Origin: Ketobacter alkanivorans
GTDB lineage: Bacteria; Pseudomonadota; Gammaproteobacteria; Pseudomonadales; Ketobacteraceae
Reading direction: 5' to 3'
Length of the DNA stretch: 64,000 nucleotides
NCBI RefSeq assembly: GCF_002863865.1
Contig: NZ_CP022684.1
Span: forward strand, 682,001 to 746,000
The notes beneath the pieces are model-generated. The model was not told where the DNA came from. It saw only the letters and a program-made list of their open reading frames with translations, and did not search any database. The position numbers and the translations under genes are program-made. Position 1 is the first letter of the stretch, and each line of letters begins with the position of its first letter. Below, one piece after another: positions 1 to 64,000 of the stretch.

Positions 1-5
1 ACCCA

Positions 6-1124
6 TCAGCCCTCCACGGGATACAACACTGCATCCTCATAACCTGTGATAACCGGCATATACCCGTTGAGTTGCTGGTTCAGCTCCGCATCCCAGGTAT
101 CCACCAGCAGTGGTCGGCCTGCCATCTCTTTAAGTTTGGTTTTAGTGGCCACAATGGTGATCTGCTGGCGCCCCACTTTACGAATAACCAAGGGGCTGAT
201 CTGATGATTACCACGCCCGAAAATATGACCCTGACCGCCAATCAACGTCACGATAATGCGAGCAGGATACTGGTTCAACCAATGCAGAATATCCTGCTCT
301 GTGGCATCCAACTGCACAATTTCGTGATTCAGCATCAAATCCACACCCAACAGAGTCTTCTCCAGGCCCAATTCATCTGTAATTGCACGGGTAGTGGTGC
401 CCGGGCCTAGGATATAGAGCCAGTCATCCTCTAAATCATCAATGATGTGAGCCGCCATTTCCTGCAACGCGATGGCCTCCACTTCCTTACCGCCACATTT
501 TACATGCTGCAGATAACGCTCCTCCGCAGGCACCAGTAGCTCACCAAAGTGGCTGGCACGCACCTGCCCATGACGAAAGGCTTCCTCATCGATGTCCCGC
601 ACCTCCATCTGGGCCACACTGACCAGCTCACCCTGAATCATCTTAATGACAATCTCTGCAGCCCCTTTGGCATGTACCGCGTAAACGCCGGAATGAATTT
701 TCACCCCGGCAGGCACCCCTAGCACCGGTATGGTGGTGCCCACCGCGCGATGAATATCTCGGGCTGTGCCATCCCCGCCTGCAAATACAATCAGATCCAC
801 TCCTCGTTGCTGTAAGGCACGGGCAGATTCCCGCGTATCGGCGGCTGCGGTCACATCCTGGCACTGCCCACACACTGTATGAGCAAAACCCGCTTCCTGC
901 AGGCTGTCTTCCCCCATAGCACCGCCCCAGCAGAACCACTGGATGTAGTGCGCATAGGGTTTCAGCTCCTGCAGGAAAATACCCACCCTTTGCAACGCCC
1001 GGGGAATAGCGCCCCGATGCAACGCTTCGTCCACGATGGCCTCGCCGTCGCTGCCTTTCAGGCCCACAGCGCCACCGATTCCCGCCATGGGATTTATAAT
1101 CAGACCGATTTTGATCCGGTTCAT
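6..1124 (-). CDS. ATP-NAD kinase family protein (COG3199-like)
   Basis: A 372-residue cytosolic protein. It carries the GGDGT motif of the NAD kinase/diacylglycerol kinase fold at residues 116-120, and a Gly-rich N-terminus (INPMAGIGG) that usually helps bind nucleotide. The length and the extra C-terminal half fit the COG3199 branch rather than canonical NadK, which is about 290 residues. These proteins are presumed to phosphorylate NAD or a related substrate, but the true substrate of the branch is not settled. The gene starts with ATG and diverges from the membrane-protein gene at 1273 across 148 bases that probably hold both promoters. Family assignment is firm; the reaction is inferred. 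Confidence 0.8.
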   Translation of the reverse strand: MNRIKIGLIINPMAGIGGAVGLKGSDGEAIVDEALHRGAIPRALQRVGIFLQELKPYAHYIQWFCWGGAMGEDSLQEAGFAHTVCGQCQDVTAAADTRESARALQQRGVDLIVFAGGDGTARDIHRAVGTTIPVLGVPAGVKIHSGVYAVHAKGAAEIVIKMIQGELVSVAQMEVRDIDEEAFRHGQVRASHFGELLVPAEERYLQHVKCGGKEVEAIALQEMAAHIIDDLEDDWLYILGPGTTTRAITDELGLEKTLLGVDLMLNHEIVQLDATEQDILHWLNQYPARIIVTLIGGQGHIFGRGNHQISPLVIRKVGRQQITIVATKTKLKEMAGRPLLVDTWDAELNQQLNGYMPVITGYEDAVLYPVEG

Positions 1125-1272
1125 AGCAATCTTGACTGCCTTTAGAAGATAATCCGTGATGGCTGCATTCTATACCACGCCTATGAGCCTGTCCCTTTCG
1201 GACATGTCAAACGTCCACAAACGTGCGACACTTGGCCTGCGTTAACCAAAAACAAAACCAATACGGTTCATC

Positions 1273-2031
1273 ATGCTGATTTCGCTGAATTACGCTATTT
1301 TCGCCCTCGCCATCGCCTTAAGCCTGGATCTGTTTCGCCGCGCCCGGCGCTATCGGGAGGCAGCCATTCATATGGCCCTGTTCGCCATCGCCGCCCTGTT
1401 AGGTGGCTTTGCCCACCATATGGAGGCAGAACAGATGCTGGTGCACCGCTGGATTCACGAAGCAAACAATCTGCTGCCAGCGCACTCACAAGCTGGCTCC
1501 TATCACAGCATTTACTTGCGGATGTGGTTGGCCACATTCTTTGCCATCGGCCTGACTGAATATTATTTTATGCGGATATTTCTGCACCCGCTGGCAGAAC
1601 GCTACGGGCTGGGCTGGGTGAAAGGCGCTCTGGTGGCGTCACTGGTTGCTTTCTGCTGCGCGTCATTGGTGATCAGCCAGTATTCACTGGTGGTTATGTT
1701 CCATCTGTTTACCCATGTCCTGGTGATTGGGTTTTCTCTCTATCTGATTTACGCCAAGGGGCTGAAACTGTTTTGGCAGCTGATCTTTCTGGTGACTCTG
1801 AATCTGGCCGCAGGTGGCGTTTGGTCATTAATGGCATTGGGCGAACTGCCCACCGGCCCCCTGCATTACAACGACTGGTACCACATCATTATTCTGGTAT
1901 TTTTGCTTTACCTGCATCGTGTACTGACTAAAGGCAGACTGGTGGATACATTGGCAAGCCTGCAACCAGAGCCAACAACAGCCTCCAAACAACTTACTCC
2001 ATCAACAAGCCCAATGCCTGCAGTCGATTGA
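1273..2031 (+). CDS. multi-pass membrane protein of unknown function
   Basis: A 252-residue hydrophobic protein with about seven predicted membrane segments. There is no cleaved signal, and the C-terminal tail of roughly 30 residues is polar and Thr/Pro-rich. Histidines lie near membrane borders (FAHHMEAE near residue 47, YNDWYHII near 205), which could bind a metal or cofactor, but no known motif was recognised. Its 3' end overlaps the 3' end of pdxB on the other strand by 38 bases, and no terminator hairpin was seen between them. I do not recognise the family. The reading frame is convincing because hydrophobic segments are evenly spaced and no better frame exists. Confidence 0.7.
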   Translation: MLISLNYAIFALAIALSLDLFRRARRYREAAIHMALFAIAALLGGFAHHMEAEQMLVHRWIHEANNLLPAHSQAGSYHSIYLRMWLATFFAIGLTEYYFMRIFLHPLAERYGLGWVKGALVASLVAFCCASLVISQYSLVVMFHLFTHVLVIGFSLYLIYAKGLKLFWQLIFLVTLNLAAGGVWSLMALGELPTGPLHYNDWYHIIILVFLLYLHRVLTKGRLVDTLASLQPEPTTASKQLTPSTSPMPAVD

Positions 2032-3151
2032 ACTCGGATTCATTCATCACCGACTGCAGGTAATCAATACCCCGCAGAACCACCGTGGGGAACTCGCGTC
2101 GCACCCGATAATGCTTGCGTAGGGCATCAAACCCGAATGCACGTTTTTCTCGGGATAACTGCAGGCTGGTGCGCAACCCCAAGTCATCTTCACGAATATC
2201 GTAAATGCGCGATACGATGTCACGGGCGCAGCTTGGCGAGGCCGCCTGATCCGGCCGCGTATCCAAAATCAGATTCAGTTTGCGGTCAATCAGCTCTGCC
2301 TCCGTCAGGCATGCCTCCACACCGAAATGCTGGCACAAAGCCTGATATATCATCCAGGTGCCTCTCACTTTGCCATCGTAGCTGTAACCGGCAATATGCG
2401 GTGTGGCAATATCAACCTGATTGGCCAGCTCGATGTTAACGAAAGGTTCCCCCTCCCACACATCCAAAATAACCGATAGGTCATAACGTTGATCCAGCGC
2501 GCGACTTAACCCCATATTATTCACCACCGAGCCACGGGATGTATTGATCAGTACGCCCCCCTGCACCATATCGCTGATGCGCTGAAAATCAGCCAGATGA
2601 TGGGTGGCGTGAGGGCCGTCCATGCTATAGGGCACATGCAGCGTCACGATATCAGCTTGCCAGGCTTCATCGCTGCTGACTAACCCGGTTTCACCCGCTG
2701 CCTGTCGCAACGGATCGCATGCCAGCACCTTCAGACCCAACGACTGGCACACGGCACGCAAGCGCGACCCCACATTACCGACACCGACAATCCCGATGGA
2801 TTTGCCATCCAGTTTGAAATCGCGAATGACTTCCAATTCCATTAGCGCCGCCACTACATACTCCACCACCGAGCGGGCATTACAGCCAGGGGCACTGGTA
2901 AAGGCTATGTTATTGGCAGCAAGCCAGGCCTGATCAATATGATCCACACCAATGGTGGCTGTTCCCACAAATTTCACACTCGATCCCGACAACAGGGCCT
3001 CGTTCACTTTAGTGATAGAACGAACCACCAGTGCATCGGCATCTTTCAGTAGCGCAGGATCCATATCTCGACCCGGCACGGCAACCACTTCAGCGAGCTG
3101 ACCGAAGCAGCGTTGCGCCATGGGAATGTTTTCATCCACTACGATTTTCAT
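1994..3151 (-). CDS. pdxB: erythronate-4-phosphate dehydrogenase
   Basis: This enzyme oxidises 4-phosphoerythronate to 2-oxo-3-hydroxy-4-phosphobutanoate, the second step of the DXP-dependent route to pyridoxal phosphate. The 385-residue product starts MKIVVDENIP, the usual PdxB N-terminus. The frame stays open 15 codons further upstream but that stretch has no family similarity, so ATG at 3151 is chosen. A Rossmann GxGxxG lies at residues 123-128 inside a D-2-hydroxyacid dehydrogenase domain. The C-terminal region (about 290-385) matches the PdxB dimerisation domain in length. The broken fructosamine-kinase gene ends 19 bases upstream on the same strand, so the two may once have been co-transcribed with the exonuclease gene. 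Confidence 0.95.
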   Translation of the reverse strand: MKIVVDENIPMAQRCFGQLAEVVAVPGRDMDPALLKDADALVVRSITKVNEALLSGSSVKFVGTATIGVDHIDQAWLAANNIAFTSAPGCNARSVVEYVVAALMELEVIRDFKLDGKSIGIVGVGNVGSRLRAVCQSLGLKVLACDPLRQAAGETGLVSSDEAWQADIVTLHVPYSMDGPHATHHLADFQRISDMVQGGVLINTSRGSVVNNMGLSRALDQRYDLSVILDVWEGEPFVNIELANQVDIATPHIAGYSYDGKVRGTWMIYQALCQHFGVEACLTEAELIDRKLNLILDTRPDQAASPSCARDIVSRIYDIREDDLGLRTSLQLSREKRAFGFDALRKHYRVRREFPTVVLRGIDYLQSVMNESEFNRLQALGLLME

Positions 3152-3170
3152 GTGTTGTTTCCCTGCCCGT

Positions 3171-3849
3171 TCATCCGAGTTCTGCCAGTGCGGCATTCAA
3201 CGCTGATTCAACCTGGCCCAAATAAATAACACCAAACAGGTTGAAGTGGTTCAACCAATGGTAAAGATCATAAAGGTTACGGCGCAGCACATGCCCTTCC
3301 CGCACCGCAATAGCATGGTGGTACGCATCATAGAATGCCTCACCGGGGGCACCGAACATACGGGTCATGGCCAAATCAGTTTCGGCATCCCCGAAGTACA
3401 CCGCTGGATCAAACAAGGTTGGCTTTCCTTGGGCATCCACTGCCATATTGCCGCTCCACAGATCCCCATGCAATAACACCGGATCAGGCGCATACCCTTT
3501 CATCGCGCCGGGGATCAACGCCATCAAACGATCTAATTGCTCAAGCAGCGCCCGCCGCATACTCTTGGCCTCTGCCAACTTGCGTTGAGGCAACAGACGC
3601 TTATCCACATAAAACGACCACCATTCCGCATGCCAACCATTGCAACCCCAGCGACTCCTTTTTATACATATCCAACTGGCCAATTGAGCCCACCTTCAAA
3701 AACACGGAATCCAAGCCCGGCTTATAGGCTTCATAAGTCGCATTAATGCAGCCAGCACCTGAAGGCCGTATCTCGGCGGTGCGGTAATCGCATCCCAGCT
3801 CTGCCGCTAGCCACGTGAGTATTGCATCTGCTTCGGGGCGTCTAAGCAT
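3171..3849 (-). pseudogene. fructosamine kinase family gene, internally deleted and frameshifted
   Basis: Two frames together make one recognisable but damaged fructosamine/ketosamine-3-kinase (YniA-like). The first 80 or so codons (3849 down to about 3640) give the family N-terminus, ending KKESLGLQWLA. The rest (about 3640 to 3171) resumes in another frame at WHAEWWSFYVDK and keeps the kinase hallmarks LLHGDLWSGN and FDPAVYFGDAETDLAM. Family members are about 290 residues; only about 226 codons remain. The part lost is the segment of roughly 70-80 residues between the first lobe and the W..FY..RL helix. One deletion whose length is not a multiple of three explains both defects. The 5' end overlaps the exonuclease gene by 8 bases. 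A sequencing or assembly error is less likely because of the missing segment. Confidence 0.8.
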
Positions 3850-4732
3850 AATATCGATTCACCAAATTCTTAAACTCAGCACCCAGGCCAGCGGCACTGA
3901 TAAAATCCAACCATTTATCCTGACCGACCGGGGCACACTCAAGCTGATTCAACGTCAGCGCATCAGGCGGCGGACGCAAGCGAATCAGCTCCCGAAACAG
4001 GAATGCCTGGTCCTGAGACGCCTGTAACACTGCATGCAGCCGCTTTGCACCCCGCACCGGCAGGGTCAAAACCGCATCCAGATCTGAATACAAATGTTCC
4101 AGGCTGCCAAAATGGCTCATCAGCGCCTGTGCCGACTTTTCACCGATACCAGCAACACCCGGAATATTGTCTGCGCTGTCCCCCATCAACGCCAGCAGAT
4201 CCGGAATCTGCGAGGGTTCCACCTGCCAATGATCGATCAAAGCCCGGTGGTCACGCCGCACATCCTTGGCCCAATCCCACCATAAATCCCCTTCCCCCAC
4301 CAGCTGCGCCAGATCCTTGTCCCGCGTGATAACCGCACAACGCAGGCCTGCGCTCTTAGCCGTCTGCGCTCCCAGGGCCAACCAATCATCGGCCTCATAC
4401 ACAGCATCCCCCACACAACAAACACCGGCCAGCTCGGTTAATTCGCGACACAATTGCAGCTGCCTGGCCAGAGATTCGTCAGGCAGGGCTCGGTTCGCTT
4501 TGTAATCGGGGTAAAGCTGATGCCGAAAGCCACTGAACAAACTTTCATCAAACGCAGCCAGCATATATTTCGGGCGCAAGGCACGACATTGAGCAAGTAA
4601 TGTCTTCATATAGCCATAAACAGCGTTCACTGATTGGCCAGCCTGATCGTGAAAGTGATCCGGATACCCAAACCAGGCCTGAAATATGTAGATACTGGAA
4701 TCCAGCAGATAAACCGTGTCAGAATCTTTCAA
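3842..4732 (-). CDS. xni: 5'-3' exonuclease / flap endonuclease, Xni type
   Basis: A 296-residue stand-alone homologue of the 5'-3' exonuclease domain of DNA polymerase I. The sequence shows the PIN-like core with the acidic metal-binding residues of the family (VYLLDSS near residue 10, AAFDES near 60, EADDW near 112, ITRDKD near 137). It also has the helix-hairpin-helix region MGDSADNIPGVAGIGEKSA near residues 184-202. E. coli Xni is about 250 residues, so this one is somewhat longer. It probably trims 5' flaps or RNA primers. The start appears to be TTG at 4732, with an AGGA about 11 bases upstream and no in-frame ATG nearby. Assignment within the Xni/ExoIX group is likely but not certain. 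Confidence 0.85.
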   Translation of the reverse strand: MKDSDTVYLLDSSIYIFQAWFGYPDHFHDQAGQSVNAVYGYMKTLLAQCRALRPKYMLAAFDESLFSGFRHQLYPDYKANRALPDESLARQLQLCRELTELAGVCCVGDAVYEADDWLALGAQTAKSAGLRCAVITRDKDLAQLVGEGDLWWDWAKDVRRDHRALIDHWQVEPSQIPDLLALMGDSADNIPGVAGIGEKSAQALMSHFGSLEHLYSDLDAVLTLPVRGAKRLHAVLQASQDQAFLFRELIRLRPPPDALTLNQLECAPVGQDKWLDFISAAGLGAEFKNLVNRYYA

Positions 4733-4999
4733 AGTTGTTATATTCCTATCTACAACTAACTATAACTATCTGAAAAGCGTACAAATGCACTATAACCTAG
4801 CAAGTGCATAAGCCAAAGAAGCAGGTCTCAGTAGGGTATACTTTCTGTTTTTGGATAACGGGCGCACAAATTTTAAGTTTACGCCCCCCACTACTTTGCC
4901 AGATCTCAAAAAACCAGCGACAATTAAAGTCTCTAATCCTTTGGCCCACCGGTATTTACGCTTCGAGAGACAATAACAAGAAGTGCCAGGTTGTTACGA
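4733..4999. other. intergenic region between divergent genes
   Basis: 267 bases separate the exonuclease gene (minus strand) from the motor cluster (plus strand). The stretch is AT-rich with several TATAA-like words (for example tatact at 4837-4842), so promoters in both directions are expected. No -35/-10 pair with good spacing could be fixed by eye, and no hairpin or known operator was seen. The short open frame here (4804-5007) has no coding character. Confidence 0.4.
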
Positions 5000-7957
5000 G
5001 TGAGTAAATCTATCAGACAGACTAAAGCAAGTTGGGTGATTTCTACTCTTACTGCCTGCTCACTGTTGTGCGCTCTGGTTCTGACCGGCTGTGCCCCGTC
5101 TTCTCAAACCACCAGCGCCGGTAAAGGCCGCGATCTCACCCTGGCCGATTTAAAACGCCGTGATGTCAGCGTTAAACCGCAAGAACTGGAACCCATTGCC
5201 GCCGAAAAGGTGCTGGCCAGTTACGAACAGGCCGTGGCCTTGTTTTCAACACAAGAAGAGCGCGCACTGGCTCTGCGCCGCATGGCAGACCTCACCATGG
5301 TGGCAACCGAAGACAACATGATCGCCTCCTTGGAGGAATCCCCCCTGGTTGACGGCGCGACTGCAGGCACATCGCCTCAAATCGAAGCACTCCAATACAC
5401 TAAAGCCGTTGCTATCTATGAGGCTCTGATTTTAGGTGCACCTGCTGGAACCGATCTGTCTGAAGAGTATTATCTGCTGGCAAAAGCCTATGATCTGAAC
5501 GGCGAATCCGACAAAGCCCGTGAGACACTGGATGCACTGGTCAGCAAATACCCCGATGGCGAATTCACCTATGAGGCCCAGTTCCGCCGCGGCGAACACC
5601 TGTTTCTGCTGGGGGAATACTCCGACGCCGCTGAAGCCTATGCCTATGTATTAAAAGCGGGTCCGGCACGGGAGTTTTACGAACATTCCCTTTATAAGCA
5701 CGGCTGGAGCCTCTATAAACTGGGGGATTACGATCTGGCAGTAGGTGACTTCGTTGCGCTTCTGGATGGCTACATGCCCACCCCTCCACCCAAAACCGAG
5801 GCCGAAAGGGCCGCGGAGCGACGCGATCGCACCATAACCAAGATTGAAGCTATTCCTCTACCCGAAGTGTCCAAAACTCAGCAAAAAACATTGGATGACA
5901 CCCTGCGCGTACTGAGTATGTCGTTTTCGAATCTGGAGGGTGCCGAAAGCGTATCGCAGTACTTCCGCACCAATGGTTCCCGCATCTATGAGTTCAAGGT
6001 CTATAGTGCCCTCGCAGAGTTATACCTTTATCAGGAGCGCTATAAAGACGCCGCCGACGCCTACGCCATGTTCTCTCAAAAGAACCCGTTGCACCCAATG
6101 GCACCTTCCATGTCGTCCAACGTAATCGACACCTACCAGAAAGGCGGTTTCCCCAGCCTGGTATTGCCATACAAAGAAAAGTTTGTTGAACAATATGGCG
6201 TATACAGCGCCTTCTGGGCCCGCGCCACTCCCCAGGCCCGCGACCAATACAGCGCAGAGCTGAAACAACACCTGATCGAACTGGCCCAGCACTATCACTC
6301 TTCGGCTCAAAAAACCAAGCAACCCAAGGATTACGGTATTGCCGCTCGCTGGTACCGCGAGTTTCTGACCACCTTCCCCAACGACGAAAACGCTCCCGTC
6401 ATGAATATGCTGTTGGGTGAAACCCTGTTTGCCGCCAAAGATTTCCGCCCCGCTATCGAAGAGTTCGAGCGTACCGCATACGACTACCCACCCCACGCCG
6501 ACGCCGAGAAAGCAGCCTATTTTGCCCTGTTGGCCCATCAGGAATACCTCAACACCCTGGCCAAAGACGATCCTACCCGTCGCGGCTGGATCGCCAAGCG
6601 CGCCAGCAGCGCCCTGCGCTTTGCCAAGGCTTACCCAGCCAACGTGAATACACCCAAGGTGCTGGATAACGTCATCGAAGATCAGCTGCTGCTGGGCGAC
6701 ATAGAAAGCGCCATCGTAACCGCCCAGCTCATCATCGAACTGGTTCCACCTGCTCCGCAAGCCTTGAGAGAAAAAGCCTGGATCACCTACGCCAACGGCA
6801 TGTTCGACAAAGGGGCATGGGTGAAAGCGGAGGAAGCCATCAGCAAGGTGCTGGAATTCAACTCCATCAAACCCCAGCAACGGGTCAAGTTCGAGGAAAA
6901 CCTCGCTACCTGCATCTACAAACAGGGTGAAATTCTGGAGCAGGAAGGCCGCCTGGCAGAAGCCGCCGGCGAATATCTGCGTGTTGCCGTTGCCGTGCCC
7001 AACGCCTCCGTACGGGCCAACGCCGACTACGACGCGGCAAACATACTGCTTCAACTGGAAGAATACGACAAAGCCATCAACGTATTGGAAGGCTTCCGCA
7101 AACGCTTCCCGAGCAATGCGCTCACCGCCTCGATTCCGGCCAAGCTCAGTTTTGCCTATGAAAAAACCGGCAACCTGGCCATGGCCTCAGCGGAACTGCT
7201 TACCATTGCCATGCTTAACAAAGACACCAACCCCCAACTGGCACGGGAAGCACTGCTGCAAGCTGCTGAAATGCGCGAGCAAACCGGCGATACCGATGGC
7301 GCAATCGAGCTGTACAAAAAGTTTATCTGGGATTACGAGCGCCCTGTTGCCCCACGCATGGAAGCCCAGTACAAACTGGTTGGCCTGTATGAAAAACAGG
7401 GCGACAGCAACAAACGCTACTTCTGGCTGAATAAACTGGTGGAAACCCACGCCAGCGCAGGCCCCGAGCAATCCGACCGTACCCTGTACCTTGCCGCGTA
7501 CGGCTCCTACAACAGTGCCGATGCCTTATTTGCCGATTTCAAAAGCATACGCCTGACTCAGCCACTCAAAACCAGCCTCAAGAAAAAGAAATCCGCCATG
7601 CAGAAAGCCAGCAAGGCCTACACCAAAACAGTTCAATACGGTGTCATCGATTTCACCACTGCTGCCAACTATAAACTCGGTGAAGTGTATCGCCTGTTCG
7701 CCCGCAGCATCATGGAAAGCGAACGCCCCCGCGGCCTGGATGAGCTGGCCCTGGAGGAATACGAAATACTGCTGGAAGATCAGGCCCTGCCTTTCGAAGA
7801 TAAAGCCATCGCTATATTTCAAACCAACTCCGAGCGAACCAGCAATGGCGTTTGGGATGAATGGATTCAGAGAAGCTACGAATCACTTAGCAAGCTATCG
7901 CCCGGCCGCTACAACAAAACCGAACTGACGGAGGATTACGTTGATGTCATATACTAA
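5000..7957 (+). CDS. large TPR lipoprotein of the ExbB/ExbD motor cluster
   Basis: A 985-residue predicted lipoprotein. The signal peptide ends in lipobox LTGC (Cys31), followed by long tetratricopeptide-like helical repeats over most of the chain, for example residues 150-225, 330-370, 470-520, 620-700 and 740-800. GTG at 5000 is chosen because AGG lies 9 bases upstream; TTG at 4991 is too close to that AGG. As a lipoprotein it should sit in the periplasm, attached to the outer membrane (Ala at +2), and act as a scaffold. It is the first gene of a same-strand cluster with ExbB/ExbD-like motor genes and overlaps the next gene by 14 bases. It probably corresponds functionally to the large TPR components of Glt/Nfs-type machines; direct orthology is not shown. 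Confidence 0.8.
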   Translation: MSKSIRQTKASWVISTLTACSLLCALVLTGCAPSSQTTSAGKGRDLTLADLKRRDVSVKPQELEPIAAEKVLASYEQAVALFSTQEERALALRRMADLTMVATEDNMIASLEESPLVDGATAGTSPQIEALQYTKAVAIYEALILGAPAGTDLSEEYYLLAKAYDLNGESDKARETLDALVSKYPDGEFTYEAQFRRGEHLFLLGEYSDAAEAYAYVLKAGPAREFYEHSLYKHGWSLYKLGDYDLAVGDFVALLDGYMPTPPPKTEAERAAERRDRTITKIEAIPLPEVSKTQQKTLDDTLRVLSMSFSNLEGAESVSQYFRTNGSRIYEFKVYSALAELYLYQERYKDAADAYAMFSQKNPLHPMAPSMSSNVIDTYQKGGFPSLVLPYKEKFVEQYGVYSAFWARATPQARDQYSAELKQHLIELAQHYHSSAQKTKQPKDYGIAARWYREFLTTFPNDENAPVMNMLLGETLFAAKDFRPAIEEFERTAYDYPPHADAEKAAYFALLAHQEYLNTLAKDDPTRRGWIAKRASSALRFAKAYPANVNTPKVLDNVIEDQLLLGDIESAIVTAQLIIELVPPAPQALREKAWITYANGMFDKGAWVKAEEAISKVLEFNSIKPQQRVKFEENLATCIYKQGEILEQEGRLAEAAGEYLRVAVAVPNASVRANADYDAANILLQLEEYDKAINVLEGFRKRFPSNALTASIPAKLSFAYEKTGNLAMASAELLTIAMLNKDTNPQLAREALLQAAEMREQTGDTDGAIELYKKFIWDYERPVAPRMEAQYKLVGLYEKQGDSNKRYFWLNKLVETHASAGPEQSDRTLYLAAYGSYNSADALFADFKSIRLTQPLKTSLKKKKSAMQKASKAYTKTVQYGVIDFTTAANYKLGEVYRLFARSIMESERPRGLDELALEEYEILLEDQALPFEDKAIAIFQTNSERTSNGVWDEWIQRSYESLSKLSPGRYNKTELTEDYVDVIY

Positions 7958-8753
7958 ATCAGCCCTCCCACTGCTGGTGATATTTGCCCTCTCTGGCTGC
8001 TCAATGTTTGGCGACAAAGAAACCCTCGAATCAAGCGATTTCGACATGCCTGATTCCGTCACCATTGACCTGACCGGCGAGGTGCCTGAGGAGCAATCTG
8101 CAGCGCCAGAAGCGGTCGCCATTCCCGATGCGGAAAGCACACAGGCCACGGACACATCTCAAACAGAGTCCACCAGCAACACCATCGCTGACCAAGACTC
8201 CGCTGCGGTATTGGCACGCCTCAATCAACCCAGCCAGGAAGCGATAACACGCGACCCCGAGCAAGCCAAACAAGCAAAACTGGCCCAGCCAGACTACGAT
8301 CGCGCCATCACCGAATTGCGCAAAGGCAACCTGGATGCAGCCATGGCCCGTTTTAAAGACTTATCCCAGCAATATCCGGCCTTATCCGGCCCAATTGTGA
8401 ACCAGGCCATTATTTTAAGAAAAAAAGGTAAAACCCAGGAAGCCTACGACCTGTTGCAGAAATCCATCTTGCAGCATGGGAAAAACCCGTTACTTCTTAA
8501 TGAGTTAGGAGTGTTAAGTCGGCAGCTTGGCAAGTTCAAACAAGCACAGGCCAGCTATGAATCTGCGATCCGTATCGACGAACGCTACGCAGCAGCCCAC
8601 TATAATCTTGGGGTACTGGCGGATCTTTATCTACACGACCCCGCTATGGCCCTGAACCAATTCGAAATCTATCAGACCCTGATCCCCGAGCCGGACCGTA
8701 AAGTCAAAGGCTGGATCATTGAACTACAACGGCGAGCAGCGCGAGCACAATGA
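7944..8753 (+). CDS. TPR lipoprotein, GltE/AglT-like
   Basis: A 269-residue predicted outer-membrane lipoprotein. Signal peptide and lipobox LSGC give acylated Cys19, with Ser at +2. Residues 30-105 form an acidic, Ser/Thr-rich linker. From about 110 to 250 there are three to four TPR units (AITELRKGNLDAAMARF, AYDLLQKSILQHGKN, AQASYESAIRIDERYAAAHYNLG). ATG at 7944 is chosen over TTG at 7941 because an acggagg Shine-Dalgarno lies about 9 bases before it. Start and stop overlap both neighbours (14 and 4 bases), implying translational coupling. Small TPR lipoproteins of this kind (AglT/GltE) anchor Myxococcus gliding complexes at the outer membrane; the same role here is inference from context. 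Confidence 0.82.
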   Translation: MSYTKSALPLLVIFALSGCSMFGDKETLESSDFDMPDSVTIDLTGEVPEEQSAAPEAVAIPDAESTQATDTSQTESTSNTIADQDSAAVLARLNQPSQEAITRDPEQAKQAKLAQPDYDRAITELRKGNLDAAMARFKDLSQQYPALSGPIVNQAIILRKKGKTQEAYDLLQKSILQHGKNPLLLNELGVLSRQLGKFKQAQASYESAIRIDERYAAAHYNLGVLADLYLHDPAMALNQFEIYQTLIPEPDRKVKGWIIELQRRAARAQ

Positions 8754-9040
8754 ACCGATTACATAAGCTGATACGCATACCACTGTTGACTGTGCTGGCC
8801 ATCACCAGCCAAGCCGCATGGTCACTGGATGAAGGTACCACCATTATTGGCACCAAAGAGGCTCCCAACGTGTTGAACGTTGTGCCCTGGCAGAATCGGG
8901 AGCTCAATATAGACCCATGGGAAGCCAAGCCTACTCTGGATTCCCAATTGCTGAATGATTCTCTCAAACCGGTGGATCAAGACGAGTTGCGCAGACAAGT
9001 GGAATATTTTAACCTGCTGCAACACTCTGACCCCAAGTGA
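8750..9040 (+). CDS. small exported protein of the motor cluster
   Basis: A 96-residue protein with a cleavable-looking signal peptide (hydrophobic residues 9-24, ending near QAAWS), leaving about 72 mature residues. The mature part is rich in Asn, Pro, Trp and acidic residues (VVPWQNRELNIDPWEAKP) and ends in a short amphipathic helix. No family is recognised. The ATG overlaps the stop of the preceding TPR gene by 4 bases, which strongly supports that it is real and co-translated. A 137-base gap follows before the ExbB-like gene and could hold an internal promoter, though none was identified. It is probably a periplasmic subunit or plug of the same complex. Confidence 0.7.
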   Translation: MNRLHKLIRIPLLTVLAITSQAAWSLDEGTTIIGTKEAPNVLNVVPWQNRELNIDPWEAKPTLDSQLLNDSLKPVDQDELRRQVEYFNLLQHSDPK

Positions 9041-9177
9041 TTGATCAATAAGGATTTACAGCGCAACAAGAACAAGAAACGACAACCCGGCCACCCTGCA
9101 CTGCTATTCAGGGGCACCGGACACACACTGATTAAACGAACAGATGAAACCTTAATTTGGTAACGCAGGAGACCAAA

Positions 9178-9873
9178 ATGTCTGACACAGTGAATGCTGC
9201 TGAACAAAGCGCAGGATTGATCACCACCACCGCCCAGTTCTTTCAGGAAGGCGGCCCCTTTATGTACATCATATTGGCGGTGTTTCTGGTTGGCCTTGCC
9301 ATCACCCTGGAGCGCTTCATCTATCTGAACCTCACTCAAACCCGAAATCAGATGGTGTGGAAGAAACTGTTTCCCCTCCTGACTCAGGGCAAGTTCAAAT
9401 CAGCCATGGAGGAAGCCAAAGGCTCCGGCAGCGCAGTGGCCAAAATCTTGGTGTACGGTCTGTCCCGCAGCGCCTATGCAACCCGTCATGACGAAGTGGA
9501 AATGGCGATGGAAGAAGGCCTTATGGAAGCAATCCCTCACCTAGAGCGTCGCACCAACTACATCGCCACCTTCGCTAACATCGCAACGCTATTGGGTCTG
9601 TTGGGCACCATCATGGGTCTGATCAATGCATTTACCGCCGTAGCCAGCGCTGATCCGTCGCAGAAAGCCGACCTGCTGTCTGCCAGTATCTCCGTGGCCA
9701 TGAACACCACCGCATTCGGTCTGATGGCGGCGATACCACTCCTGCTGGCCTTTACCTATTTGCAGAACAAAACCAACCAGCTGATCGATAGCATGGAAAT
9801 GGCCTCCGTTAAATTCCTCAACGTATTCCGTCAAGCACAAAGCCAGAAGGCACAGGGCAACGGACAGGGCTAA
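9178..9873 (+). CDS. MotA/TolQ/ExbB proton channel family protein (AglR-like)
   Basis: A 231-residue inner-membrane protein with the ExbB/TolQ layout: an N-terminal membrane segment (residues 22-42), a cytoplasmic domain, then two segments (about 133-155 and 170-195) with the conserved TLLGLLGTIMGLINAF. These proteins form the pentameric collar through which protons drive ExbD/TolR dimers. ATG at 9178 is preferred because GGAG lies about 6 bases upstream; the frame extends to TTG at 9157 without support. Two ExbD-like genes and a TonB-like gene follow, the order expected for an energy-transducing motor. No exbB/tonB receptor genes or tol-pal genes are present, so this is neither an iron-uptake nor a Tol system. 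Confidence 0.9.
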   Translation: MSDTVNAAEQSAGLITTTAQFFQEGGPFMYIILAVFLVGLAITLERFIYLNLTQTRNQMVWKKLFPLLTQGKFKSAMEEAKGSGSAVAKILVYGLSRSAYATRHDEVEMAMEEGLMEAIPHLERRTNYIATFANIATLLGLLGTIMGLINAFTAVASADPSQKADLLSASISVAMNTTAFGLMAAIPLLLAFTYLQNKTNQLIDSMEMASVKFLNVFRQAQSQKAQGNGQG

Positions 9874-9919
9874 TGCTGTTTAGCGTTGGCCAAACGAATA
9901 CGTTTGAGCAGGAGCTGTT

Positions 9920-10459
9920 ATGAGTAGACGCTCGCGTCGAAGACATACTGGAGATGCAGAAATCAACATTACCGCCTTCATGAACCTGATGGTGGTACTG
10001 GTGCCGTTTCTGCTGATTACAGCGGTGTTTTCGCAGATTTCAATTCTTGAACTGAACTTACCGGCCACCACCCCGGCTGTTCAGCAACAGGAAGACAAAA
10101 AACCCATCGTGCTGGAAGTTCTGATATACAAGAACCGATTGGAAGTGGTCGACCGTCAGACAGGGCCACTAAAGATTATTCCTGATATCGGTAACAGTCA
10201 CGATTACGACACTATGGTAAAAACGCTGAAAGCGGTGAAAAATCGTTTCCCTGATATCACCGAGATCACCCTGCTGCTGGAAGCCAATACGCCGTACGAC
10301 GTACTGGTAACCACCATGGATAAAGTGCGCCTGACCAAACAGGTGATCAACGGCACGGCAGAAAGCGCTGAACTGTTTCCGGATATAGCCATTGGCGATG
10401 CGCCGCCCGATAAGCAAAATACCTCCTCCATCAACTCAGTTGAAGGAGGTGCGGCATGA
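9920..10459 (+). CDS. ExbD/TolR-like protein 1, lacking the membrane aspartate
   Basis: A 179-residue biopolymer-transport family protein. It has a short basic cytoplasmic N-terminus, one membrane helix (about residues 17-40) and a periplasmic ExbD/TolR domain with the usual beta-alpha pattern (KPIVLEVLIYKNRLEVVD, ITLLLEANTPYDVLVTTMD). The proton-relaying Asp of ExbD/TolR (in the ..IDVV.. motif) is replaced by Asn22 in ITAFMNLMVV, whereas the next gene keeps it. An AGGAG precedes the ATG by 6 bases. The stop overlaps the next start by 4 bases, so the pair is made together and probably forms a heteromeric stator with a single titratable residue. Family assignment is strong; the functional asymmetry is inference. 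Confidence 0.88.
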   Translation: MSRRSRRRHTGDAEINITAFMNLMVVLVPFLLITAVFSQISILELNLPATTPAVQQQEDKKPIVLEVLIYKNRLEVVDRQTGPLKIIPDIGNSHDYDTMVKTLKAVKNRFPDITEITLLLEANTPYDVLVTTMDKVRLTKQVINGTAESAELFPDIAIGDAPPDKQNTSSINSVEGGAA

Positions 10460-10965
10460 AGCTTTCCCATCGCGCAAAACGCATGGATCGACGCCACAAA
10501 CGCCAGTTCCTGCCCGGCGTAAACCTGGTGTCCTTAATGGACATATTTACCATTCTGGTGTTCTTCCTGCTGGTGAATTCATCGAATACCACTCAGCTGC
10601 CCAGCCAGAAGTCCATTAAGCTGCCTGAGTCCATTGCCGAACAGCTGCCCAAAGAAACACTGACCATTATGGTGAACGACAAAACCATATTGGTGAATGG
10701 GCGCATCGTGGAAGAAGTGCCGACCATCATGGCACAACGCAGCGATACCATTCCTGCCCTGCAAAAAGAACTGCTCTATCAGGCCAGTAAAGCACCGGCA
10801 CTGGTGGTGAATGAGCTGGGCGTCGCAGAACGTGATGTCACCATCATGGGCGACAAGGAAATCCCCTACGCGCTGCTACGCAAAATCATGATGACCTGCA
10901 GCAACAATGAGTATTCACGTATCTCACTGGCTGTCCTCAAGAAAGCGGAGGACAAGCGATCATGA
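10456..10965 (+). CDS. ExbD/TolR-like protein 2, aspartate retained
   Basis: A 169-residue ExbD/TolR family protein with a strongly basic cytoplasmic tail (residues 1-20), one membrane helix (about 22-42) carrying the conserved Asp29 in NLVSLMDIFTILVFFLL, and a periplasmic domain. The Asp is the expected proton-binding residue facing the ExbB-type channel. The start overlaps the upstream ExbD-like gene by 4 bases, and its stop overlaps the TonB-like gene by 4 bases, so all three are translationally coupled. Myxococcus gliding motors likewise use one TolQ-like and two TolR-like proteins (AglR, AglQ, AglS). Which of the two this one matches cannot be decided by eye. Confidence 0.9.
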   Translation: MKLSHRAKRMDRRHKRQFLPGVNLVSLMDIFTILVFFLLVNSSNTTQLPSQKSIKLPESIAEQLPKETLTIMVNDKTILVNGRIVEEVPTIMAQRSDTIPALQKELLYQASKAPALVVNELGVAERDVTIMGDKEIPYALLRKIMMTCSNNEYSRISLAVLKKAEDKRS

Positions 10966-11891
10966 AGCCTCTGTATTACTCAACGCCAAGCCTGCCCTGG
11001 GATCGAGCAGCCGAAGAGGAAAAACTGTTCCGCAAGATGATCTCGGTGTTCATCGTGATATTTGTCATCATGCTTTTGGTGATTCCCAATATCCCGGTAC
11101 CCGAAAAGCAGCGGGATCAAGTGGAGAAAATACCGCCTCGATTGGCAAAACTGGTAATGGAAAAGCAAAAGCCGCCACCACCGCCTCCTCCTCCGAAAGA
11201 AGAGAAAAAAGAGGAAGAGAAAAAGGAAGAACCCAAGAAAGAAGAGCCCAAAAAGGAAGAACCTAAAAAAGAAGAGAAGCCCAAGCCAACAGCGAAAGAA
11301 AAGGCCAAAGCCGCTATTGCTGTCTTTGATGACTTGAGCGATCTAAGGGACACCAATGATCTGGCGGATCTGAAAACCGAGCAGAAATCGATTGCCTCTG
11401 TGGGTGCGCAAGAGCAAACAACCCAGCGTTCACTGGTGGGAACGATGGCACTGGGTAGCAGCGGCGGTGTCAGCACTTCCAAGGCCAGCTCTGGCGGCGG
11501 CGGTTCTGGCACTCTGGCGGGCGTCACCTCAACTAAAGTGGAAAGCCAGATCGCCGATCCCGCTGCCCAAAAAGAGGAACGACGTGGCAAAGATGGTAAA
11601 GCTCGTCGCTCCACTGAAGACATCCAGCTGGTATTTGATAAGCATAAAGGCGCTATTTACTCCTTATATCGTCGGGCATTGCGCAACAACCCAGCCTTGG
11701 AAGGTACCGTGGTACTGCGCATGGAAATCCAACCAGATGGCACTGTCACCAAGTGTGACGTGGTCAGCAGTGAGCTGAACGATGCAGACCTTGAGCGCAA
11801 AATCGTGCTCAAGATCAAACGCATCAACTTTGGTTCCATGGCTGTGGGTGTATGGAACGATACCTACCCCATCTCGTTCATACCGTCGTAA
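10962..11891 (+). CDS. TonB-like protein with AgmX/PglI-type C-terminal domain
   Basis: A 309-residue inner-membrane protein laid out like TonB. It has a short cytoplasmic tail, one membrane segment (about residues 24-44), and a Pro run followed by repeated Lys/Glu/Pro units (about 67-110) that would span the periplasm. Then come a Gly/Ser-rich flexible stretch (about 155-190) and a compact C-terminal domain (about 220-309). That domain starts FDKHKGAIYSLYRRAL and contains GTVVLRMEIQPDGTV, the pattern of AgmX/PglI C-terminal domains seen in Myxococcus gliding proteins and related gammaproteobacterial clusters. It would transmit motor force to outer-membrane partners. It overlaps the ExbD-2 gene by 4 bases. 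Assignment by domain layout is confident; the partner is unknown. Confidence 0.85.
   Translation: MKPLYYSTPSLPWDRAAEEEKLFRKMISVFIVIFVIMLLVIPNIPVPEKQRDQVEKIPPRLAKLVMEKQKPPPPPPPPKEEKKEEEKKEEPKKEEPKKEEPKKEEKPKPTAKEKAKAAIAVFDDLSDLRDTNDLADLKTEQKSIASVGAQEQTTQRSLVGTMALGSSGGVSTSKASSGGGGSGTLAGVTSTKVESQIADPAAQKEERRGKDGKARRSTEDIQLVFDKHKGAIYSLYRRALRNNPALEGTVVLRMEIQPDGTVTKCDVVSSELNDADLERKIVLKIKRINFGSMAVGVWNDTYPISFIPS
11160..11300 (+). repeat. purine-rich low-complexity tract encoding Pro run and KKEEP repeats
   Basis: Within the TonB-like gene, a run of proline codons is followed by about 80 bases almost entirely of A and G on the plus strand. They encode repeats of Lys-Lys-Glu-Glu-Pro. The codons vary between copies, so the repeat is maintained at the protein level, but the tract is still prone to slippage and may vary in length between strains. 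Confidence 0.8.
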
Positions 11892-11907
11892 TGACAAGGG
11901 TAAGAGC

Positions 11908-12408
11908 ATGCTGAGAGCGCTGAGTTGCATCATTATAGGGTTGGCCTTACTGGCCAGCCCTGTAGCGTTCGCCAAAAAACCACCGATAGGTGACAAAGCG
12001 CCTGATTTCACACTGCACAGCGACGGTCCACACAACCTGAGGCTGTCAGAGCAAAAAGGCTATATTGTCGCTGTGGTGTTCTGGGCCAGCTGGTGTCGCT
12101 CCTGCCCGGTACAATTGCAGGCATTGGAACAGTTACAGAAAAAGTACGCCGATTTCGGGGTTAAAGTATGGGCGATTACTCTGGATAAAAATCGCGCCGA
12201 CACCCAACACTATCAGGAGCACAAAGGCCTGGCCCTGACCGTGCTCTATGATGAGACTTTTGTTGTCAGCGAACGCTACGACATAGATGATCTGCCCTCC
12301 TCCTTTATCGTGGATAGGGATGGGGTTATTCGTCATTTGCAAAACGGCTTTGAGCCAACTGACGTCAACACATTCGATACCCTGCTGCAAAGCCTGGTAT
12401 CCGAGTAG
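11908..12408 (+). CDS. TlpA/ResA-like periplasmic thioredoxin-fold protein
   Basis: A 166-residue exported redoxin. The signal peptide (MLRALSCIIIGLALLASPVAFA) is followed by an AhpC/TSA-type thioredoxin fold with the active site WASWCRSC (CxxC near residues 66-69). The cis-Pro region is DLPSSFIVD, and GVIRHLQNGF is the usual terminal strand. Such proteins reduce or shuffle disulfides in the periplasm. ATG at 11908, 16 bases after the TonB-like gene, is used; the frame is open further upstream only because it overlaps that gene. Its place inside the motor cluster suggests it serves a cluster protein or a co-transported substrate, which is inference. Confidence 0.85.
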   Translation: MLRALSCIIIGLALLASPVAFAKKPPIGDKAPDFTLHSDGPHNLRLSEQKGYIVAVVFWASWCRSCPVQLQALEQLQKKYADFGVKVWAITLDKNRADTQHYQEHKGLALTVLYDETFVVSERYDIDDLPSSFIVDRDGVIRHLQNGFEPTDVNTFDTLLQSLVSE

Positions 12409-12431
12409 GCGAACCCAAACGAGTGAAGCAC

Positions 12432-13184
12432 ATGAACGCGATCAATCACAAACTGGCCCGATTATTTTCCGCACTGCTGCTGGTGTCACTCTGCAGCCTG
12501 TCCACTGCGGCTGATCTGGAAGAGACCGTGGATCTTGATGTGGGCGACGACCTTGAGTTCATCGAAATCGATGACATCCTGGATGAAGAAGCCAGCGCCC
12601 CGGCAGCAACCGTTGCCATACCCAAAGCCAATCTCGAGGCACCAGCCGAAGAAGAAGAGTTCGTTGATCTGAACATGATTCTGTACGGCACAGAAAACCC
12701 CAACGGGGATGCGCAAACTGCCATGGCAGACAAAGATCCTGAAACCATGCAACAGGAGATGCAATCCCTCAAGGAAAAGATTCTGCAAGTGAACCGGGAT
12801 CTGTTTATCCTCGAAGAAGATCTACTGTTCCCGAGCAGCACGCAGGTGAACGTGTTCGTGTCTTATGATGCTCTGGAGTACTTTCAGCTGGATGGTGTCT
12901 CGCTCAAAATCAATGATCGCCCTATCAGCAACCACCTCTATACCGAGCGCGAATTGAAAGCAATGAATCGCGGCGCTGTACAGCGACTGTTCACTGGCAA
13001 CCTGCCAGTAGGTGAGCACGAACTGGTTGCGGTGGTGACTGGAGTCGGGCCAGAAGGACGCGACTACAAGCGAGCAGTCAGCATGGCGTTTGAGAAAACC
13101 AGCGGCACCAAATATATCGAACTAACCATCGAAGGGGATGATCTCCGCAAGCAACCCGGCTTCAGACTGAAGCAGTGGGAGTGA
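12432..13184 (+). CDS. acidic exported protein of the motor cluster
   Basis: A 250-residue protein with a signal peptide (cleavage likely after STAA near residue 27). A very acidic segment follows (about 28-80, many Asp/Glu), then a coiled-coil helix (about 103-135, MQQEMQSLKEKILQVNRD). The C-terminal half is beta-rich (about 140-250, with NLPVGEHELVAVVTGVGPEG). No family is recognised with confidence; the last part resembles small carbohydrate- or surface-binding beta domains only in general pattern. Start: ATG at 12432 is preferred over GTG at 12423, three codons earlier, because no clear ribosome site separates them. It sits between the redoxin and the last TPR gene with gaps of 23 and 18 bases, so it belongs to the same transcript. 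Confidence 0.7.
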   Translation: MNAINHKLARLFSALLLVSLCSLSTAADLEETVDLDVGDDLEFIEIDDILDEEASAPAATVAIPKANLEAPAEEEEFVDLNMILYGTENPNGDAQTAMADKDPETMQQEMQSLKEKILQVNRDLFILEEDLLFPSSTQVNVFVSYDALEYFQLDGVSLKINDRPISNHLYTERELKAMNRGAVQRLFTGNLPVGEHELVAVVTGVGPEGRDYKRAVSMAFEKTSGTKYIELTIEGDDLRKQPGFRLKQWE

Positions 13185-13202
13185 TGGCTGAGGAATCCTG
13201 AA

Positions 13203-15362
13203 TTGAAACCGAACCCTCATCGCCTGGCTGATCGGCACCAGACCTCCTCGACACTCTGGAGCCTGAGTGCTGCCTTGGTTATTGCACTGACAATAGCCAT
13301 GCCGGATCGTGCCAACGCCTTGGACCTGGATCCATTTGACTGGTTTGGCTCCGATCAAACTACGGTTGAAGGCACTGAAGCACCGCCACAACCCAAGCCG
13401 CCAGTGCCCATCGATCAACCACATGCGATTGAAGACCTGGCGTATGGTGACTTACTGTATGAGTTCTATCAAGAACATTACTTCTCTGCCATTACCAAAA
13501 TCCTGGTAGCCAAAGAGCGAGGTTTGTTTAAAAACAACAGCGAACACGCAGAGCTGGTATTGGGTGCTCTCTATGTTTCTTATGGCTTACTTGATAACGG
13601 CGAAGCTATTTTCACCAACCTGCTGAATACCTACACATCGCCACAAGGAGCAGATGAATCCTGGTATCAGTTGGCCCGCATTTATTACAAGCGCGGCAGA
13701 CCACAACACGCCTTAGATATACTCACTTCCAATATCAGTGAGCCTGTGGAGTCCCGTGCTGCCGAGTACGTGCTGTTACAAATACTCTGCTACATTCGCC
13801 TGGGTGATGTGAATCAGGCCCAATCCCTGAGCCAATACCTAAAAGAAGATCGAGTCCAAAGCCTGTTTGTGCGTTTTAACATGGGTTCGGCAATGGCGCA
13901 GCTGGGCAATATGGAAGGCGCTGCCGGATACTACCGCGACATCCTCAACAGCAATCAACCCCATACCGACATAGATAAAACTGTGCACGACCAGGCGGCC
14001 CTGGCCCTTGGCATCCATTACTTGCGCAGCAACGAACTGGCCTTGGCGGAACAAACGTTTTTGAAAATTCGTTTGTATGGGCCGGTGGCCAATCGGGCGT
14101 TGTTAGCGCTGGGCTGGACTCATTTTCACGCTGACCGCAAAGCAGACGCGCTAACACCCTGGATGGAGCTGAATGAGCGCCCTCTTACGGATCCATCCGT
14201 TCAGGAAAGCATTCTCAATGTGCCTTTTGTCTATGAAGAACTCGGCGCACTGCAAGATGCCTTGGATGGTTACAATGCGGCCTACAAGATATTCCGCAAC
14301 CAACGCCGCAAACTTGAAAAAATCAAACGCGGAGTATTGCAACCCGACTGGATAGAAAACATCAGCCCCGTGGATTTATCCGGCCAGGATGTAATGGGCA
14401 CCCTCCCCGAGTTTCAGTTGCCGGTGGATGATGAGATCAGTCAGCATTTGTATCAGTATTTCGCCAGCAATGACTTCCAGCGGCTTTATCACGATTACCG
14501 TGAATTACAACGGCTGTACATGGTACTAAACCACTGGGAAAAGCAGTTCCCCAGTTTCAACGAAATGATCAATACCCACGTTGAGCGTCTGAACGAGCTG
14601 GCTCCGCAAGCTGAAAAATCGATTGAGCAGTCACAAAAGTTCTACGCCTATTCACGAGTAAAACTGGATGAATTCGAAACCCGCCTGAATCAGATCATCG
14701 CCAATGACGACCTTATGGGGCTGGCCAATGTGTCCCAACTGGCCCAGAAAGAACGCCTCGATGCCATCGAAAGCACACTTAATGAACTGAATGATCCGGA
14801 TATGTATGCCGAGGAATGGCATAAGCTGAAGCTATTGAAAGGATTGTTGCTGTGGGATCTGAGTGCCGCCTCCATTGACAAAAGATGGGAAACCACCAAA
14901 GAGCAAGTAGCCATCAATAACATGCTCACCGAACTCGAGAACCGGATACGAGCCGTATCCGCTGCCAGAGAAGTTCGACTGAATCGCTTCTACGGATTCG
15001 AGACCCGTGTTATTGACCTGCGCCAGCGAGTGGAAGGCCTTAAAGCTGAAACCGCCAGACAACTTCGCCAACAGCGCCATCAGATGCAGAAACTGGCGGT
15101 CGCTATCATCGAACGGCAGCAGAAGCAACTGGATGCCATGCGCGCAAAAACCTTGTTGGCCATTGCCCGCCTACAGGATCTTGGTTACATGCAGGAGCGA
15201 AATCGCAAAAGAATACGCGAGCAAAGCATTATGTTAGAGCTAGGTGCCGAACCCTCCGATTCGTCGGCCCCGGATACCAACACTGAACTGACCCCGGTGG
15301 ATCAAAAAGAGTCAGCTCAGAACCTGGGTGACGTGATCAAACGCATTTTTTCAGGCGATTGA
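13203..15362 (+). CDS. large exported TPR and coiled-coil protein of the motor cluster
   Basis: A 719-residue protein. It has an N-terminal membrane/signal segment (about residues 20-40, ending near RANA), a TPR-like helical region (about 75-370, for example DESWYQLARIYYKRGRPQHALDIL split across repeats), and a long helical coiled-coil C-terminal half (about 410-680). No Cys suitable for lipidation is present, so it is predicted periplasmic. The start is TTG at 13203 with a GAGGA about 9 bases upstream; there is no suitable ATG before the signal segment. As last gene of the cluster it may be the counterpart of AgmU/GltD-type periplasmic TPR proteins, but this is a layout argument only. Confidence 0.78.
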   Translation: MKPNPHRLADRHQTSSTLWSLSAALVIALTIAMPDRANALDLDPFDWFGSDQTTVEGTEAPPQPKPPVPIDQPHAIEDLAYGDLLYEFYQEHYFSAITKILVAKERGLFKNNSEHAELVLGALYVSYGLLDNGEAIFTNLLNTYTSPQGADESWYQLARIYYKRGRPQHALDILTSNISEPVESRAAEYVLLQILCYIRLGDVNQAQSLSQYLKEDRVQSLFVRFNMGSAMAQLGNMEGAAGYYRDILNSNQPHTDIDKTVHDQAALALGIHYLRSNELALAEQTFLKIRLYGPVANRALLALGWTHFHADRKADALTPWMELNERPLTDPSVQESILNVPFVYEELGALQDALDGYNAAYKIFRNQRRKLEKIKRGVLQPDWIENISPVDLSGQDVMGTLPEFQLPVDDEISQHLYQYFASNDFQRLYHDYRELQRLYMVLNHWEKQFPSFNEMINTHVERLNELAPQAEKSIEQSQKFYAYSRVKLDEFETRLNQIIANDDLMGLANVSQLAQKERLDAIESTLNELNDPDMYAEEWHKLKLLKGLLLWDLSAASIDKRWETTKEQVAINNMLTELENRIRAVSAAREVRLNRFYGFETRVIDLRQRVEGLKAETARQLRQQRHQMQKLAVAIIERQQKQLDAMRAKTLLAIARLQDLGYMQERNRKRIREQSIMLELGAEPSDSSAPDTNTELTPVDQKESAQNLGDVIKRIFSGD

Positions 15363-15460
15363 TATTACGCGCTCACCCAAGCTCTTGCTCTAGCTCATTG
15401 TGAGATCAAATCATACAGGCTAGCATTGACCTCAAATACTGTTCATGTAAGCGGCACACT

Positions 15461-15862
15461 ATGTCTAGCACTACATCTACCAAAACCAACCAACACCCGA
15501 TAATACGAGCCATCGCCTACTTGGTTATCAGCGGTGGATCGATCGTTCTGATATTCAGCCTGGCACTACTGCACAGCACCCTACAAAAGCAAAGTTGGCC
15601 TGCCGCCACAATTGCTCGGGTGAATCAGAGCTTTTACTATCAGGTGGGTGAAAAACGCTACGAAATTCAACCTTCGGATAGCATCAACGACAGCACCCGA
15701 AAAGTATATTTCAACCCAGAGCAACCCGACCAATTTGTGGTTGAGATCCCCAGCTTCTGGTGGCATCTATACTTGAGTATGGCTGGACTTATTGTATTGT
15801 ATGCAGGGTTACATTTGCGCCAAGAGCGCAACCGTAATATCCAGTCCTTGGGGTTCGAATAG
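15461..15862 (+). CDS. DUF3592-like small membrane protein
   Basis: A 133-residue protein with two membrane helices (about residues 16-38 and 98-117) enclosing a small extracytoplasmic domain of about 55 residues. That domain has the pattern WPAATIARVNQSFYYQV...KVYFNPEQPDQFVV typical of DUF3592 proteins. No enzymatic residues are evident. It lies 98 bases after the motor cluster on the same strand, and no terminator hairpin was seen in that gap, so read-through is possible. Function unknown; family assignment is moderate. Confidence 0.65.
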   Translation: MSSTTSTKTNQHPIIRAIAYLVISGGSIVLIFSLALLHSTLQKQSWPAATIARVNQSFYYQVGEKRYEIQPSDSINDSTRKVYFNPEQPDQFVVEIPSFWWHLYLSMAGLIVLYAGLHLRQERNRNIQSLGFE

Positions 15863-15902
15863 AATAAAGCTACCCAAAACCAAACCACTAACGGCAAACA
15901 TA

Positions 15903-16502
15903 ATGGCAAAACATCAAGAGCACATCGTCTGCATCAAATCCTCAAAAGTAACACACCACAAGCATGGCTTTGTCGACTATGAGTTGAGCAATCAAGACCT
16001 GATGCTGGGGCAGCGCGCATCCTTGGAACTGGATGAGGATTTTCGTCAAGTACTGCCTGTCTCGATCTTTACCCACAAAGGCAAAGTATGGGCTTACGAG
16101 CGCACATCCAAAGGCGGAGAAACTCGACTGCATAACAAAGTAGCTGTAGCCGTTGGTGGCCATTGGGATTTGAATGATCTTGTTGTTGAAGACAGCGTTA
16201 TTGATCTCGAAAAATCCCTATCCCAAACCATGGCTCGCGAACTGAATGAGGAGGTACATTTAACCTCGGCAGTTATTAATACTACAGAGCTGGCGCAGAA
16301 GATCTGCTCTGATGAAACAGAGGTAGATAGAGTTCACCTGGCAGTAGTGTACGTTCACGAACTGGACGGAGAAGGTATCGCATCAGCGGAAGAACAGCTG
16401 AAGACAATAGGATTCATATCACCCAAAGAGCTGCTTTCTGGCGAGTATAATATTGAGGGCTGGGCCAGAATCATCTGCGAGATATTAGTTCGGAATACTT
16501 AA
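15903..16502 (+). CDS. Nudix-hydrolase-like protein
   Basis: A 199-residue cytosolic protein. The centre resembles a Nudix domain: VAVAVGGHWD as the entry strand, then a helix with MARELNEEVHL matching the REUxEE core of the Nudix box. The preceding Gly-x5-Glu part is stretched and imperfect. The Glu residues of RELNEE would bind Mg. The N-terminal 60 residues contain CIKSSKVTHHKHGF, resembling small phosphoesterase-like Nudix proteins that act on unknown nucleotides. ATG at 15903 is chosen because the upstream frame overlaps the preceding gene and lacks similarity. Spacing to the upstream gene is 40 bases, suggesting a pair. Activity is not certain given the imperfect box. Confidence 0.65.
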   Translation: MAKHQEHIVCIKSSKVTHHKHGFVDYELSNQDLMLGQRASLELDEDFRQVLPVSIFTHKGKVWAYERTSKGGETRLHNKVAVAVGGHWDLNDLVVEDSVIDLEKSLSQTMARELNEEVHLTSAVINTTELAQKICSDETEVDRVHLAVVYVHELDGEGIASAEEQLKTIGFISPKELLSGEYNIEGWARIICEILVRNT

Positions 16503-16953
16503 TCCACATCCATCAAGCTGATCTAAGGCGCGAGCATCTAACAACCAAAACAGTAGCCTTGCGCCAGGTTGCAGCCCCGCGTCCGCACCTGGAGCCGCTA
16601 CCTGCATATTCAACTCATATATTAACTCGACGCTTTATTGTTGGAGTTTACGTATATGCTACGGAACATCGAACTGGCGGAAATGTCCATTGTCTAATGG
16701 CAATTAGATGCTTTTTTGACCGGGCTCATTAATATTCAAACCCATGATCGAATACAAAGGCTATATTCCCTTGTTTCACTATCCTTTAATGTTAGGTCAA
16801 TATACTGGCTGACGTAGGAAGATATAATAGCAGCGATTCTAAGGGACAGAATCGGCCTGATGTTCACTCAGCTCGCTCAACAACACATTAGAATGTACAG
16901 TGACATGCATTGGCACGTATAAGTAACTACGTGGAACCCAATAAGGATATGAC
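16503..16953 (+). other. gene-free, AT-rich stretch
   Basis: About 450 bases without a convincing reading frame. A short interrupted inverted repeat (ccaggt ... acctgg, near 16565-16595) and a TATAAT word at 16823-16828 are present, but no matching -35 sequence was found. The promoter of the exported DUF4139-like gene at 16954 probably lies in the last 150 bases. Nothing else was recognised. Confidence 0.4.
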
Positions 16954-18420
16954 ATGAAACAGAACCGCAATACCCCCAAAAGCGCCTTATCCATCGCCAT
17001 TTCGATCAGTTTGGCTGTCGGATTATTCAGCGTTGGTATCCGTACCGCTGTCTCCGCGCCCTCCCTTACCATTTACAACGGCAATTTCGCAGTTGTAAGA
17101 GACACCATTAAACTTAACCTCTCCAAAGGCGACAACGATGTTAAGTATCAGGACATAACCAAGCAACTGGAGCCCGATTCTGTGGTGTTTCGGCCAACTG
17201 ATACTAAATGGCCATTATCGATTCTTGAACAAAACTACCTGTCGTTGCCGGTAAATGAGGCCCTGCTACTGAACTATTTTGAAGGCCAGACCATCGACTT
17301 CGAAGTTATCCGCAATAAACAAACCTCGAACCTGCCGGGCAAAATCATACGCAGTGGCCTCTCTGGAGGCTCGCCCATTATCGAAATGGAGGGTAAAACC
17401 CGTTTCGGCTTGCCCGGACGCCCTCTGTTTCCTGCCCTGAAGGATGACACGCTGCTTAAACCTACCTTAGCCTGGCAATTGAAATCGGGTAAATCAGGCG
17501 AGGTAAATGCTGAATTGGCGTATCTCACTGGCGGCCTGAACTGGAAGGCCGACTATAACCTGATTGCAAAAGAAAACACCGACAAGGTTAACGTCAATGG
17601 CTGGGTCACTTTTGAAAACCAATCGGGTAAAAGCTTCAACGCTGCCAAAATAAAATTGATGGCTGGGGACATCAACAAACTGAGCCCTCCTTCGGTAAAC
17701 CTATACAAAGCAAGAGCCATGGCGATGGAAATGGCGATGGATGCCCCAAGCGTTACTCAGAAAGATTTTGATGAGTATCACCTTTATGCCATTGGCCGCC
17801 CGATTGACCTTGCCGATGGTGAAAGCAAACAGGTGGCCTTTGTGGATGCCAGCGGGGTTATCTCCAATACGCGTTTCATTTATGACGGCGCTCAGATTGA
17901 TCAGCGCTATCAACCTGGAATGGAGCGGATTCGCAGCGATCCCAACTACGGCACCCAAAGCAACAACAAAGTGTGGATCTATCGGGAATTCAACAACAGC
18001 AAGAAGAACGGACTGGGTATTCCTCTGCCAAAGGGCCGCGTGAGATTCTACCAAGCAGATAACGACGGGCAGCTTGAGTTTCTTGGTGAAAACAATATCG
18101 ACCACACCGCAACCGAGGCAAAGGTATCATTATACACAGGGAACGCATTTGACGTGGTTGGTAGCCGCAAACGTTTGGATTTCCAAATGAATGATCGTCA
18201 GAACTCGGCTCAGGAATCCTTTGCTATAACGCTGAAAAACAGCAAGAAAGTACCTGTAACCGTTTCAATTGTGGAACACCTATATCGTTGGACCACATGG
18301 TCTATTCAAACGCATTCAAGTCCATTCGACAAAACTGACGCTCAAACCATTGAGTTCGAAGTGGAGCTAAAACCAGATCAGGAAAAAACCACCACCTACA
18401 CCGTTCACTATCAGTGGTGA
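16954..18420 (+). CDS. exported DUF4139-domain protein
   Basis: A 488-residue protein with a signal peptide (hydrophobic 13-33, cleavage near AVSA) and a beta-rich body. The start FAVVRDTIKLNLSKGDNDVKYQDI and later DLADGESKQVAFVDASGV fit the DUF4139 family, exported proteins of unknown function. The mature protein has no Cys and no enzymatic motif that I recognise. The ATG has an aagga 7 bases upstream. A probable outer-membrane or periplasmic location is inferred. It stands alone: 451 bases upstream and about 280 downstream are non-coding, so it likely has its own promoter. Alternative: a surface adhesin-like protein. Confidence 0.75.
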   Translation: MKQNRNTPKSALSIAISISLAVGLFSVGIRTAVSAPSLTIYNGNFAVVRDTIKLNLSKGDNDVKYQDITKQLEPDSVVFRPTDTKWPLSILEQNYLSLPVNEALLLNYFEGQTIDFEVIRNKQTSNLPGKIIRSGLSGGSPIIEMEGKTRFGLPGRPLFPALKDDTLLKPTLAWQLKSGKSGEVNAELAYLTGGLNWKADYNLIAKENTDKVNVNGWVTFENQSGKSFNAAKIKLMAGDINKLSPPSVNLYKARAMAMEMAMDAPSVTQKDFDEYHLYAIGRPIDLADGESKQVAFVDASGVISNTRFIYDGAQIDQRYQPGMERIRSDPNYGTQSNNKVWIYREFNNSKKNGLGIPLPKGRVRFYQADNDGQLEFLGENNIDHTATEAKVSLYTGNAFDVVGSRKRLDFQMNDRQNSAQESFAITLKNSKKVPVTVSIVEHLYRWTTWSIQTHSSPFDKTDAQTIEFEVELKPDQEKTTTYTVHYQW

Positions 18421-18472
18421 TAGCACCAACATTGTGTTCGCGTGTGGATCTCTTGAATCAAAATAAAATAGT

Positions 18473-18499
18473 GACGGCTTCTAGGCAGCGACGGCTTCT
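18473..18499 (+). repeat. short direct repeat, 10 bp, in the gap before the sulfatase gene
   Basis: The word gacggcttct occurs at 18473-18482 and again at 18490-18499, a 17-base period. It lies in the 281-base gap between the DUF4139-like gene and the sulfatase gene. It could be a regulator site because the two copies lie about one and a half helical turns apart, or simply chance. The rest of the gap is AT-rich, with aaggag as the sulfatase ribosome site near 18689. Confidence 0.35.
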
Positions 18500-18701
18500 G
18501 AATTAGAGGTTAAACATTAATCAAGAGCGTGAATTTTTGCCAAATAATATTCGGAAAATACTACTCGGTTGGGTAACATGAAAAAGGGAGTGGGCTTGGT
18601 TTGCTTAACTTGGGAGGTGAGCGAATACACATTAAATTTTGCCTTAACAAATCTTACAGAATCTACTTTTACTTAATTAATGTTAGCAAGGAGCTGAGTT
18701 T

Positions 18702-20330
18702 ATGAAATCCACAAAACTGTTACTGGCCGCAGTACTGCTATGTTTGGGAGCGCTGCCTGGCTTGGCAATGGCGAAACCCAATATACTGCTGATCGTCTCC
18801 GACGATACAGGCTATGGTGATTTGGGCCCCTATGGCGGCGGTGAAGGCCGCGGCATGCCAACACCGAACATTGATCGCATAGCCAACGAAGGCATGACCT
18901 TGTTCTCGTTCTACGCCCAACCCAGCTGTACTCCGGGCCGTGCTGCGATGCAAACAGGGCGTATTCCGAACCGCAGTGGTATGACCACAGTGGCATTCCA
19001 AGGGCAAGGCGGTGGCCTGCCTAAGGCAGAGTGGACGCTGGCTTCCGTATTGAAAACCGCCGGTTATAACACTTATTTCACCGGAAAGTGGCACCTTGGG
19101 GAAGCTGATTACGCTCTGCCCATTGCACAGGGTTATGACGAAATGAAGTACGCCGGTTTGTACCATCTCAATGCCTACACTTACGCCGATCCTACCTGGT
19201 TCCCTGATATGGACCCAGAACTGCGCAAGATGTTTGCCAAGGTAACCAAAGGAGCGTTGTCCGGTAAGGCCGGCGGCAAGGTGACTGAGGAATTTAAAAT
19301 CAATGGCCAGTATGTAGACACCCCAGATAAAGGTGTTGTGGGTATCCCTTATTTCGACGGTTACGTTGAGAAAGCCACCATCGAGTTCTTGGAGCAAGCC
19401 GCCAAGTCCGATAAGCCTTTCTTCATCAACACCAACTTCATGAAAGTGCATCAGCCCAACATGCCACATCCCGACTACGAACATAAATCCCTGTCTAAGA
19501 GCAAATACGCAGACTCGGTAGTAGAGATGGATGCCCGCATCGGACGCATCATGGACAAACTGCGTGCGTTGGGCCTGGATAAGAACACCCTGGTCTTCTA
19601 TACCACAGATAACGGTGCCTGGCAGGACGTATACCCTGATGCAGGCTACACTCCTCTGCGCGGTACCAAAGGTACAGTGCGTGAAGGCGGAAACCGTGTT
19701 CCTGCTATTGCCTGGATGCCAGGAAAAATCAAGGCTAACACCAAGAATCACGACATCCTGGGTGGACTGGATCTAATGTCAACCTTCGCCAATATGGCAG
19801 GCATCAGCTTGCCGAAGAAAGATAGAGAAGGTAAGCCTATTATTTTCGATAGCTATGACATGTCGCCAGTGCTGTTCGGCAAAGGAAAATCTGAGCGTAA
19901 ATCCTGGTTCTACTTCACCGAGAATGAGTTAACCCCTGGTGCCGCTCGAGTAGGCAACTACAAAGCAGTATTCAATCTACGAGGTGACAATGGTCAATCC
20001 ACTGGAGGATTGGCGGTAGATTCGAACCTGGGATGGAAAGGCCCAGACAAATATGTTGCCACGGTACCTCAGATATTCGATCTGTGGCAGGATCCACAGG
20101 AACGCTATGATATTTTCATGAACAACTACACTGAGCGCACCTGGACACTGGTCACCATCAACGAAGAAGTCAAAAATTTGATGAAGACCTATGTCAAGTA
20201 TCCACCACGCAAACTGCAGAGTGAGGTGTATACCGGCCCGATCACCATCACCCAGTACCAGCGTCTGAAACATGTTCGAGAGACACTGGAGAAAGAAGGA
20301 TTCAAACTGGGCATCCCTACCGGTAACTAA
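18702..20330 (+). CDS. exported arylsulfatase (type I, formylglycine)
   Basis: A 542-residue sulfatase that hydrolyses sulfate esters, exported by a signal peptide (cleavage near LAMA at residue 24). The catalytic signature CTPGR places the Cys to be converted to formylglycine at residue 76. Metal-binding Asp34-Asp35 (SDDTGYGD), Lys129 and His131 (TGKWHLG) and the TTDNGAW Asp-Asn pair complete the active site. A long C-terminal subdomain ends in a helix. No formylglycine-generating enzyme gene lies in this window, so maturation must come from elsewhere or from an anaerobic enzyme. Neighbours: an exported HAD phosphatase gene follows after a terminator. Substrate (algal or host sulfated compound) cannot be told. 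Confidence 0.9.
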   Translation: MKSTKLLLAAVLLCLGALPGLAMAKPNILLIVSDDTGYGDLGPYGGGEGRGMPTPNIDRIANEGMTLFSFYAQPSCTPGRAAMQTGRIPNRSGMTTVAFQGQGGGLPKAEWTLASVLKTAGYNTYFTGKWHLGEADYALPIAQGYDEMKYAGLYHLNAYTYADPTWFPDMDPELRKMFAKVTKGALSGKAGGKVTEEFKINGQYVDTPDKGVVGIPYFDGYVEKATIEFLEQAAKSDKPFFINTNFMKVHQPNMPHPDYEHKSLSKSKYADSVVEMDARIGRIMDKLRALGLDKNTLVFYTTDNGAWQDVYPDAGYTPLRGTKGTVREGGNRVPAIAWMPGKIKANTKNHDILGGLDLMSTFANMAGISLPKKDREGKPIIFDSYDMSPVLFGKGKSERKSWFYFTENELTPGAARVGNYKAVFNLRGDNGQSTGGLAVDSNLGWKGPDKYVATVPQIFDLWQDPQERYDIFMNNYTERTWTLVTINEEVKNLMKTYVKYPPRKLQSEVYTGPITITQYQRLKHVRETLEKEGFKLGIPTGN

Positions 20331-20333
20331 AAT

Positions 20334-20366
20334 AAAGGCCCCGGATTTTGACAGTCTGGGGCCTTT
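20334..20366 (+). terminator. rho-independent terminator after the sulfatase gene
   Basis: A 9-base-pair stem (aaaggcccc / ggggccttt) with a loop of about 15 bases starts four bases after the sulfatase stop. It is followed by a weak T-containing tail (atcgtttcc). Its closeness to the stop supports termination, perhaps incomplete, before the HAD gene. Confidence 0.75.
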
Positions 20367-20396
20367 ATCGTTTCCTCACAAAATTGAGATCACGAC

Positions 20397-21413
20397 ATGA
20401 TGAGAAATCTACTCAAGCTACCCTTGATGTATTTAATAGCCATTACTGTGCTATTTACGACCCCCACTCAAGCTGCTGATCCTCTACCCTCGTGGAAGGA
20501 CGGCAAAACAAAGGCATCGATCATCACCTTTGTCAAAGCAGTTACCGATAAACAGTCTGCAGATTTCGTGGCACCCGCAGAACGTATCGCCACGTTCGAC
20601 AACGACGGCACGCTCTGGACAGAGCAGCCCATGTATACGCAACTGAGCTTCGCGCTGGATCGTATTACTCAAATGGCACCTCAACATCCTGATTGGGCAT
20701 CCAAGCAACCGTTCAAAGCGGTGCTCGACAAGGACATGAAAACCCTGGCAGCCAGCGGCGAAAAGGGGCTGTTGGAACTGGTGGTTGCCTCCCACTCCGG
20801 CATGAGCACTGAATCCTTCGAGGCTATTGTTCTGGACTGGTTTTCACAGGCCCGGCACCCGCGTTTCAAGCGCCCTTATACTGAGATGGCGTATCAACCC
20901 ATGCTGGAGCTGTTGGCGTTTTTACGGGCAAACGAATTTAAAACCTACATTGTCTCAGGTGGCGGTGTTGAATTTATGCGCCCCATAACAGAATCCGTCT
21001 ACGGTGTTCCACCCGAACAGGTGGTAGGCTCGTCTATAAAAACCCAATACGAAGTTCAAGACGGAAAGCCCACACTGGTTCGGCTTGGTGAGATCGGGTT
21101 TATTAATGATAAAACGGGTAAACCTGTTGCCATAAACGATCATATAGGGCGTCGCCCCATTGCCGCATTCGGTAATTCCGACGGGGATCAGCAGATGCTT
21201 GAATGGACTGCAGCAGGTGATGGCGCGCGACTGATGATGCTGGTATTCCATGACGATAAAGATCGGGAATACGCCTATGGCCCCGCCGGAGGTCAGCCGG
21301 AAAGCAGCTCTGGGCATTTCTCGCAAGAGCTGATGGATAAAGCCAAGAAAAACAACTGGAATGTTATCAGCATGAAAAACGACTGGAAGAAGGTTTTTCC
21401 AGACAAGAAATAA
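20397..21413 (+). CDS. exported HAD-family phosphatase (phosphoserine-phosphatase-like)
   Basis: A 338-residue protein with a signal peptide (hydrophobic residues 9-26, cleavage near TQAA) and the HAD phosphatase motifs. Motif I is FDNDGTLW (nucleophile Asp in DxDGT), motif II IVSGGG, a Lys-containing strand lies before motif IV, and motif IV is AFGNSDGDQQML. An inserted cap of about 110 residues follows motif I, as in the phosphoserine-phosphatase-like group. Location is periplasmic by the signal, which suggests scavenging of an external phosphate ester. It lies 66 bases after the sulfatase, beyond a terminator. Sulfatase and phosphatase together would strip ester groups from external organic matter; this link is inference. 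Confidence 0.82.
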   Translation: MMRNLLKLPLMYLIAITVLFTTPTQAADPLPSWKDGKTKASIITFVKAVTDKQSADFVAPAERIATFDNDGTLWTEQPMYTQLSFALDRITQMAPQHPDWASKQPFKAVLDKDMKTLAASGEKGLLELVVASHSGMSTESFEAIVLDWFSQARHPRFKRPYTEMAYQPMLELLAFLRANEFKTYIVSGGGVEFMRPITESVYGVPPEQVVGSSIKTQYEVQDGKPTLVRLGEIGFINDKTGKPVAINDHIGRRPIAAFGNSDGDQQMLEWTAAGDGARLMMLVFHDDKDREYAYGPAGGQPESSSGHFSQELMDKAKKNNWNVISMKNDWKKVFPDKK

Positions 21414-21464
21414 TCTGCATCACCTGCTGCGGGCCTGCGATTCAGCAATACCGGCGGTACTGGA

Positions 21465-23324
21465 TCATTGCTGCAACAGCGCCTGAATTTCATCAGCACC
21501 CAAGGTTTCATGTGCAATTAAAGCCTCCGCCAACATATCCAGTTGGCGGCGCTTTTCTTTCAGAAGCTGCTCGGTGCGCTGTTCACTTTTCTTTACCAAT
21601 GCTTCAACCTCAAGATCAATTGTGTGGGCCGTGGTGTCACTAAAATCGTGGGAAGTAGCTATTTCCATACCCAAAAAGGGATGCTCTTCATTCTGCGGAA
21701 AATAAATCGGGCCCAACTTTTCACTCATGCCCCACTGGGTGACCATTCGCCGGGCCAGCCTTGTGCATTGCTTCAAATCATCTGCAGCACCGGAACTGAT
21801 ATTACCGAACACCACCCGCTCTGAGCAGCGCCCTGCCAATAAAACACAAAGGCGATCTTCCAGTACATCCTGGGTATAATTAACGCGATCTTCTACCGGC
21901 ATGGTTTCAGTGACACCCAGCGCCCGCCCACGAGGGATGATAGTAACTTTGCTGACCGGATCTGCGTTGGGCAGGCTGATCGATAACAGAGCGTGTCCTG
22001 ATTCGTGGTAGGCAATGCGCTTTTTATCTTCTTCGTTAAGAATTTCCTGCCGTGCCGATCCCAGTAGAATCTTATCGTGGGCGTACTCGAAGTCACTTTG
22101 CTCTATTTCAGATTTATTGTCATGGGCCGCGTGCAGCGCAGCCTCGTTTACCAGGTTCTCGAGGTCAGCCCCCGAGAAACCAATGGTTCGAGCCGACAAT
22201 TGTGGCAGATCAACGTCATTGCCAATGGGCTTTTTACGGGTGTGCACCTGTAAAATCTGCAGACGGGCCATCTTTTGAGGCAGCTCCATGGTAATTTTGC
22301 GATCAAAACGCCCCGGCCGCATAAGCGCAGGATCAAGCACATCCGGCCGGTTTGTGGCTGCCAGCACAACCACCGGCTCATCATCGGCAAACCCATCCAT
22401 CTCGGCCAATATTTGATTCAGGGTTTGTTCCCGTTCGTCATTGCCGCCCCCCACACCAGAACCCCGCACTCGCCCAACTGAATCAATTTCATCGACAAAA
22501 ATCAATGCAGGTGCCTTTTCGCGGGCCTGCTGGAACATGCTTCGCACACGCCCTGCCCCTACCCCCACAAACATTTCGACAAACTCGGAACCGCTGATGC
22601 TAAAGAAAGGCACACCGGCTTCAGCGGCGGTGGCTTTGGCAAGTAAGGTTTTACCTGTACCCGGCGGCCCCATCATCAATATTCCCTTGGGTAATTTAGC
22701 CCCGAGCTTGCGGAATTTCTCCGGGTTAGACAGAAACTCGATGATTTCCCTTAGATCCTGCTTGGCATCATCCAGCCCGGCCACTTCATCAAAGCTGATC
22801 TCGTTAGTGGCCACGTGCTCATACAGGCGGGCACGGGAGCGTGCAAAGCCAAACAGCCCTGAACCACCCCCCATTCGCCCCTGCAAAGCATGATTGCTAT
22901 AGGCAAAAAAGCCGAAAATCAAAATCCAGGGCAAAATACTGATCAGAACGGTAGCCCAGGTTGGCAATTGTTCGCTTTTTGCAATCAGCTCTACGTTTCG
23001 GGTCTCGATCTCGGTCAGCAGGTTATCGTCCTGCAGTGCGGGCATATACGTTTTAAAATCGTACCCTTTTGCTTTATCCGTTCCGCTATAACGACCAAAC
23101 ACCTGCTGCCCGCGCAACTGCACCGATTCAATTTGATTATTGTAGAGTTGCTGCTTGAACTGGGTATAGGGGATTTCAGCTGGCCCAGTTTCTGATTGAG
23201 TGGAAAAGCTGTAATAGAGAGCGAACAAAAAAAGCGTGAAGAATAAGGGCCGCCAGTCAAAAAGGGGATGGGGTGGCGGCACGTTACCTTTGGTTTGGTC
23301 TGGTTTCTGTTTGGGTTCGTTCAT
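21465..23324 (-). CDS. FtsH-family AAA zinc metalloprotease (second-type paralogue)
   Basis: A 619-residue membrane-anchored protease. A short polar Pro-rich N-terminus leads to membrane helix 1 (about residues 27-43), a periplasmic domain, and helix 2 (about 122-142). The AAA module has Walker A GPPGTGKT (219-226), pore motif FVGVGA, Walker B FVDEID and the arginine-finger region [18 protein letters not shown]. The zinc site is HESGH (440-444). E. coli FtsH has HEAGH and a C-terminal tail beyond 600; this protein stops soon after the protease helices. Canonical ftsH usually sits beside rlmE and folP, absent here, so this is probably an additional FtsH. It degrades misfolded membrane or regulatory proteins; its targets are unknown. 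Confidence 0.92.
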
Positions 23325-23406
23325 TACTTAGTGCCTGAATGCGCATGCTGTAAGGGTCGATGCCCCATACTAACACATCGAATAAAAGCGCATTAGCAAG
23401 GGTGTT

Positions 23407-25839
23407 CTATTCGAGTACGCAGGCCACCAGATCCAGCAAGGCTGTTTCAGACAGGGCACGGCTCATGTAGTAGCCTTGCACTTCATCACAGCCGTGCTCG
23501 CTCAGCAACTGATACTGCTCCCAGGTTTCCACCCCTTCGGCAATGACACTGAGGTTAAGGCTCTTGGCGATGGCTATTACCGTTTGTGCAAGCTGCAGTG
23601 TATCGGCGTTCTCGACAATATCTTCAATGAAGACTTTGTCGATCTTCAAGGTGCTTATGGGAAACTTGCGCAGGTAGTTTAATGAGGAATAACCTGTCCC
23701 GAAGTCATCCACGGCTATGCGAATCTGAGCCTGTTGCAACTTTTTCAGCATTTGCAGGCTGTGTTCCACATCATCCATGATAGCGCTTTCGGTAATCTCC
23801 AGCTCAAGATGGGCCGGGTTAACATGATAGCGCTGTACCTGGAACAATACCCATTCAGCAAAATCATCCCGCTTGAACTGATTGGCAGAAACATTAACAC
23901 CCACCCTGCCAAACGAGACCCCCTGTTGCTGCCACTGGGAAATCTTCTCGCAAGTCTGCTGGAACACCCATTCCCCTAGCGGAATAATCAGATCGGTCTG
24001 CTCGGCCAGATCGATAAACTCAAGAGGGCGCACAGTACCAAACACCGGGTGATCCCAACGCAACAGCACTTCAATACCGGTCATCACGCCATTGCGCACG
24101 GAATATTGTGGCTGAAAGAACAGGTCAAACTCTTCCCGTACCAACGCTTTGCGCATGGCGTTTTCCATGATCAAACGATCCATGGCGCGCTTGTTCATCT
24201 GTTCATCATAGAACTGGTAGTTGTTTTTGCCTGACCGCTTGGCGGCATACATGGCAGTGTCGGCGCTGCGCAACAGCACTTCTGCGGTCTGCCCGTGATA
24301 TGGGTAAATGCTGATACCGATACTGCAGGAGGAGTACACCTCTCTGCCATCGATTAGAAACGGGGCAAAGAACTGGGCCAGCACTCGGGAGGCCATTTTA
24401 ATGGCGGTCTGCTCGGCGACTTCCCGATCCAGGTTACGCAGTACCAGGGCGAATTCATCGCCACCCATGCGGGCAACGGTGTCCCCTTCGCCCAGGCAGT
24501 ACATCAAACGCCGGGCAACTGATTTAAGCAGTTGATCACCCGCGCTGTGCCCAAGGGAGTCATTAACCGGTTTAAAGCGATCCATATCCAGGAACAAAAC
24601 GGCTAGCGCCGTGCTGTTTTCTTCCGACTCAACCACTGCATCCTGCAGGCGTTCATTAAACAGCAAACGATTGGCCACCCCGGTAAGGGAATCGTAATGG
24701 GCCAGCCGATAGATTCGCATTTCGTTGCGCTTCTTATCGGCAATATCCATTAGCATCCCCACATAGTTCTGCACCTCATTTTTGAGGTTGTGGGTCTGAC
24801 TGAAACTGAGTATGGCCGGTCGGTGTTCACCGCTGCGCCGCACAAAGTCGCATTCGCCCCGCCATTTTCGATCACGCTGCAGACAATGACGTATTTTACG
24901 GAAAAACTCCGGCCCGTAACGGCCACGCCAGATGTGGCTGCAGTGAAGGCCCAGCATCTCTTTGGGGGAATAGCCGGTTAACTCGTAGAACGCAGGATTG
25001 GCGCGCAAAATAAAGCCGCTACGATCGGTAATGAAGAACCCTTCTGACACGGCATCGAAAGTGGCAGCGAATAACTGGCGTTCGCTTTCCAACAATTCAC
25101 GGCTGGGGAAATATTCTGCAATACCCAGGGTTCCGATGATGTCTCCAAACTCATTAAACAACAGGGAAAACTGGATAGTGGCTGATATCGCATTGCCATC
25201 CAGGCTGCGCAGGGTCTGGCGAACCACTCGGGTTTCAGGCTTTCCGTTTACAAACAAATCCTGGCAAACGGATTCCAGAAACTCTCCGGTTTCCTGGGTA
25301 AGAAATGTCATCTGGCCTGACGTCAGCAGCGTATTGATATCAAAGCCCAGGGTTCGACATTCACCACTTACCTTTATCAGGCGCATGTTCTGGTCGGAGA
25401 CCCAAACCAAACGGGACAAAGCCGATTGCTCCCCCGCATTATAGACGGCAGGGTTTTGCACCATGGAAATCACACCGCACAGGTATTCCTTGTTACCGGC
25501 TTCTCCACCAAAGAGCAGGGTGTTATCCAAGTGCCCAAAGCGCCAGTAGCCGCACTCATCCCGAAATCGAAATAAGTGTCCTGCATTCGACTCGTTGGCT
25601 TTTACCATGGCGTCGATCAAATCTTCGCGAATATTGCGTAGCTGCAGCACCGGTGACGACGGACTGTGAAGATGAGCCTGATACAGATCGGTATCGTGGG
25701 ACGTTTGGGTTAGCAGGGATTGCGGGGATGCCATATTGGAACAAACAATTCGCTGCTGATGCTGATCGGCAACAAAAACGTAATTTGGGCAATGTAGCCC
25801 TGCTTCGGCAGGGTCGTGCAGCATCAGTGACGAATTCAT
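23407..25839 (-). CDS. PAS-PAS-GGDEF-EAL cyclic-di-GMP protein
   Basis: An 810-residue cytosolic signalling protein with no membrane segment. Two or three PAS-like sensor regions (about residues 60-250, and a clear PAS at 265-385 with RSGFILRANPAFYELTGYSPKEMLG) precede a GGDEF domain. The intact GGDEF is at 459-463. An EAL domain (about 555-805) carries the signature as EVL at 590-592 in a typical LLRWDHP context. The diguanylate cyclase site is intact, and the EAL metal residues look largely kept (ELEITES, DDFGTGYSSL). It may therefore make and break c-di-GMP, with direction set by the PAS signal. It lies 82 bases upstream of the ftsH-like gene on the same strand; linkage is possible but unproven. 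Confidence 0.92.
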   Translation of the reverse strand: MNSSLMLHDPAEAGLHCPNYVFVADQHQQRIVCSNMASPQSLLTQTSHDTDLYQAHLHSPSSPVLQLRNIREDLIDAMVKANESNAGHLFRFRDECGYWRFGHLDNTLLFGGEAGNKEYLCGVISMVQNPAVYNAGEQSALSRLVWVSDQNMRLIKVSGECRTLGFDINTLLTSGQMTFLTQETGEFLESVCQDLFVNGKPETRVVRQTLRSLDGNAISATIQFSLLFNEFGDIIGTLGIAEYFPSRELLESERQLFAATFDAVSEGFFITDRSGFILRANPAFYELTGYSPKEMLGLHCSHIWRGRYGPEFFRKIRHCLQRDRKWRGECDFVRRSGEHRPAILSFSQTHNLKNEVQNYVGMLMDIADKKRNEMRIYRLAHYDSLTGVANRLLFNERLQDAVVESEENSTALAVLFLDMDRFKPVNDSLGHSAGDQLLKSVARRLMYCLGEGDTVARMGGDEFALVLRNLDREVAEQTAIKMASRVLAQFFAPFLIDGREVYSSCSIGISIYPYHGQTAEVLLRSADTAMYAAKRSGKNNYQFYDEQMNKRAMDRLIMENAMRKALVREEFDLFFQPQYSVRNGVMTGIEVLLRWDHPVFGTVRPLEFIDLAEQTDLIIPLGEWVFQQTCEKISQWQQQGVSFGRVGVNVSANQFKRDDFAEWVLFQVQRYHVNPAHLELEITESAIMDDVEHSLQMLKKLQQAQIRIAVDDFGTGYSSLNYLRKFPISTLKIDKVFIEDIVENADTLQLAQTVIAIAKSLNLSVIAEGVETWEQYQLLSEHGCDEVQGYYMSRALSETALLDLVACVLE

Positions 25840-25914
25840 AAGGAAGCCACGGGGTCCGCTTGTTATTGTTCTTATTTATTAGGCTGTAGTAACGGTTATA
25901 CCATGGCCAAATGA

Positions 25915-26919
25915 TTAATGCATGGTCGGATCTATTAAATCATTTGAATAGGATACCTTTCCTGTCCTATCTATCAGTATTGCAGAGATACCTGCCAAAG
26001 AATTGACTAGTTTCATGCCTTTTTCAGGCCCAAGCACGAATACGGTGGTAGACAGCGCGTCTGCATCAATGGACTGATTCGCCAGAATGCTCACGCTTAA
26101 CAGCTCACGGGCTGAGTCCCCCTGAGCGGGGTCGATAATATGGTGAAAGCGCACACCGTCCGCATCAAAGTAGCGCTCGTAATCACCGGAGGTGGATATG
26201 GCTGCGTTGGATAGTGGCACGGTGATCACATGCTCCTCCCCTCTGGGATGCTTGATGCCCAGCATCCAGGGCCGACCTCGATGATCGCCGATCAGACGAC
26301 TATCGCCGCCTGCAGTCACCACCGCATTGTTAACACCTGCCTGCTGCAATATGGCAACCGCGTTGTCTACCGCATACCCTTTGGCAATGCCGCCCAGATC
26401 GATTCTCATGCCTGGTTTAGCGAATGCAATGGTCTGCTCAGCAGCATTCAGTTTGAGCTGGCGATAGTCAATAAGTGCGGCGGCGGCTTTCTGCTGCGCC
26501 TCATCAGGACGAACACGATTACGATAGTCAAACCGGTGTCCAAGGGATGCAAAGGTGATGTCAAAGGCTCCGCCGCTTACTTGACTGTAATAATTGGATT
26601 TCTGAATAAGCTTGAACAGTTCTGTACTGACGGATACCGGATGATCGGCTGCCTCGCGGTTGATCCTGGCCAGTTCAGCCGTGTCGATGTAGGGGCTCAT
26701 CAGTTGATTAATGCGCTCCATTTCATCCATGACCCGCTGCATTAACACTTGGGCTTGCTGTGGGTCGTCCTGCCACAGCTCGACGAACACTCGGGTGCCC
26801 ATTATGGGCTCTTCCCGACTGAACCAATCGGCTCGGGCAAGATCCGCGAATGACGCGACAACCGCAATGGCTGCCCAAATCAGGTAGCCATAACGATTGG
26901 TGGGCTTATGGGTGATCAC
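25915..26919 (-). CDS. apbE: FAD:protein FMN transferase
   Basis: A 334-residue ApbE-family flavinyl transferase. It attaches FMN to Thr residues of exported redox proteins (for example Nqr or Rnf subunits) using FAD and Mg. A signal or anchor segment (about residues 11-30) leads to the domain start EEPIMGTRVFVELW. Conserved stretches RIDLGGIAKGYAVDNA, VVTAGGDSRLIGDHRG and the late DADALSTTVFVLG (Mg-binding region) are present. The start is GTG at 26919, supported by a taagg 4 bases upstream. It follows the SDR gene by only 6 bases, so the two are co-transcribed. No flavinylated target is encoded in this window. Confidence 0.92.
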   Translation of the reverse strand: MITHKPTNRYGYLIWAAIAVVASFADLARADWFSREEPIMGTRVFVELWQDDPQQAQVLMQRVMDEMERINQLMSPYIDTAELARINREAADHPVSVSTELFKLIQKSNYYSQVSGGAFDITFASLGHRFDYRNRVRPDEAQQKAAAALIDYRQLKLNAAEQTIAFAKPGMRIDLGGIAKGYAVDNAVAILQQAGVNNAVVTAGGDSRLIGDHRGRPWMLGIKHPRGEEHVITVPLSNAAISTSGDYERYFDADGVRFHHIIDPAQGDSARELLSVSILANQSIDADALSTTVFVLGPEKGMKLVNSLAGISAILIDRTGKVSYSNDLIDPTMH

Positions 26920-26925
26920 AACGCC

Positions 26926-27618
26926 TTACCAAGGTACCAGGGTGCCATCGTAGGCGATAAAGTCACCGCTTTGCTGAGTTTTGAGTCCATCAATGATTTT
27001 GCGCATGCCACTGACGGAAGTGGTTGTGTCAATCAATGCGTTGGGGCCGCCCATATCGGTCAGCACCCATCCGGGATGCAAGGCAACCACTTTGATTTGC
27101 TCGGATGCCAAGTCAACTGATAAGGACTTGGTGGCGGCATTCAGCGCCGCCTTGGAACTGCGATAAAGGTAGCTGCCACCGGAGGTGTTATCACTCATGG
27201 AGCCCATTTTGCTGCTGAGCATGGCAATGGTGGCACTGCCTGCGCTCATCAGGTTGGATCTCAGCAACTCGACCATTTTAATGGGAGCAATACAATTGAT
27301 CTGAAACACTTTGCTCCATTCCGCCTCATCCAGTTTGCCCAAAGGGTTGCTGTTCCCGTAGTAACCGGCGTTGTTGATGAGCACGTGAATGAGCCTGTCA
27401 CCAACCGCATCAGATAATGCCTGGCGGGAGGCTGCATCTGCCACATCTAATGCATACAGTGACATGGCGTCCGGGTACTGTTGCTGGAGCGCTTGCAAGC
27501 CTTCGGATTGATCTGGATGGCGTGCGGTTGCGATCACTCGTTGGCCGGCTTTCAGATACTGTCGGGTGAATTCCAGTCCGATTCCGCGATTGGCACCGGT
27601 AATTAATATCGTTTTCAT
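26926..27618 (-). CDS. short-chain dehydrogenase/reductase
   Basis: A 230-residue classical SDR. The NAD(P) site TGANRGIG lies at residues 7-14. NNAGYYGN marks strand 4, a Ser lies near 136, and the catalytic YxxxK is in YLYRSSKAAL (about 152-158). The end ALHPGWVLTDMGG matches the sniffer/carbonyl-reductase-like group. An Arg after the first Gly motif favours NADPH. Substrate unknown. It is the first gene of a pair with apbE (6-base gap). Confidence 0.88.
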   Translation of the reverse strand: MKTILITGANRGIGLEFTRQYLKAGQRVIATARHPDQSEGLQALQQQYPDAMSLYALDVADAASRQALSDAVGDRLIHVLINNAGYYGNSNPLGKLDEAEWSKVFQINCIAPIKMVELLRSNLMSAGSATIAMLSSKMGSMSDNTSGGSYLYRSSKAALNAATKSLSVDLASEQIKVVALHPGWVLTDMGGPNALIDTTTSVSGMRKIIDGLKTQQSGDFIAYDGTLVPW

Positions 27619-27684
27619 AACTCGCGCTCCCCGTTAATGTGCGACGCCGCTGGCGTCACATTGACCTCACCCTATGGTACTTTA

Positions 27685-28194
27685 TCACTGAAACCCGTCA
27701 TAGCTGACCCTGGATATTTCAAAGCAGGCCTCCCCTTTTGGGCGTGCCACGATCACGTCATCCCCTTCCTGCTTTTTAAGCAAGGCTTTGGCCATTGGGG
27801 AATCAATGCTGATCCAACCTCGTTCAAGATCAATTTCATCTGCACCAACCAGCCGGTAACGCTCGATGCCTCCCCCATCCAGATCCTCCAGCTCAACCCA
27901 GGCACCAAAGAATATCCGGCTCTGGTCGGTGGGTTTTTGGTTCACTGCTTTCACCACCTCCAGGCGCTTTACAAGATACCGAATGCGGCTATCGATTTCC
28001 CGCAGCTGCTTTTTACGGTAGATATATTCTGCGTTTTCGGAGCGATCCCCCTCTGCCGCAGCCTCACTAAGGGCCTTGGTCACTTCCGGCCGCACTGTAT
28101 CGCTGATATGACGCAACTCCGTCATGAGTTTGTCTCGCCCCTCCGGGGTGATGTATGGGGCGGCGGGTTGTGAGGGTGGTCGGTATCGGCTCAT
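27685..28194 (-). CDS. greB: transcription elongation factor GreB
   Basis: A 169-residue Gre factor. The N-terminal coiled coil (about residues 15-90) carries the tip acidic motif DRSENAEY near 50-57, which stimulates cleavage of backtracked RNA in the polymerase secondary channel. The C-terminal FKBP-like domain follows (RYRLVGADEIDLERGWISIDSPMAKALL split over strands). The N-terminal SRYRPP extension and the PKGEACFEISRVSYDG ending are characteristic of GreB rather than GreA. It lies 66 bases upstream of the SDR gene, probably a separate transcript. Confidence 0.95.
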   Translation of the reverse strand: MSRYRPPSQPAAPYITPEGRDKLMTELRHISDTVRPEVTKALSEAAAEGDRSENAEYIYRKKQLREIDSRIRYLVKRLEVVKAVNQKPTDQSRIFFGAWVELEDLDGGGIERYRLVGADEIDLERGWISIDSPMAKALLKKQEGDDVIVARPKGEACFEISRVSYDGFQ

Positions 28195-28247
28195 TAAGTT
28201 TCTTTTTTTAAGGGCAGCTCACTCAGCAGGGCTGCCAGGATTTACTA

Positions 28248-28700
28248 TCAGGGACGGCTTATCAAGTCAGGGTTTTCGGATAACTGTTTTACCATTTTAT
28301 ATTCGGCGCTGAGCACTTGCATGGTGCCATCCTGGGGGGTTTCCTCTGCGTTATCCACAATTTTATTCATAAGAAAATCGAATGACAGGTAGCCCCCATC
28401 ATCAGGGCGACAATGGGGAAACAATTGAATCAGTCCATTGAAGTATTCCCTTGGGGCTGCGATCAGGATATGCAGTTTGCCATCCCGTGGGGCAGTGACC
28501 CCCAGGGATGGATTCTCCAGCCGGGCCACTTCCTTCACAGTGACCACTGCCTGGTTTTCAGCGAACGAGGAGGATCTGGCACCACCGTTACATTTCAACT
28601 GATAGCGCATGGAAGCCTTACCGGTTGCAGGATCCACCTCCAAGGTTTGGGACAGTTTGAAAGTGCTCACGATCATTTGGATCTGGGCGTCGTAATGCAT
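28248..28700 (-). CDS. conserved-looking hypothetical protein
   Basis: A 150-residue soluble protein with no signal peptide and no membrane segment. The pattern is mixed alpha/beta, with KASMRYQLKCNGGARSSSF and SFDFLMNKIVDN as the most distinctive parts. No motif or family is recognised. Codon use looks like its neighbours, and the reading frame lies in a run of same-strand genes (53 bases before greB, 114 after cobO), which supports it being real. Confidence 0.6.
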   Translation of the reverse strand: MHYDAQIQMIVSTFKLSQTLEVDPATGKASMRYQLKCNGGARSSSFAENQAVVTVKEVARLENPSLGVTAPRDGKLHILIAAPREYFNGLIQLFPHCRPDDGGYLSFDFLMNKIVDNAEETPQDGTMQVLSAEYKMVKQLSENPDLISRP

Positions 28701-28814
28701 GGGTACGTCTCACTACTTTATTGTTCTTATAGGTGTGCTTGTGTCGGTGTTCAGCGACTTATTCAGCTGACTTTATCACGAATTCACCATGCTGTTCGAG
28801 CCTGGTGTGTGAGC

Positions 28815-29405
28815 CTAAAATTCGATCCCGGCCTGGGCCTTCACCCCCAGACGAAACGCATGACGCTCGTCCTCAACAGAGCTGATAGTGTCTGCAATTT
28901 CCTGCAGCGGGGTCGCCATGGTTCGACCGGTAATGATCACGTTCTGGTGCTTGGGGCGTTGTTGCAGGGCTTCTACCACTGGCTCTACGTCCAGATAATG
29001 GTATTTGAACATGTAGCTCATTTCGTCAAATATCAGCAGGTCATAGGCTGGGTTGCTGAGATAAGGGCGGGCGGTTTCCCAGGCTTTCTGGGCGGTGGCG
29101 ATGTCCTGCTCTTTGTTCTGGGTTTCCCAGGTGAACCCATCCCCCATCACATGCCAATCCACCATGGGGTGATCACGGAAGAATTTCAGCTCGCCGGTTT
29201 CCTCTCGCCCTTTTAGAAACTGTACTACGGCACAGCGTTTGCCATGGCCCAACGAGCGCGCCATGGTGCCAAACGCTGAGCTGCTCTTGCCCTTGCCATT
29301 GCCCTTCATCAGGATAAGAATGCCCCGCTCTTCGGTGGCTTTGGCAATTTTAGCGTCCATGACGGCTTTTTTAGCCGCCATACGTTGTTGATGCTTATCT
29401 GTCAT
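28815..29405 (-). CDS. cobO: corrinoid adenosyltransferase
   Basis: A 196-residue CobO/BtuR-type enzyme that transfers the adenosyl group of ATP to the cobalt of cobinamide or cobyrinic acid diamide. The inverted P-loop GNGKGKSSSA sits near residues 36-45, with the conserved DLLIFDEMSY (about 118-127) and VIITGR (near 152-157) typical of the family. Length matches E. coli BtuR (196). No other cobalamin-synthesis gene and no cobalamin riboswitch were seen here, so it probably serves corrinoid salvage. It is 47 bases downstream of epmC on the same strand. Confidence 0.93.
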   Translation of the reverse strand: MTDKHQQRMAAKKAVMDAKIAKATEERGILILMKGNGKGKSSSAFGTMARSLGHGKRCAVVQFLKGREETGELKFFRDHPMVDWHVMGDGFTWETQNKEQDIATAQKAWETARPYLSNPAYDLLIFDEMSYMFKYHYLDVEPVVEALQQRPKHQNVIITGRTMATPLQEIADTISSVEDERHAFRLGVKAQAGIEF

Positions 29406-29452
29406 GAGTAAGTTCCATTAATGTGGATTGAAAAGCCCTCGACGAAGGCGGT

Positions 29453-29998
29453 TCATAGACTGAGTGGATCGAATTGTTCCGGGGTGAGCTGCTCGCTTTG
29501 ACCATAAAAGTGGCACAGCGACAGGCGTAACGTCTCTGCTCGCGTGGACAATCCTTGTTGAATAAGGGTTAACACCTGCTGATATACCGCCTGTTTGAAC
29601 GGGTTAGAATCGGTGGCTTCGCCATTGAGATTATCCACGCTCACTTGAAAGCGAATGCCTGCGGCAACCGACAATATCCACTCCAAGGCCTGCGGCTTGA
29701 CTTCAACTTGCTCAAAAATCATTTGCTGTTCGGCGCTGCGACCATCCGGCTCGTACCAATAACCAAAATCCACTTGCTGCCGCCGGGCTGCGCCAGCAAT
29801 CAGCCAATGGGCGGTTTCGTGCAAGGCGCTGCGATAGAAGCCGTGGGCAAAGTGCAGTTCATGGTTGGGCTGCCCTGGCCCGGCAGGCAGGTAAATGGGT
29901 TCATCACCACCTTTTACAAGGCGAGTGTTGTAGGGCTGCAGAAAGCACTGATTGAACAGTGCGATGATGTCTTCTATTTGATGTTCCGGCTGTGCCAT
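29453..29998 (-). CDS. epmC: elongation factor P hydroxylase
   Basis: A 181-residue EpmC (YfcM)-type protein, which hydroxylates the beta-lysyl-lysine side chain of EF-P, the last step of that modification. The metal-binding motif HETAHW (near residues 60-65) with a further Glu (SAEQQMIFEQVEVKP, near 87-101) is as in the family, and the length is typical. EpmA and EpmB, which make the earlier modification, are not in this window. The next gene upstream (MATE) diverges across 130 bases. Confidence 0.9.
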   Translation of the reverse strand: MAQPEHQIEDIIALFNQCFLQPYNTRLVKGGDEPIYLPAGPGQPNHELHFAHGFYRSALHETAHWLIAGAARRQQVDFGYWYEPDGRSAEQQMIFEQVEVKPQALEWILSVAAGIRFQVSVDNLNGEATDSNPFKQAVYQQVLTLIQQGLSTRAETLRLSLCHFYGQSEQLTPEQFDPLSL

Positions 29999-30128
29999 TC
30001 TGATTCAACTACCTGACATTACTGCTGAATTACCAACCTTGTTGCGTGCGATGCCTGGCTAAAAACACCCATTACAACGCCGGGCAACATGATAAACTAC
30101 TCAACCCTCAGACTCACCTTAGTAGAGC

Positions 30129-31511
30129 ATGAATAAACACCCATCACCATTCTGGCAGGAGTGCAAACGCATTCTGTTGTTGTCGTTCCCCATCGTGATC
30201 GCTCAGTTTGCCCAGACCGCAAACGGGTTTGTGGACACGGTGATGGCTGGCCGGGTTAGCCCGGATGATCTGGCGGCGGTTGCCGTGGGTTCTGCGATCT
30301 GGGTGCCGGTGTTCCTGTTTCTGGTGGGTGTCATGCAGGGCCTTACTCCATTTGTGGCGCAATACCGGGGGCGCTCGGATCACACCGCCATCGGAGCAGT
30401 GGTGCAGCAGGGCTTATGGCTGGCAATACCCTTGGGGCTGCTGGGCTTGCTGATAATGCGCTCCATGCAGCCAGTGTTGCAACTGATGAGTGTCGACGAC
30501 GCCATCCAGCCAATGATTCTAGGGTATCTGGACGGATTATCCTGGGGCTTCCCGGCTATCACGCTGTTCCTTGCCTTACGGGCGCTGACCGAAGGCATGT
30601 CATTTACCAAACCCATTATGGTGGTAAGCCTGATCGGGCTGGCGGTGAATATCCCGGTTAACTATGTTCTGATCTACGGCAAGCTGGGTTTCCCTGCGTT
30701 AGGCGGTGTGGGTTGTGGCTGGGCGACGTTTGTCGTCATGTGGCTGATGCTGATTTTGATGTCAATATACTGCATCGCATTCGATCGCGATCAGGGCACC
30801 GGGCTGTTTCAACGCTTTGTCGGCCCAAGGCTTCCGCAAATAACCAATATCATCAAGGTGGGGCTGCCCATCGGCCTTTCGATTTTTATCGAGGTGAGCC
30901 TGTTCTGTATCATTGCCCTGTTTATTGCCGGTATCGGTGCCCAGGTGGTTGCCAGTCATCAAATTGCGCTGAACGCAGCCTCTATGACGTTCATGATCCC
31001 GCTCAGTCTGTCCCTGGCGCTGACGGTCAGGGTCGGAACCAATTTAGGCAAGGGCGACGTGGCGGCGGTGCATAATTCTACCTGGAGTGGTTTGGCCATT
31101 ATCTTGGTGATAGCGCTGTTCAATAGCAGCATGATGGCGCTTTTTCGCACCCAAATTGCCGGTATTTACACGGATGACCCTATGGTGATTGAGCTGGCCG
31201 CTGGCCTGCTGCTGTTTGCTGCCCTGTTTCAGATATCCGATTGTCTGCAGGTCAGCGCTAATGGTGTATTACGAGGCATGAAAGACACTGCCTGGCCGAT
31301 GTTGATTACGGTACTGGCGTACTGGTGCCTGGGGCTGCCCATCGGCTACAGCCTGGGCCTGACCGACTGGGTTGTGCCTGCCATGGGAGCCCGTGGCTTC
31401 TGGATCGGGCTGTTGGTGGGGCTGACTGCGGCTGCGATTATGCTGTGCGGGCGAGTGATTTGGCGGCTGCGCTCCATGCCGCACCCAGGCTATTCCAGGC
31501 AATTTACCTAA
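30129..31511 (+). CDS. MATE family efflux transporter (NorM-like)
   Basis: A 460-residue inner-membrane protein with twelve predicted helices in two repeated halves, as in the MATE family. The start FPIVIAQFAQTANGFVDTVMAG is the family signature in helix 1, and ALNAASMTFMIPLSLSLALTVRVG in helix 7-8 is the matching second-half element. It exports cationic drugs or dyes by sodium or proton exchange; the ion cannot be told by eye. It stands alone, divergent from epmC. Confidence 0.93.
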   Translation: MNKHPSPFWQECKRILLLSFPIVIAQFAQTANGFVDTVMAGRVSPDDLAAVAVGSAIWVPVFLFLVGVMQGLTPFVAQYRGRSDHTAIGAVVQQGLWLAIPLGLLGLLIMRSMQPVLQLMSVDDAIQPMILGYLDGLSWGFPAITLFLALRALTEGMSFTKPIMVVSLIGLAVNIPVNYVLIYGKLGFPALGGVGCGWATFVVMWLMLILMSIYCIAFDRDQGTGLFQRFVGPRLPQITNIIKVGLPIGLSIFIEVSLFCIIALFIAGIGAQVVASHQIALNAASMTFMIPLSLSLALTVRVGTNLGKGDVAAVHNSTWSGLAIILVIALFNSSMMALFRTQIAGIYTDDPMVIELAAGLLLFAALFQISDCLQVSANGVLRGMKDTAWPMLITVLAYWCLGLPIGYSLGLTDWVVPAMGARGFWIGLLVGLTAAAIMLCGRVIWRLRSMPHPGYSRQFT

Positions 31512-31693
31512 CCCTTTTAGATCCCGGCGTTGCTCCCTAGCCTGACAAGGAATGACCTAAGAGGCATAGCAAAACTGGCGTTTTGCGCTCATCTGTACTT
31601 AGATATAAAGTAGAAGTGTGAGTCTATGACGACCCGGGCTGCGCATCACCATGACACACGGGATTCCCGGCTCAGGTCCGCGAGGGTAGTCGA

Positions 31694-32383
31694 ATGAAGC
31701 CACAGGCATCGGATGATCGATCCAATGTGATTGATTTGTTCTCTGGGCGCCCGATTGATGAAGTGGTCGACCGCATTGTCCGGATGGCTCCGGAGCTGGA
31801 TGGGTTGGAGATGCTCTATACCAATGACACCTCCCCCAATCGCCTGTATTCGCTCAAAGTGGTGTGTTGGGCCATTCGGGAGTCCGGCGAGGTGGTTGGC
31901 ATGGTGCCCTGGCTGAATCAGGTGGTGCCTTGTACCGAAATCAACGATCCACTCAACGGCCGCTGGGAAGGCTATCGCGATCCCGGCACTAACGATATCT
32001 TCTACACCCCTCCCCGCCACAAAGTTAAAGAACTTGAGCTGGCCGAAGAATTTTATCATCTGGAACAGATCCGCGACGGCAGCATCGTGCAGGAAATTCC
32101 GGACGCCATTGGCACTCACGCCGTATTGACTGACAACGGTTTCCGATCCTTTGTTTTGATTGAGGTGTTGAGCTGGCGTCTGATGGCCGATGGCACAGTG
32201 CACGCCATGCTGGTGGATGAGGAGAAGGTTAAATCCACCCCAGTGCTACCGGGCGATCCTTGCCTCTATTCAGCCCAGGAGCAGGCGGAGTTTAAGTACT
32301 TTTTCCAACATCGCATCGCCAATAAAATCAAAGAGCAGGATCCGGAGGCCTTGGCCGCCATTTCCATGCTGATTGAGAACTGA
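31694..32383 (+). CDS. conserved hypothetical cytosolic protein
   Basis: A 229-residue soluble protein without signal or membrane segment. Notable parts are LYSLKVVCWAIRESGEVVGM, VPWLNQVVPC and DIFYTPPRHK; no catalytic motif is recognised. The C-terminus is helical and acidic. Base composition and codon use match the neighbours. It ends three bases before the stop of the convergent giant lipoprotein gene, leaving no room for a terminator. Function unknown. Confidence 0.7.
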   Translation: MKPQASDDRSNVIDLFSGRPIDEVVDRIVRMAPELDGLEMLYTNDTSPNRLYSLKVVCWAIRESGEVVGMVPWLNQVVPCTEINDPLNGRWEGYRDPGTNDIFYTPPRHKVKELELAEEFYHLEQIRDGSIVQEIPDAIGTHAVLTDNGFRSFVLIEVLSWRLMADGTVHAMLVDEEKVKSTPVLPGDPCLYSAQEQAEFKYFFQHRIANKIKEQDPEALAAISMLIEN

Positions 32384-32386
32384 GCG

Positions 32387-35300
32387 CTATTCTGCAATCA
32401 CCAGACCGCTATCCTCGATCTGATTCTGATGAGTCAGGCGGATACGGTCTGCATCCCACATACGACGGGCCACGCGGGCTTCATCCAGGGTAAGATCGTA
32501 ATTCGTACCATGACCACCAATGATCAGATCCGCGCTAGAAGCCAGGTTATAACGGCTGTCATCGGTGTCACGCAATGATCCATTGATGTAAATTTGGGCG
32601 CCGACAATGGGGTCGTAGGTGGCAACCACATGCTCCATACAATCCCCCAGAAACACACCAATCAGCGAACCGCCGGAGAGATTGCTGTCCGAGCTGCCCT
32701 CACCCAAAGCAAACGAAGCACGATCAACCCGACTGCCCACTATAGGAATAACGCTGGCCACATACTGGGCGCTGTTCAGTTGCCAGAAGCCACCGCTGCC
32801 ATCATTGCGCCCCAGAAGGCTCAAGGACAAGCGGCCAAGCAGGGAAATACTGCAGGTGTCGCTGGTGTACCAGGCCTCTACTGAAAACGCGCCACCAGCG
32901 CTGTTCATGGACGGGGCGTAAGGCACTCGATACGCGTCATCGTTGGTGAAGGTGGCGCCTCGTCCAACAAAGGATTCGGTGCGACCAACACCATTGACAT
33001 CCACACCGTGGTTGGCAAAAGGCGAAGAATCCCGGGCACTATCGGTTTCCGCAAAATGCCAAACGCCGGAGTAGTCATTCCACAAGGTGGCTGGATCCTG
33101 GCCATCGGCCACCGTGCCGTCCACCGCATCGTCGTAGAGCATGGTGATAAAGTCGCTGTTGCTGTTGCCGTTCACGGTTGGCACCAGTACCCACACCAAC
33201 GCTTCGTTGGTGGCCTGATCCCAGCGCTCGATCTCGTAAGCTAAACGGGTGGTGCCATCGTCATCCACAAAGCGGATATCGGGCGCGCCGGGTTGCACGG
33301 CATCGATAATGGCCGCATCACTGATGCGTACCAATAACGGAAAATTATCCACGTTGCCTCTCACACTGGCTCCGTCTTCGGTGGTATCCAGATAGTAGCG
33401 CTGGCTGGATAGTAATCGCTCCACGCCGGGCTGGATGATGCTGTCTTGTACCAAGACTTCGGCCTCACCGTCGGCATAGTGAACATAGGTGATGCCATTC
33501 AAACTCACATCCCCTACCCGATTCCAGTTATCCCCTGTGGCAGTCTCAAACCGATCCGACGATCCACCGGCAACTCGCAGTGTGTTGGTGTGCGATGACA
33601 GCTTTAACACCCGCTGGCGGCTGACCCGCAACAGGTTGTTACTGTCACCCAGATCAATCACCTCAATACTGTTAACGGTTTCCCGAGGCAACTGTGTTAA
33701 ATCCAGCTCCACGTTGCTGCCTGTGAGCGTCAAGGTATCCTCGCCATTGCCGCCATTAAGCCTGAAGAAATCGGCATCCGGGGTTTCGATACGGTCGTTA
33801 CCCGCCCCCGCTGAATAGGCGTCGCGACCACCGTTGCCAACCAGCACGTCGTTGGCGGCACTGCCTACGATATTGTCCTCGCCACCCTGACCATTAAGAA
33901 AAACTACACCTCCCAGCCAGTCGTTGCCCCACACAATTGCGCCTAACCCGGCCTCACCTGAGTAGCCCGGAGCCCCCAGAATCACATCGTTAAAACCATC
34001 ACCATTGTGATCCGCGGCAGACAGGCTCTGACCCAGCCGATCCCCACCCGCATCACCCCGCAACGGGATGCCATCTGTGGAGAGGAAATCCTGTAAATTC
34101 CAGCTGGGGATTGTGGCGTCTTCGCTGCCCAGCACCACCCAGGCACGACCACTGCGCGCCCCGGCATAGCGGGCGTTGTAAGCACCGATCACCAAATCGT
34201 CCAGCCCGTCGGCATTGATATCACCGGCACCGGCCAAGCCGTGCCCCACGTGGTCATCGGTATCTGCCCCGAACAGACTAAACCCAGCGGCGGCGGGCAA
34301 CAGGTCCACATCAGTAGAAAACGGCTGGCTTGTGCCACCAAAGATGACATGAACCGCCCCCGCATTCTGCATTCCGTCATGGTCTTTGCCGGGCTGGCCA
34401 ATATAAAGATCCGCTATACCATCACCGTTAAATTCACCGGCAGCCAGGCCATAGCCAAGATAGGAGTCTATTTCGCTGGAAACCCAACGCCGGCCCTGGG
34501 AGGCGCCAAGCTGGTTCACATCCAGCGTAGGAAAATCTGTACCCGCCCGCCCATAGATCAGGAAAGCTGCACCGCCATTGGCGGCACCCAGATCACTGCC
34601 GGTGGCGGCCACTGCCACATCATCAAATCCATCGCTATTGAAATCGTAAGCGAAGGTCACACTCTGACCCAGCTTCCAACCACTACGCCCCGTGGGCCGC
34701 ATCGCAAAGCCATCGGCCCCCAAAGCTGCGGTATCCACATCACCTCGGCTGACACCTGCTCGCCCCAGTATCAGGTAGGCGGCCCCAGCGCCGTTGGCGG
34801 CAGTATCGCTCAGCGGATGCCCGATCAGTAAATCAGCAAAGCCATCGCCGTTATAATCCCCACCAGCCGCCAAAACCTGACCATTACCAGTCAGACCTGC
34901 CACATCGTCGCGGGAATCACCCAGGCGCGTGCCGGGCTCGCGCCCCAAAATGCGGAATCCGTTTGCAGCAGACCATCCGGCAACATTGATATCACTCAGT
35001 GCGGGCCGACCCCAAACCACATAAACCACACCCGCGTCGCTGCCGCCCACATCCGCACCGGGAGCAGACACCATCAAATCGCCATAGCCATCGCCATTGA
35101 GGTCACCGGCAGACGCAACGGCCTCCCCCAAACGATCCCCGACCGCAGCGCCCAATATAAGGAAGTCTTGGGTAGGAGACCAATCGGCCAGGGTCACATT
35201 ACTGCGGCTCAACGCCGCACTGCCCAAAATCACGTAAACAGCGCCACGCTCCGAGTCCACCCCCGGTGCCCCCAGCGCGAATTCATCCCAACCATCACCA

Positions 35301-36697
35301 TTCATATCGGCGATGCCGGTAACGTCAGCGCCCAGGCGCGCCGAGGGAATTCCAGTAACGGTGTAACCCTCATTGGCCCCCAGACTGGTCACGTTGATGG
35401 GAGCAAACGCCGGCTGCTCCACGGTGAAAGACCAAGCCTGCCTGCCTCCCAGCAGAGCCGACAGATTACCCGCCAGATCACGCAATGCCCCGCCGCTTAA
35501 CTCGACATAATATTCCGTGGAAAACGCCAGTTGCGCAGACACAGCAACATCAATACTGGAGGTACCATTTCCACTCACTGCGGGGCTATCCAATGGAATA
35601 TTGGCAACCACAGCATCGTCTTCGGCCCGGCGTATGCGCACAGAGCCACCATTGATAAACACCGGCTCAGGAAACTGAAGCTGCAACAGCGGCGATTGGG
35701 CAACGCTGGTACTGCCAGGGCGCGGCAGGAGTTGGGTCTGCTGGGGCGGCAATTGATCCACTACCAGCAGGAAAGGATCTGTGAGTGTACTTTCCAAGCC
35801 GAAATCAAGGCTGGTAGCAGTAATGGCGTAGCTGCCCTCGGGCAACGCACTGCGGGCAGAGCCCAGATCAAAACGCCACAATCCTTCACTGTCTGTCTCG
35901 GTACTGCCGACGGGCTCGCCATCCAGAAACAGATTAATGGTGTAACCGGGCTCGGAACTGCCCTGAACGATCTGATCTCCATTGTTGGTAATGCCATCTC
36001 CCGCCACACCCGAGTCGTTGCTGATGCCTGTAATCGTGGGGCGGCTGGGAGGAAATGGATCATATATGAACACAAACGACGATTCCGCCTGCAGGGTTTC
36101 ACCGGCAAGCGTGATCGCTGAAACATCAATACGATAGCTGCCCGGAGCCAATAAGAAAGGGCGAAAATCCAGATCCCAGACCCCTTCGGCATTCGCCTGA
36201 ACCGAGCCCGACCCGGTTTCCGACACATAAACAATGACGGTATCAAAGGGGTTTGCCCGACCAATAATACGCACCGTTGGATCGAGGATGCGACCGGGGC
36301 CAACCCGGCCTGTATCTGTCTCTAGAAACAGAGCTTCAGGTGAAATCAGATCCGGTTCGGGGTCATCCGGTTGCGGCTCATCCGGTTGCGGAGTGTCTTC
36401 AGGCTCCTCATCACCATCCGGTGTTTCCACCGGGGGATCAACCGGCTCTTCTGTTTCGCGATCGGAATCTACATTACGGTCGTTAGAACCCGACGAGCCG
36501 GAACCACCACAGCCCGATGCAAGCAACAGACAAGCGCACAACAACCCCACCCACAAGCCAGATGTGACATTGGTTATTCCAACAGAAAGAGCCTGCTTAG
36601 AGGCGCTTTGTAGCGCAACAACCCGCAACAATTGAGAGATAATTTGAATCTGCATAAACAATAGGCTTCCCGCCGATTCGTCTACCGTTTTTATCAT
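32387..36697 (-). CDS. giant surface lipoprotein: Ig-like, FG-GAP, RTX-like, DUF2341 and LamG-like domains
   Basis: A 1436-residue predicted exported protein. The hydrophobic signal ends at ASGC (Cys63), unusually far from the ATG, so a later start is possible. Order: acidic Pro-rich linker (about 64-115), two Ig-like domains (about 120-320), an Ig-like strand-rich domain (about 325-430), and seven or so FG-GAP repeats (about 435-905, for example DMNGDGWDEFALGAPG and DLNGDGYGDLMVSAPG). An RTX-like calcium segment follows (about 905-960, GSAANDVLVGNGGRDAYSAGAGNDRI in two halves), then DUF2341 (about 1105-1215) and a LamG/concanavalin-like domain (about 1215-1425). FG-GAP repeats form an integrin-like propeller binding Ca. 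It probably binds cells or polysaccharide at the surface. No secretion genes are adjacent. Confidence 0.85.
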   Translation of the reverse strand: MIKTVDESAGSLLFMQIQIISQLLRVVALQSASKQALSVGITNVTSGLWVGLLCACLLLASGCGGSGSSGSNDRNVDSDRETEEPVDPPVETPDGDEEPEDTPQPDEPQPDDPEPDLISPEALFLETDTGRVGPGRILDPTVRIIGRANPFDTVIVYVSETGSGSVQANAEGVWDLDFRPFLLAPGSYRIDVSAITLAGETLQAESSFVFIYDPFPPSRPTITGISNDSGVAGDGITNNGDQIVQGSSEPGYTINLFLDGEPVGSTETDSEGLWRFDLGSARSALPEGSYAITATSLDFGLESTLTDPFLLVVDQLPPQQTQLLPRPGSTSVAQSPLLQLQFPEPVFINGGSVRIRRAEDDAVVANIPLDSPAVSGNGTSSIDVAVSAQLAFSTEYYVELSGGALRDLAGNLSALLGGRQAWSFTVEQPAFAPINVTSLGANEGYTVTGIPSARLGADVTGIADMNGDGWDEFALGAPGVDSERGAVYVILGSAALSRSNVTLADWSPTQDFLILGAAVGDRLGEAVASAGDLNGDGYGDLMVSAPGADVGGSDAGVVYVVWGRPALSDINVAGWSAANGFRILGREPGTRLGDSRDDVAGLTGNGQVLAAGGDYNGDGFADLLIGHPLSDTAANGAGAAYLILGRAGVSRGDVDTAALGADGFAMRPTGRSGWKLGQSVTFAYDFNSDGFDDVAVAATGSDLGAANGGAAFLIYGRAGTDFPTLDVNQLGASQGRRWVSSEIDSYLGYGLAAGEFNGDGIADLYIGQPGKDHDGMQNAGAVHVIFGGTSQPFSTDVDLLPAAAGFSLFGADTDDHVGHGLAGAGDINADGLDDLVIGAYNARYAGARSGRAWVVLGSEDATIPSWNLQDFLSTDGIPLRGDAGGDRLGQSLSAADHNGDGFNDVILGAPGYSGEAGLGAIVWGNDWLGGVVFLNGQGGEDNIVGSAANDVLVGNGGRDAYSAGAGNDRIETPDADFFRLNGGNGEDTLTLTGSNVELDLTQLPRETVNSIEVIDLGDSNNLLRVSRQRVLKLSSHTNTLRVAGGSSDRFETATGDNWNRVGDVSLNGITYVHYADGEAEVLVQDSIIQPGVERLLSSQRYYLDTTEDGASVRGNVDNFPLLVRISDAAIIDAVQPGAPDIRFVDDDGTTRLAYEIERWDQATNEALVWVLVPTVNGNSNSDFITMLYDDAVDGTVADGQDPATLWNDYSGVWHFAETDSARDSSPFANHGVDVNGVGRTESFVGRGATFTNDDAYRVPYAPSMNSAGGAFSVEAWYTSDTCSISLLGRLSLSLLGRNDGSGGFWQLNSAQYVASVIPIVGSRVDRASFALGEGSSDSNLSGGSLIGVFLGDCMEHVVATYDPIVGAQIYINGSLRDTDDSRYNLASSADLIIGGHGTNYDLTLDEARVARRMWDADRIRLTHQNQIEDSGLVIAE
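36360..36410 (-). repeat. tandem 15-base repeats in the linker of the giant lipoprotein
   Basis: Near-identical copies of catccggttgcgg occur in tandem with a 15-base step, encoding repeats of the type DEPQP in the acidic linker after the lipidated Cys. Such tracts expand and contract easily and could vary linker length between strains. Confidence 0.6.
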
Positions 36698-36744
36698 TCT
36701 TGGGTTTCGAGCTTATCAAAATTAATGCTGATACATTTATCAAA

Positions 36745-36990
36745 TTAAGCCTGACTCTGCTTCTTGCGAATCTGGAAGATAAACTTGCCTTCCTGCTCAG
36801 CAGCCATCACCAGCTCATGCCCCAGAAACTGGCAGAACTTGGGAATGTCGCGCTGGGTAGAAGGGTCGGTTGCAATCACCTCCAACACCTCCCCAGCTTG
36901 CATGTCACGCACCTTACCGTGCAGCATCATCACTGGCTCCGGACACATCAACCCGGATGCATCAAATTGGTGATCTACTTTATCGGACAT
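36745..36990 (-). CDS. tusA: sulfurtransferase TusA family protein
   Basis: An 81-residue TusA/SirA-like protein. The persulfide Cys lies in the motif LMCPEPVMM (Cys16), with the two-layer alpha/beta fold ending KFIFQIRKK. These proteins carry sulfur for tRNA 2-thiouridine synthesis or other sulfur transfer. ATG at 36990 (MSDKVDHQF) is chosen; upstream in-frame codons show no similarity. It lies 46 bases downstream of the AmpG-like transporter gene, same strand, so possibly one transcript. Canonical TusA is likely, but a paralogue with another role cannot be excluded. Confidence 0.88.
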
Positions 36991-37036
36991 GAAAACCTCT
37001 TGTGGAACCGTTCTGCGTAAACGTTGCAAATAGCAC

Positions 37037-38290
37037 TCAGTGCCAGGCTTGGCGCTGGATCTCAGGCGCTCTCGGCAGCCAAATCAAAATAGGCAGCATA
37101 GACAGTAACGCCAGACCAAATGCGGCCATAAAGTGTACCTCATAACCCAGCGCAGAGGCACTGAAGCCACTGACGCTGTGCAGGATTCCAGCCACCATCA
37201 CTTGCACGCTGGCCTGCATGGTGTAGTCGGTTCCTGCCAGGGGTCGCCGACAGGCATCCATCATCAACGTAAACAGTGCTGCCGTCGACATACCGCCCAA
37301 TAAGTGCTCCAGCGCGATGACCAGGGTGACCGATTGCAAATCCGCCGGGCCACCCGCCCCGCCAGAGGCAAGCCACCAGAAACCCAGCAAACTCAACGCC
37401 TGCAATACCCCGAACCCCAATAAAGCCTGCACTCTGCCTATACGGGGCACCAACCACCCCCCCATCAAGGCCCCGCTGATGCCTGCGGCCATCCCAACTC
37501 CACCACTGATCCAACCCACCTGTTCCAGGCTGTACCCCAGGTCGATAAGCAGCGGTTTGGACATGGCAGACCCAAAGGCATCCCCTGCCTTGTAAAACAC
37601 AATCACCAACACCCAGGCCCACATGCCAGGCTGGCGCACAAACGCCAAAGCCAGCGTAAACACATTATGGGGTGAATCATGTAACGGGCCAGCGTCAGCG
37701 GGAGCCACCTCCTTAAACAGCCAAACGGGAATGCTCACCAGCAGAATCAACAGCGCCAACGTCACAAACGTGGAAAACCAGCCCAAATGCTGCAGCAGAA
37801 CGAGAATCACCGCCCCGCCAAACAGCATCCCCACCCGGTACCCTGCCACCTGAACACCATTAGCCATACCGCGCTCCTTGGGCCCCAGGCTGGACACAGC
37901 CAAACCGTCAGTAGCGATGTCCTGGGTGGCGGCAATCAGGTTGGACAGAAATAAAATCACCAGCAGCACATAGAACCCATCACCCGCCAGGGTCTGCGGA
38001 TCCAATGTACCCAACAGCAGCAAACACAACATAAAGCCCGCCTGCATGGGAATGATCCAGCTTTTACGCCGCCCGAAGCGGGCACTGCCGTAATGATCCA
38101 CATACGGCGCCCACAGAAATTTAAACGCCCAGGGCAACGCCACCAGGGACACCAGGCCAATTTTCTCTAAACTGACATCGTAATTACGCAATAATGCGGG
38201 CAAGGCCTGACTGAGAAAGCCAAACGGCAACCCCTGGGAAAAATAGAGACAGGACAACAGCCCCAGACGGAAAGTCAGCGATGATCCCAT
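37037..38290 (-). CDS. AmpG-like MFS transporter
   Basis: A 417-residue inner-membrane carrier with twelve predicted helices. The N-terminal stretch [19 protein letters not shown] and [19 protein letters not shown] are signatures of the AmpG (PAT) family, which imports anhydromuropeptides for cell-wall recycling and beta-lactamase induction. ATG at 38290 is used; a TTG two codons upstream is an unlikely start. AmpG paralogues are common in gammaproteobacteria and the true substrate is uncertain. No ampD or ampC gene is nearby; tusA follows. Confidence 0.8.
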
Positions 38291-38421
38291 CAACAAACAC
38301 TCATTTCACTGGCAAATAGCCTAGACATAATACTCGAATTGCCCGCTTAGTCATTGAAAATCCAAGCAAAGAGATTACCATTAGAGCCCTACAGCAGTGG
38401 TTTTTGTAACCGAGGAACATA

Positions 38422-38742
38422 ATGATAAAGGTATTGATAGAGCGGACCATCGCCGAAGGACTGGAAGGCAACTACGAACACACCATCGTGGAGTTACTGA
38501 ACCATGCCGAAAAATCACCAGGCTATCTGGGTGGCGAATCCTATCGGGACGCAAAACGCCCCAATCACTACGTGGTCATCTCCATGTGGGAAAGCATCAA
38601 TGCCTGGCAGCTTTGGTTTGGCTCCTCCGCCCGAATGGAAATGCAGAACAAGATCAGCATGTTTTTGAAGGAGCCGGAGTGCTTCACAATACTGGAGCCT
38701 TGCGTCTATCAATCTGCGAAAGGCCTTCATCAACAGTCCTAA
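38422..38742 (+). CDS. antibiotic biosynthesis monooxygenase (ABM) fold protein
   Basis: A 106-residue protein with the ferredoxin-like ABM fold: strand MIKVLIERTI, helix with NYEHTIVELLNHAEKSPGYLGGE, strand HYVVISMWESINAWQLWFGS. ABM proteins act as small dimeric oxygenases or haem-degrading or quinone-handling enzymes, but many have no known substrate. The ATG is preceded by cgaggaac, a good ribosome site. It diverges from the AmpG-like gene and converges on rlmM with a 27-base gap. Confidence 0.78.
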   Translation: MIKVLIERTIAEGLEGNYEHTIVELLNHAEKSPGYLGGESYRDAKRPNHYVVISMWESINAWQLWFGSSARMEMQNKISMFLKEPECFTILEPCVYQSAKGLHQQS

Positions 38743-38769
38743 TAGTTGATGCTGCAAGGCTAAACCGCA

Positions 38770-39819
38770 CTAACGATTGCGCGGAGCAGCAAATACCGTA
38801 ATTTCTTCTCGATCGTGGTAAAGCTGCTTCGCCTTCAGCTCGTAGGAACACCCAGCCGCTTCCAACGCTTCCTGCATATGGCTCAGAATCTGCGCCACCT
38901 CCAACCAGCGCCGTTTCATGGGCAGCTTGAGATTAAAAATCGCGAATCGGGTCCACCCCTGAATCAACCAGCGCTCCATCAGCTCTGCCACTCGGGAAGG
39001 CTTCTCCACCATATCGCACACCAGCCAATCCACGTTACGCACCGGCTTATAGTGAAAGGCATCCTCACGTAGATGAGCCACCTGCCCGCTATCCATCAGC
39101 CCTTTATCCATAGGGCCGTTATCAATTGCGGTAACCTGCATCCCTCGCTGCACCAATTGCCAGGTCCAGCCGCCGGGTGCTGCTCCCAGATCCACCGCTT
39201 TCTGAAAGGGTTTTAACAGGATGGCGCGCTGCGCTTGCGGTATTAATTGCAGCCAGGCCTCTTCTAATTTCAAGGTGGAGCGGCTGGGGGCCGAAGAGGG
39301 TTGCCGCAAACGGGGGAAACCCAACGGCCAGGGTGAAGCGTTATCGCACGGAGTATAACCCACCCACATATTGGTTCCGGATTCGAAAAAAACGTGAGCA
39401 TGAACCGGTGCCTTGGCTCGGGTCAGCTTGGCGGTGGCTTTGGCGAATGGGCCTTCCAGTTTACGGGTCAGCTTAGACAAACTCTTGCCATCATTGGTAT
39501 CCGGGAACGACATCCAGATATCCACGTATGGCTGCGCGCGCAACACCTCGCAAATGGGGCCCACCCTGTCGGCGGGCGGCAAATCTTCCAGATGGGCCGC
39601 CACCACCAACCATTGGCGGGCAAACACCAGGGTCTGAAACGGCAACGCTTTAACCAGTTTCGATCCGTCATCAGGCTGATGGCCTTCGAACACCACAAAA
39701 CCAGCGTCCGTTTTTGCGCGCACAAAACCAAACACCCCACAACTGCTGGCCTTTTCCTGTATTTCTGCCGCCAGGTCCGATTCAAACCCCTGACGACAGG
39801 TCAGCAGTACTTGTTGCAT
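38770..39819 (-). CDS. rlmM: 23S rRNA (cytidine-2498-2'-O)-methyltransferase
   Basis: A 349-residue RlmM. A THUMP-like N-terminal RNA-binding part (about residues 1-190) precedes a Rossmann methyltransferase domain with the SAM site AVDLGAAPGGWTWQLV (about 214-229). The catalytic Lys-Asp-Lys-Glu tetrad of the ribose-methylating family is suggested by ILLKPF, WLVCDMVEKP and FAIFNLKLPMK. It methylates the ribose of C2498 in the peptidyl-transferase centre of precursor 23S rRNA. Length and sequence agree with E. coli RlmM (366). Confidence 0.95.
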   Translation of the reverse strand: MQQVLLTCRQGFESDLAAEIQEKASSCGVFGFVRAKTDAGFVVFEGHQPDDGSKLVKALPFQTLVFARQWLVVAAHLEDLPPADRVGPICEVLRAQPYVDIWMSFPDTNDGKSLSKLTRKLEGPFAKATAKLTRAKAPVHAHVFFESGTNMWVGYTPCDNASPWPLGFPRLRQPSSAPSRSTLKLEEAWLQLIPQAQRAILLKPFQKAVDLGAAPGGWTWQLVQRGMQVTAIDNGPMDKGLMDSGQVAHLREDAFHYKPVRNVDWLVCDMVEKPSRVAELMERWLIQGWTRFAIFNLKLPMKRRWLEVAQILSHMQEALEAAGCSYELKAKQLYHDREEITVFAAPRNR

Positions 39820-39892
39820 ATAGAAGCATCATCCGTAACGAAGAAGTGGGCGCATTCTACCGAAAGGAGCGCTTCATTAGCCAGGCATTCGA

Positions 39893-40738
39893 CTATTCAG
39901 GTCGAAACTCCACTTGGCACTGGCTTAACACCACATTGCCTTTCTGGGTTTCAACCTGCATTAACGCCATGCCGGGTTCGGTTTTCCAGATACGGGTGAT
40001 AATGCTGTCTCCCATATACACCTGATCAGAAAAGCGACCACTCATGGAGACAAAACGGGCAGGATCACCGCCACACAACGAGGACAATGCCGCGCGCCCG
40101 GCGAAGCCATAGGTACACAAGCCATGCAGAAAGGGCCGCTCAAACCCGCCAAACTTGGCAAAATTCGGGTCTATGTGAATGGGGTTACGATCCCCGGTGA
40201 GACGATACAGGGCAGCCTGCTCGGCGCGGGTGACATCCTCCACAACGACATCGGGATCACGCTCAGGAATGATCAGCGCCGGTGCTGATACGCCCCGCTC
40301 ACCGCCAAAGCCTCCGGCTGCGCGTATAAAAAGCGTGGCATAGGTCGTGAACAGCGGGCCCTCATCGTCGGACACCGCGCATTCAACGCCAATAACCGCC
40401 GCCTTGCCCTTGTCCCAAACCTCCGCAATGCTGCCCACTGCCGTAGCCTTACCGCTGGCCGGGATGGGTCGGTGCAGGGTAATTTTCTGCTCCCCGTGCA
40501 ACAGCATCGCCAGGTTAAACTGCACCTGCCCCATAACCGCACCCATCACGTTCAGGCCAGGGATCACCGCAAAGGTAGGCAGCACCTTAGGGCCGCGCGC
40601 CTCATACACAAAGTCCAATTCCTGCTCGGGCTTACAACCCACCGCCAAAGCATACAGTTGAACATCTTTCTCATTCCATGTGATATCGATTGGATCAGTG
40701 GACAACCCGACCAAATCCGCTGAAATAGGCTGCGCCAT
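39893..40738 (-). CDS. MaoC/hydratase-2 family enoyl-CoA hydratase
   Basis: A 281-residue double hot-dog protein like the hydratase part of peroxisomal multifunctional enzyme 2. The N-terminal half (about residues 1-140) has WNEKDVQLYALAVG. The C-terminal half contains the hydratase-2 motif YRLTGDRNPIHIDPNFAKFGGFERPFLHG across about 195-225, with catalytic Asp and His. It would hydrate trans-2-enoyl-CoA to (R)-3-hydroxyacyl-CoA, usable for PHA synthesis or beta-oxidation. ATG at 40738 is chosen because gaggg lies 8 bases before it. An SCP2 gene lies upstream, as SCP2 and hydratase-2 are often linked in acyl-CoA metabolism. Confidence 0.88.
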   Translation of the reverse strand: MAQPISADLVGLSTDPIDITWNEKDVQLYALAVGCKPEQELDFVYEARGPKVLPTFAVIPGLNVMGAVMGQVQFNLAMLLHGEQKITLHRPIPASGKATAVGSIAEVWDKGKAAVIGVECAVSDDEGPLFTTYATLFIRAAGGFGGERGVSAPALIIPERDPDVVVEDVTRAEQAALYRLTGDRNPIHIDPNFAKFGGFERPFLHGLCTYGFAGRAALSSLCGGDPARFVSMSGRFSDQVYMGDSIITRIWKTEPGMALMQVETQKGNVVLSQCQVEFRPE

Positions 40739-40773
40739 GGACATTTCCCTCAGTGTCTTTTTGTTATTGGCAT

Positions 40774-40806
40774 AAAAAAACCCGCTCTGTTTCACCAGGG
40801 CGGGTT
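40774..40806 (-). terminator. rho-independent terminator after the SCP2 gene
   Basis: On the minus strand, a stem aacccgc / gcgggtt with a loop of about 14 bases is followed by seven T residues. It lies 28 bases after the SCP2 stop and before the hydratase start, so the SCP2 transcript is terminated and the hydratase gene needs read-through or its own promoter. Confidence 0.85.
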
Positions 40807-40833
40807 CTCAATTCACGAAGATCAAACCAGCAA

Positions 40834-41226
40834 TTAAGCGGCAGTGATTTCCAGAATTTGTTTTTGCAGAGCTTTCTGATCGGCAGAAGGCTGAACAGTT
40901 TGCATAGCCATCAGCTTGCTCATGTCACCTTCAATTTTGATTTGACCAGACATGAAGCCTTGCATACCGGCAGACTGGTCGTTGTCGATGAACAGACGGT
41001 GAGCCAGATCAACAGGCAGGATCATCTTAGTAGGCGCGCTGTCGTGGTGACCTTTTTCGATCATGCCAGCATTCAGGCAGATGTCCACGTCGCCGAAATC
41101 AGTACCGTTAACAGTGATATTGATAACCAGGTCGTGCATAGCCGCAGGCACTTCCAGATCACCCGCCGCCGCTTTCAGTTCAGCAACTTTGGTAAACCAA
41201 TCTTCAGACAGGAACTTGAGACTCAT
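40834..41226 (-). CDS. SCP2 sterol-binding domain protein
   Basis: A 130-residue single-domain SCP2 protein. The fold pattern is a helix, then strands with DLVINITVNGTDFGDVDICL, then helix and strand GFMSGQIKIEGDMSKLMAMQ, the family signature. It binds lipids or acyl-CoA in a hydrophobic tunnel and probably supports fatty-acid metabolism. It is a single-gene transcript ending in the hairpin at 40774-40806. No signal peptide is present. Confidence 0.88.
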   Translation of the reverse strand: MSLKFLSEDWFTKVAELKAAAGDLEVPAAMHDLVINITVNGTDFGDVDICLNAGMIEKGHHDSAPTKMILPVDLAHRLFIDNDQSAGMQGFMSGQIKIEGDMSKLMAMQTVQPSADQKALQKQILEITAA

Positions 41227-41402
41227 TATCTTCTCCTATGAATTTTTATTCTCGCTATCAGGGATGTCCCAGTAGCCTTTATACGCTGATCAATCAAACG
41301 ACTGTTCGAGACGCTGTCAGCTAACTTATAAAATCCCCACCCCAAAGACAATAGCCTTTTGCACCAGGCACCCGTGTTTTTTGGTCAATTGCCCGTAAAA
41401 AC

Positions 41403-41433
41403 AAATGGGCGGCCCTGTAAAAGCCGCCCATTT
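41403..41433 (-). terminator. rho-independent terminator after amtB
   Basis: A perfect 11-base-pair stem (aaatgggcggc / gccgcccattt) with a 9-base loop starts 39 bases after the amtB stop on the minus strand. It is followed by gtttttac. It ends the glnK-amtB operon. Confidence 0.88.
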
Positions 41434-41471
41434 ATTAAACTATTCAATAATTTCAACAGTTTGACAGTGCT

Positions 41472-42785
41472 CTAGCGAATGTCGTATCCACGCTCTTCGT
41501 GCAGCGCAATATCCAGGCCTTCTGTCTCCTGATCTTCGCTGACACGCAAGCCCAGCAGCGCATCCACCACTTTCAGCAGTATCCAGGACACCACAGCGGT
41601 ATAACCAAAGGTCGCCACGATCCCGATTGCTTGCACTTTCAACTGCGATCCGATGGTGGCGTTATCTCCACCAAAGCCCAAACCGCTGAATACACCCAGC
41701 TCGGTAGAACAGAACACACCCACCAGGAACGTGCCCAGTATGCCGCCAACACCGTGCACCGGGAACACATCCAAAGAATCATCGATCTTCAAACGTTGCT
41801 TAACAAACATGGTGGCGTAGAAACAGATCACACCCGCACACAAACCAATCACCAGCGCCGCCGCAGGGCCAACCGAGCCGGATGCTGGGGTAATCGTACC
41901 CAAACCGGCAACCATACCGGTCACAATACCCAATACCGAGGGCTTGCCATGACGCACCCACTCACACGCCATCCAGGCTAACGAACCGGCTGCAGCAGAG
42001 ATATGGGTTACCAGCAACGCCATAGCCGCATTACCATTGGCCGCCAACGCACTGCCGGCATTAAAACCAAACCAGCCCACCCACAGCATACCGGCACCGG
42101 TAACGGTCATGGTCATGTTATGAGGCATCATAACCGTGGTGGGAAACCCTCTGCGAGGGCCCATCACCAACGCCGCCACCAGCGCTGCAACCGCGGCAGT
42201 GATGTGAACCACAGAACCACCGGCAAAGTCTAAAAAGCCCATCTCGGCCAGCCAGCCACCGCCCCACACCCAATGACACACCGGCGCATACACCAGTAAC
42301 AGCCAGGCGGAACTGAACAACAACATAGACGAAAAACGCATACGCTCAGCAAACGCACCCACAATCAAAGCCGGGGTAATAATGGCGAAGGTCATTTGAA
42401 ACGCAGCAAACAGAACGGCAGGGATATCACCATTAAGGCTATCAACCGTCATGGCGGCAAACAGCACGTTACCAAAGTCACCGATAAAGGCACCCTGCTC
42501 ATCCAGCGAACCAAATGCCATGGTGTAGCCCACCACAAACCACAGAATTGACATCAGGCAAGTCAGCGTAAAGCACTGCATCAGCACCGACAGCACGTTT
42601 TTTGAACGCACCAACCCACCGTAGAACAGCGATAAACCTGGAATGGTCATAAACAGTACCAACGCAGTGGCCGTGAGGATCCACGCCGTGTTGGCACCAC
42701 TGAGATCATCAGCGAAGGATAATGAAGGAATAGATAGAAACAGCGACGCAAGCAAGGCCCGCTGCAGGTTGCCTTTACCAAACAT
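41472..42785 (-). CDS. amtB: ammonium transporter
   Basis: A 437-residue Amt/Rh channel subunit with a cleavable signal peptide (cleavage near LSFA) and eleven predicted membrane helices. The Amt signature DFAGGSVVHITAAVAALVAA contains the first pore His (in SVVHI). The second pore His lies in FPVHGVGGILG. It forms trimers that pass ammonium and are closed by GlnK. It lies 74 bases downstream of glnK in the same direction, the usual arrangement. No independent promoter was seen. Confidence 0.96.
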   Translation of the reverse strand: MFGKGNLQRALLASLFLSIPSLSFADDLSGANTAWILTATALVLFMTIPGLSLFYGGLVRSKNVLSVLMQCFTLTCLMSILWFVVGYTMAFGSLDEQGAFIGDFGNVLFAAMTVDSLNGDIPAVLFAAFQMTFAIITPALIVGAFAERMRFSSMLLFSSAWLLLVYAPVCHWVWGGGWLAEMGFLDFAGGSVVHITAAVAALVAALVMGPRRGFPTTVMMPHNMTMTVTGAGMLWVGWFGFNAGSALAANGNAAMALLVTHISAAAGSLAWMACEWVRHGKPSVLGIVTGMVAGLGTITPASGSVGPAAALVIGLCAGVICFYATMFVKQRLKIDDSLDVFPVHGVGGILGTFLVGVFCSTELGVFSGLGFGGDNATIGSQLKVQAIGIVATFGYTAVVSWILLKVVDALLGLRVSEDQETEGLDIALHEERGYDIR

Positions 42786-42859
42786 TAAATTACACCCCTT
42801 GAAGGTAGATAGTTATAAATTGGCCTTTGTTAAACAAATTTACCGGTCGCAGAAATGCG

Positions 42860-43261
<402 letters not shown>

Positions 43262-43282
43262 CTATTGTGGTGCTACTGCACC

Positions 43283-43309
43283 ATAAAAGAGCATGCAGAA
43301 TGTGGGCCA
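43283..43309 (-). promoter_or_regulatory. candidate sigma-54 promoter of glnK-amtB
   Basis: On the minus strand, TGGCCC ATTC-type spacing gives the -24 GG (43307-43308) and the -12 GC (43295-43296) with exactly ten bases between. The expected layout is TGGCAC-N5-TTGCA, so the match is good but not perfect. A start of transcription near 43283 would leave a leader of about 85 bases. A 5-base inverted repeat (ggtgc tact gcacc) lies just beyond the start. A clear NtrC enhancer pair was not found. Confidence 0.4.
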
Positions 43310-43472
43310 TCTGGATATTTCTATATATATCAATATGTTAGGAATTTTCAGGATAGAGCTTTCACGAAAAACGCACTTATGAAGCGCACCGCGGACCATT
43401 TGCGCACCGTTATAGAGCATTCCCTGACACCTCCAAAGGGGTATAAGGGGTACAAGAGGTGATTACCCTTAG

Positions 43473-43520
43473 TTGACTTGAATCAACAACATAAGGGCGA
43501 TCACTCCTATAATGCAGACT
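43473..43520 (+). promoter_or_regulatory. FNR/Anr-type class II promoter of ccoNOQP
   Basis: An FNR/Anr box TTGACTTGAATCAA occupies 43473-43486, one mismatch from TTGAT-N4-ATCAA. A perfect TATAAT follows at 43508-43513. Transcription should start near 43520, which puts the box centre at about -41, the classic position for activation by FNR. This predicts that the cbb3 operon is induced at low oxygen. Leader length to the ccoN ATG would be about 90 bases. Confidence 0.85.
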
Positions 43521-43609
43521 GCTATTTTTGATGATGGCACTTTCTGCTCTCGTGAGAGAAACCGTAGTAACCGTGTGTGTTCAATCACTCAACACAGGAA
43601 TGACACTCA

Positions 43610-45037
43610 ATGAGTAATACTCCAGCTGCAACGCCGCAATACGATTATGGTGTCGTTAAGCAATTTTCGGTCATGACCGTTGTCTGGGGCATCGTGGGGA
43701 TGGCTGTCGGCGTGTTTATCGCTGCCCAGCTCGCCTTCCCGGCCTTGAACTTTGATCTACCCTGGCTGACGTACAGTCGCCTGCGCCCCCTTCATACCAA
43801 TGCAGTTATTTTCGCATTCGGTGGCTGCGCGCTGATGGCAACGTCCTTCTATGTGGTTCAACGCACTTGCCAAACCGGCCTCTTCGCTCCGGGGTTGGCC
43901 AAGTTTGTGTTCTGGGGATGGCAGCTTGTCATAGTGTTGGCGGCAGTAACGTTGCCCCTGGGTATATCCTCAGCAAAAGAATACGCCGAGCTGGAATGGC
44001 CCATCGACATTCTGATCGCCGTTGTTTGGGTAGCCTACGCCGTCGTGTTTTTCGGCACGATTACCAAACGCACAACTTCGCATATTTATGTGGCTAACTG
44101 GTTCTATGGTGCGTTCATCATCACCGTAGCCCTGCTGCACATCGTAAACAGCATGGCGATTCCGGTCACGTTAACCAAGTCCTACTCCGTGTACGCGGGT
44201 GCCATGGACGCCATGATCCAGTGGTGGTACGGCCACAACGCGGTTGGCTTCTTCCTGACGGCAGGCTTCCTGGGCATGATGTACTACTTTGTACCCAAGC
44301 AAGCAGGACGCCCTGTGTACTCTTATCGTCTGTCGATCGTACATTTCTGGGCACTGATCTCCATTTACATGTGGGCTGGCCCTCACCACCTGCATTACAC
44401 CGCGCTGCCTGATTGGGCACAGTCCATCGGCATGGTGTTCTCTCTGGTTCTGCTTGCACCATCCTGGGGCGGCATGATCAACGGTATCATGACTCTTTCC
44501 GGCGCATGGGAAAAACTGCGGGATGATCCGGTTATCCGCTTCCTGATTGTGGCACTGTCATTCTATGGGATGTCTACGTTTGAAGGCCCCATGATGTCCA
44601 TCAAGACAGTAAATGCGCTGTCTCACTACACTGACTGGACCATCGGCCACGTACACTCAGGTGCTCTGGGCTGGGTTGCCATGATCTCCATTGGCTCTAT
44701 TTATGCTCTGATTCCCTGGTTGTATGGCAAAAAAGAAATGCACAATGTCGGCCTGGTTAACACCCATTTCTGGCTGGCCACTATCGGTACTGTTCTGTAC
44801 ATCGCCTCCATGTGGGTTGCCGGTATTTCTCAAGGCCTGATGTGGCGTGCAGTGAACGACGACGGCACCCTGACCTACACCTTCGTAGAAGCCCTGAAAG
44901 CAACCTACCCCTACTACGTAGTGCGCATGATTGGCGGCTTGGTGTTCTTGTCCGGCATGTTCCTGATGGCATACAACGTCTTCAAGACCATGAATTCCCC
45001 TGCCGCTTCTGGCAACACTGCTGCACAGCCAGCTTAA
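43610..45037 (+). CDS. ccoN: cbb3-type cytochrome c oxidase subunit I
   Basis: The 475-residue catalytic subunit has about twelve membrane helices and carries the low-spin haem b, the high-spin haem b3 and copper B. Expected His ligands are visible: [10 protein letters not shown] (low-spin haem), [10 protein letters not shown] (CuB), AGPHHLHY (CuB pair) and [10 protein letters not shown] (haem ligands). Reduction of oxygen to water is coupled to proton pumping in the inner membrane. It is the first gene of ccoNOQP and sits behind an FNR/Anr promoter. The start fits an agga about 10 bases upstream. Confidence 0.97.
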
Positions 45038-45049
45038 GGAGTAGAGAAG

Positions 45050-45664
45050 ATGGCTAAGACACATGAAATAGTCGAAAAGAACGTTGGCTTGATGATCATC
45101 CTGACGCTGGTAGCGGTGAGCTTCGGTGGCCTGGTTGAGATCGTTCCCCTGTTCTTCCAAAAACAGACCACTCAGCCCATAGAAGGCCTGAAGCCCTGGA
45201 CTGCACTGCAGCTGGAAGGCCGCGACGTATATATCCGTGAGGGTTGCAACACCTGCCACTCACAGATGATTCGCCCGTTCCGTGCTGAAACCGAGCGCTA
45301 CGGTCATTACAGCGTTGCCGGTGAACACGTCTATGAGCATCCCTTCCTGTGGGGCTCCAAGCGTACCGGCCCTGATCTGGCTCGCGTTGGTCAACGTTAC
45401 AGTGATCAGTGGCATTACGATCACCTGATGGATCCCCGTGATGTGGTTCCCGAATCCAATATGCCCGGTTTCCCCTGGCTGGACGAGAACATCCTCACCG
45501 GCGACATCACCGGTGCCAAGATGGAAGCGCTGCGTGCTGTAGGCGTGCCGTACACCGATGCAGACATTGCGGGTGCCAAAGCGGCGGTTGAAGGCAAGAA
45601 AGAAATGGACGCGCTCATCGCGTACTTGCAGGGATTGGGTACGTTCCTCAGTGTGAAGAGGTAA
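45050..45664 (+). CDS. ccoO: cbb3-type cytochrome c oxidase subunit II
   Basis: A 204-residue monohaem cytochrome c anchored by an N-terminal helix (about residues 13-35). It has one haem-binding CNTCH motif near residue 67 and a Met ligand in the region of NMPGFPWL. It passes electrons to CcoN. It starts 12 bases after ccoN with a ribosome site (gtagag) and ends 5 bases before ccoQ. Confidence 0.96.
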
Positions 45665-45669
45665 CCCAT

Positions 45670-45852
45670 ATGGATATCAATACTTGGCGCGGCATCGCAA
45701 CAGTATTGGCATTCGTCGCCTTTATCGGTGTGTGCTGGTGGACATTCAGCGCACGCCGCAAGAAAGGTTTTGATGATGCAGCCAATCTGCCGTTTGCAGA
45801 CGACGCCAACCACGAGAACACCCTCAAGCACGAAAAAGGGCATGGAGATTAA
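45670..45852 (+). CDS. ccoQ: cbb3-type cytochrome c oxidase subunit CcoQ
   Basis: A 60-residue single-helix membrane protein (helix about residues 8-27, FVAFIGVCWWTFSARRKKG) with a polar tail. Members of this small family stabilise the cbb3 complex. Position between ccoO and ccoP with 5- and 3-base gaps makes the assignment safe despite the short length. Confidence 0.93.
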   Translation: MDINTWRGIATVLAFVAFIGVCWWTFSARRKKGFDDAANLPFADDANHENTLKHEKGHGD

Positions 45853-45855
45853 AGA

Positions 45856-46755
45856 ATGACTGGTATTGATTTTACACAAGGCTGGGTGAATGGTTGGATC
45901 ATAACCATCGTCCTGATCAATCTGCTGGGTTGCCTGTGGCTGCTCTGGTGGACGCGCAAGCGCCCCGAAGACCCAATTAAAGACGGCGAATCCATGGGCC
46001 ACTCTTTTGATGGCATCGAAGAACTGAACAACCCCCTGCCCCACTGGTGGTTGAATCTGTTCTATATCACCATTATTTTTGCGTTCATCTACCTCACGCT
46101 CTATCCCGGCTGGGGTGATGCCAAAGGCGTATTGGGGTGGACCTCAGTAAGCCAGTGGGAAACTGAAGTAGAGAAAGCAGAAAACCGCTATGACCGTTTG
46201 TTCGAAGAGTATGCCCAGATCCCAATGGAACAACTGGCTACCAACGATGAAGTCATAAAAACCGGCCAGCGTTTGTTTGGTAACAACTGCGCCATCTGTC
46301 ACGGTTCCGATGCTCGCGGCAACAAGGGCTACCCCAACCTGACCGACAGCGACTGGCTGTATGGTGGGTCTCCTGAAAAAATCAAAGAGACTCTCAACAA
46401 CGGACGCAGCGGCATGATGCCTGCTCTGGGCGCAGCCCTGGGTGAAGAAGGCGTGAAAAATGTCGTGGCCTATGTGCTGAGCCTGAGCGGACGTACCGGT
46501 GCCGGTAACGCCGAAGCCGGTAAAGAAAAGTTCAACATGATGTGTGCGGCCTGCCACGGCCCCGATGCCAAAGGCAATCACATGCTGGGCGCGCCCAACC
46601 TGACCGACAACATCTGGTTATACGGTGGAACCGAGGCCATCATCACAGAAACCATCAACGGCGGACGCCAAGGCAAAATGCCTGTGTTTAAAGATAAACT
46701 GACCCCAGCAAAGATTCACGTTCTGGCGGCCTATGTTTATAGCTTAAGCAAGTAA
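45856..46755 (+). CDS. ccoP: cbb3-type cytochrome c oxidase subunit III
   Basis: A 299-residue dihaem cytochrome c. Two N-terminal membrane helices (about residues 13-33 and 62-82) precede two c-type domains, each with CxxCH: CAICH (near 152) and CAACH (near 234). Both have a downstream Met ligand (GRSGMMPALG, GRQGKMPVFK). It accepts electrons from soluble cytochrome c or the bc1 complex and passes them to CcoO. It is the last gene before a strong terminator. Confidence 0.96.
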   Translation: MTGIDFTQGWVNGWIITIVLINLLGCLWLLWWTRKRPEDPIKDGESMGHSFDGIEELNNPLPHWWLNLFYITIIFAFIYLTLYPGWGDAKGVLGWTSVSQWETEVEKAENRYDRLFEEYAQIPMEQLATNDEVIKTGQRLFGNNCAICHGSDARGNKGYPNLTDSDWLYGGSPEKIKETLNNGRSGMMPALGAALGEEGVKNVVAYVLSLSGRTGAGNAEAGKEKFNMMCAACHGPDAKGNHMLGAPNLTDNIWLYGGTEAIITETINGGRQGKMPVFKDKLTPAKIHVLAAYVYSLSK

Positions 46756-46770
46756 GTTTGACTAAAATCG

Positions 46771-46802
46771 GGGCGCGCCACCCTCAGGTGCGCGCCCTTT
46801 TT
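46771..46802 (+). terminator. rho-independent terminator after ccoP
   Basis: A GC-rich stem gggcgcgc / gcgcgccc with a loop of 11 bases is followed by five T residues. It separates ccoNOQP from ccoGHIS, so the assembly genes are probably transcribed from their own promoter or by partial read-through. No FNR box was found in the 32 bases before ccoG. Confidence 0.88.
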
Positions 46803-46833
46803 ATCATCAGCACGCTGTAGAGCAGGTGAAGAG

Positions 46834-48240
46834 ATGTCAACGCCCGATAAGATTGCAGTGAAAGAAATCAACCCGCAGGATAGCGGCGATCTATATAAAA
46901 AACGGGAAAAGATATATCAGCGACACCTCTCAGGATTTTTCCAAAACATTCGGATTGTTACGATCTGGATTACCTTGGGCGTCTACTTTCTAGGCCCTTG
47001 GCTGTCATGGGATAGCCGTCAGGCGGTCCTGTTCGATCTACCCGAGCGCAAATTTTACATATTCTGGTTTACCTTCTGGCCACAGGATTTCCTCTACCTA
47101 TCCTGGCTGTTAATCATTGCCGCTTTTGCCCTGTTTTTCTTCACCGTACTGGCCGGCCGGGTCTGGTGTGGTTATACCTGTCCGCAAACGGTATGGACAA
47201 CGTTCTTTATGTGGATAGAACACATCACAGAGGGCGACCGCCACCAGCGCATCAAACTGGATGCGCAGCCCATGTCCACCAAGAAATTCGTTAAAAAATT
47301 CATGAAACACAGCCTGTGGTTGGCGCTCTCCTTCTGGACAGCGTTTACCTTCGTAGGCTACTTCGCCCCGGTGCGCGAGCTGTGGTTTGACCTGTTCTAC
47401 CTGAACGTGTCCGGCTGGGCACTGTTCTGGATGTTCTTTTTCACTGTAGCCACATACACCAACGCCGGCTGGCTGAGAGAGCAAGTATGCATGTACATGT
47501 GCCCATACGCTCGCTTCCAGAGCGTTATGTTCGATCGCGACACGCTCATAGTGACCTACGATGAAGCTCGCGGTGAGCCCCGTGGAGCCCGTAAAAAAAC
47601 TGCCAACCCGGATGAAATGGGATTGGGCTCCTGCATCAACTGTCAGATGTGCGTACAAGTCTGCCCCACTGGCATTGATATCCGCAACGGTCTGCAATAC
47701 GAATGCATCGGCTGTGCAGCCTGTATCGACGCCTGCGACTCCATAATGGATCAGATGAACTACCCCCGTGGATTGATTAAGTATTCCACCGAGAACGCCA
47801 TCGAAGGCAAGCCCATACATATCTTACGGCCAAGGCTGATTGGTTATGGCGTTGTACTGGGTCTGATGATCATCACCTTCCTGTCCACGGTGTATTCCCG
47901 CGTGCCGCTGGAACTGGACATCATCCGGGATCGCAATGCGCTCTATCGCGAAACCTGGCAAGGTACCGTTGAAAACACTTACACGCTGAAGATCATGAAC
48001 AAAACTCAGGCCGCCCAGGACTACCACATTGATGTTTCCGGCCTGGACAACATCATCCCCCATATACCCAAAGAAGTAAGTACTTTGGCGGGAGAACTGT
48101 TAACCTTAGTGGTGACTCTGGAAATGAAACCGGAGGACATCAAGCAACGCAACTCCACCGTGTATTTCACGGTGAAATCCGCCAGCGATCCATCACAGGA
48201 AGTGACCGAAGAAAGCCGATTCCTGAGCCCTCGCAACTAA
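46834..48240 (+). CDS. ccoG: cbb3 oxidase assembly protein, iron-sulfur (FixG/RdxA type)
   Basis: A 468-residue membrane ferredoxin with about five helices, a cytoplasmic part holding two [4Fe-4S] motifs (CINCQMCVQVCP and CIGCAACIDACD, about residues 267-300), and a C-terminal periplasmic Ig-like domain (about 350-468). A membrane motif CGYTCPQTVW near 110 contains further conserved Cys. CcoG is thought to reduce copper for delivery to the oxidase. First gene of ccoGHIS. Confidence 0.95.
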   Translation: MSTPDKIAVKEINPQDSGDLYKKREKIYQRHLSGFFQNIRIVTIWITLGVYFLGPWLSWDSRQAVLFDLPERKFYIFWFTFWPQDFLYLSWLLIIAAFALFFFTVLAGRVWCGYTCPQTVWTTFFMWIEHITEGDRHQRIKLDAQPMSTKKFVKKFMKHSLWLALSFWTAFTFVGYFAPVRELWFDLFYLNVSGWALFWMFFFTVATYTNAGWLREQVCMYMCPYARFQSVMFDRDTLIVTYDEARGEPRGARKKTANPDEMGLGSCINCQMCVQVCPTGIDIRNGLQYECIGCAACIDACDSIMDQMNYPRGLIKYSTENAIEGKPIHILRPRLIGYGVVLGLMIITFLSTVYSRVPLELDIIRDRNALYRETWQGTVENTYTLKIMNKTQAAQDYHIDVSGLDNIIPHIPKEVSTLAGELLTLVVTLEMKPEDIKQRNSTVYFTVKSASDPSQEVTEESRFLSPRN

Positions 48241-48270
48241 CTATCTGTAGTGGAATATGTGGTGCATGCA

Positions 48271-48777
48271 ATGACACAAATCGAATCCAAACCCTGGTAC
48301 CGCCAATTTTGGCCCTGGTTCCTGATCGCCATTCCATCCAGCTCTGTTGTAATGGGTGTAGTGATGATCAACTTGGCCATGAGTGGCAACGACAGCCTGG
48401 TACGAAAAGACTGGTATAAGGATGGCATGGCCATCAACCAGCGCATGGAAAAACGCCTTAAAGCCAAACAAATGGGCATCAAGGCAGCCCTGACGCTGGA
48501 TCAGCAGACCGGTGACCTGTTTGTGGATGCCGACAACATTGATGTGCGCACCGAAACTGAACTGACCTTGCAGTTGATCCACCCGACCCTGGAAAAAAAC
48601 GACCGCACCTTGCAGCTCTATTTGGCCCCCAATGACCGCTACTACGCCAAGTTGGATTTTGAGCCCAAAGGCATGTACTACCTTCTGCTGACAACCGCCT
48701 CCGAAACCTGGGAAATAGAAAGCAGCGTCAACTTCAGCAACCCACTCAAGCGGCAGGAACTCGTTCCCAGCAGCTGA
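48271..48777 (+). CDS. ccoH: FixH family protein
   Basis: A 168-residue membrane protein with one N-terminal helix (about residues 14-37) and a soluble periplasmic domain of about 120 residues rich in beta strands (GIKAALTLDQQTGDLFV, TLQLYLAPNDRYYAKLDF in parts). It is needed for cbb3 assembly in rhizobia and related bacteria. ATG at 48271 is chosen; the frame upstream only extends seven codons. It shares one base with the start of ccoI. Confidence 0.9.
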   Translation: MTQIESKPWYRQFWPWFLIAIPSSSVVMGVVMINLAMSGNDSLVRKDWYKDGMAINQRMEKRLKAKQMGIKAALTLDQQTGDLFVDADNIDVRTETELTLQLIHPTLEKNDRTLQLYLAPNDRYYAKLDFEPKGMYYLLLTTASETWEIESSVNFSNPLKRQELVPSS

Positions 48778-51233
48778 TGGCGGACCAATCTTGTTTTCAT
48801 TGCGGGCTGCCAGTTGCATGCGGCGACAGCATCAGCGTCACCATTCTAGGGCAGCCCCGCCCCGTGTGCTGTCCGGGCTGTCAGTCTGTGGCCCAGACCA
48901 TTGTCGATATCGGCATGGAATCCTATTACCAGCACCGCCAGCAGTGCCCACCGGGTGCGTCACCGGCCAGCGAGCTGGTTCCAGACTTTCTCGAAGGTCT
49001 CAATAATTGGGATGATCCTGCACTACAGGAAACCCTTGTTCACCAGCTTCCAGAAGGGCATCGCGAGATCAGCCTGTTGCTGAGCGGCATTACATGCGCC
49101 GCCTGTGTATGGCTAATTGAACGGCATTTGAGCCAAACACCCGGTATCACGCAAGCCAAGGTCAACATGGGCAGCCACTTGGCCGTAGTCACCTGGGATC
49201 CGCAGCAAACCAGCCTGAGCAGCATCATCAAAGCCATTGCCCATGTGGGCTACAAGGCAGAACCCTACACCCCGGTACAGCAAGAGCAAAACATCAAACA
49301 AGAAAACAAGCAGGCTCTTACCCGCATCGGCGTTGCTGGTCTGGGGGCCATGCAGGTCATGACCTACGCCGTCAGTTTATACATGGGTGCGTTTGAAGGC
49401 ATGGAACCGGCCCATGAGCAGTTCCTGCGCTGGGTAAGCGCGTTGGTGTGCACACCGGTATTCTTCTATTCCGGCATGCCGTTCCTGACAGCAGCAGCCC
49501 GCAGTTTACGCAACCGACATCTTTCCATGGATGTTCCTGTTGCCATAGCGCTGTGCTTCGCCTATTTCGCCAGTGTCTGGGCTACCCTTACCGATGGCCC
49601 GGAGGTGTACTTCGACTCTGTCTGCATGTTTGTCTTCTTCCTGTTGGTGGGGCGTTATCTCGAAATGCGCGCTCGCCATCGCTCCCAGAGCACCTCCATC
49701 CGGCTCTCACATTCCCAAATGCAAACTGCACGCAAGCTCGATACCGCGGGCAATCCCTCACTCATACCGGCTGAGAAATTACAGCCCGGCGATCGAGTGC
49801 TGGTCAAGGCAGGCGAAACCATTCCCGGTGATGGCCACATACTGTCCGGCGCAAGCTCCGTAAATGAAGCCATGCTCACCGGCGAGCACCTCCCGGTCAA
49901 CAAAATCATTGGCAGCCCGGTGACCGGCGGCACCCTCAACGTGGATCAACCGCTCACCATTGAAATCAGCACCAACCCCAAAGACAGCACACTTTCCACT
50001 CTCAAGCGCCTGCTGGAACGGGCCGAAGCCGACAAACCGGCCACCTATCTGCTGGCGGACAAGATCGCCTCCTACTTCGTGCTGGCTGTATTGATCACCT
50101 CGGCCAGCGTATACACCTTCTGGTGGCATTATCGGCCCGAGGACGCGTTTTGGATCATGCTCTCGGTACTGGTGGTGACCTGCCCTTGTGCGTTATCCCT
50201 GGCAACCCCCACCGCTATCACCGCCGCCACTGCAAAATTAGCCCAGATGGGCTTTCTGGCAACCCGCGCCTATACCATCGAAGGCCTACGTCATATCAAT
50301 CATGTGGTATTCGATAAAACCGGCACCCTCACCATGGGGGAATTTGAACTGGCCGAGGTGATCCCTCTCACACCTGAGTTCAGTCGGGATCAGGCGCTGG
50401 CGCTGGCCTGCAACCTTGAAGCAGTATCGGAGCACCCTATCGCCCGCGCCTTTCATAACCAAAAACAGAATCTGGAAAGCACTCTAGTGGGCACCCTCAC
50501 CGATCTGGTTATCGTTCCCAATCAGGGGGTGCAAGGCACGTACAGTCAAAGTGCCACAGAGCAGCAACGGCTGCGCATAGGGAAAGCAGAATTCGCCTTG
50601 CCAGAAGGCTCAGTGTTAACGCCCCCCGAAACCAGCGGCCAGTGGATACTGCTGGCCAATCAAACCACCGCCATCGCATGGTTTAAAGTAGAAGACACGC
50701 TGCGGCCAGATGCAAAGCAGCTCGTGGGTTACCTGAAACAGTCCGGCCACCAATGTCACATTCTAAGCGGTGACAGCAGTGGCCACGCCGAAGCCATAGG
50801 GCTCCTACTGGGCATCGATTCCGTCATCAGCAATGCCAATCCCCAGGACAAACTGAGCTATATCCAAACCCTGCAACAAAACCACGGCCGAGTGCTCATG
50901 TTGGGCGACGGCCTCAACGACGCGCCGGTGCTTGCCGGTGCCGACGTATCTATCGCTGTCGCCGGCGCGTCTGACCTGGCAAAAATAGCAGCCGACGGCA
51001 TTCTGCTGAGTCAGAGCCTGAAACCGCTCTACCAGAGCATGGCGCTGGTCAACAAAACCTACCGCATTATTCGACAGAACCTCACTTGGGCCATACTCTA
51101 TAACCTGATTGCCTTGCCTCTGGCGGCCGCCGGTTTTATTCCACCCTGGGCCAGTGCCTTGGGTATGTCGGCCAGCTCATTGCTGGTAGTGGTGAACGCC
51201 TTGCGCCTAAACAGAAATCAGGAAGCCGCGTAA
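48777..51233 (+). CDS. ccoI: copper-exporting P1B-type ATPase for cbb3 assembly
   Basis: An 818-residue P-type ATPase. The N-terminal Cys-rich segment (CFHCG near 6, CCPGC near 32) and one HMA domain with GITCAACVWL (about 102-112) bind copper. The membrane part carries the CPC motif TCPCALSLATP (about 466-476). Phosphorylation site DKTGT, nucleotide-site SEHPIARAF and hinge GDGLNDAPV follow in order. FixI/CcoI exports Cu(I) to the periplasm for the CuB site of cbb3 oxidase. The overlap by one base with ccoH and with ccoS supports tight coupling. Confidence 0.96.
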   Translation: MADQSCFHCGLPVACGDSISVTILGQPRPVCCPGCQSVAQTIVDIGMESYYQHRQQCPPGASPASELVPDFLEGLNNWDDPALQETLVHQLPEGHREISLLLSGITCAACVWLIERHLSQTPGITQAKVNMGSHLAVVTWDPQQTSLSSIIKAIAHVGYKAEPYTPVQQEQNIKQENKQALTRIGVAGLGAMQVMTYAVSLYMGAFEGMEPAHEQFLRWVSALVCTPVFFYSGMPFLTAAARSLRNRHLSMDVPVAIALCFAYFASVWATLTDGPEVYFDSVCMFVFFLLVGRYLEMRARHRSQSTSIRLSHSQMQTARKLDTAGNPSLIPAEKLQPGDRVLVKAGETIPGDGHILSGASSVNEAMLTGEHLPVNKIIGSPVTGGTLNVDQPLTIEISTNPKDSTLSTLKRLLERAEADKPATYLLADKIASYFVLAVLITSASVYTFWWHYRPEDAFWIMLSVLVVTCPCALSLATPTAITAATAKLAQMGFLATRAYTIEGLRHINHVVFDKTGTLTMGEFELAEVIPLTPEFSRDQALALACNLEAVSEHPIARAFHNQKQNLESTLVGTLTDLVIVPNQGVQGTYSQSATEQQRLRIGKAEFALPEGSVLTPPETSGQWILLANQTTAIAWFKVEDTLRPDAKQLVGYLKQSGHQCHILSGDSSGHAEAIGLLLGIDSVISNANPQDKLSYIQTLQQNHGRVLMLGDGLNDAPVLAGADVSIAVAGASDLAKIAADGILLSQSLKPLYQSMALVNKTYRIIRQNLTWAILYNLIALPLAAAGFIPPWASALGMSASSLLVVVNALRLNRNQEAA

Positions 51234-51415
51234 TGGACATAATCTATCTGCTGATCCCATTGGCACTGGTGCTGCTGGTCGTCGCGATATCCGCTTTCTT
51301 TTGGGCAGTGCGAACAGATCAATTCGATGACCTGGATCGCGAGGCCAGCCGCATCTTGTTTGATGAAGATACGCCATCAGGCAAACCCCAGCCCGAGCCC
51401 AAGCAGCAGGACTAG
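51233..51415 (+). CDS. ccoS: cbb3-type cytochrome oxidase assembly protein CcoS
   Basis: A 60-residue protein with one N-terminal helix (about residues 4-25) and the signature AVRTDQFDDLDREASRILFD typical of CcoS. The tail is acidic and Pro-rich. It is needed to insert the cofactors of cbb3 oxidase. The ATG overlaps the ccoI stop by one base. Confidence 0.94.
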   Translation: MDIIYLLIPLALVLLVVAISAFFWAVRTDQFDDLDREASRILFDEDTPSGKPQPEPKQQD

Positions 51416-51416
51416 A

Positions 51417-52100
51417 ATGGATTTCAGTCACGACCTTATCGCAGCCTTTGCAGTCGGCTTTATGGGAAGCCTGCACTGCATCGGCATGTGCGGCGGGATC
51501 AGCAGCGCGCTGTCCACCGCTTTACAACCCCAACATGGCAATCCCATGTTACGCCTGTTTGGTTATCAACTGCTGTACAGCATCGGTCGAATCAGCGCCT
51601 ATGCAACAGCAGGTGCTGTTATCGGTTTTGCCGGTTCAGCCTTGTATAACCAACTGCCTGCACACGGCCCTTCTTTGCTGCGGATTTTCGCAGGCATTAT
51701 GATGATACTGCTTGGATTTTACTTGAGCGGCTGGTGGAAAATACTCAACCAGCTGGAACGGGCTGGCACCCGGATCTGGAAACGCATCGCCCCCACGACC
51801 CGGCGCTTCATCCCGGTGGATCGTCCCTACAAAGCATTGGTGCTGGGCTTTCTGTGGGGCTGGCTGCCGTGCGGACTGGTATACAGTGCCCTTGCCTGGT
51901 CACTGGGCGCCGGGGGGGCTGAACGGGGGGCGTTACTGATGCTGTATTTCGGACTCGGCACCCTCCCCGCCATGATCAGTATCGGTGCTTTTAGCCACAT
52001 CCTGTCCGACTTTGCCCGCGCCAGCACAACGCGAGCCTTTGCAGCCCTTATGCTGATGGGGTTTGGTGTGTGGACCATCGTATCCCAGCTGAGCCATTGA
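51417..52100 (+). CDS. TauE/SafE-like membrane protein linked to the cbb3 cluster
   Basis: A 227-residue protein with about six membrane helices. The start GSLHCIGMCGGISSAL (Cys near 21 and 25) is the signature of a TauE/SafE/UreH-like group commonly next to ccoGHIS, where a role in metal (copper) transport is suspected. FLWGWLPCGLVYSAL (about 140-155) is the second conserved block. ATG at 51417 starts two bases after the ccoS stop, so it is the fifth gene of that operon. hemN and an fnr gene, which often follow, are absent here. Confidence 0.85.
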   Translation: MDFSHDLIAAFAVGFMGSLHCIGMCGGISSALSTALQPQHGNPMLRLFGYQLLYSIGRISAYATAGAVIGFAGSALYNQLPAHGPSLLRIFAGIMMILLGFYLSGWWKILNQLERAGTRIWKRIAPTTRRFIPVDRPYKALVLGFLWGWLPCGLVYSALAWSLGAGGAERGALLMLYFGLGTLPAMISIGAFSHILSDFARASTTRAFAALMLMGFGVWTIVSQLSH

Positions 52101-52131
52101 TTTGTCAGCAAATTAGCTTTAGTTTCAAGCT

Positions 52132-53316
52132 ATGATTCCAGCGTCGACCGAAAACTTTACCTGCATACTGCCTTGGCGCAGCCGCAACCACTTCACTTTA
52201 CTGGTGAATGGCGATCAATTCTTTCACCGAATCTTTGAGTCGATCTCTGCCGCCACCAGCGCCGTGGATATAGAAATGTACCTGATGGAATCAGGTGCAA
52301 TCTGTAACCAGCTAATCGAGACCCTGCTGGAAGCCCGCAAACGTGATGTGTACGTACGCCTGCTATTGGATCATGTGGGATCACACAACCTAAAGCATCA
52401 AGATCGACAAAAATTACGCGCCGCCGGCGTGGATCTACGTTTTTTCAATCGTATTAAGCGCAGCAAACGGCTGCGTAATTTTTCCCGCGATCACCGCAAA
52501 ATAGTGCTGGTGGACTGCGCCATCGCGTTTACTGGCGGAGCGGGTATTACCGATAACTTCTCCCCCACCCATGCAGGAAAGGCTGCGTGGCATGACACCA
52601 TGGTGGAGATCACCGGGGAACTGGTACACGATTGGCAACTGCTGTTCGAACGCACCTGGCTGCATTACGATTCCGTTCATGAAGAGGAAATGCGCGCCAA
52701 GCTGAGACTCGCGTTCAGTCGCGATCATAGCTCCCCCCTGATGAATCGTAACTTACCCCAGGCACGCGTTGTGGCCAGCCGGGGCCTGGGCAACAAACCC
52801 ATCATTGGCTCGCTGATCAGTGAAATAAATAAAGCCACTATACAAGCATGGGTTTGCACTGCCTATTTCTACCCGTCGCGCAAGCTGCTGAAGGCGCTGA
52901 CCAAGGCGGCCGAACGGGGCGTTGATGTCCGCCTGATACTGCCGGGCTATAAAACCGATCACCCCAGCGTTCGTTACGCAGGCCGATCCTGGTACCGGGA
53001 GCTGCTGGAACATCAGGTACGCATCCTTGAATACCAGCCCAGCTTCCTGCACCTGAAAGCCGCACTAACCGATGACTGGGTTACCATAGGTTCCTGTAAT
53101 TTTGATCGCTGGAATCTACACTGGAACCTGGAAGCCAACCTGGAAGCACTGGATCCGCAACTGCATCAGCAAATCACCCGCCTGCTCGAACACGATCAAG
53201 ATCAGTGCATAGAAATCACATTAGAACGCTGGAAAGTCCGCGGCTGGCATGAAAAAATAAAAGAACGATTCTGGAAATGGGTTGCCATGTTTTTAGCCCG
53301 CCTCCCCAATGATTGA
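52132..53316 (+). CDS. phospholipase D-type cardiolipin synthase-like protein
   Basis: A 394-residue soluble or peripheral protein with two HKD motifs, as in ClsB-type enzymes. The first is SRDHRKIVLVD (near residues 118-128, HxKxxxxD). The second is LHLKAALTDDWVTIGSCNFD (near 304-323). No N-terminal membrane helices are present, which separates it from ClsA. It would join two phospholipids to form cardiolipin or a related lipid. It follows the TauE/SafE-like gene by 31 bases on the same strand; a small 6-base-pair hairpin overlaps the start codon. Confidence 0.88.
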   Translation: MIPASTENFTCILPWRSRNHFTLLVNGDQFFHRIFESISAATSAVDIEMYLMESGAICNQLIETLLEARKRDVYVRLLLDHVGSHNLKHQDRQKLRAAGVDLRFFNRIKRSKRLRNFSRDHRKIVLVDCAIAFTGGAGITDNFSPTHAGKAAWHDTMVEITGELVHDWQLLFERTWLHYDSVHEEEMRAKLRLAFSRDHSSPLMNRNLPQARVVASRGLGNKPIIGSLISEINKATIQAWVCTAYFYPSRKLLKALTKAAERGVDVRLILPGYKTDHPSVRYAGRSWYRELLEHQVRILEYQPSFLHLKAALTDDWVTIGSCNFDRWNLHWNLEANLEALDPQLHQQITRLLEHDQDQCIEITLERWKVRGWHEKIKERFWKWVAMFLARLPND

Positions 53317-53336
53317 CAGCTTAAGGAACCCCGTTC

Positions 53337-55328
53337 GTGGAACACAGCAACATTATCAATGAGCTGATCATCATACTCACCGCCTCGGTTATCGCCGCGG
53401 CGCTATTCCACCGCCTCAAAGTCCCAACCATCATCTGTTATTTGATCGTGGGGGTAATACTGGGGCCCCAGGAACTGGGCTTGGTCAATGACGTAAGCCA
53501 GTTTCAGATTATTGCAGAGTTTGGAGTCGCGTTTCTGCTGTTCACCCTGGGGTTAGAGTTTTCGTTGCCCCACCTGATCGCGTTAAGACGGGTAGTATTC
53601 GGAATGGGCAGCTTGCAGGTGCTCATATGCATCTCTATTTTTGGCGGCCTTATCTACTTCTCCCGCATGCTCTATGACATTACCGTGACCGGCACCCTGA
53701 TCGCTGCATCCGCCATAGCGCTTTCATCAACCGCCATCGTCAGTAAAGAACTGTCTCAGAGGAATGAAATCGCTACCGCCCATGGCCATATAGCCATTGG
53801 TATTCTGCTGTTCCAGGACATAGCGGCCATCATCATTCTGGTGTTGATTTCCGTAGGGGGTGAAGCCAGTGGCGATCAATTAATGGAATCCCTGGCCATC
53901 GCCGGTGCCAAGGCGATAGGATTCTTTTTTGCCGTTGTTGCCATCGGTAAATGGCTGCTGCCACCGCTGTTTAACGAAATCAGCAAGACGCGCTCCGAGG
54001 AACTATTCGTACTGACCGTTTTAGTTGTTGCCCTGCTGGCCGCCGCCGCCGCCCACGCCCTGGGTCTGGCCATGGCACTGGGCGCTTTCATGGCCGGTAT
54101 GATGCTGGGGGAAAGTCACTTTCGCCATCAAATTGAAGCAGAAATTCGCCCATTCAGAGATGTTCTGCTTGGGATATTCTTTGTCAGCATCGGCCTGCTG
54201 ATCGACGTAGATCTGATCACCACCTACTGGCCTCGCATCTTGCTTTTCAGTGCCTGCCTGATCGTGTTTAAAACCATTCTGATTGCATTGCTGTGCAAAC
54301 TGTTCGGCAACAACGGCATGGTATCCATTCGCACCGGTCTGGTGCTTAGCCAGGGTGGTGAGTTCGGTTTCGCGCTGCTGGCCCTGGCAGTAAAAGGTAG
54401 CCTGGTGCCACATGATGTTGCCTCCTTCTTCCTGTCTATTATCGTAATTTCCATGGCCGCCACCCCCTTTCTGGTTTCCAACAGTGAAAAAATTGCCGAC
54501 CGCATGCTGGCCAGGCGTCAAATCAAACAGGAAAACGTCGAAGAGCTACAAAACCCCGAAGCAACCGAAAACCGTCATCATCACGTTATTCTGTGCGGCT
54601 ACGGCCGGGTTGGCCAAACCATTGCACGCTTTCTTCAGCAGGAAAACATCCCCTGCATCGCCGTTGACGACGACCCAGTTCGCGTACAGCGGGCACGAGC
54701 TGCCGGAGAACATGTGCATTACGGCAGCGCCCGAAAAATGAAAGTGTTGAAACATCTTGGCCTGATGGAAGCCAATCTGGTGGTCATCAGCTTTGATGAT
54801 CACAACGCTGCCAAACAAATGATCCATGAAATTCGTCAGGAGCGCGAATCCATTCCGATTCTGGTGCGCACCCGGGACGACGCCCATCTGGTGGAGCTGC
54901 AAGAAGCAGGTGCTACGGAAGTCATTCCGGAAACATTGGAAGCCAGCTTGATGTTGGTAAGCCACGTCATGGTGGCCCTGGGCTTGCCGGGCCGCAAGGT
55001 GTTTCAATCCATCGAACAAGTGCGCAAGCAGCGCTACAAAATGTTGCATGGTTTTATCACCGGTCAACACGGCGCCTACGGTATGTCTCGCTATCAAGGC
55101 CACCTGCAACCTATATACATTCCTGGCACCTCCTACGCCGCCAATAAAACCGTTGGCGAACTCAATCTAGAAAGCAGAGGTGCAAGCCTTCACACCATTC
55201 GACGGGGCAACGACACCGTAATGAATCCCAGCGATGAAACGATGTTGCTGCCAGACGACGTCGTGGTGGTAAGCGGCGAACATGCCGCCATTGAGGCAGC
55301 CGAAGCCTATCTGCTGAGTGGAAAGTAA
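53337..55328 (+). CDS. KefB-type monovalent cation:proton antiporter (CPA2)
   Basis: A 663-residue transporter. The N-terminal 390 residues form about twelve helices of the CPA2 exchanger family (IIAEFGVAFLLFTLGLEFSL, AAHALGLAMALGAFMAGMML). A RCK/TrkA-N domain follows (about 415-535) with HHVILCGYGRVGQTIARFL, binding NAD or a nucleotide. A TrkA-C domain (about 575-660) ends the chain. It resembles KefB/KefC glutathione-gated potassium efflux systems, but no KefF/KefG partner is next to it. GTG start at 53337 with aagga 9 bases upstream; it follows the cardiolipin-synthase-like gene by 20 bases. Confidence 0.9.
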   Translation: MEHSNIINELIIILTASVIAAALFHRLKVPTIICYLIVGVILGPQELGLVNDVSQFQIIAEFGVAFLLFTLGLEFSLPHLIALRRVVFGMGSLQVLICISIFGGLIYFSRMLYDITVTGTLIAASAIALSSTAIVSKELSQRNEIATAHGHIAIGILLFQDIAAIIILVLISVGGEASGDQLMESLAIAGAKAIGFFFAVVAIGKWLLPPLFNEISKTRSEELFVLTVLVVALLAAAAAHALGLAMALGAFMAGMMLGESHFRHQIEAEIRPFRDVLLGIFFVSIGLLIDVDLITTYWPRILLFSACLIVFKTILIALLCKLFGNNGMVSIRTGLVLSQGGEFGFALLALAVKGSLVPHDVASFFLSIIVISMAATPFLVSNSEKIADRMLARRQIKQENVEELQNPEATENRHHHVILCGYGRVGQTIARFLQQENIPCIAVDDDPVRVQRARAAGEHVHYGSARKMKVLKHLGLMEANLVVISFDDHNAAKQMIHEIRQERESIPILVRTRDDAHLVELQEAGATEVIPETLEASLMLVSHVMVALGLPGRKVFQSIEQVRKQRYKMLHGFITGQHGAYGMSRYQGHLQPIYIPGTSYAANKTVGELNLESRGASLHTIRRGNDTVMNPSDETMLLPDDVVVVSGEHAAIEAAEAYLLSGK

Positions 55329-55515
55329 AACGCTCAATAAAACCACAAACGCTAAGAACAGCTCAGGTTAGACCAAAATATTTTTTGCTTATAGGTTAAA
55401 TAGTTAGCAATATGAGCTAATCTGAGTTTTAGGGAAAGCGGTTTAAACGAATGAATTTTCTATACGCCCTTTTCCTACATAACTAGCAGCAGTAATTGAA
55501 CGCCGGGTATCGTGA

Positions 55516-56034
55516 ATGGGTATTAATCCGCTGGACTTTCGCCAGTATGTTGTTCGACCCACCCTGAAAAAATTGGGTGCATGGACTCCCTCCCTCGAAA
55601 ATCTTCTCCTTGGTTCCGCAGCACAAGCATCTCAACTGGGTATGGAATTGCAATGTGATGCAGGTTTAGGTGTGTACAAGATCAAACGAGAATTACACCA
55701 TCGGGTGTGGGATGAATTTTTGGCCTTCGATGCCGATCTCGCAAGCAAAGTCAGGGGATTTGCATCTCAAAGAGAGTTTTTAGCCAATCCTGATATGGAA
55801 CTGGCGATCAACCTGGCTTACTCAACGGCCATCGCCTGGGGTGTATATGCGCTCAATAAGGCCGAGATACCGGAAGATGAAAACAATCCGGAAGCGTTGG
55901 CTTGGTGTTGGTACCATCATTTCCGCACCGATGAGCATCTCAAGCCTGAGCATTTTCTCGCTGGCTATAAGGTGCTCTCGGCCCCCGCCACAAAGAACAA
56001 ATCGGCAACCAAAGCACGGATCATTGCCGCATAG
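55516..56034 (+). CDS. phage-type structural/lysozyme-like protein, isolated copy
   Basis: A 172-residue protein. Its start NPLDFRQYVVRPTLKKLGAW, followed by ENLLLGSAAQASQLGMELQ and AGLGVYKIKRELHHRVWDEFL, follows the pattern of a marine-phage protein family of unknown function. Those usually read RPTL..LG, ENL..GTA..ES, G..LG.YQ..P.TH..IW..YL. Here the usual Glu of the ES pair is lost (AAQASQ). The last 40 residues are basic. No other phage gene is nearby, so it is probably a captured or decaying relic, or a repurposed one. Recognition is from memory of the pattern, so family assignment is tentative. Confidence 0.6.
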   Translation: MGINPLDFRQYVVRPTLKKLGAWTPSLENLLLGSAAQASQLGMELQCDAGLGVYKIKRELHHRVWDEFLAFDADLASKVRGFASQREFLANPDMELAINLAYSTAIAWGVYALNKAEIPEDENNPEALAWCWYHHFRTDEHLKPEHFLAGYKVLSAPATKNKSATKARIIAA

Positions 56035-56037
56035 GTA

Positions 56038-56829
56038 TTAACTCAAGGCAGCTTGCTGTTGCGGCACAGGCTGCCCCATGGCCTCCCAGATCGCTTCCAT
56101 TGCCTCAACTGCACGCATCGGCAACTTGTAGTGTACAAACGGCGAGACCTCGGTAATACCCGGATTGATTTCAATCACCTTGGCATTCCACTTACGCGCT
56201 TCAAACACCGGCTGGGAAATATAAGGGAACACACTGGTCGTACCAACAGAAAACACCAGATCAAACCCTCGCATCATCTCACGATGTAACACTTCCACCG
56301 CAGGTTCCGGCAACATCTCACCAAACAGCACCACATTCGGGCGCATCACGCCGTGACATCGGGGGCAAATCGGCATTCCATCGATCTGGCTGTAGTCGTT
56401 TGCGATCATTTCATAGTGACATTTGGGGCAGCTAAGCTCTCCCACCTTGCCGTGAATTTCAATTAACTGTTGGCTGCCAGCCGCTCGATGAAAGCCATCG
56501 ATATTCTGAGTTAACACCCAGGTCTGAGGCTTTAGACGCTCCAGCTCTGCAATCAACCGATGCGCCAGGTTAAAACCGGCACCACGGCAAGCACGCTCTA
56601 CCTGCAGTAAGTACTTCCAGGTGATCTCTGGCCGTTGCCGTAACATATCGCCGGACAATGCAACCTCAATGGGCATGCCTTCTTCAGTGTCAGCATCATC
56701 ATACAAGCCACCAATACCGCGATAGGTCGGCAAACCAGAATCCGCCGAAAGGCCAGCCCCCGTAATGAAAAGTATACGGTGAGACTGGTCTATCAGATCG
56801 GCAATTTCCGTAAAATCAGGTTGTTTCAT
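56038..56829 (-). CDS. cobB: Sir2-family NAD-dependent protein deacylase
   Basis: A 263-residue sirtuin. The NAD-binding GAGLSADSGLPTYRG (about residues 25-39), the TQNIDGFHRAAG motif with the catalytic His in IEIHGKVGELSC, and a zinc site of four Cys (CPKC and CPRC, about 132-156) are all intact. GTTSVFPY and the INPG block complete the NAD site. It removes acetyl or succinyl groups from lysines. Symbol cobB is by family; class-III deacylase versus other specificity is not settled. It converges with the phage-like gene, 3 bases apart. Confidence 0.9.
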   Translation of the reverse strand: MKQPDFTEIADLIDQSHRILFITGAGLSADSGLPTYRGIGGLYDDADTEEGMPIEVALSGDMLRQRPEITWKYLLQVERACRGAGFNLAHRLIAELERLKPQTWVLTQNIDGFHRAAGSQQLIEIHGKVGELSCPKCHYEMIANDYSQIDGMPICPRCHGVMRPNVVLFGEMLPEPAVEVLHREMMRGFDLVFSVGTTSVFPYISQPVFEARKWNAKVIEINPGITEVSPFVHYKLPMRAVEAMEAIWEAMGQPVPQQQAALS

Positions 56830-56839
56830 TAAGAGAGTC

Positions 56840-58054
56840 TCACAGATTACCGCCGCCGCTCTGCTTTTGTTCCCGACAACACAGGGCAGTACTTTCTAAA
56901 GGCACCAGATGCATAAACATACGATCAATCAACCCCCTTGGATCACGATCCGTATCCGGCTCCAGCGTCACTCTACCCCAGGATAACCGCACCACCTCAC
57001 CCATCGCCGGGTAGCGATCCAACACATTGATATGGGACAGTTTCTCACGCAGGCTTTCTAACTGACTGTTCACCATCGGCTCAGTCCCCGTGAACATTAT
57101 TACAAAACGGCCACCGCTTGTGCGGCAGGCGCAATCTTCTTTATCCAGTAAAACCGTGCGTATCTTGCGTGCCATCTCACGCAGCAGATCATCACCACAC
57201 TCGGCCCCACGCTGTTCGTTAAAGTACGCAAAATGCTCCACATGCACCGCAACAAGCACCAGCCATTGACGGTTTTGGGTAGAAAAGCTCCAACTGGACA
57301 GCAATTTATCTTCGAAGGAAACGCGGTTCATCAGCCGGGTCACACGATCCAGGCTCGCCTCCTCGTTAATATGATCGTTGAGCTCCCGCAATTGATTCTT
57401 CTCATGCTGGATAAGCTCTGACTTTAGAAAACTCCCGCGAGACATTTTCTCAGTTTTAATGGAAACCATCACAGCAATCAGGGTTCCACTCACCATGAAA
57501 AACAACACATGAGCCGACACATCCAAACTCATGGTGTCGAGATACACTGTGCCACCCACCATCAACAACAGCACCAACCCAAGCGTGTTGGTAAAGTTCA
57601 ACGGAAGGCGCACAAACGTGAACACCACAACTTCGACAAAAAACACGTTGCAGTAATACATCATTTTTATGGGCTGGCTGATCTCCTGGGCCATCAGCAG
57701 CAGGCTGGCTGAAACCAGCAGCGTATTGACGGTGACAACCCAGTATTTCCAGGTCATGCGCTTGGACTTGCGCGCATATAGATAGGTGCCAAGGAACGCC
57801 GCGATGGCCACACCTCGAACCACTAATGTAAACACACTAAGATGAAGGCCGGTGCTCCACTCCACCACATAACTGGTGGACAACAGCAAAACCGCCAGCA
57901 AGGACGATATACGAATGGTTTCCCGGTACCAGTCCATTTGCGCTTCCTGGTATCGGGCTTCAAGTTCCTTCGAAAAGCCCATATCCAACCACGCACCGGA
58001 ACGAAGGTTCGCCAGTTGTTCTGTTACTTCTGTGTATCGCTTATTATTGTCCAC
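56840..58054 (-). CDS. membrane diguanylate-cyclase-like protein with degenerate GGDEF motif
   Basis: A 404-residue protein. It has an N-terminal helix-rich segment LEARYQEAQMDWYRET, about six membrane helices (about residues 47-185), and a GGDEF-type domain (about 235-395). The active-site sequence reads SGGRF (GGRF at 314-317), one residue shorter than GGDEF and without the acidic pair, so cyclase activity is probably lost; it may act as a receptor or regulator. The start is GTG at 58054. It shares its N-terminal layout with the intact cyclase gene 75 bases upstream and is probably a diverged duplicate. Its own stop is 10 bases before the cobB-type gene. Confidence 0.85.
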   Translation of the reverse strand: MDNNKRYTEVTEQLANLRSGAWLDMGFSKELEARYQEAQMDWYRETIRISSLLAVLLLSTSYVVEWSTGLHLSVFTLVVRGVAIAAFLGTYLYARKSKRMTWKYWVVTVNTLLVSASLLLMAQEISQPIKMMYYCNVFFVEVVVFTFVRLPLNFTNTLGLVLLLMVGGTVYLDTMSLDVSAHVLFFMVSGTLIAVMVSIKTEKMSRGSFLKSELIQHEKNQLRELNDHINEEASLDRVTRLMNRVSFEDKLLSSWSFSTQNRQWLVLVAVHVEHFAYFNEQRGAECGDDLLREMARKIRTVLLDKEDCACRTSGGRFVIMFTGTEPMVNSQLESLREKLSHINVLDRYPAMGEVVRLSWGRVTLEPDTDRDPRGLIDRMFMHLVPLESTALCCREQKQSGGGNL

Positions 58055-58129
58055 ATCCCTGACCGCGCAATCGAAACCCAGTAAAATTTCAGTTTACCCC
58101 CTCGTTCCCGTGCTTGCCAACAAAGAGCG

Positions 58130-59431
58130 TTAACCAACAGACTTAGGCGATGAATCCATCAACTTCTGACCTGACTCAACGGCAGGGCGATACACCTGGA
58201 TACGGTTGCGTCCGTTTTTCTTGGCCAAATACAGTGCTTCATCTGCCAGCCCCACCAGATCAGAAGCGACACTCTCCTCATCCGGCAACACGGCCGCCAC
58301 CCCCACACTGATAGTAACGAACTCATTAGCATGGGAAGTGGGGTGCGGAATTCTTAAATCTCTGACGCTTTGACATATGACTCGCGCCACGTTGGCAGCC
58401 TCCTCTTTATCCAGAGCAGGCAAAATAACGGCAAACTCTTCTCCACCGTAACGGGCAACAAGATCACCCGGACGTCGCACCGTTTGCTTCATGCATTGAG
58501 CAACCTGCTGAATACAGAGATCACCCTGCTGATGCCCAAAACTGTCATTGTAGGATTTGAAGAAGTCGATATCGCACATCAGAATCGCCAGGTTATAACC
58601 CCGACGTCGAGCACGACGCCATTCTTCATCCAGCACCTGATCGAACGACCGTCGGTTCCCAATCCCGGTAAGAGGATCAACTTCCGCCAGATCCTTCAAT
58701 CGGGAATTCAGTTTTTTGAGTTGTTGGTTTTTACGATGGATAAGCAACTTCTGCAAGAACTCTCGGCGACTGGAACGGTCACTGCTGTATTGCGCCAGCA
58801 AACACAAACCGATCGCGCCAACACTTAGAAAAAGGTAGTACGCCAAGAACGAAAATACACCACCAAATGGCATCAATATGAGCAGATAGCTCACCACAAA
58901 AAGCAAACCACTGGTTAATGCAGGCCAGAAGCGCATTTTACCTATGGTCAGACCTGCCATAATAATCGCCAGCTCACTGATCAAATAAAGGCCTTTGGCC
59001 TCGTCCGGCACCACTCTTATCATTGTCAACGTGGTGACAGACAACCAGAACAGCCCCAACACCACCAGCTTGTCCAAATAACTATCGAATTTACGGGAGT
59101 GCACCAGAAACCAAATGGACACCAGACCTGGCAGCCCCATGGCATATCGAATCTTGAGAATAGGTTCTACTTGAGCGCCCAGCAGCAACCAGTCGAACAG
59201 ACCGTATAGTGCGTAGAGGGCCACCAGTATGTTGACCAATTGACGAATATAGCGTCGATCACGCAATCCGCAGTAACGACGGTAGCGATCCTCTAAACCA
59301 CCGGCAAACCGCAGCCGCATTCGGTTCACATAAAATTGTCCATGCAATTCTGAGCGAACCAAAGGCTGACTTTCGTGGTCGTCTGGGCCGTTGGGGCCTT
59401 CAGGGGACAGGGAGTGTCGCGAATTTTCCAC
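58130..59431 (-). CDS. membrane diguanylate cyclase
   Basis: A 433-residue protein. A helical segment LEDRYRRYCGLRDRRYIRQ precedes about six membrane helices (about residues 70-215) and a C-terminal GGDEF domain (about 265-425). The intact active site GGEEF is at 329-333, with IGNRRSFDQVLDEEW and LMCDIDFFKSYNDSFGHQQGD as the family core. It should make c-di-GMP from GTP in response to a membrane signal. The start is GTG at 59431, supported by agg seven bases upstream. It is the first gene of a tandem pair with a degenerate relative. Confidence 0.92.
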   Translation of the reverse strand: MENSRHSLSPEGPNGPDDHESQPLVRSELHGQFYVNRMRLRFAGGLEDRYRRYCGLRDRRYIRQLVNILVALYALYGLFDWLLLGAQVEPILKIRYAMGLPGLVSIWFLVHSRKFDSYLDKLVVLGLFWLSVTTLTMIRVVPDEAKGLYLISELAIIMAGLTIGKMRFWPALTSGLLFVVSYLLILMPFGGVFSFLAYYLFLSVGAIGLCLLAQYSSDRSSRREFLQKLLIHRKNQQLKKLNSRLKDLAEVDPLTGIGNRRSFDQVLDEEWRRARRRGYNLAILMCDIDFFKSYNDSFGHQQGDLCIQQVAQCMKQTVRRPGDLVARYGGEEFAVILPALDKEEAANVARVICQSVRDLRIPHPTSHANEFVTISVGVAAVLPDEESVASDLVGLADEALYLAKKNGRNRIQVYRPAVESGQKLMDSSPKSVG

Positions 59432-59508
59432 TCATGTACCTGCTGTCTGCGAGCGTTATTAGTTTTATTCTAACAGTATAGTAAGTAGAAAAACCTGTGC
59501 GCTAATAC

Positions 59509-59533
59509 AAAAATGCCCTCTTGCTAGAGGGCA
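59509..59533 (-). terminator. rho-independent terminator after the thioredoxin-TPR gene
   Basis: On the minus strand, a stem tgccctc / gagggca with a 6-base loop is followed by five T residues. It begins about 21 bases after the stop of the YbbN-type gene. Confidence 0.85.
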
Positions 59534-59554
59534 CTAAAGCAGCGGCTGTATTGA

Positions 59555-60430
59555 TCAATGCAGGCAGGCAAACAGGCGGCGGCGGTAACTGGCAACAACC
59601 GGATCGCTCCCCATCAGTTCAATCAACTTCAAAATCGCCAGACGCCCACCATCCTCTTTGAATTCGCGATCTTTTTGCACGATCTCCAAAAACAGCTCCA
59701 GTGCGGCATCCGGTTCACCGGCCAACACACAATTGGCACCCAGATAATATTTTGCTTCCAGATCATCACTGTTCTGCGCGACACGATATTGAAGGGATTC
59801 TACCGTTTCAAAACCTTTCAGTTCCTGTAGAAAAAACAAGCGTGCCAATGTAGCGGCTTTAGCCTTATCGTCACTGATGTTATCCAGAACCTGCTGAGCT
59901 TCTTCCAGCCGCTCAACATCCATCAACACCTCCGCCATCAACACCTGGTGTTTAAGCTCCGAGGGCTGCTCTGCAATCGCTGACTGCAATGCTTCTATGG
60001 CCTGGTCGTATGCACCCATGCGACGAGCCCTTTCTATCTGGGCAAAAAAGTCGTTGGAGAGGTCTTCTTCCTGGTCATCAGCTTCTGGGGCGTCACCAAG
60101 ATAAGGTGCGAGTAATGCACGGATTTCCGATTCGGTCTGGGCACCATTCAATTCGCCAGCCAATTGCCCTTGCACGATCAACTTTAATGATGGAACGCCA
60201 CGAACACCCAGCTGCTGAACCAGCATTTGGTTGGCATCGGCATCGACTTTCGCGAGAATGAACTGGCCCGCATACTCGTGGGCAATTTTTTCAAGAATAG
60301 GAGCCAGCGCCTTGCATGGCTCACACCACTCGGCCCAAAAATCCAAAAGCACCGGCATGCGCGCAGAAAACTGCACCACATCATTAATATTCTGCGGGTT
60401 TACGTCGACGATGTAATTTGTTTCTGACAT
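59555..60430 (-). CDS. thioredoxin-TPR co-chaperone (YbbN/CnoX-like)
   Basis: A 291-residue protein with a thioredoxin domain (about residues 7-112, active site WAEWCEPC, an intact CxxC) and a C-terminal TPR region (about 120-285, for example ARRMGAYDQAIEALQSAI). E. coli YbbN (CnoX) holds substrates for GroEL and protects them from oxidation but lacks the first Cys, so this version should be redox-active. Length matches the family (about 284). It is followed by a terminator and stands alone. Confidence 0.9.
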   Translation of the reverse strand: MSETNYIVDVNPQNINDVVQFSARMPVLLDFWAEWCEPCKALAPILEKIAHEYAGQFILAKVDADANQMLVQQLGVRGVPSLKLIVQGQLAGELNGAQTESEIRALLAPYLGDAPEADDQEEDLSNDFFAQIERARRMGAYDQAIEALQSAIAEQPSELKHQVLMAEVLMDVERLEEAQQVLDNISDDKAKAATLARLFFLQELKGFETVESLQYRVAQNSDDLEAKYYLGANCVLAGEPDAALELFLEIVQKDREFKEDGGRLAILKLIELMGSDPVVASYRRRLFACLH

Positions 60431-60547
60431 GGCTATCCCAATTCACATATTACTAATGCTGTTATTGGGATAGGAGAGTAACCGCACCGCCAGATGGAGT
60501 CAAAGAAACTATGCGATGAAGCTACGTTACGAATCTGCGTATCCAGC

Positions 60548-60997
60548 TTATGCCAAAGCGACTGGGCTACTGTTGCCGGCTTCATCTTCACGCCGACATT
60601 CTGACAATACCTCTGCGGCCTGAGCGTGCCCCCGGTCAGCGGCCAAAGCCAGCCAGTGTGTTGCAGCTTTACTGTCCTGATGAGTGAGGCTGCCATCGAA
60701 ATAGGCCTTACCCAACTGAAACTGGGCTTCGGTATCACCTGCCTTGGCAGCCATACGAATGTATTCGAGCCCACTACGCTTCACTGCCCGCCCGACACCT
60801 GAACGATACAAGAGACAGCCCAACTGCGACATCGCGGAAAGATGACCGTGATCAGCAGAATACTGCAACATTTTGAGCGAGAAACGCGACGGATAAATAC
60901 GCCCGCGCTGATTTTGAATATCGATGATGCGATTCGCTGCGCGAAACGAAAAACGCGCAATCATGCTGCACTCATTGTTAATGCTATCTGCAATCAT
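60548..60997 (-). CDS. Sel1-like repeat protein
   Basis: A 149-residue protein with two to three Sel1-type helical repeats (about residues 40-135: LQYSADHGHLSAMSQLGCLL, IRMAAKAGDTEAQFQLGKAY, LALAADRGHAQAAEVLSE). Such proteins mediate protein contacts. The start is uncertain: TTG at 61021 lacks a ribosome site, so ATG at 60997 with a preceding GGGGA is preferred, and ATG at 60964 is possible. No signal peptide is present. Partners are unknown. Confidence 0.75.
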   Translation of the reverse strand: MIADSINNECSMIARFSFRAANRIIDIQNQRGRIYPSRFSLKMLQYSADHGHLSAMSQLGCLLYRSGVGRAVKRSGLEYIRMAAKAGDTEAQFQLGKAYFDGSLTHQDSKAATHWLALAADRGHAQAAEVLSECRREDEAGNSSPVALA

Positions 60998-61021
60998 TTC
61001 CCCAACCACTGATCCATTCAA

Positions 61022-61394
61022 ATACAGTACTTATGAAAGCCGGGCCCCAAGCCTGGATTAACAATGGGCGCATAGGCTACTCCCATTAAACTCCGTTGCC
61101 AACACGGAATTCATATTTCGATACACTCGATTAATAGACGCGAAAACTATCCACATTTTCTGTGGAAAACTCTGTGGATGTTTTGGTGACAAGACGCCGA
61201 AACCTCCAGCAGATCTAACACCCATACAGATTGATCAATATCTAACCAAATAAAATATCCATATTTTTCAATACCTTACGAAAACCAAAGCAAAATATCA
61301 GCAAGTTACATCAACTTCTTAACAATATGTGGGAAGTGATACAGCCTGTTAACAACAAGTCGGTTAGGTTTCACTATCTACAGAATGGAGGCAT
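61022..61394. other. gene-free region with clustered DnaA-box-like words and an AT-rich stretch
   Basis: Roughly 370 bases without a coding frame. Three words resembling DnaA boxes lie in 35 bases. CTATCCACA is at 61147-61155; tgtggaaaa at 61161-61169 reads TTTTCCACA on the other strand and matches TTWTNCACA; tgtggatgt at 61173-61181 reads ACATCCACA. A clearly AT-rich run of about 140 bases follows (61200-61340). It could bind DnaA as a regulator or titration site. It is not near dnaA or mnmG, so it is not a likely chromosome origin. Confidence 0.35.
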
Positions 61395-61422
61395 AAAAAA
61401 ACCGGCTTGAGCCGGTTTTTTT
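61395..61422 (-). terminator. terminator after the phasin gene
   Basis: A perfect 7-base-pair stem (aaccggc / gccggtt) with a 4-base loop is flanked by A and T runs on both sides, so it can work in either direction. It lies directly after the phasin stop codon on the minus strand. Confidence 0.9.
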
Positions 61423-61423
61423 A

Positions 61424-61873
61424 TTATTTGGCGCCGTTGGCAGAGCTGGATCTGCGTTTGACGGCGGCTTTCTCCACCTTACCGAGCAGCTGTTCCAGCT
61501 CGGCAATACGCTGATTCAAGTTATCCACATCGGCACGGGTGGGTATGTTCAGTCGATGCAATGCTTTGGAGACCCGCAAATCAAATGCTTTTTCGACCTT
61601 CTCCCAAGATCCTGTGGCACGAGCACGTACCGTTTCAACCTTTTCCTTGGCAACATTCAGCGGCTTATCGACAATGGCACGGGTCTTAGCTTCTAGCTTC
61701 TCACCATCCTGAACCAGTGAATCAAACAGTTTGCCGCCCTCTTCTTCGGCTTTTGAATACGCACCCAGCCCGGCCAACCAGATTTGATTGGCCGATTCCT
61801 TTACGCGATCCGCCATATGTTCTGCTATCTGGCTTACCTGCTTGTCTGATCCTGATGTCTTTTTCTCACCCAT
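61424..61873 (-). CDS. phasin family protein (PHA granule associated)
   Basis: A 149-residue amphipathic helical protein. The start QIAEHMADRVKESANQIWLAGLGAYSKAEEEGGKLFDSLV, read in segments, matches the PhaI/PhaF-type phasin pattern (W..GLGA..RA..EG...F..LV..G). The C-terminal half has a leucine-rich helix VDNLNQRIAELEQLL and a short Lys/Arg/Ala tail. It coats polyhydroxyalkanoate granules or a related storage lipid. It lacks the long Lys/Pro/Ala DNA-binding tail of PhaF, so PhaI-like is more likely. The polymerase genes are not in this window. Strong terminator downstream. Confidence 0.87.
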   Translation of the reverse strand: MGEKKTSGSDKQVSQIAEHMADRVKESANQIWLAGLGAYSKAEEEGGKLFDSLVQDGEKLEAKTRAIVDKPLNVAKEKVETVRARATGSWEKVEKAFDLRVSKALHRLNIPTRADVDNLNQRIAELEQLLGKVEKAAVKRRSSSANGAK

Positions 61874-62097
61874 GATGATCTCTCTTGCTGTGTTGCACGT
61901 ACCGAAGCGACAAAATCACGAGGCATCGGTTTAAATGATTCTACATTCGTCATGTGGACGACAATCGTACCACTTTAACAAGCCACTTTAGAATATTCAT
62001 ACTAGATTGATGGACAGCGGGGGTCATGGCCTTCAACCGGAGGGAAAAGCATGTACAATGCGGGCTTTCCTCTGGCGCAAACACCGTACAGCATCCC
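61874..62097. other. intergenic region between phasin and mfd
   Basis: 224 bases between divergent genes; both promoters are expected here. No regulator site was identified. The mfd ATG at 62098 lies within cccatgacg, and no strong Shine-Dalgarno precedes it. Confidence 0.35.
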
Positions 62098-64000
62098 ATG
62101 ACGATTGATTTTCTTGATAATTTTCCCAGCAAACCCGGCGATCAACGGATTTGGAGCAACCTGAAAGGCAGTGGGCAGGCGTGGGCACTGGCACAGTCCG
62201 CCCGCCACCACAAAGGGTTGATTCTGGTGATCACACCGGACACCCAGAGCGCCCTGCAGCTGGAACTGGAAATCCCCTTCTACGCCGATAAAAATCTGGA
62301 GCTGCTGACGTTTCCAGACTGGGAAACGCTGCCCTATGACAGTTTCTCCCCCCACCAGGACATAATTTCGCAGCGGCTGGCAACGCTGAATCGGCTGCCA
62401 ACACTGACTCAGGGCATTCTTATTGTGCCGGTTTCCACACTCATGCACCGCATCGCGCCGCCGTCGTTTCTTGCGAGCCAGACCCTGCTGCTGGACATAG
62501 GCCAGAAGTTTGAGCTGCACCTGGTCAGGAAACAACTGGAGCAGGCTGGTTATCGTGCCGTTGACACCGTCTTGGATCATGGCGAATACGCCGTTCGCGG
62601 CGCCATCATGGATCTGTTTCCCATGGGCAGCCAAGTGCCCTACCGAATTGAGTTATTTGACGACGAAATCGACACCCTGCGCTCCTTCGACCCCGAGACT
62701 CAGCGCTCCATCGATAAAGTTGAGCAAGTCCGCCTGCTGCCAGCCAAGGAATTCCCCCTCCACGATCAAGCCATCAGCGGATTCAAAGAGCGTTTTAAAC
62801 AACAGTTCGACGCAGATCCCCGCAGCTGCCCTGTGTATCAGGACATAAGCGATGGCATTACCAGTGCCGGTATTGAGTACTATCTGCCTTTGTTCTTTAA
62901 AGGTACTGCCACGCTGTTTGACTATTTACCAGACCATACGCTGGCCTTCACACCGGAAACACTGCAAAGCAGCGCCGACCATTTTTGGACTGACTGCAAC
63001 AATCGCTATGAAGAGCTGCGCTACGACCGTATGCGCCCGATCCTGCCGCCTGCAAACCTGTTTCTGGCCAGCGATGAACTGAACCGTGCCCTCAAAGAAT
63101 TGCCAAGAGTGAGCGTACGCAGCGGCCTGGGGGAGGTAGATAAAGATCACCACACCGACCTGCCCTTGAGCACCCCTCCCGATCTGCCCATCAACGCCAA
63201 AGCCACCAATCCGTTGATGCATGTGGAAGCCTATTGCATGGGGGCCAAGGAGCAACAGCGCAGGATTCTGTTCGTAGCGGAATCTGCCGGCCGACGCGAC
63301 ACCCTGCTGGATCTGCTGCAACGCATCCGCATCAAGCCGAAACCCGCTGAACGGTGGGCCGACTTTCTGGCAGAGAAAAAAGCAGCCGTGATGATCGCTG
63401 TGGCACCTTTAAGTGCCGGGCTGGTACTGGATGATCCCAGTGTCTGCGTGATCACTGAATCCCAGCTGTTTGGCAACCGTGTCATGCAGCGCCGTCGTCG
63501 CAAACGTGGCGATGACAACGCCGAAAACGTAATCCGCAACCTGACCGAGTTAAATCCCAACGACCCGGTAGTACACATAGATCACGGTGTCGGCCGCTAC
63601 AAGGGCTTGCAGACACTGGAAATCGACGGCCAGAAACAGGAGTTCCTGACCCTCGAATACGCCAATGAAGCCAAACTCTACGTGCCGGTGTCGTCTCTGC
63701 ATCTGATCAGCCGCTATTCTGGTGCCAGCGACAGCATGGCACCCTTGCATCGACTGGGTACCGATCAGTGGACCAAGGAAAAACGCAAAGCAGCCGAACA
63801 GATTCACGACACCGCGGCTGAACTGCTGAATATTTACGCTCGCCGAGCCGCCAAACCCGGCCATGCATTCGACCTTAACCGCCAGGATTACGAAGCCTTT
63901 TGTGAAGGTTTTCCGTTTGAAGAAACCCCGGATCAACAGGCCGCCATCGACGCCGTGATCGCAGACATGACCTCCGATCGACCTACTGACCGTCTGGTGT
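62098..64000 (+). CDS. mfd: transcription-repair coupling factor, 5' part (truncated by window edge)
   Basis: The first 634 codons of Mfd, open to the last base of the window. Residues 1 to about 330 form the UvrB-homology region that recruits UvrA. Residues about 488-560 form the RNA-polymerase-interacting CarD-like domain (VVHIDHGVGRYKG, EFLTLEYANEAKLYVPVSSL). The sequence ends at SDRPTDRLV, just before the Walker A motif of the translocase. Mfd pushes stalled polymerase off DNA lesions and brings in UvrABC. Complete E. coli Mfd has 1148 residues, so about 45% lies outside. The start is ATG at 62098 (MTIDFLDNFP). Confidence 0.95.
   Translation, partial: MTIDFLDNFPSKPGDQRIWSNLKGSGQAWALAQSARHHKGLILVITPDTQSALQLELEIPFYADKNLELLTFPDWETLPYDSFSPHQDIISQRLATLNRLPTLTQGILIVPVSTLMHRIAPPSFLASQTLLLDIGQKFELHLVRKQLEQAGYRAVDTVLDHGEYAVRGAIMDLFPMGSQVPYRIELFDDEIDTLRSFDPETQRSIDKVEQVRLLPAKEFPLHDQAISGFKERFKQQFDADPRSCPVYQDISDGITSAGIEYYLPLFFKGTATLFDYLPDHTLAFTPETLQSSADHFWTDCNNRYEELRYDRMRPILPPANLFLASDELNRALKELPRVSVRSGLGEVDKDHHTDLPLSTPPDLPINAKATNPLMHVEAYCMGAKEQQRRILFVAESAGRRDTLLDLLQRIRIKPKPAERWADFLAEKKAAVMIAVAPLSAGLVLDDPSVCVITESQLFGNRVMQRRRRKRGDDNAENVIRNLTELNPNDPVVHIDHGVGRYKGLQTLEIDGQKQEFLTLEYANEAKLYVPVSSLHLISRYSGASDSMAPLHRLGTDQWTKEKRKAAEQIHDTAAELLNIYARRAAKPGHAFDLNRQDYEAFCEGFPFEETPDQQAAIDAVIADMTSDRPTDRLV

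Follow-up and report, generated by a model that had tools for sequence, protein, structure and literature searches.

A gammaproteobacterial Agl-Glt/Nfs-type operon whose motor appears to retain one of the usual two proton-binding sites

Results and Discussion

Organization of the operon

The window, that is, the whole 64,000-nt stretch of DNA analysed here, carries ten genes on the + strand between positions 4991 and 15362. All members of the one-strand cluster described in a first-pass annotation, with mostly short gaps or overlaps, are present: from gene 1 to gene 10, the intergenic distances are -17, -4, 116, 46, -4, -4, 16, 14 and 18 bp. The sizes and arrangement of these gaps indicate that the ten genes form one operon:

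4991..7957, + strand: gene 1, GltD-like TPR lipoprotein of 988 aa, lipobox LTGC
7941..8753, + strand: gene 2, GltE-like TPR lipoprotein of 270 aa, lipobox LSGC
8750..9040, + strand: gene 3, small exported protein of 96 aa
9157..9873, + strand: gene 4, AglR-type (MotA/TolQ/ExbB) motor subunit of 238 aa (MotA_ExbB, 97.8 bits)
9920..10459, + strand: gene 5, AglQ-type ExbD/TolR subunit of 179 aa (ExbD, 47.6 bits)
10456..10965, + strand: gene 6, AglS-type ExbD/TolR subunit of 169 aa (ExbD, 59.4 bits)
10962..11891, + strand: gene 7, GltG-like TonB arm of 309 aa (NF033768, 66.4 bits, cut-off 40)
11908..12408, + strand: gene 8, exported TlpA/ResA-like thioredoxin of 166 aa (AhpC-TSA, 87 bits; ResA, 84 bits)
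12423..13184, + strand: gene 9, exported protein of 253 aa
13203..15362, + strand: gene 10, exported TPR and helical protein of 719 aa, GltC-like

Promoter and terminator scans gave no more matches than were found in shuffled sequences. The one TolQ-like and two TolR-like proteins of the first-pass annotation correspond to genes 4, 5 and 6, and its TonB-like protein with an AgmX/PglI-type C-terminus to gene 7. The TPR lipoproteins and exported TPR proteins were likewise recovered, with TPRs detected in genes 1, 2 and 10 (Pfam/NCBIfam) and lipoboxes in genes 1 and 2. Two other names for gene 1 were discarded. It exceeds the NCBIfam cut-off for YbgF (102.5 versus 90.1 bits), but this is a short TPR model of 119 positions, and the name was dropped on the grounds of size, operon context and the GltD match; the score against the type IX secretion protein PorW/SprE was 30 bits, with a cut-off of 250.

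The gene 7 product consists of a short cytoplasmic end, one transmembrane segment, a Pro/Lys-rich linker and the AgmX/PglI C-terminal domain. It matched the GltG profile with 49 bits, the alignment starting only at position 364 of 650, and no FHA domain was detected in it with Pfam. The GltJ profile reached 34 bits (cut-off 450).

Genes 3 and 9 are matched by no Pfam or NCBIfam model. Gene 3 belongs to no described family, and a search of the myxobacterial clusters gave no match; it contains the motif G-x-x-E-x-P-x-V-x-x-[VI]-P-W, and residues G34, P39, P46, W47 and R82 are invariant among 18 aligned loci. Gene 9 encodes a signal segment, a linker, a coiled coil (residues 106-135) and a beta-sandwich (141-252), and in its AlphaFold2 model the C-terminal domain has pLDDT values mostly above 90. 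A fold search of the PDB returned nothing at E <0.001; the weak, non-significant matches were to Ig-like, fimbrial and CBM-like/carbohydrate-binding domains. The position of gene 8 inside the operon, after gene 7, is confined to the window's family; at other loci, a related thioredoxin is encoded in the outer-membrane module described below.

The motor belongs with AglR, not with Tol or Exb proteins

In a tree of 27 rows, gene 4 and two myxobacterial AglR-type motors (M1 and M2) form one clade with support values of 100/99, and the Tol/Exb paralogues of both genomes fall outside it. The profiles of genes 4-5-6 match the M1 and M2 motors, in which the gene order is identical, and AglQ/AglS matches in the Myxococcus and Hyalangium clusters score 72-94 bits. 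Canonical TonB or Tol systems, which the first-pass annotation had named as the match that would speak against an Agl-type machine, did not fit better: gene 4 scored 70.6 bits against TolQ (cut-off 221) and 45.5 bits against ExbB (cut-off 206), and the ExbD and TonB profiles gave 26 (cut-off 123) and 25.2 bits (cut-off 27.1), respectively. It is therefore extremely improbable that the operon is a duplicate of Tol-Pal or TonB-ExbBD to which TPR proteins were added: the MotA/TolQ and ExbD/TolR folds are common to both and there is a weak TolQ score, but membership in either system is ruled out by the profile scores and the tree, the genome encodes a separate true TolQ elsewhere (288 bits), and TolB, Pal and a TonB-dependent receptor are all absent from the operon. 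A gene 4-like match at a further locus (L303) was rejected as a long-branch false match.

Myxobacterial counterparts and the gammaproteobacterial core complex

The resemblance to Agl-Glt/Nfs machines proposed at first pass extends beyond the motor. The gene 1 family profile scored 246 bits against myxobacterial GltD-type proteins and 292-311 bits against GltD in the Myxococcus and Hyalangium clusters, and the gene 2 profile matched the protein adjoining GltD with 92-175 bits. Gene 10 aligns with GltC/NfsC-type proteins (hhalign E 7e-11, probability 97%), and gene 9 has a myxobacterial homologue (hhalign E 9e-7, probability 91%) located in a cluster adjoining mglA. This Glt-like cluster, found in Myxococcus sp. 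CA023 (L219) and Hyalangium (L223), shares the gene order 9-10-1, followed in Hyalangium by gene 2 and a GltG-type gene, and it holds its genome's best GltD match. Unlike the window operon, it lacks motor genes in the stretch read, and its GltG-type protein has an N-terminus that, by eye, is longer and FHA-like. Geobacter AOG1 and Geomonas Red32 were dropped as comparators; the core was not found in them, the best GltD-profile score being 38 bits.

A gammaproteobacterial core complex of gltD, E, G, C and aglR, Q, S, without an assigned function, has been described previously (Luciano et al. 2011; PMC3169522). The window contains the same seven genes in a single operon, with aglR-aglQ-aglS adjacent as genes 4-5-6 and homologues of GltD, GltE, GltG and GltC alongside. 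Judged by sequence, the operon is a member of this complex ("Group B"), a pared-down relative of the myxobacterial gliding machinery. The published core includes one extra gene without a myxobacterial homologue (PMC3169522), whereas three extra genes (3, 8 and 9) are found here, of which gene 9 has the remote homologue mentioned above. Our analysis adds to that work an asymmetric proton site, a barrel module, the gene 9 homologue and envelope sets without a motor.

The genes cluster far beyond chance. Conservation of the neighbourhood, the other point on which the first-pass annotation had left its reading to stand or fall, proved to be wide: the ten-gene order is complete in nine of ten loci of the window's family, the tenth being broken by a contig end, and the order 9-10-1-2-3-4-5-6-7 recurs across the Gammaproteobacteria. 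Gene 1 of the core is present in 54 of 232 genomes drawn evenly from this class.

One of the two proton sites is changed

At the position of the proton-carrying transmembrane Asp, gene 5 encodes Asn (INITAFM-N-LMVVL). This Asn is found in 63 of 66 loci, covering 41 families; the exceptions are two divergent loci with Asp and one with Ser. Gene 6 retains the Asp (VSLM-D-IFTIL), as do all 66 loci, and the same position is Asp in AglQ and in every other ExbD/TolR protein compared. The site is not mentioned in the main text of PMC3169522. From these residues, the motor appears to retain one of the usual two proton-binding sites, which would imply one site per heterodimer. Canonical AglRQS is defined by a transmembrane Asp in both MotB-like subunits; because of the Asn in gene 5, we keep the present motor apart from it, although both may work alike. 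In M. xanthus, the aglQ D28N exchange abolishes both proton conductance and function (PMC3858216). Since the AglQ Asp is required there, the Asn could point to a motor that is weaker or does not rotate.

A 2022 review of 5:2 motors (PMC9389320) counts the question of whether AglQ and AglS form homo- or heterodimers among the critical unknowns, which leaves room for a second arrangement, in which gene 5 is purely structural or regulatory and the working motor is a gene 6 homodimer in the gene 4 pentamer. Retention of the Asp by gene 6 only is in line with such a motor, but in 66 loci gene 5 sits beside gene 6, and its residue has not drifted but is kept as Asn; we regard the homodimer as somewhat unlikely. 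We favour genes 5 and 6 as an obligate heterodimer inside the gene 4 pentamer, in which gene 6 alone would bind protons; the dimer type and the 5:2 stoichiometry are both assumptions carried over from related motors. The conserved Asp-to-Asn change is a natural experiment on the role of the core and on AglQ/AglS pairing: it predicts a heterodimer and tests whether one proton site is enough for a 5:2 stator to work.

An outer-membrane module tracks the core

GltA/B have been reported only from Myxococcales and Bdellovibrionales (PMC3169522). In contrast, the GltA/GltB-type barrel family TIGR04565 tracks the core in Gammaproteobacteria: it occurs in 35 of the 54 core genomes and is absent from the other 19, and from all 178 genomes without a core (Fisher 4.6e-28, on raw per-genome counts). 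GltA was taken to be the TIGR04565 protein adjoining GltC, by size and position. Of 36 barrel loci, 26 lie no more than 30 kb from a core, most of them at 4-6 kb, and in the window's family every one of 13 other genomes that are at least 84% complete has a barrel. The barrels are accompanied by a flavinylation-type barrel (DUF3570) and a c-haem-type lipoprotein. In the core-adjoining module, this lipoprotein has a hydrazine-synthase-alpha-like domain and 2-3 CxxCH motifs, and further CxxCH proteins, DUF4266 and ApbE are also encoded. Its structural model (mean pLDDT 50) was readable only as an all-beta N-terminal half. DUF3570 is a substrate of ApbE flavinylation (PMC8238504), and the protein of the window genome contains an SGAS motif. 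DUF3570 as a whole is not specific to the core, with many matches in core-less genomes; only a divergent subfamily adjoining the barrels tracks it.

The window genome carries its outer-membrane set at 3.832-3.844 Mb, 3.1 Mb from the operon. The first-pass annotation had seen no other gliding gene, which holds within the window; the genome, however, encodes this matching set. It includes a TIGR04565 protein (135.7 bits) with an SH3-barrel at C1:3834062-3834912, unlinked to the operon, which we class as GltA/B-type at the family level, with no orthology implied. Its partnership with the core is suggested by co-occurrence.

Possible function of the machine

What the core does in bacteria that do not glide has been an open question since 2011. 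We consider it reasonably probable that the cluster encodes the Agl-Glt/Nfs trans-envelope machine in its gammaproteobacterial form, with a single proton site and an outer-membrane barrel complex as putative load. The motor would pull or twist gene 7 through the cell wall, and genes 1, 2, 9 and 10 would pass the force to the barrel complex. The earlier proposal of a proton-powered trans-envelope motor acting at the surface is supported by the linked barrels and lipoproteins. The motor probably exerts its pull on an outer-membrane complex whose genes lie elsewhere in the genome, with the module supplying concrete candidates for this load, and its use would most likely be to move, open or assemble an outer-membrane or surface complex, not gliding.

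As to the nature of this load, it is a tentative possibility that the motor powers the export, or the positioning at the surface, of a redox-active complex made up of the haem-type lipoproteins and the flavinylated barrel; the thioredoxin would then act in haem attachment or in the control of disulfides. The composition of the core-adjoining module, the flavinylation of DUF3570 proteins by ApbE and the SGAS motif all point in this direction. However, the argument is one of genomic association, with haem binding, flavinylation and surface exposure being predicted, and the module is absent from one third of the core genomes. The fully specified version, in which a one-site Agl motor (an obligate AglQ-Asn/AglS-Asp heterodimer) drives a haem-lipoprotein/flavinylated-barrel apparatus of the outer membrane for surface redox or lipoprotein display, is rather doubtful; if true, a gliding-type motor would serve a surface redox or lipoprotein-display machine.

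A machine for surface-polysaccharide assembly or transport has a precedent in the Agl-Nfs machine of M. xanthus spore-coat assembly, in which the same core moves glycan strands (PMC3858216), and the weak fold matches of gene 9 would fit it. Ten of our genomes contain envelope sets without an adjoining motor alongside sets with one, recalling the AglRQS motor common to Glt and Nfs. Against a polysaccharide machine, no capsule or polymer export was recognised among the neighbour families recurring beside the core, of which the annotated ones comprise barrels, thioredoxin, DUF3570, ApbE and haem-type lipoproteins, nor, unlike in Agl-Nfs, spore-coat/Exo polymer genes among the linked neighbours. 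We therefore judge this function to be unlikely.

It is very unlikely that this species uses the operon for gliding or surface motility proper. Seven components are homologous to Agl-Glt (the motor, GltD, GltE, GltC and a GltG-type arm), and GltA/B-type barrels are encoded in the genome. But the arm lacks the cytoplasmic FHA region. Moreover, the core alone is insufficient for motility, and gliding is undocumented in most of its carriers (PMC3169522). The operon further differs from Agl-Glt by the Asn of its AglQ-type subunit, and it encodes none of GltF, GltH, GltI, GltJ, GltK, MglA and AglZ. Type IX secretion (GldLM-PorW), although its motor is of another family, resembles the operon in combining a proton motor with a TPR lipoprotein.

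A putative operon for an Agl-Glt-like core complex

The first-pass annotation placed a ten-gene motor cluster at 5000-15362, a description borne out here with a start that was off by nine bases at most. Judged by their arrangement, genes 1-10 form one predicted operon, which lies in a single-contig genome of 4.91 Mb (window at positions 682001-746000).

Genes of the predicted operon
4991-15362, + strand: genes 1-10, separated by -17, -4, 116, 46, -4, -4, 16, 14 and 18 bp
4991-7957, + strand: gene 1, GltD-like TPR lipoprotein, 988 aa, lipobox LTGC
Gene 2: TPR lipoprotein, lipobox LSGC
8750-9040: gene 3, exported protein, 96 aa
Gene 4: MotA/TolQ-type protein
Genes 5 and 6: both ExbD/TolR-type proteins
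Gene 7: TonB-like arm with an AgmX/PglI C-terminal domain (66 bits, cut-off 40)
Gene 8: thioredoxin, TlpA/ResA-like
Genes 9 and 10: exported by appearance, with TPRs in gene 10

For comparison, we fetched myxobacterial MglA loci, using as query an M. xanthus MglA sequence confirmed full-length against PDB 6hjh. The gene 4 profile matched both motors of Myxococcus sp. CA023 and Hyalangium versicolor, M1 (AglRQS-type) and M2, with 158-184 bits, and the profiles of genes 5 and 6 matched them with 72-83 and 75-94 bits, respectively. M1 and M2 share the gene order 4-5-6. In the gene 4 tree, the window protein, its relatives and both myxobacterial AglR-type motors formed one clade (support 100/99), and all Tol/Exb paralogues of both genomes fell outside it. 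The window genome encodes a separate TolQ (TIGR02796, 288 bits against a cut-off of 221). Profiles of genes 1 and 2 matched GltD- and GltE-type proteins, and profile-profile comparison linked gene 10 to GltC/NfsC-type proteins (E 7e-11, probability 97%). Because of these family matches and the gene 4 tree, we assign the set to the gammaproteobacterial core complex (gltD, E, G, C, aglR, Q, S), which was reported in 2011 without an assigned function (PMC3169522; likewise PMC3858216). Gene 1 also passes the cut-off of the NCBIfam YbgF equivalog model (102.5 against 90.1 bits), so that automatic annotation may misname this GltD-like protein.

Gene 3, located between the GltE-like and AglR-like genes, represents a separate small family. 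The motif is G-x-x-E-x-P-x-V-x-x-[VI]-P-W, and the invariant residues are G, P, P-W and a single Arg (alignment A5). No Pfam or NCBIfam model covers this family.

The proton site is asymmetric

The transmembrane helix of gene 5 reads INITAFM-N-LMVVLVPFLL, compared to INLTAFI-D-LMAVTISFLI in AglQ of Myxococcus sp. The proton-carrying Asp of AglQ is D28, and a D28N mutation abolished conductance and function (PMC3858216). Both subunits were detected at 66 loci. At this site of gene 5, 63 of them (60 genomes, 41 GTDB families) carry Asn, one carries Ser and two carry Asp; gene 6 keeps Asp in 66/66. Asp is also present in every comparison protein: six on the AglQ side and five on the AglS side from myxobacteria, plus six further ExbD/TolR proteins encoded in the window genome. 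Such near-fixation of Asn over 41 families rules out decay. A dimer of gene 5 alone is predicted to be unable to carry protons, and gene 5 would therefore most simply be the silent partner of gene 6 in a heterodimer. A review that describes both AglQ and AglS with Asp calls it unknown and critical whether the two form hetero- or homodimers (PMC9389320). We found no report of the Asp to Asn substitution among the largely open-access papers searched. Gene 5 retains Asp only in two divergent core loci, L061 (16864-17442) and L292. L061 is the first branch among the gammaproteobacterial sequences of the gene 4 tree, which would fit Asp as the ancestral state.

Conservation and a myxobacterial relative of gene 9

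All surveys used a sample of genomes, not an exhaustive set. Of 232 Gammaproteobacteria sampled evenly, 54 had gene 1 (E < 1e-30). The order 1-2-3-4-5-6-7-8-9-10 is kept entire within the window's family; in other gammaproteobacterial families it is 9-10-1-2-3-4-5-6-7, and any thioredoxin sits in an upstream module. Gene 9 was detected in 27/58 relatives. According to the 2011 paper, the core holds an additional gene without a Myxococcales homologue; the text does not specify which (PMC3169522). The gene 9 profile matched a 234-aa Myxococcus protein (E 1.4e-5) and a 308-aa Hyalangium protein (E 2e-4), and profile-profile comparison with the myxobacterial relative gave E 9e-7 (probability 91%).

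Sites of the clusters headed by a gene 9 homologue, with gene order common to both
L219, 5888-7792: Myxococcus sp. CA023
L223, 7185-8111: Hyalangium

In both, the homologue heads the order gene 9-gene 10-gene 1, followed by gene 2 in Hyalangium. The Myxococcus sp. CA023 homologue lies in a Glt-like cluster on the mglA-bearing contig, and the gene 1 counterpart of the gene 9-headed cluster is its genome's best GltD match. This synteny lends credibility to the weak match. In an AlphaFold2 model of gene 9, a signal segment and a linker modelled with low confidence precede a coiled coil and a beta-sandwich, the latter predicted confidently; a fold search against solved structures gave no significant match.

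An outer-membrane module often accompanies the core

Outside the window's family, the stretch immediately upstream of gene 9 is often occupied by a module. It encodes a 900-1000-aa lipoprotein, an SH3-plus-barrel protein, a TIGR04565 barrel, a thioredoxin, DUF4266, DUF3570 and often ApbE. The window genome has its module elsewhere, tracking the Glt-like core:

3.832-3.844 Mb (7536-19688 of L177, 3824600-3844500): DUF3570, thioredoxin, barrel, SH3-barrel and a lipoprotein that has a hydrazine-synthase-alpha-like domain and CxxCH motifs, then further CxxCH and TAT-type exported proteins

In the class survey, TIGR04565 scored above its cut-off in 35/54 core genomes versus 0/178 others (Fisher 4.6e-28, uncorrected for phylogeny beyond the even drawing). 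A core lay within 30 kb of 26/36 barrel loci, mostly at 4-6 kb, and within 6 kb of the barrels we found the haem-type lipoprotein (31/36) and DUF3570 (35/36). The barrel occurs in 13/13 other genomes of the window's family with completeness of at least 84%; in two of these (G010, G012) and in one borderline case (G033), the barrel is present but no gene 9 was detected. TIGR04565 also takes in a 256-aa Myxococcus protein that adjoins the 674-aa GltC and by size and position against the table of PMC3169522 is GltA; that paper places GltA and GltB in Myxococcales and Bdellovibrionales only. The lipoprotein profile matched hydrazine synthase alpha (5c2v, E 8e-20); the CxxCH motif occurs 2-3 times per full-length member. 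ApbE flavinylates DUF3570 at [S/T]GA[S/T] motifs (PMC8238504), one of which (SGAS) is present in the window-genome protein.

In ten genomes, a motor-bearing set coexists with an envelope set that lacks a motor gene in the ~8 kb checked downstream, and in five of them (G119, G129, G132, G237, G243) the motorless set is the module-linked one. Within this ~8 kb limit, the arrangement resembles AglRQS being common to Glt and Nfs.

A possible mechanism

In the arrangement we propose, a gene 4 pentamer would surround the gene 5/gene 6 pair, a 5:2 stator that would step on one proton site. Protons passing the gene 6 site would drive gene 7, an arm predicted to cross the cell wall. Coupling of this arm to the outer membrane could fall to genes 1, 2, 9 and 10, with the barrels and the lipoprotein as the putative load or its gate. 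Such a device may assemble a polymer or may place lipoproteins at the surface. A gliding machine is unlikely, since gene 7 lacks the cytoplasmic FHA part of GltG and the core alone drives no motility in published work.

Other loci

Genome G000 encodes at two sites (contig C1, 2727973-2728877 and 3912380-3913253) a 470-515-aa MotA_ExbB protein, after which come another MotA_ExbB protein, a short one, and an ExbD. In the window, a fructosamine-kinase-like gene, named by eye from its sequence (3177-3849, - strand), is disrupted: an internal deletion has removed ~70 codons and changed the frame. In a congener, the corresponding site between the pdxB-like and exonuclease-like genes holds an intact copy of 298 aa.
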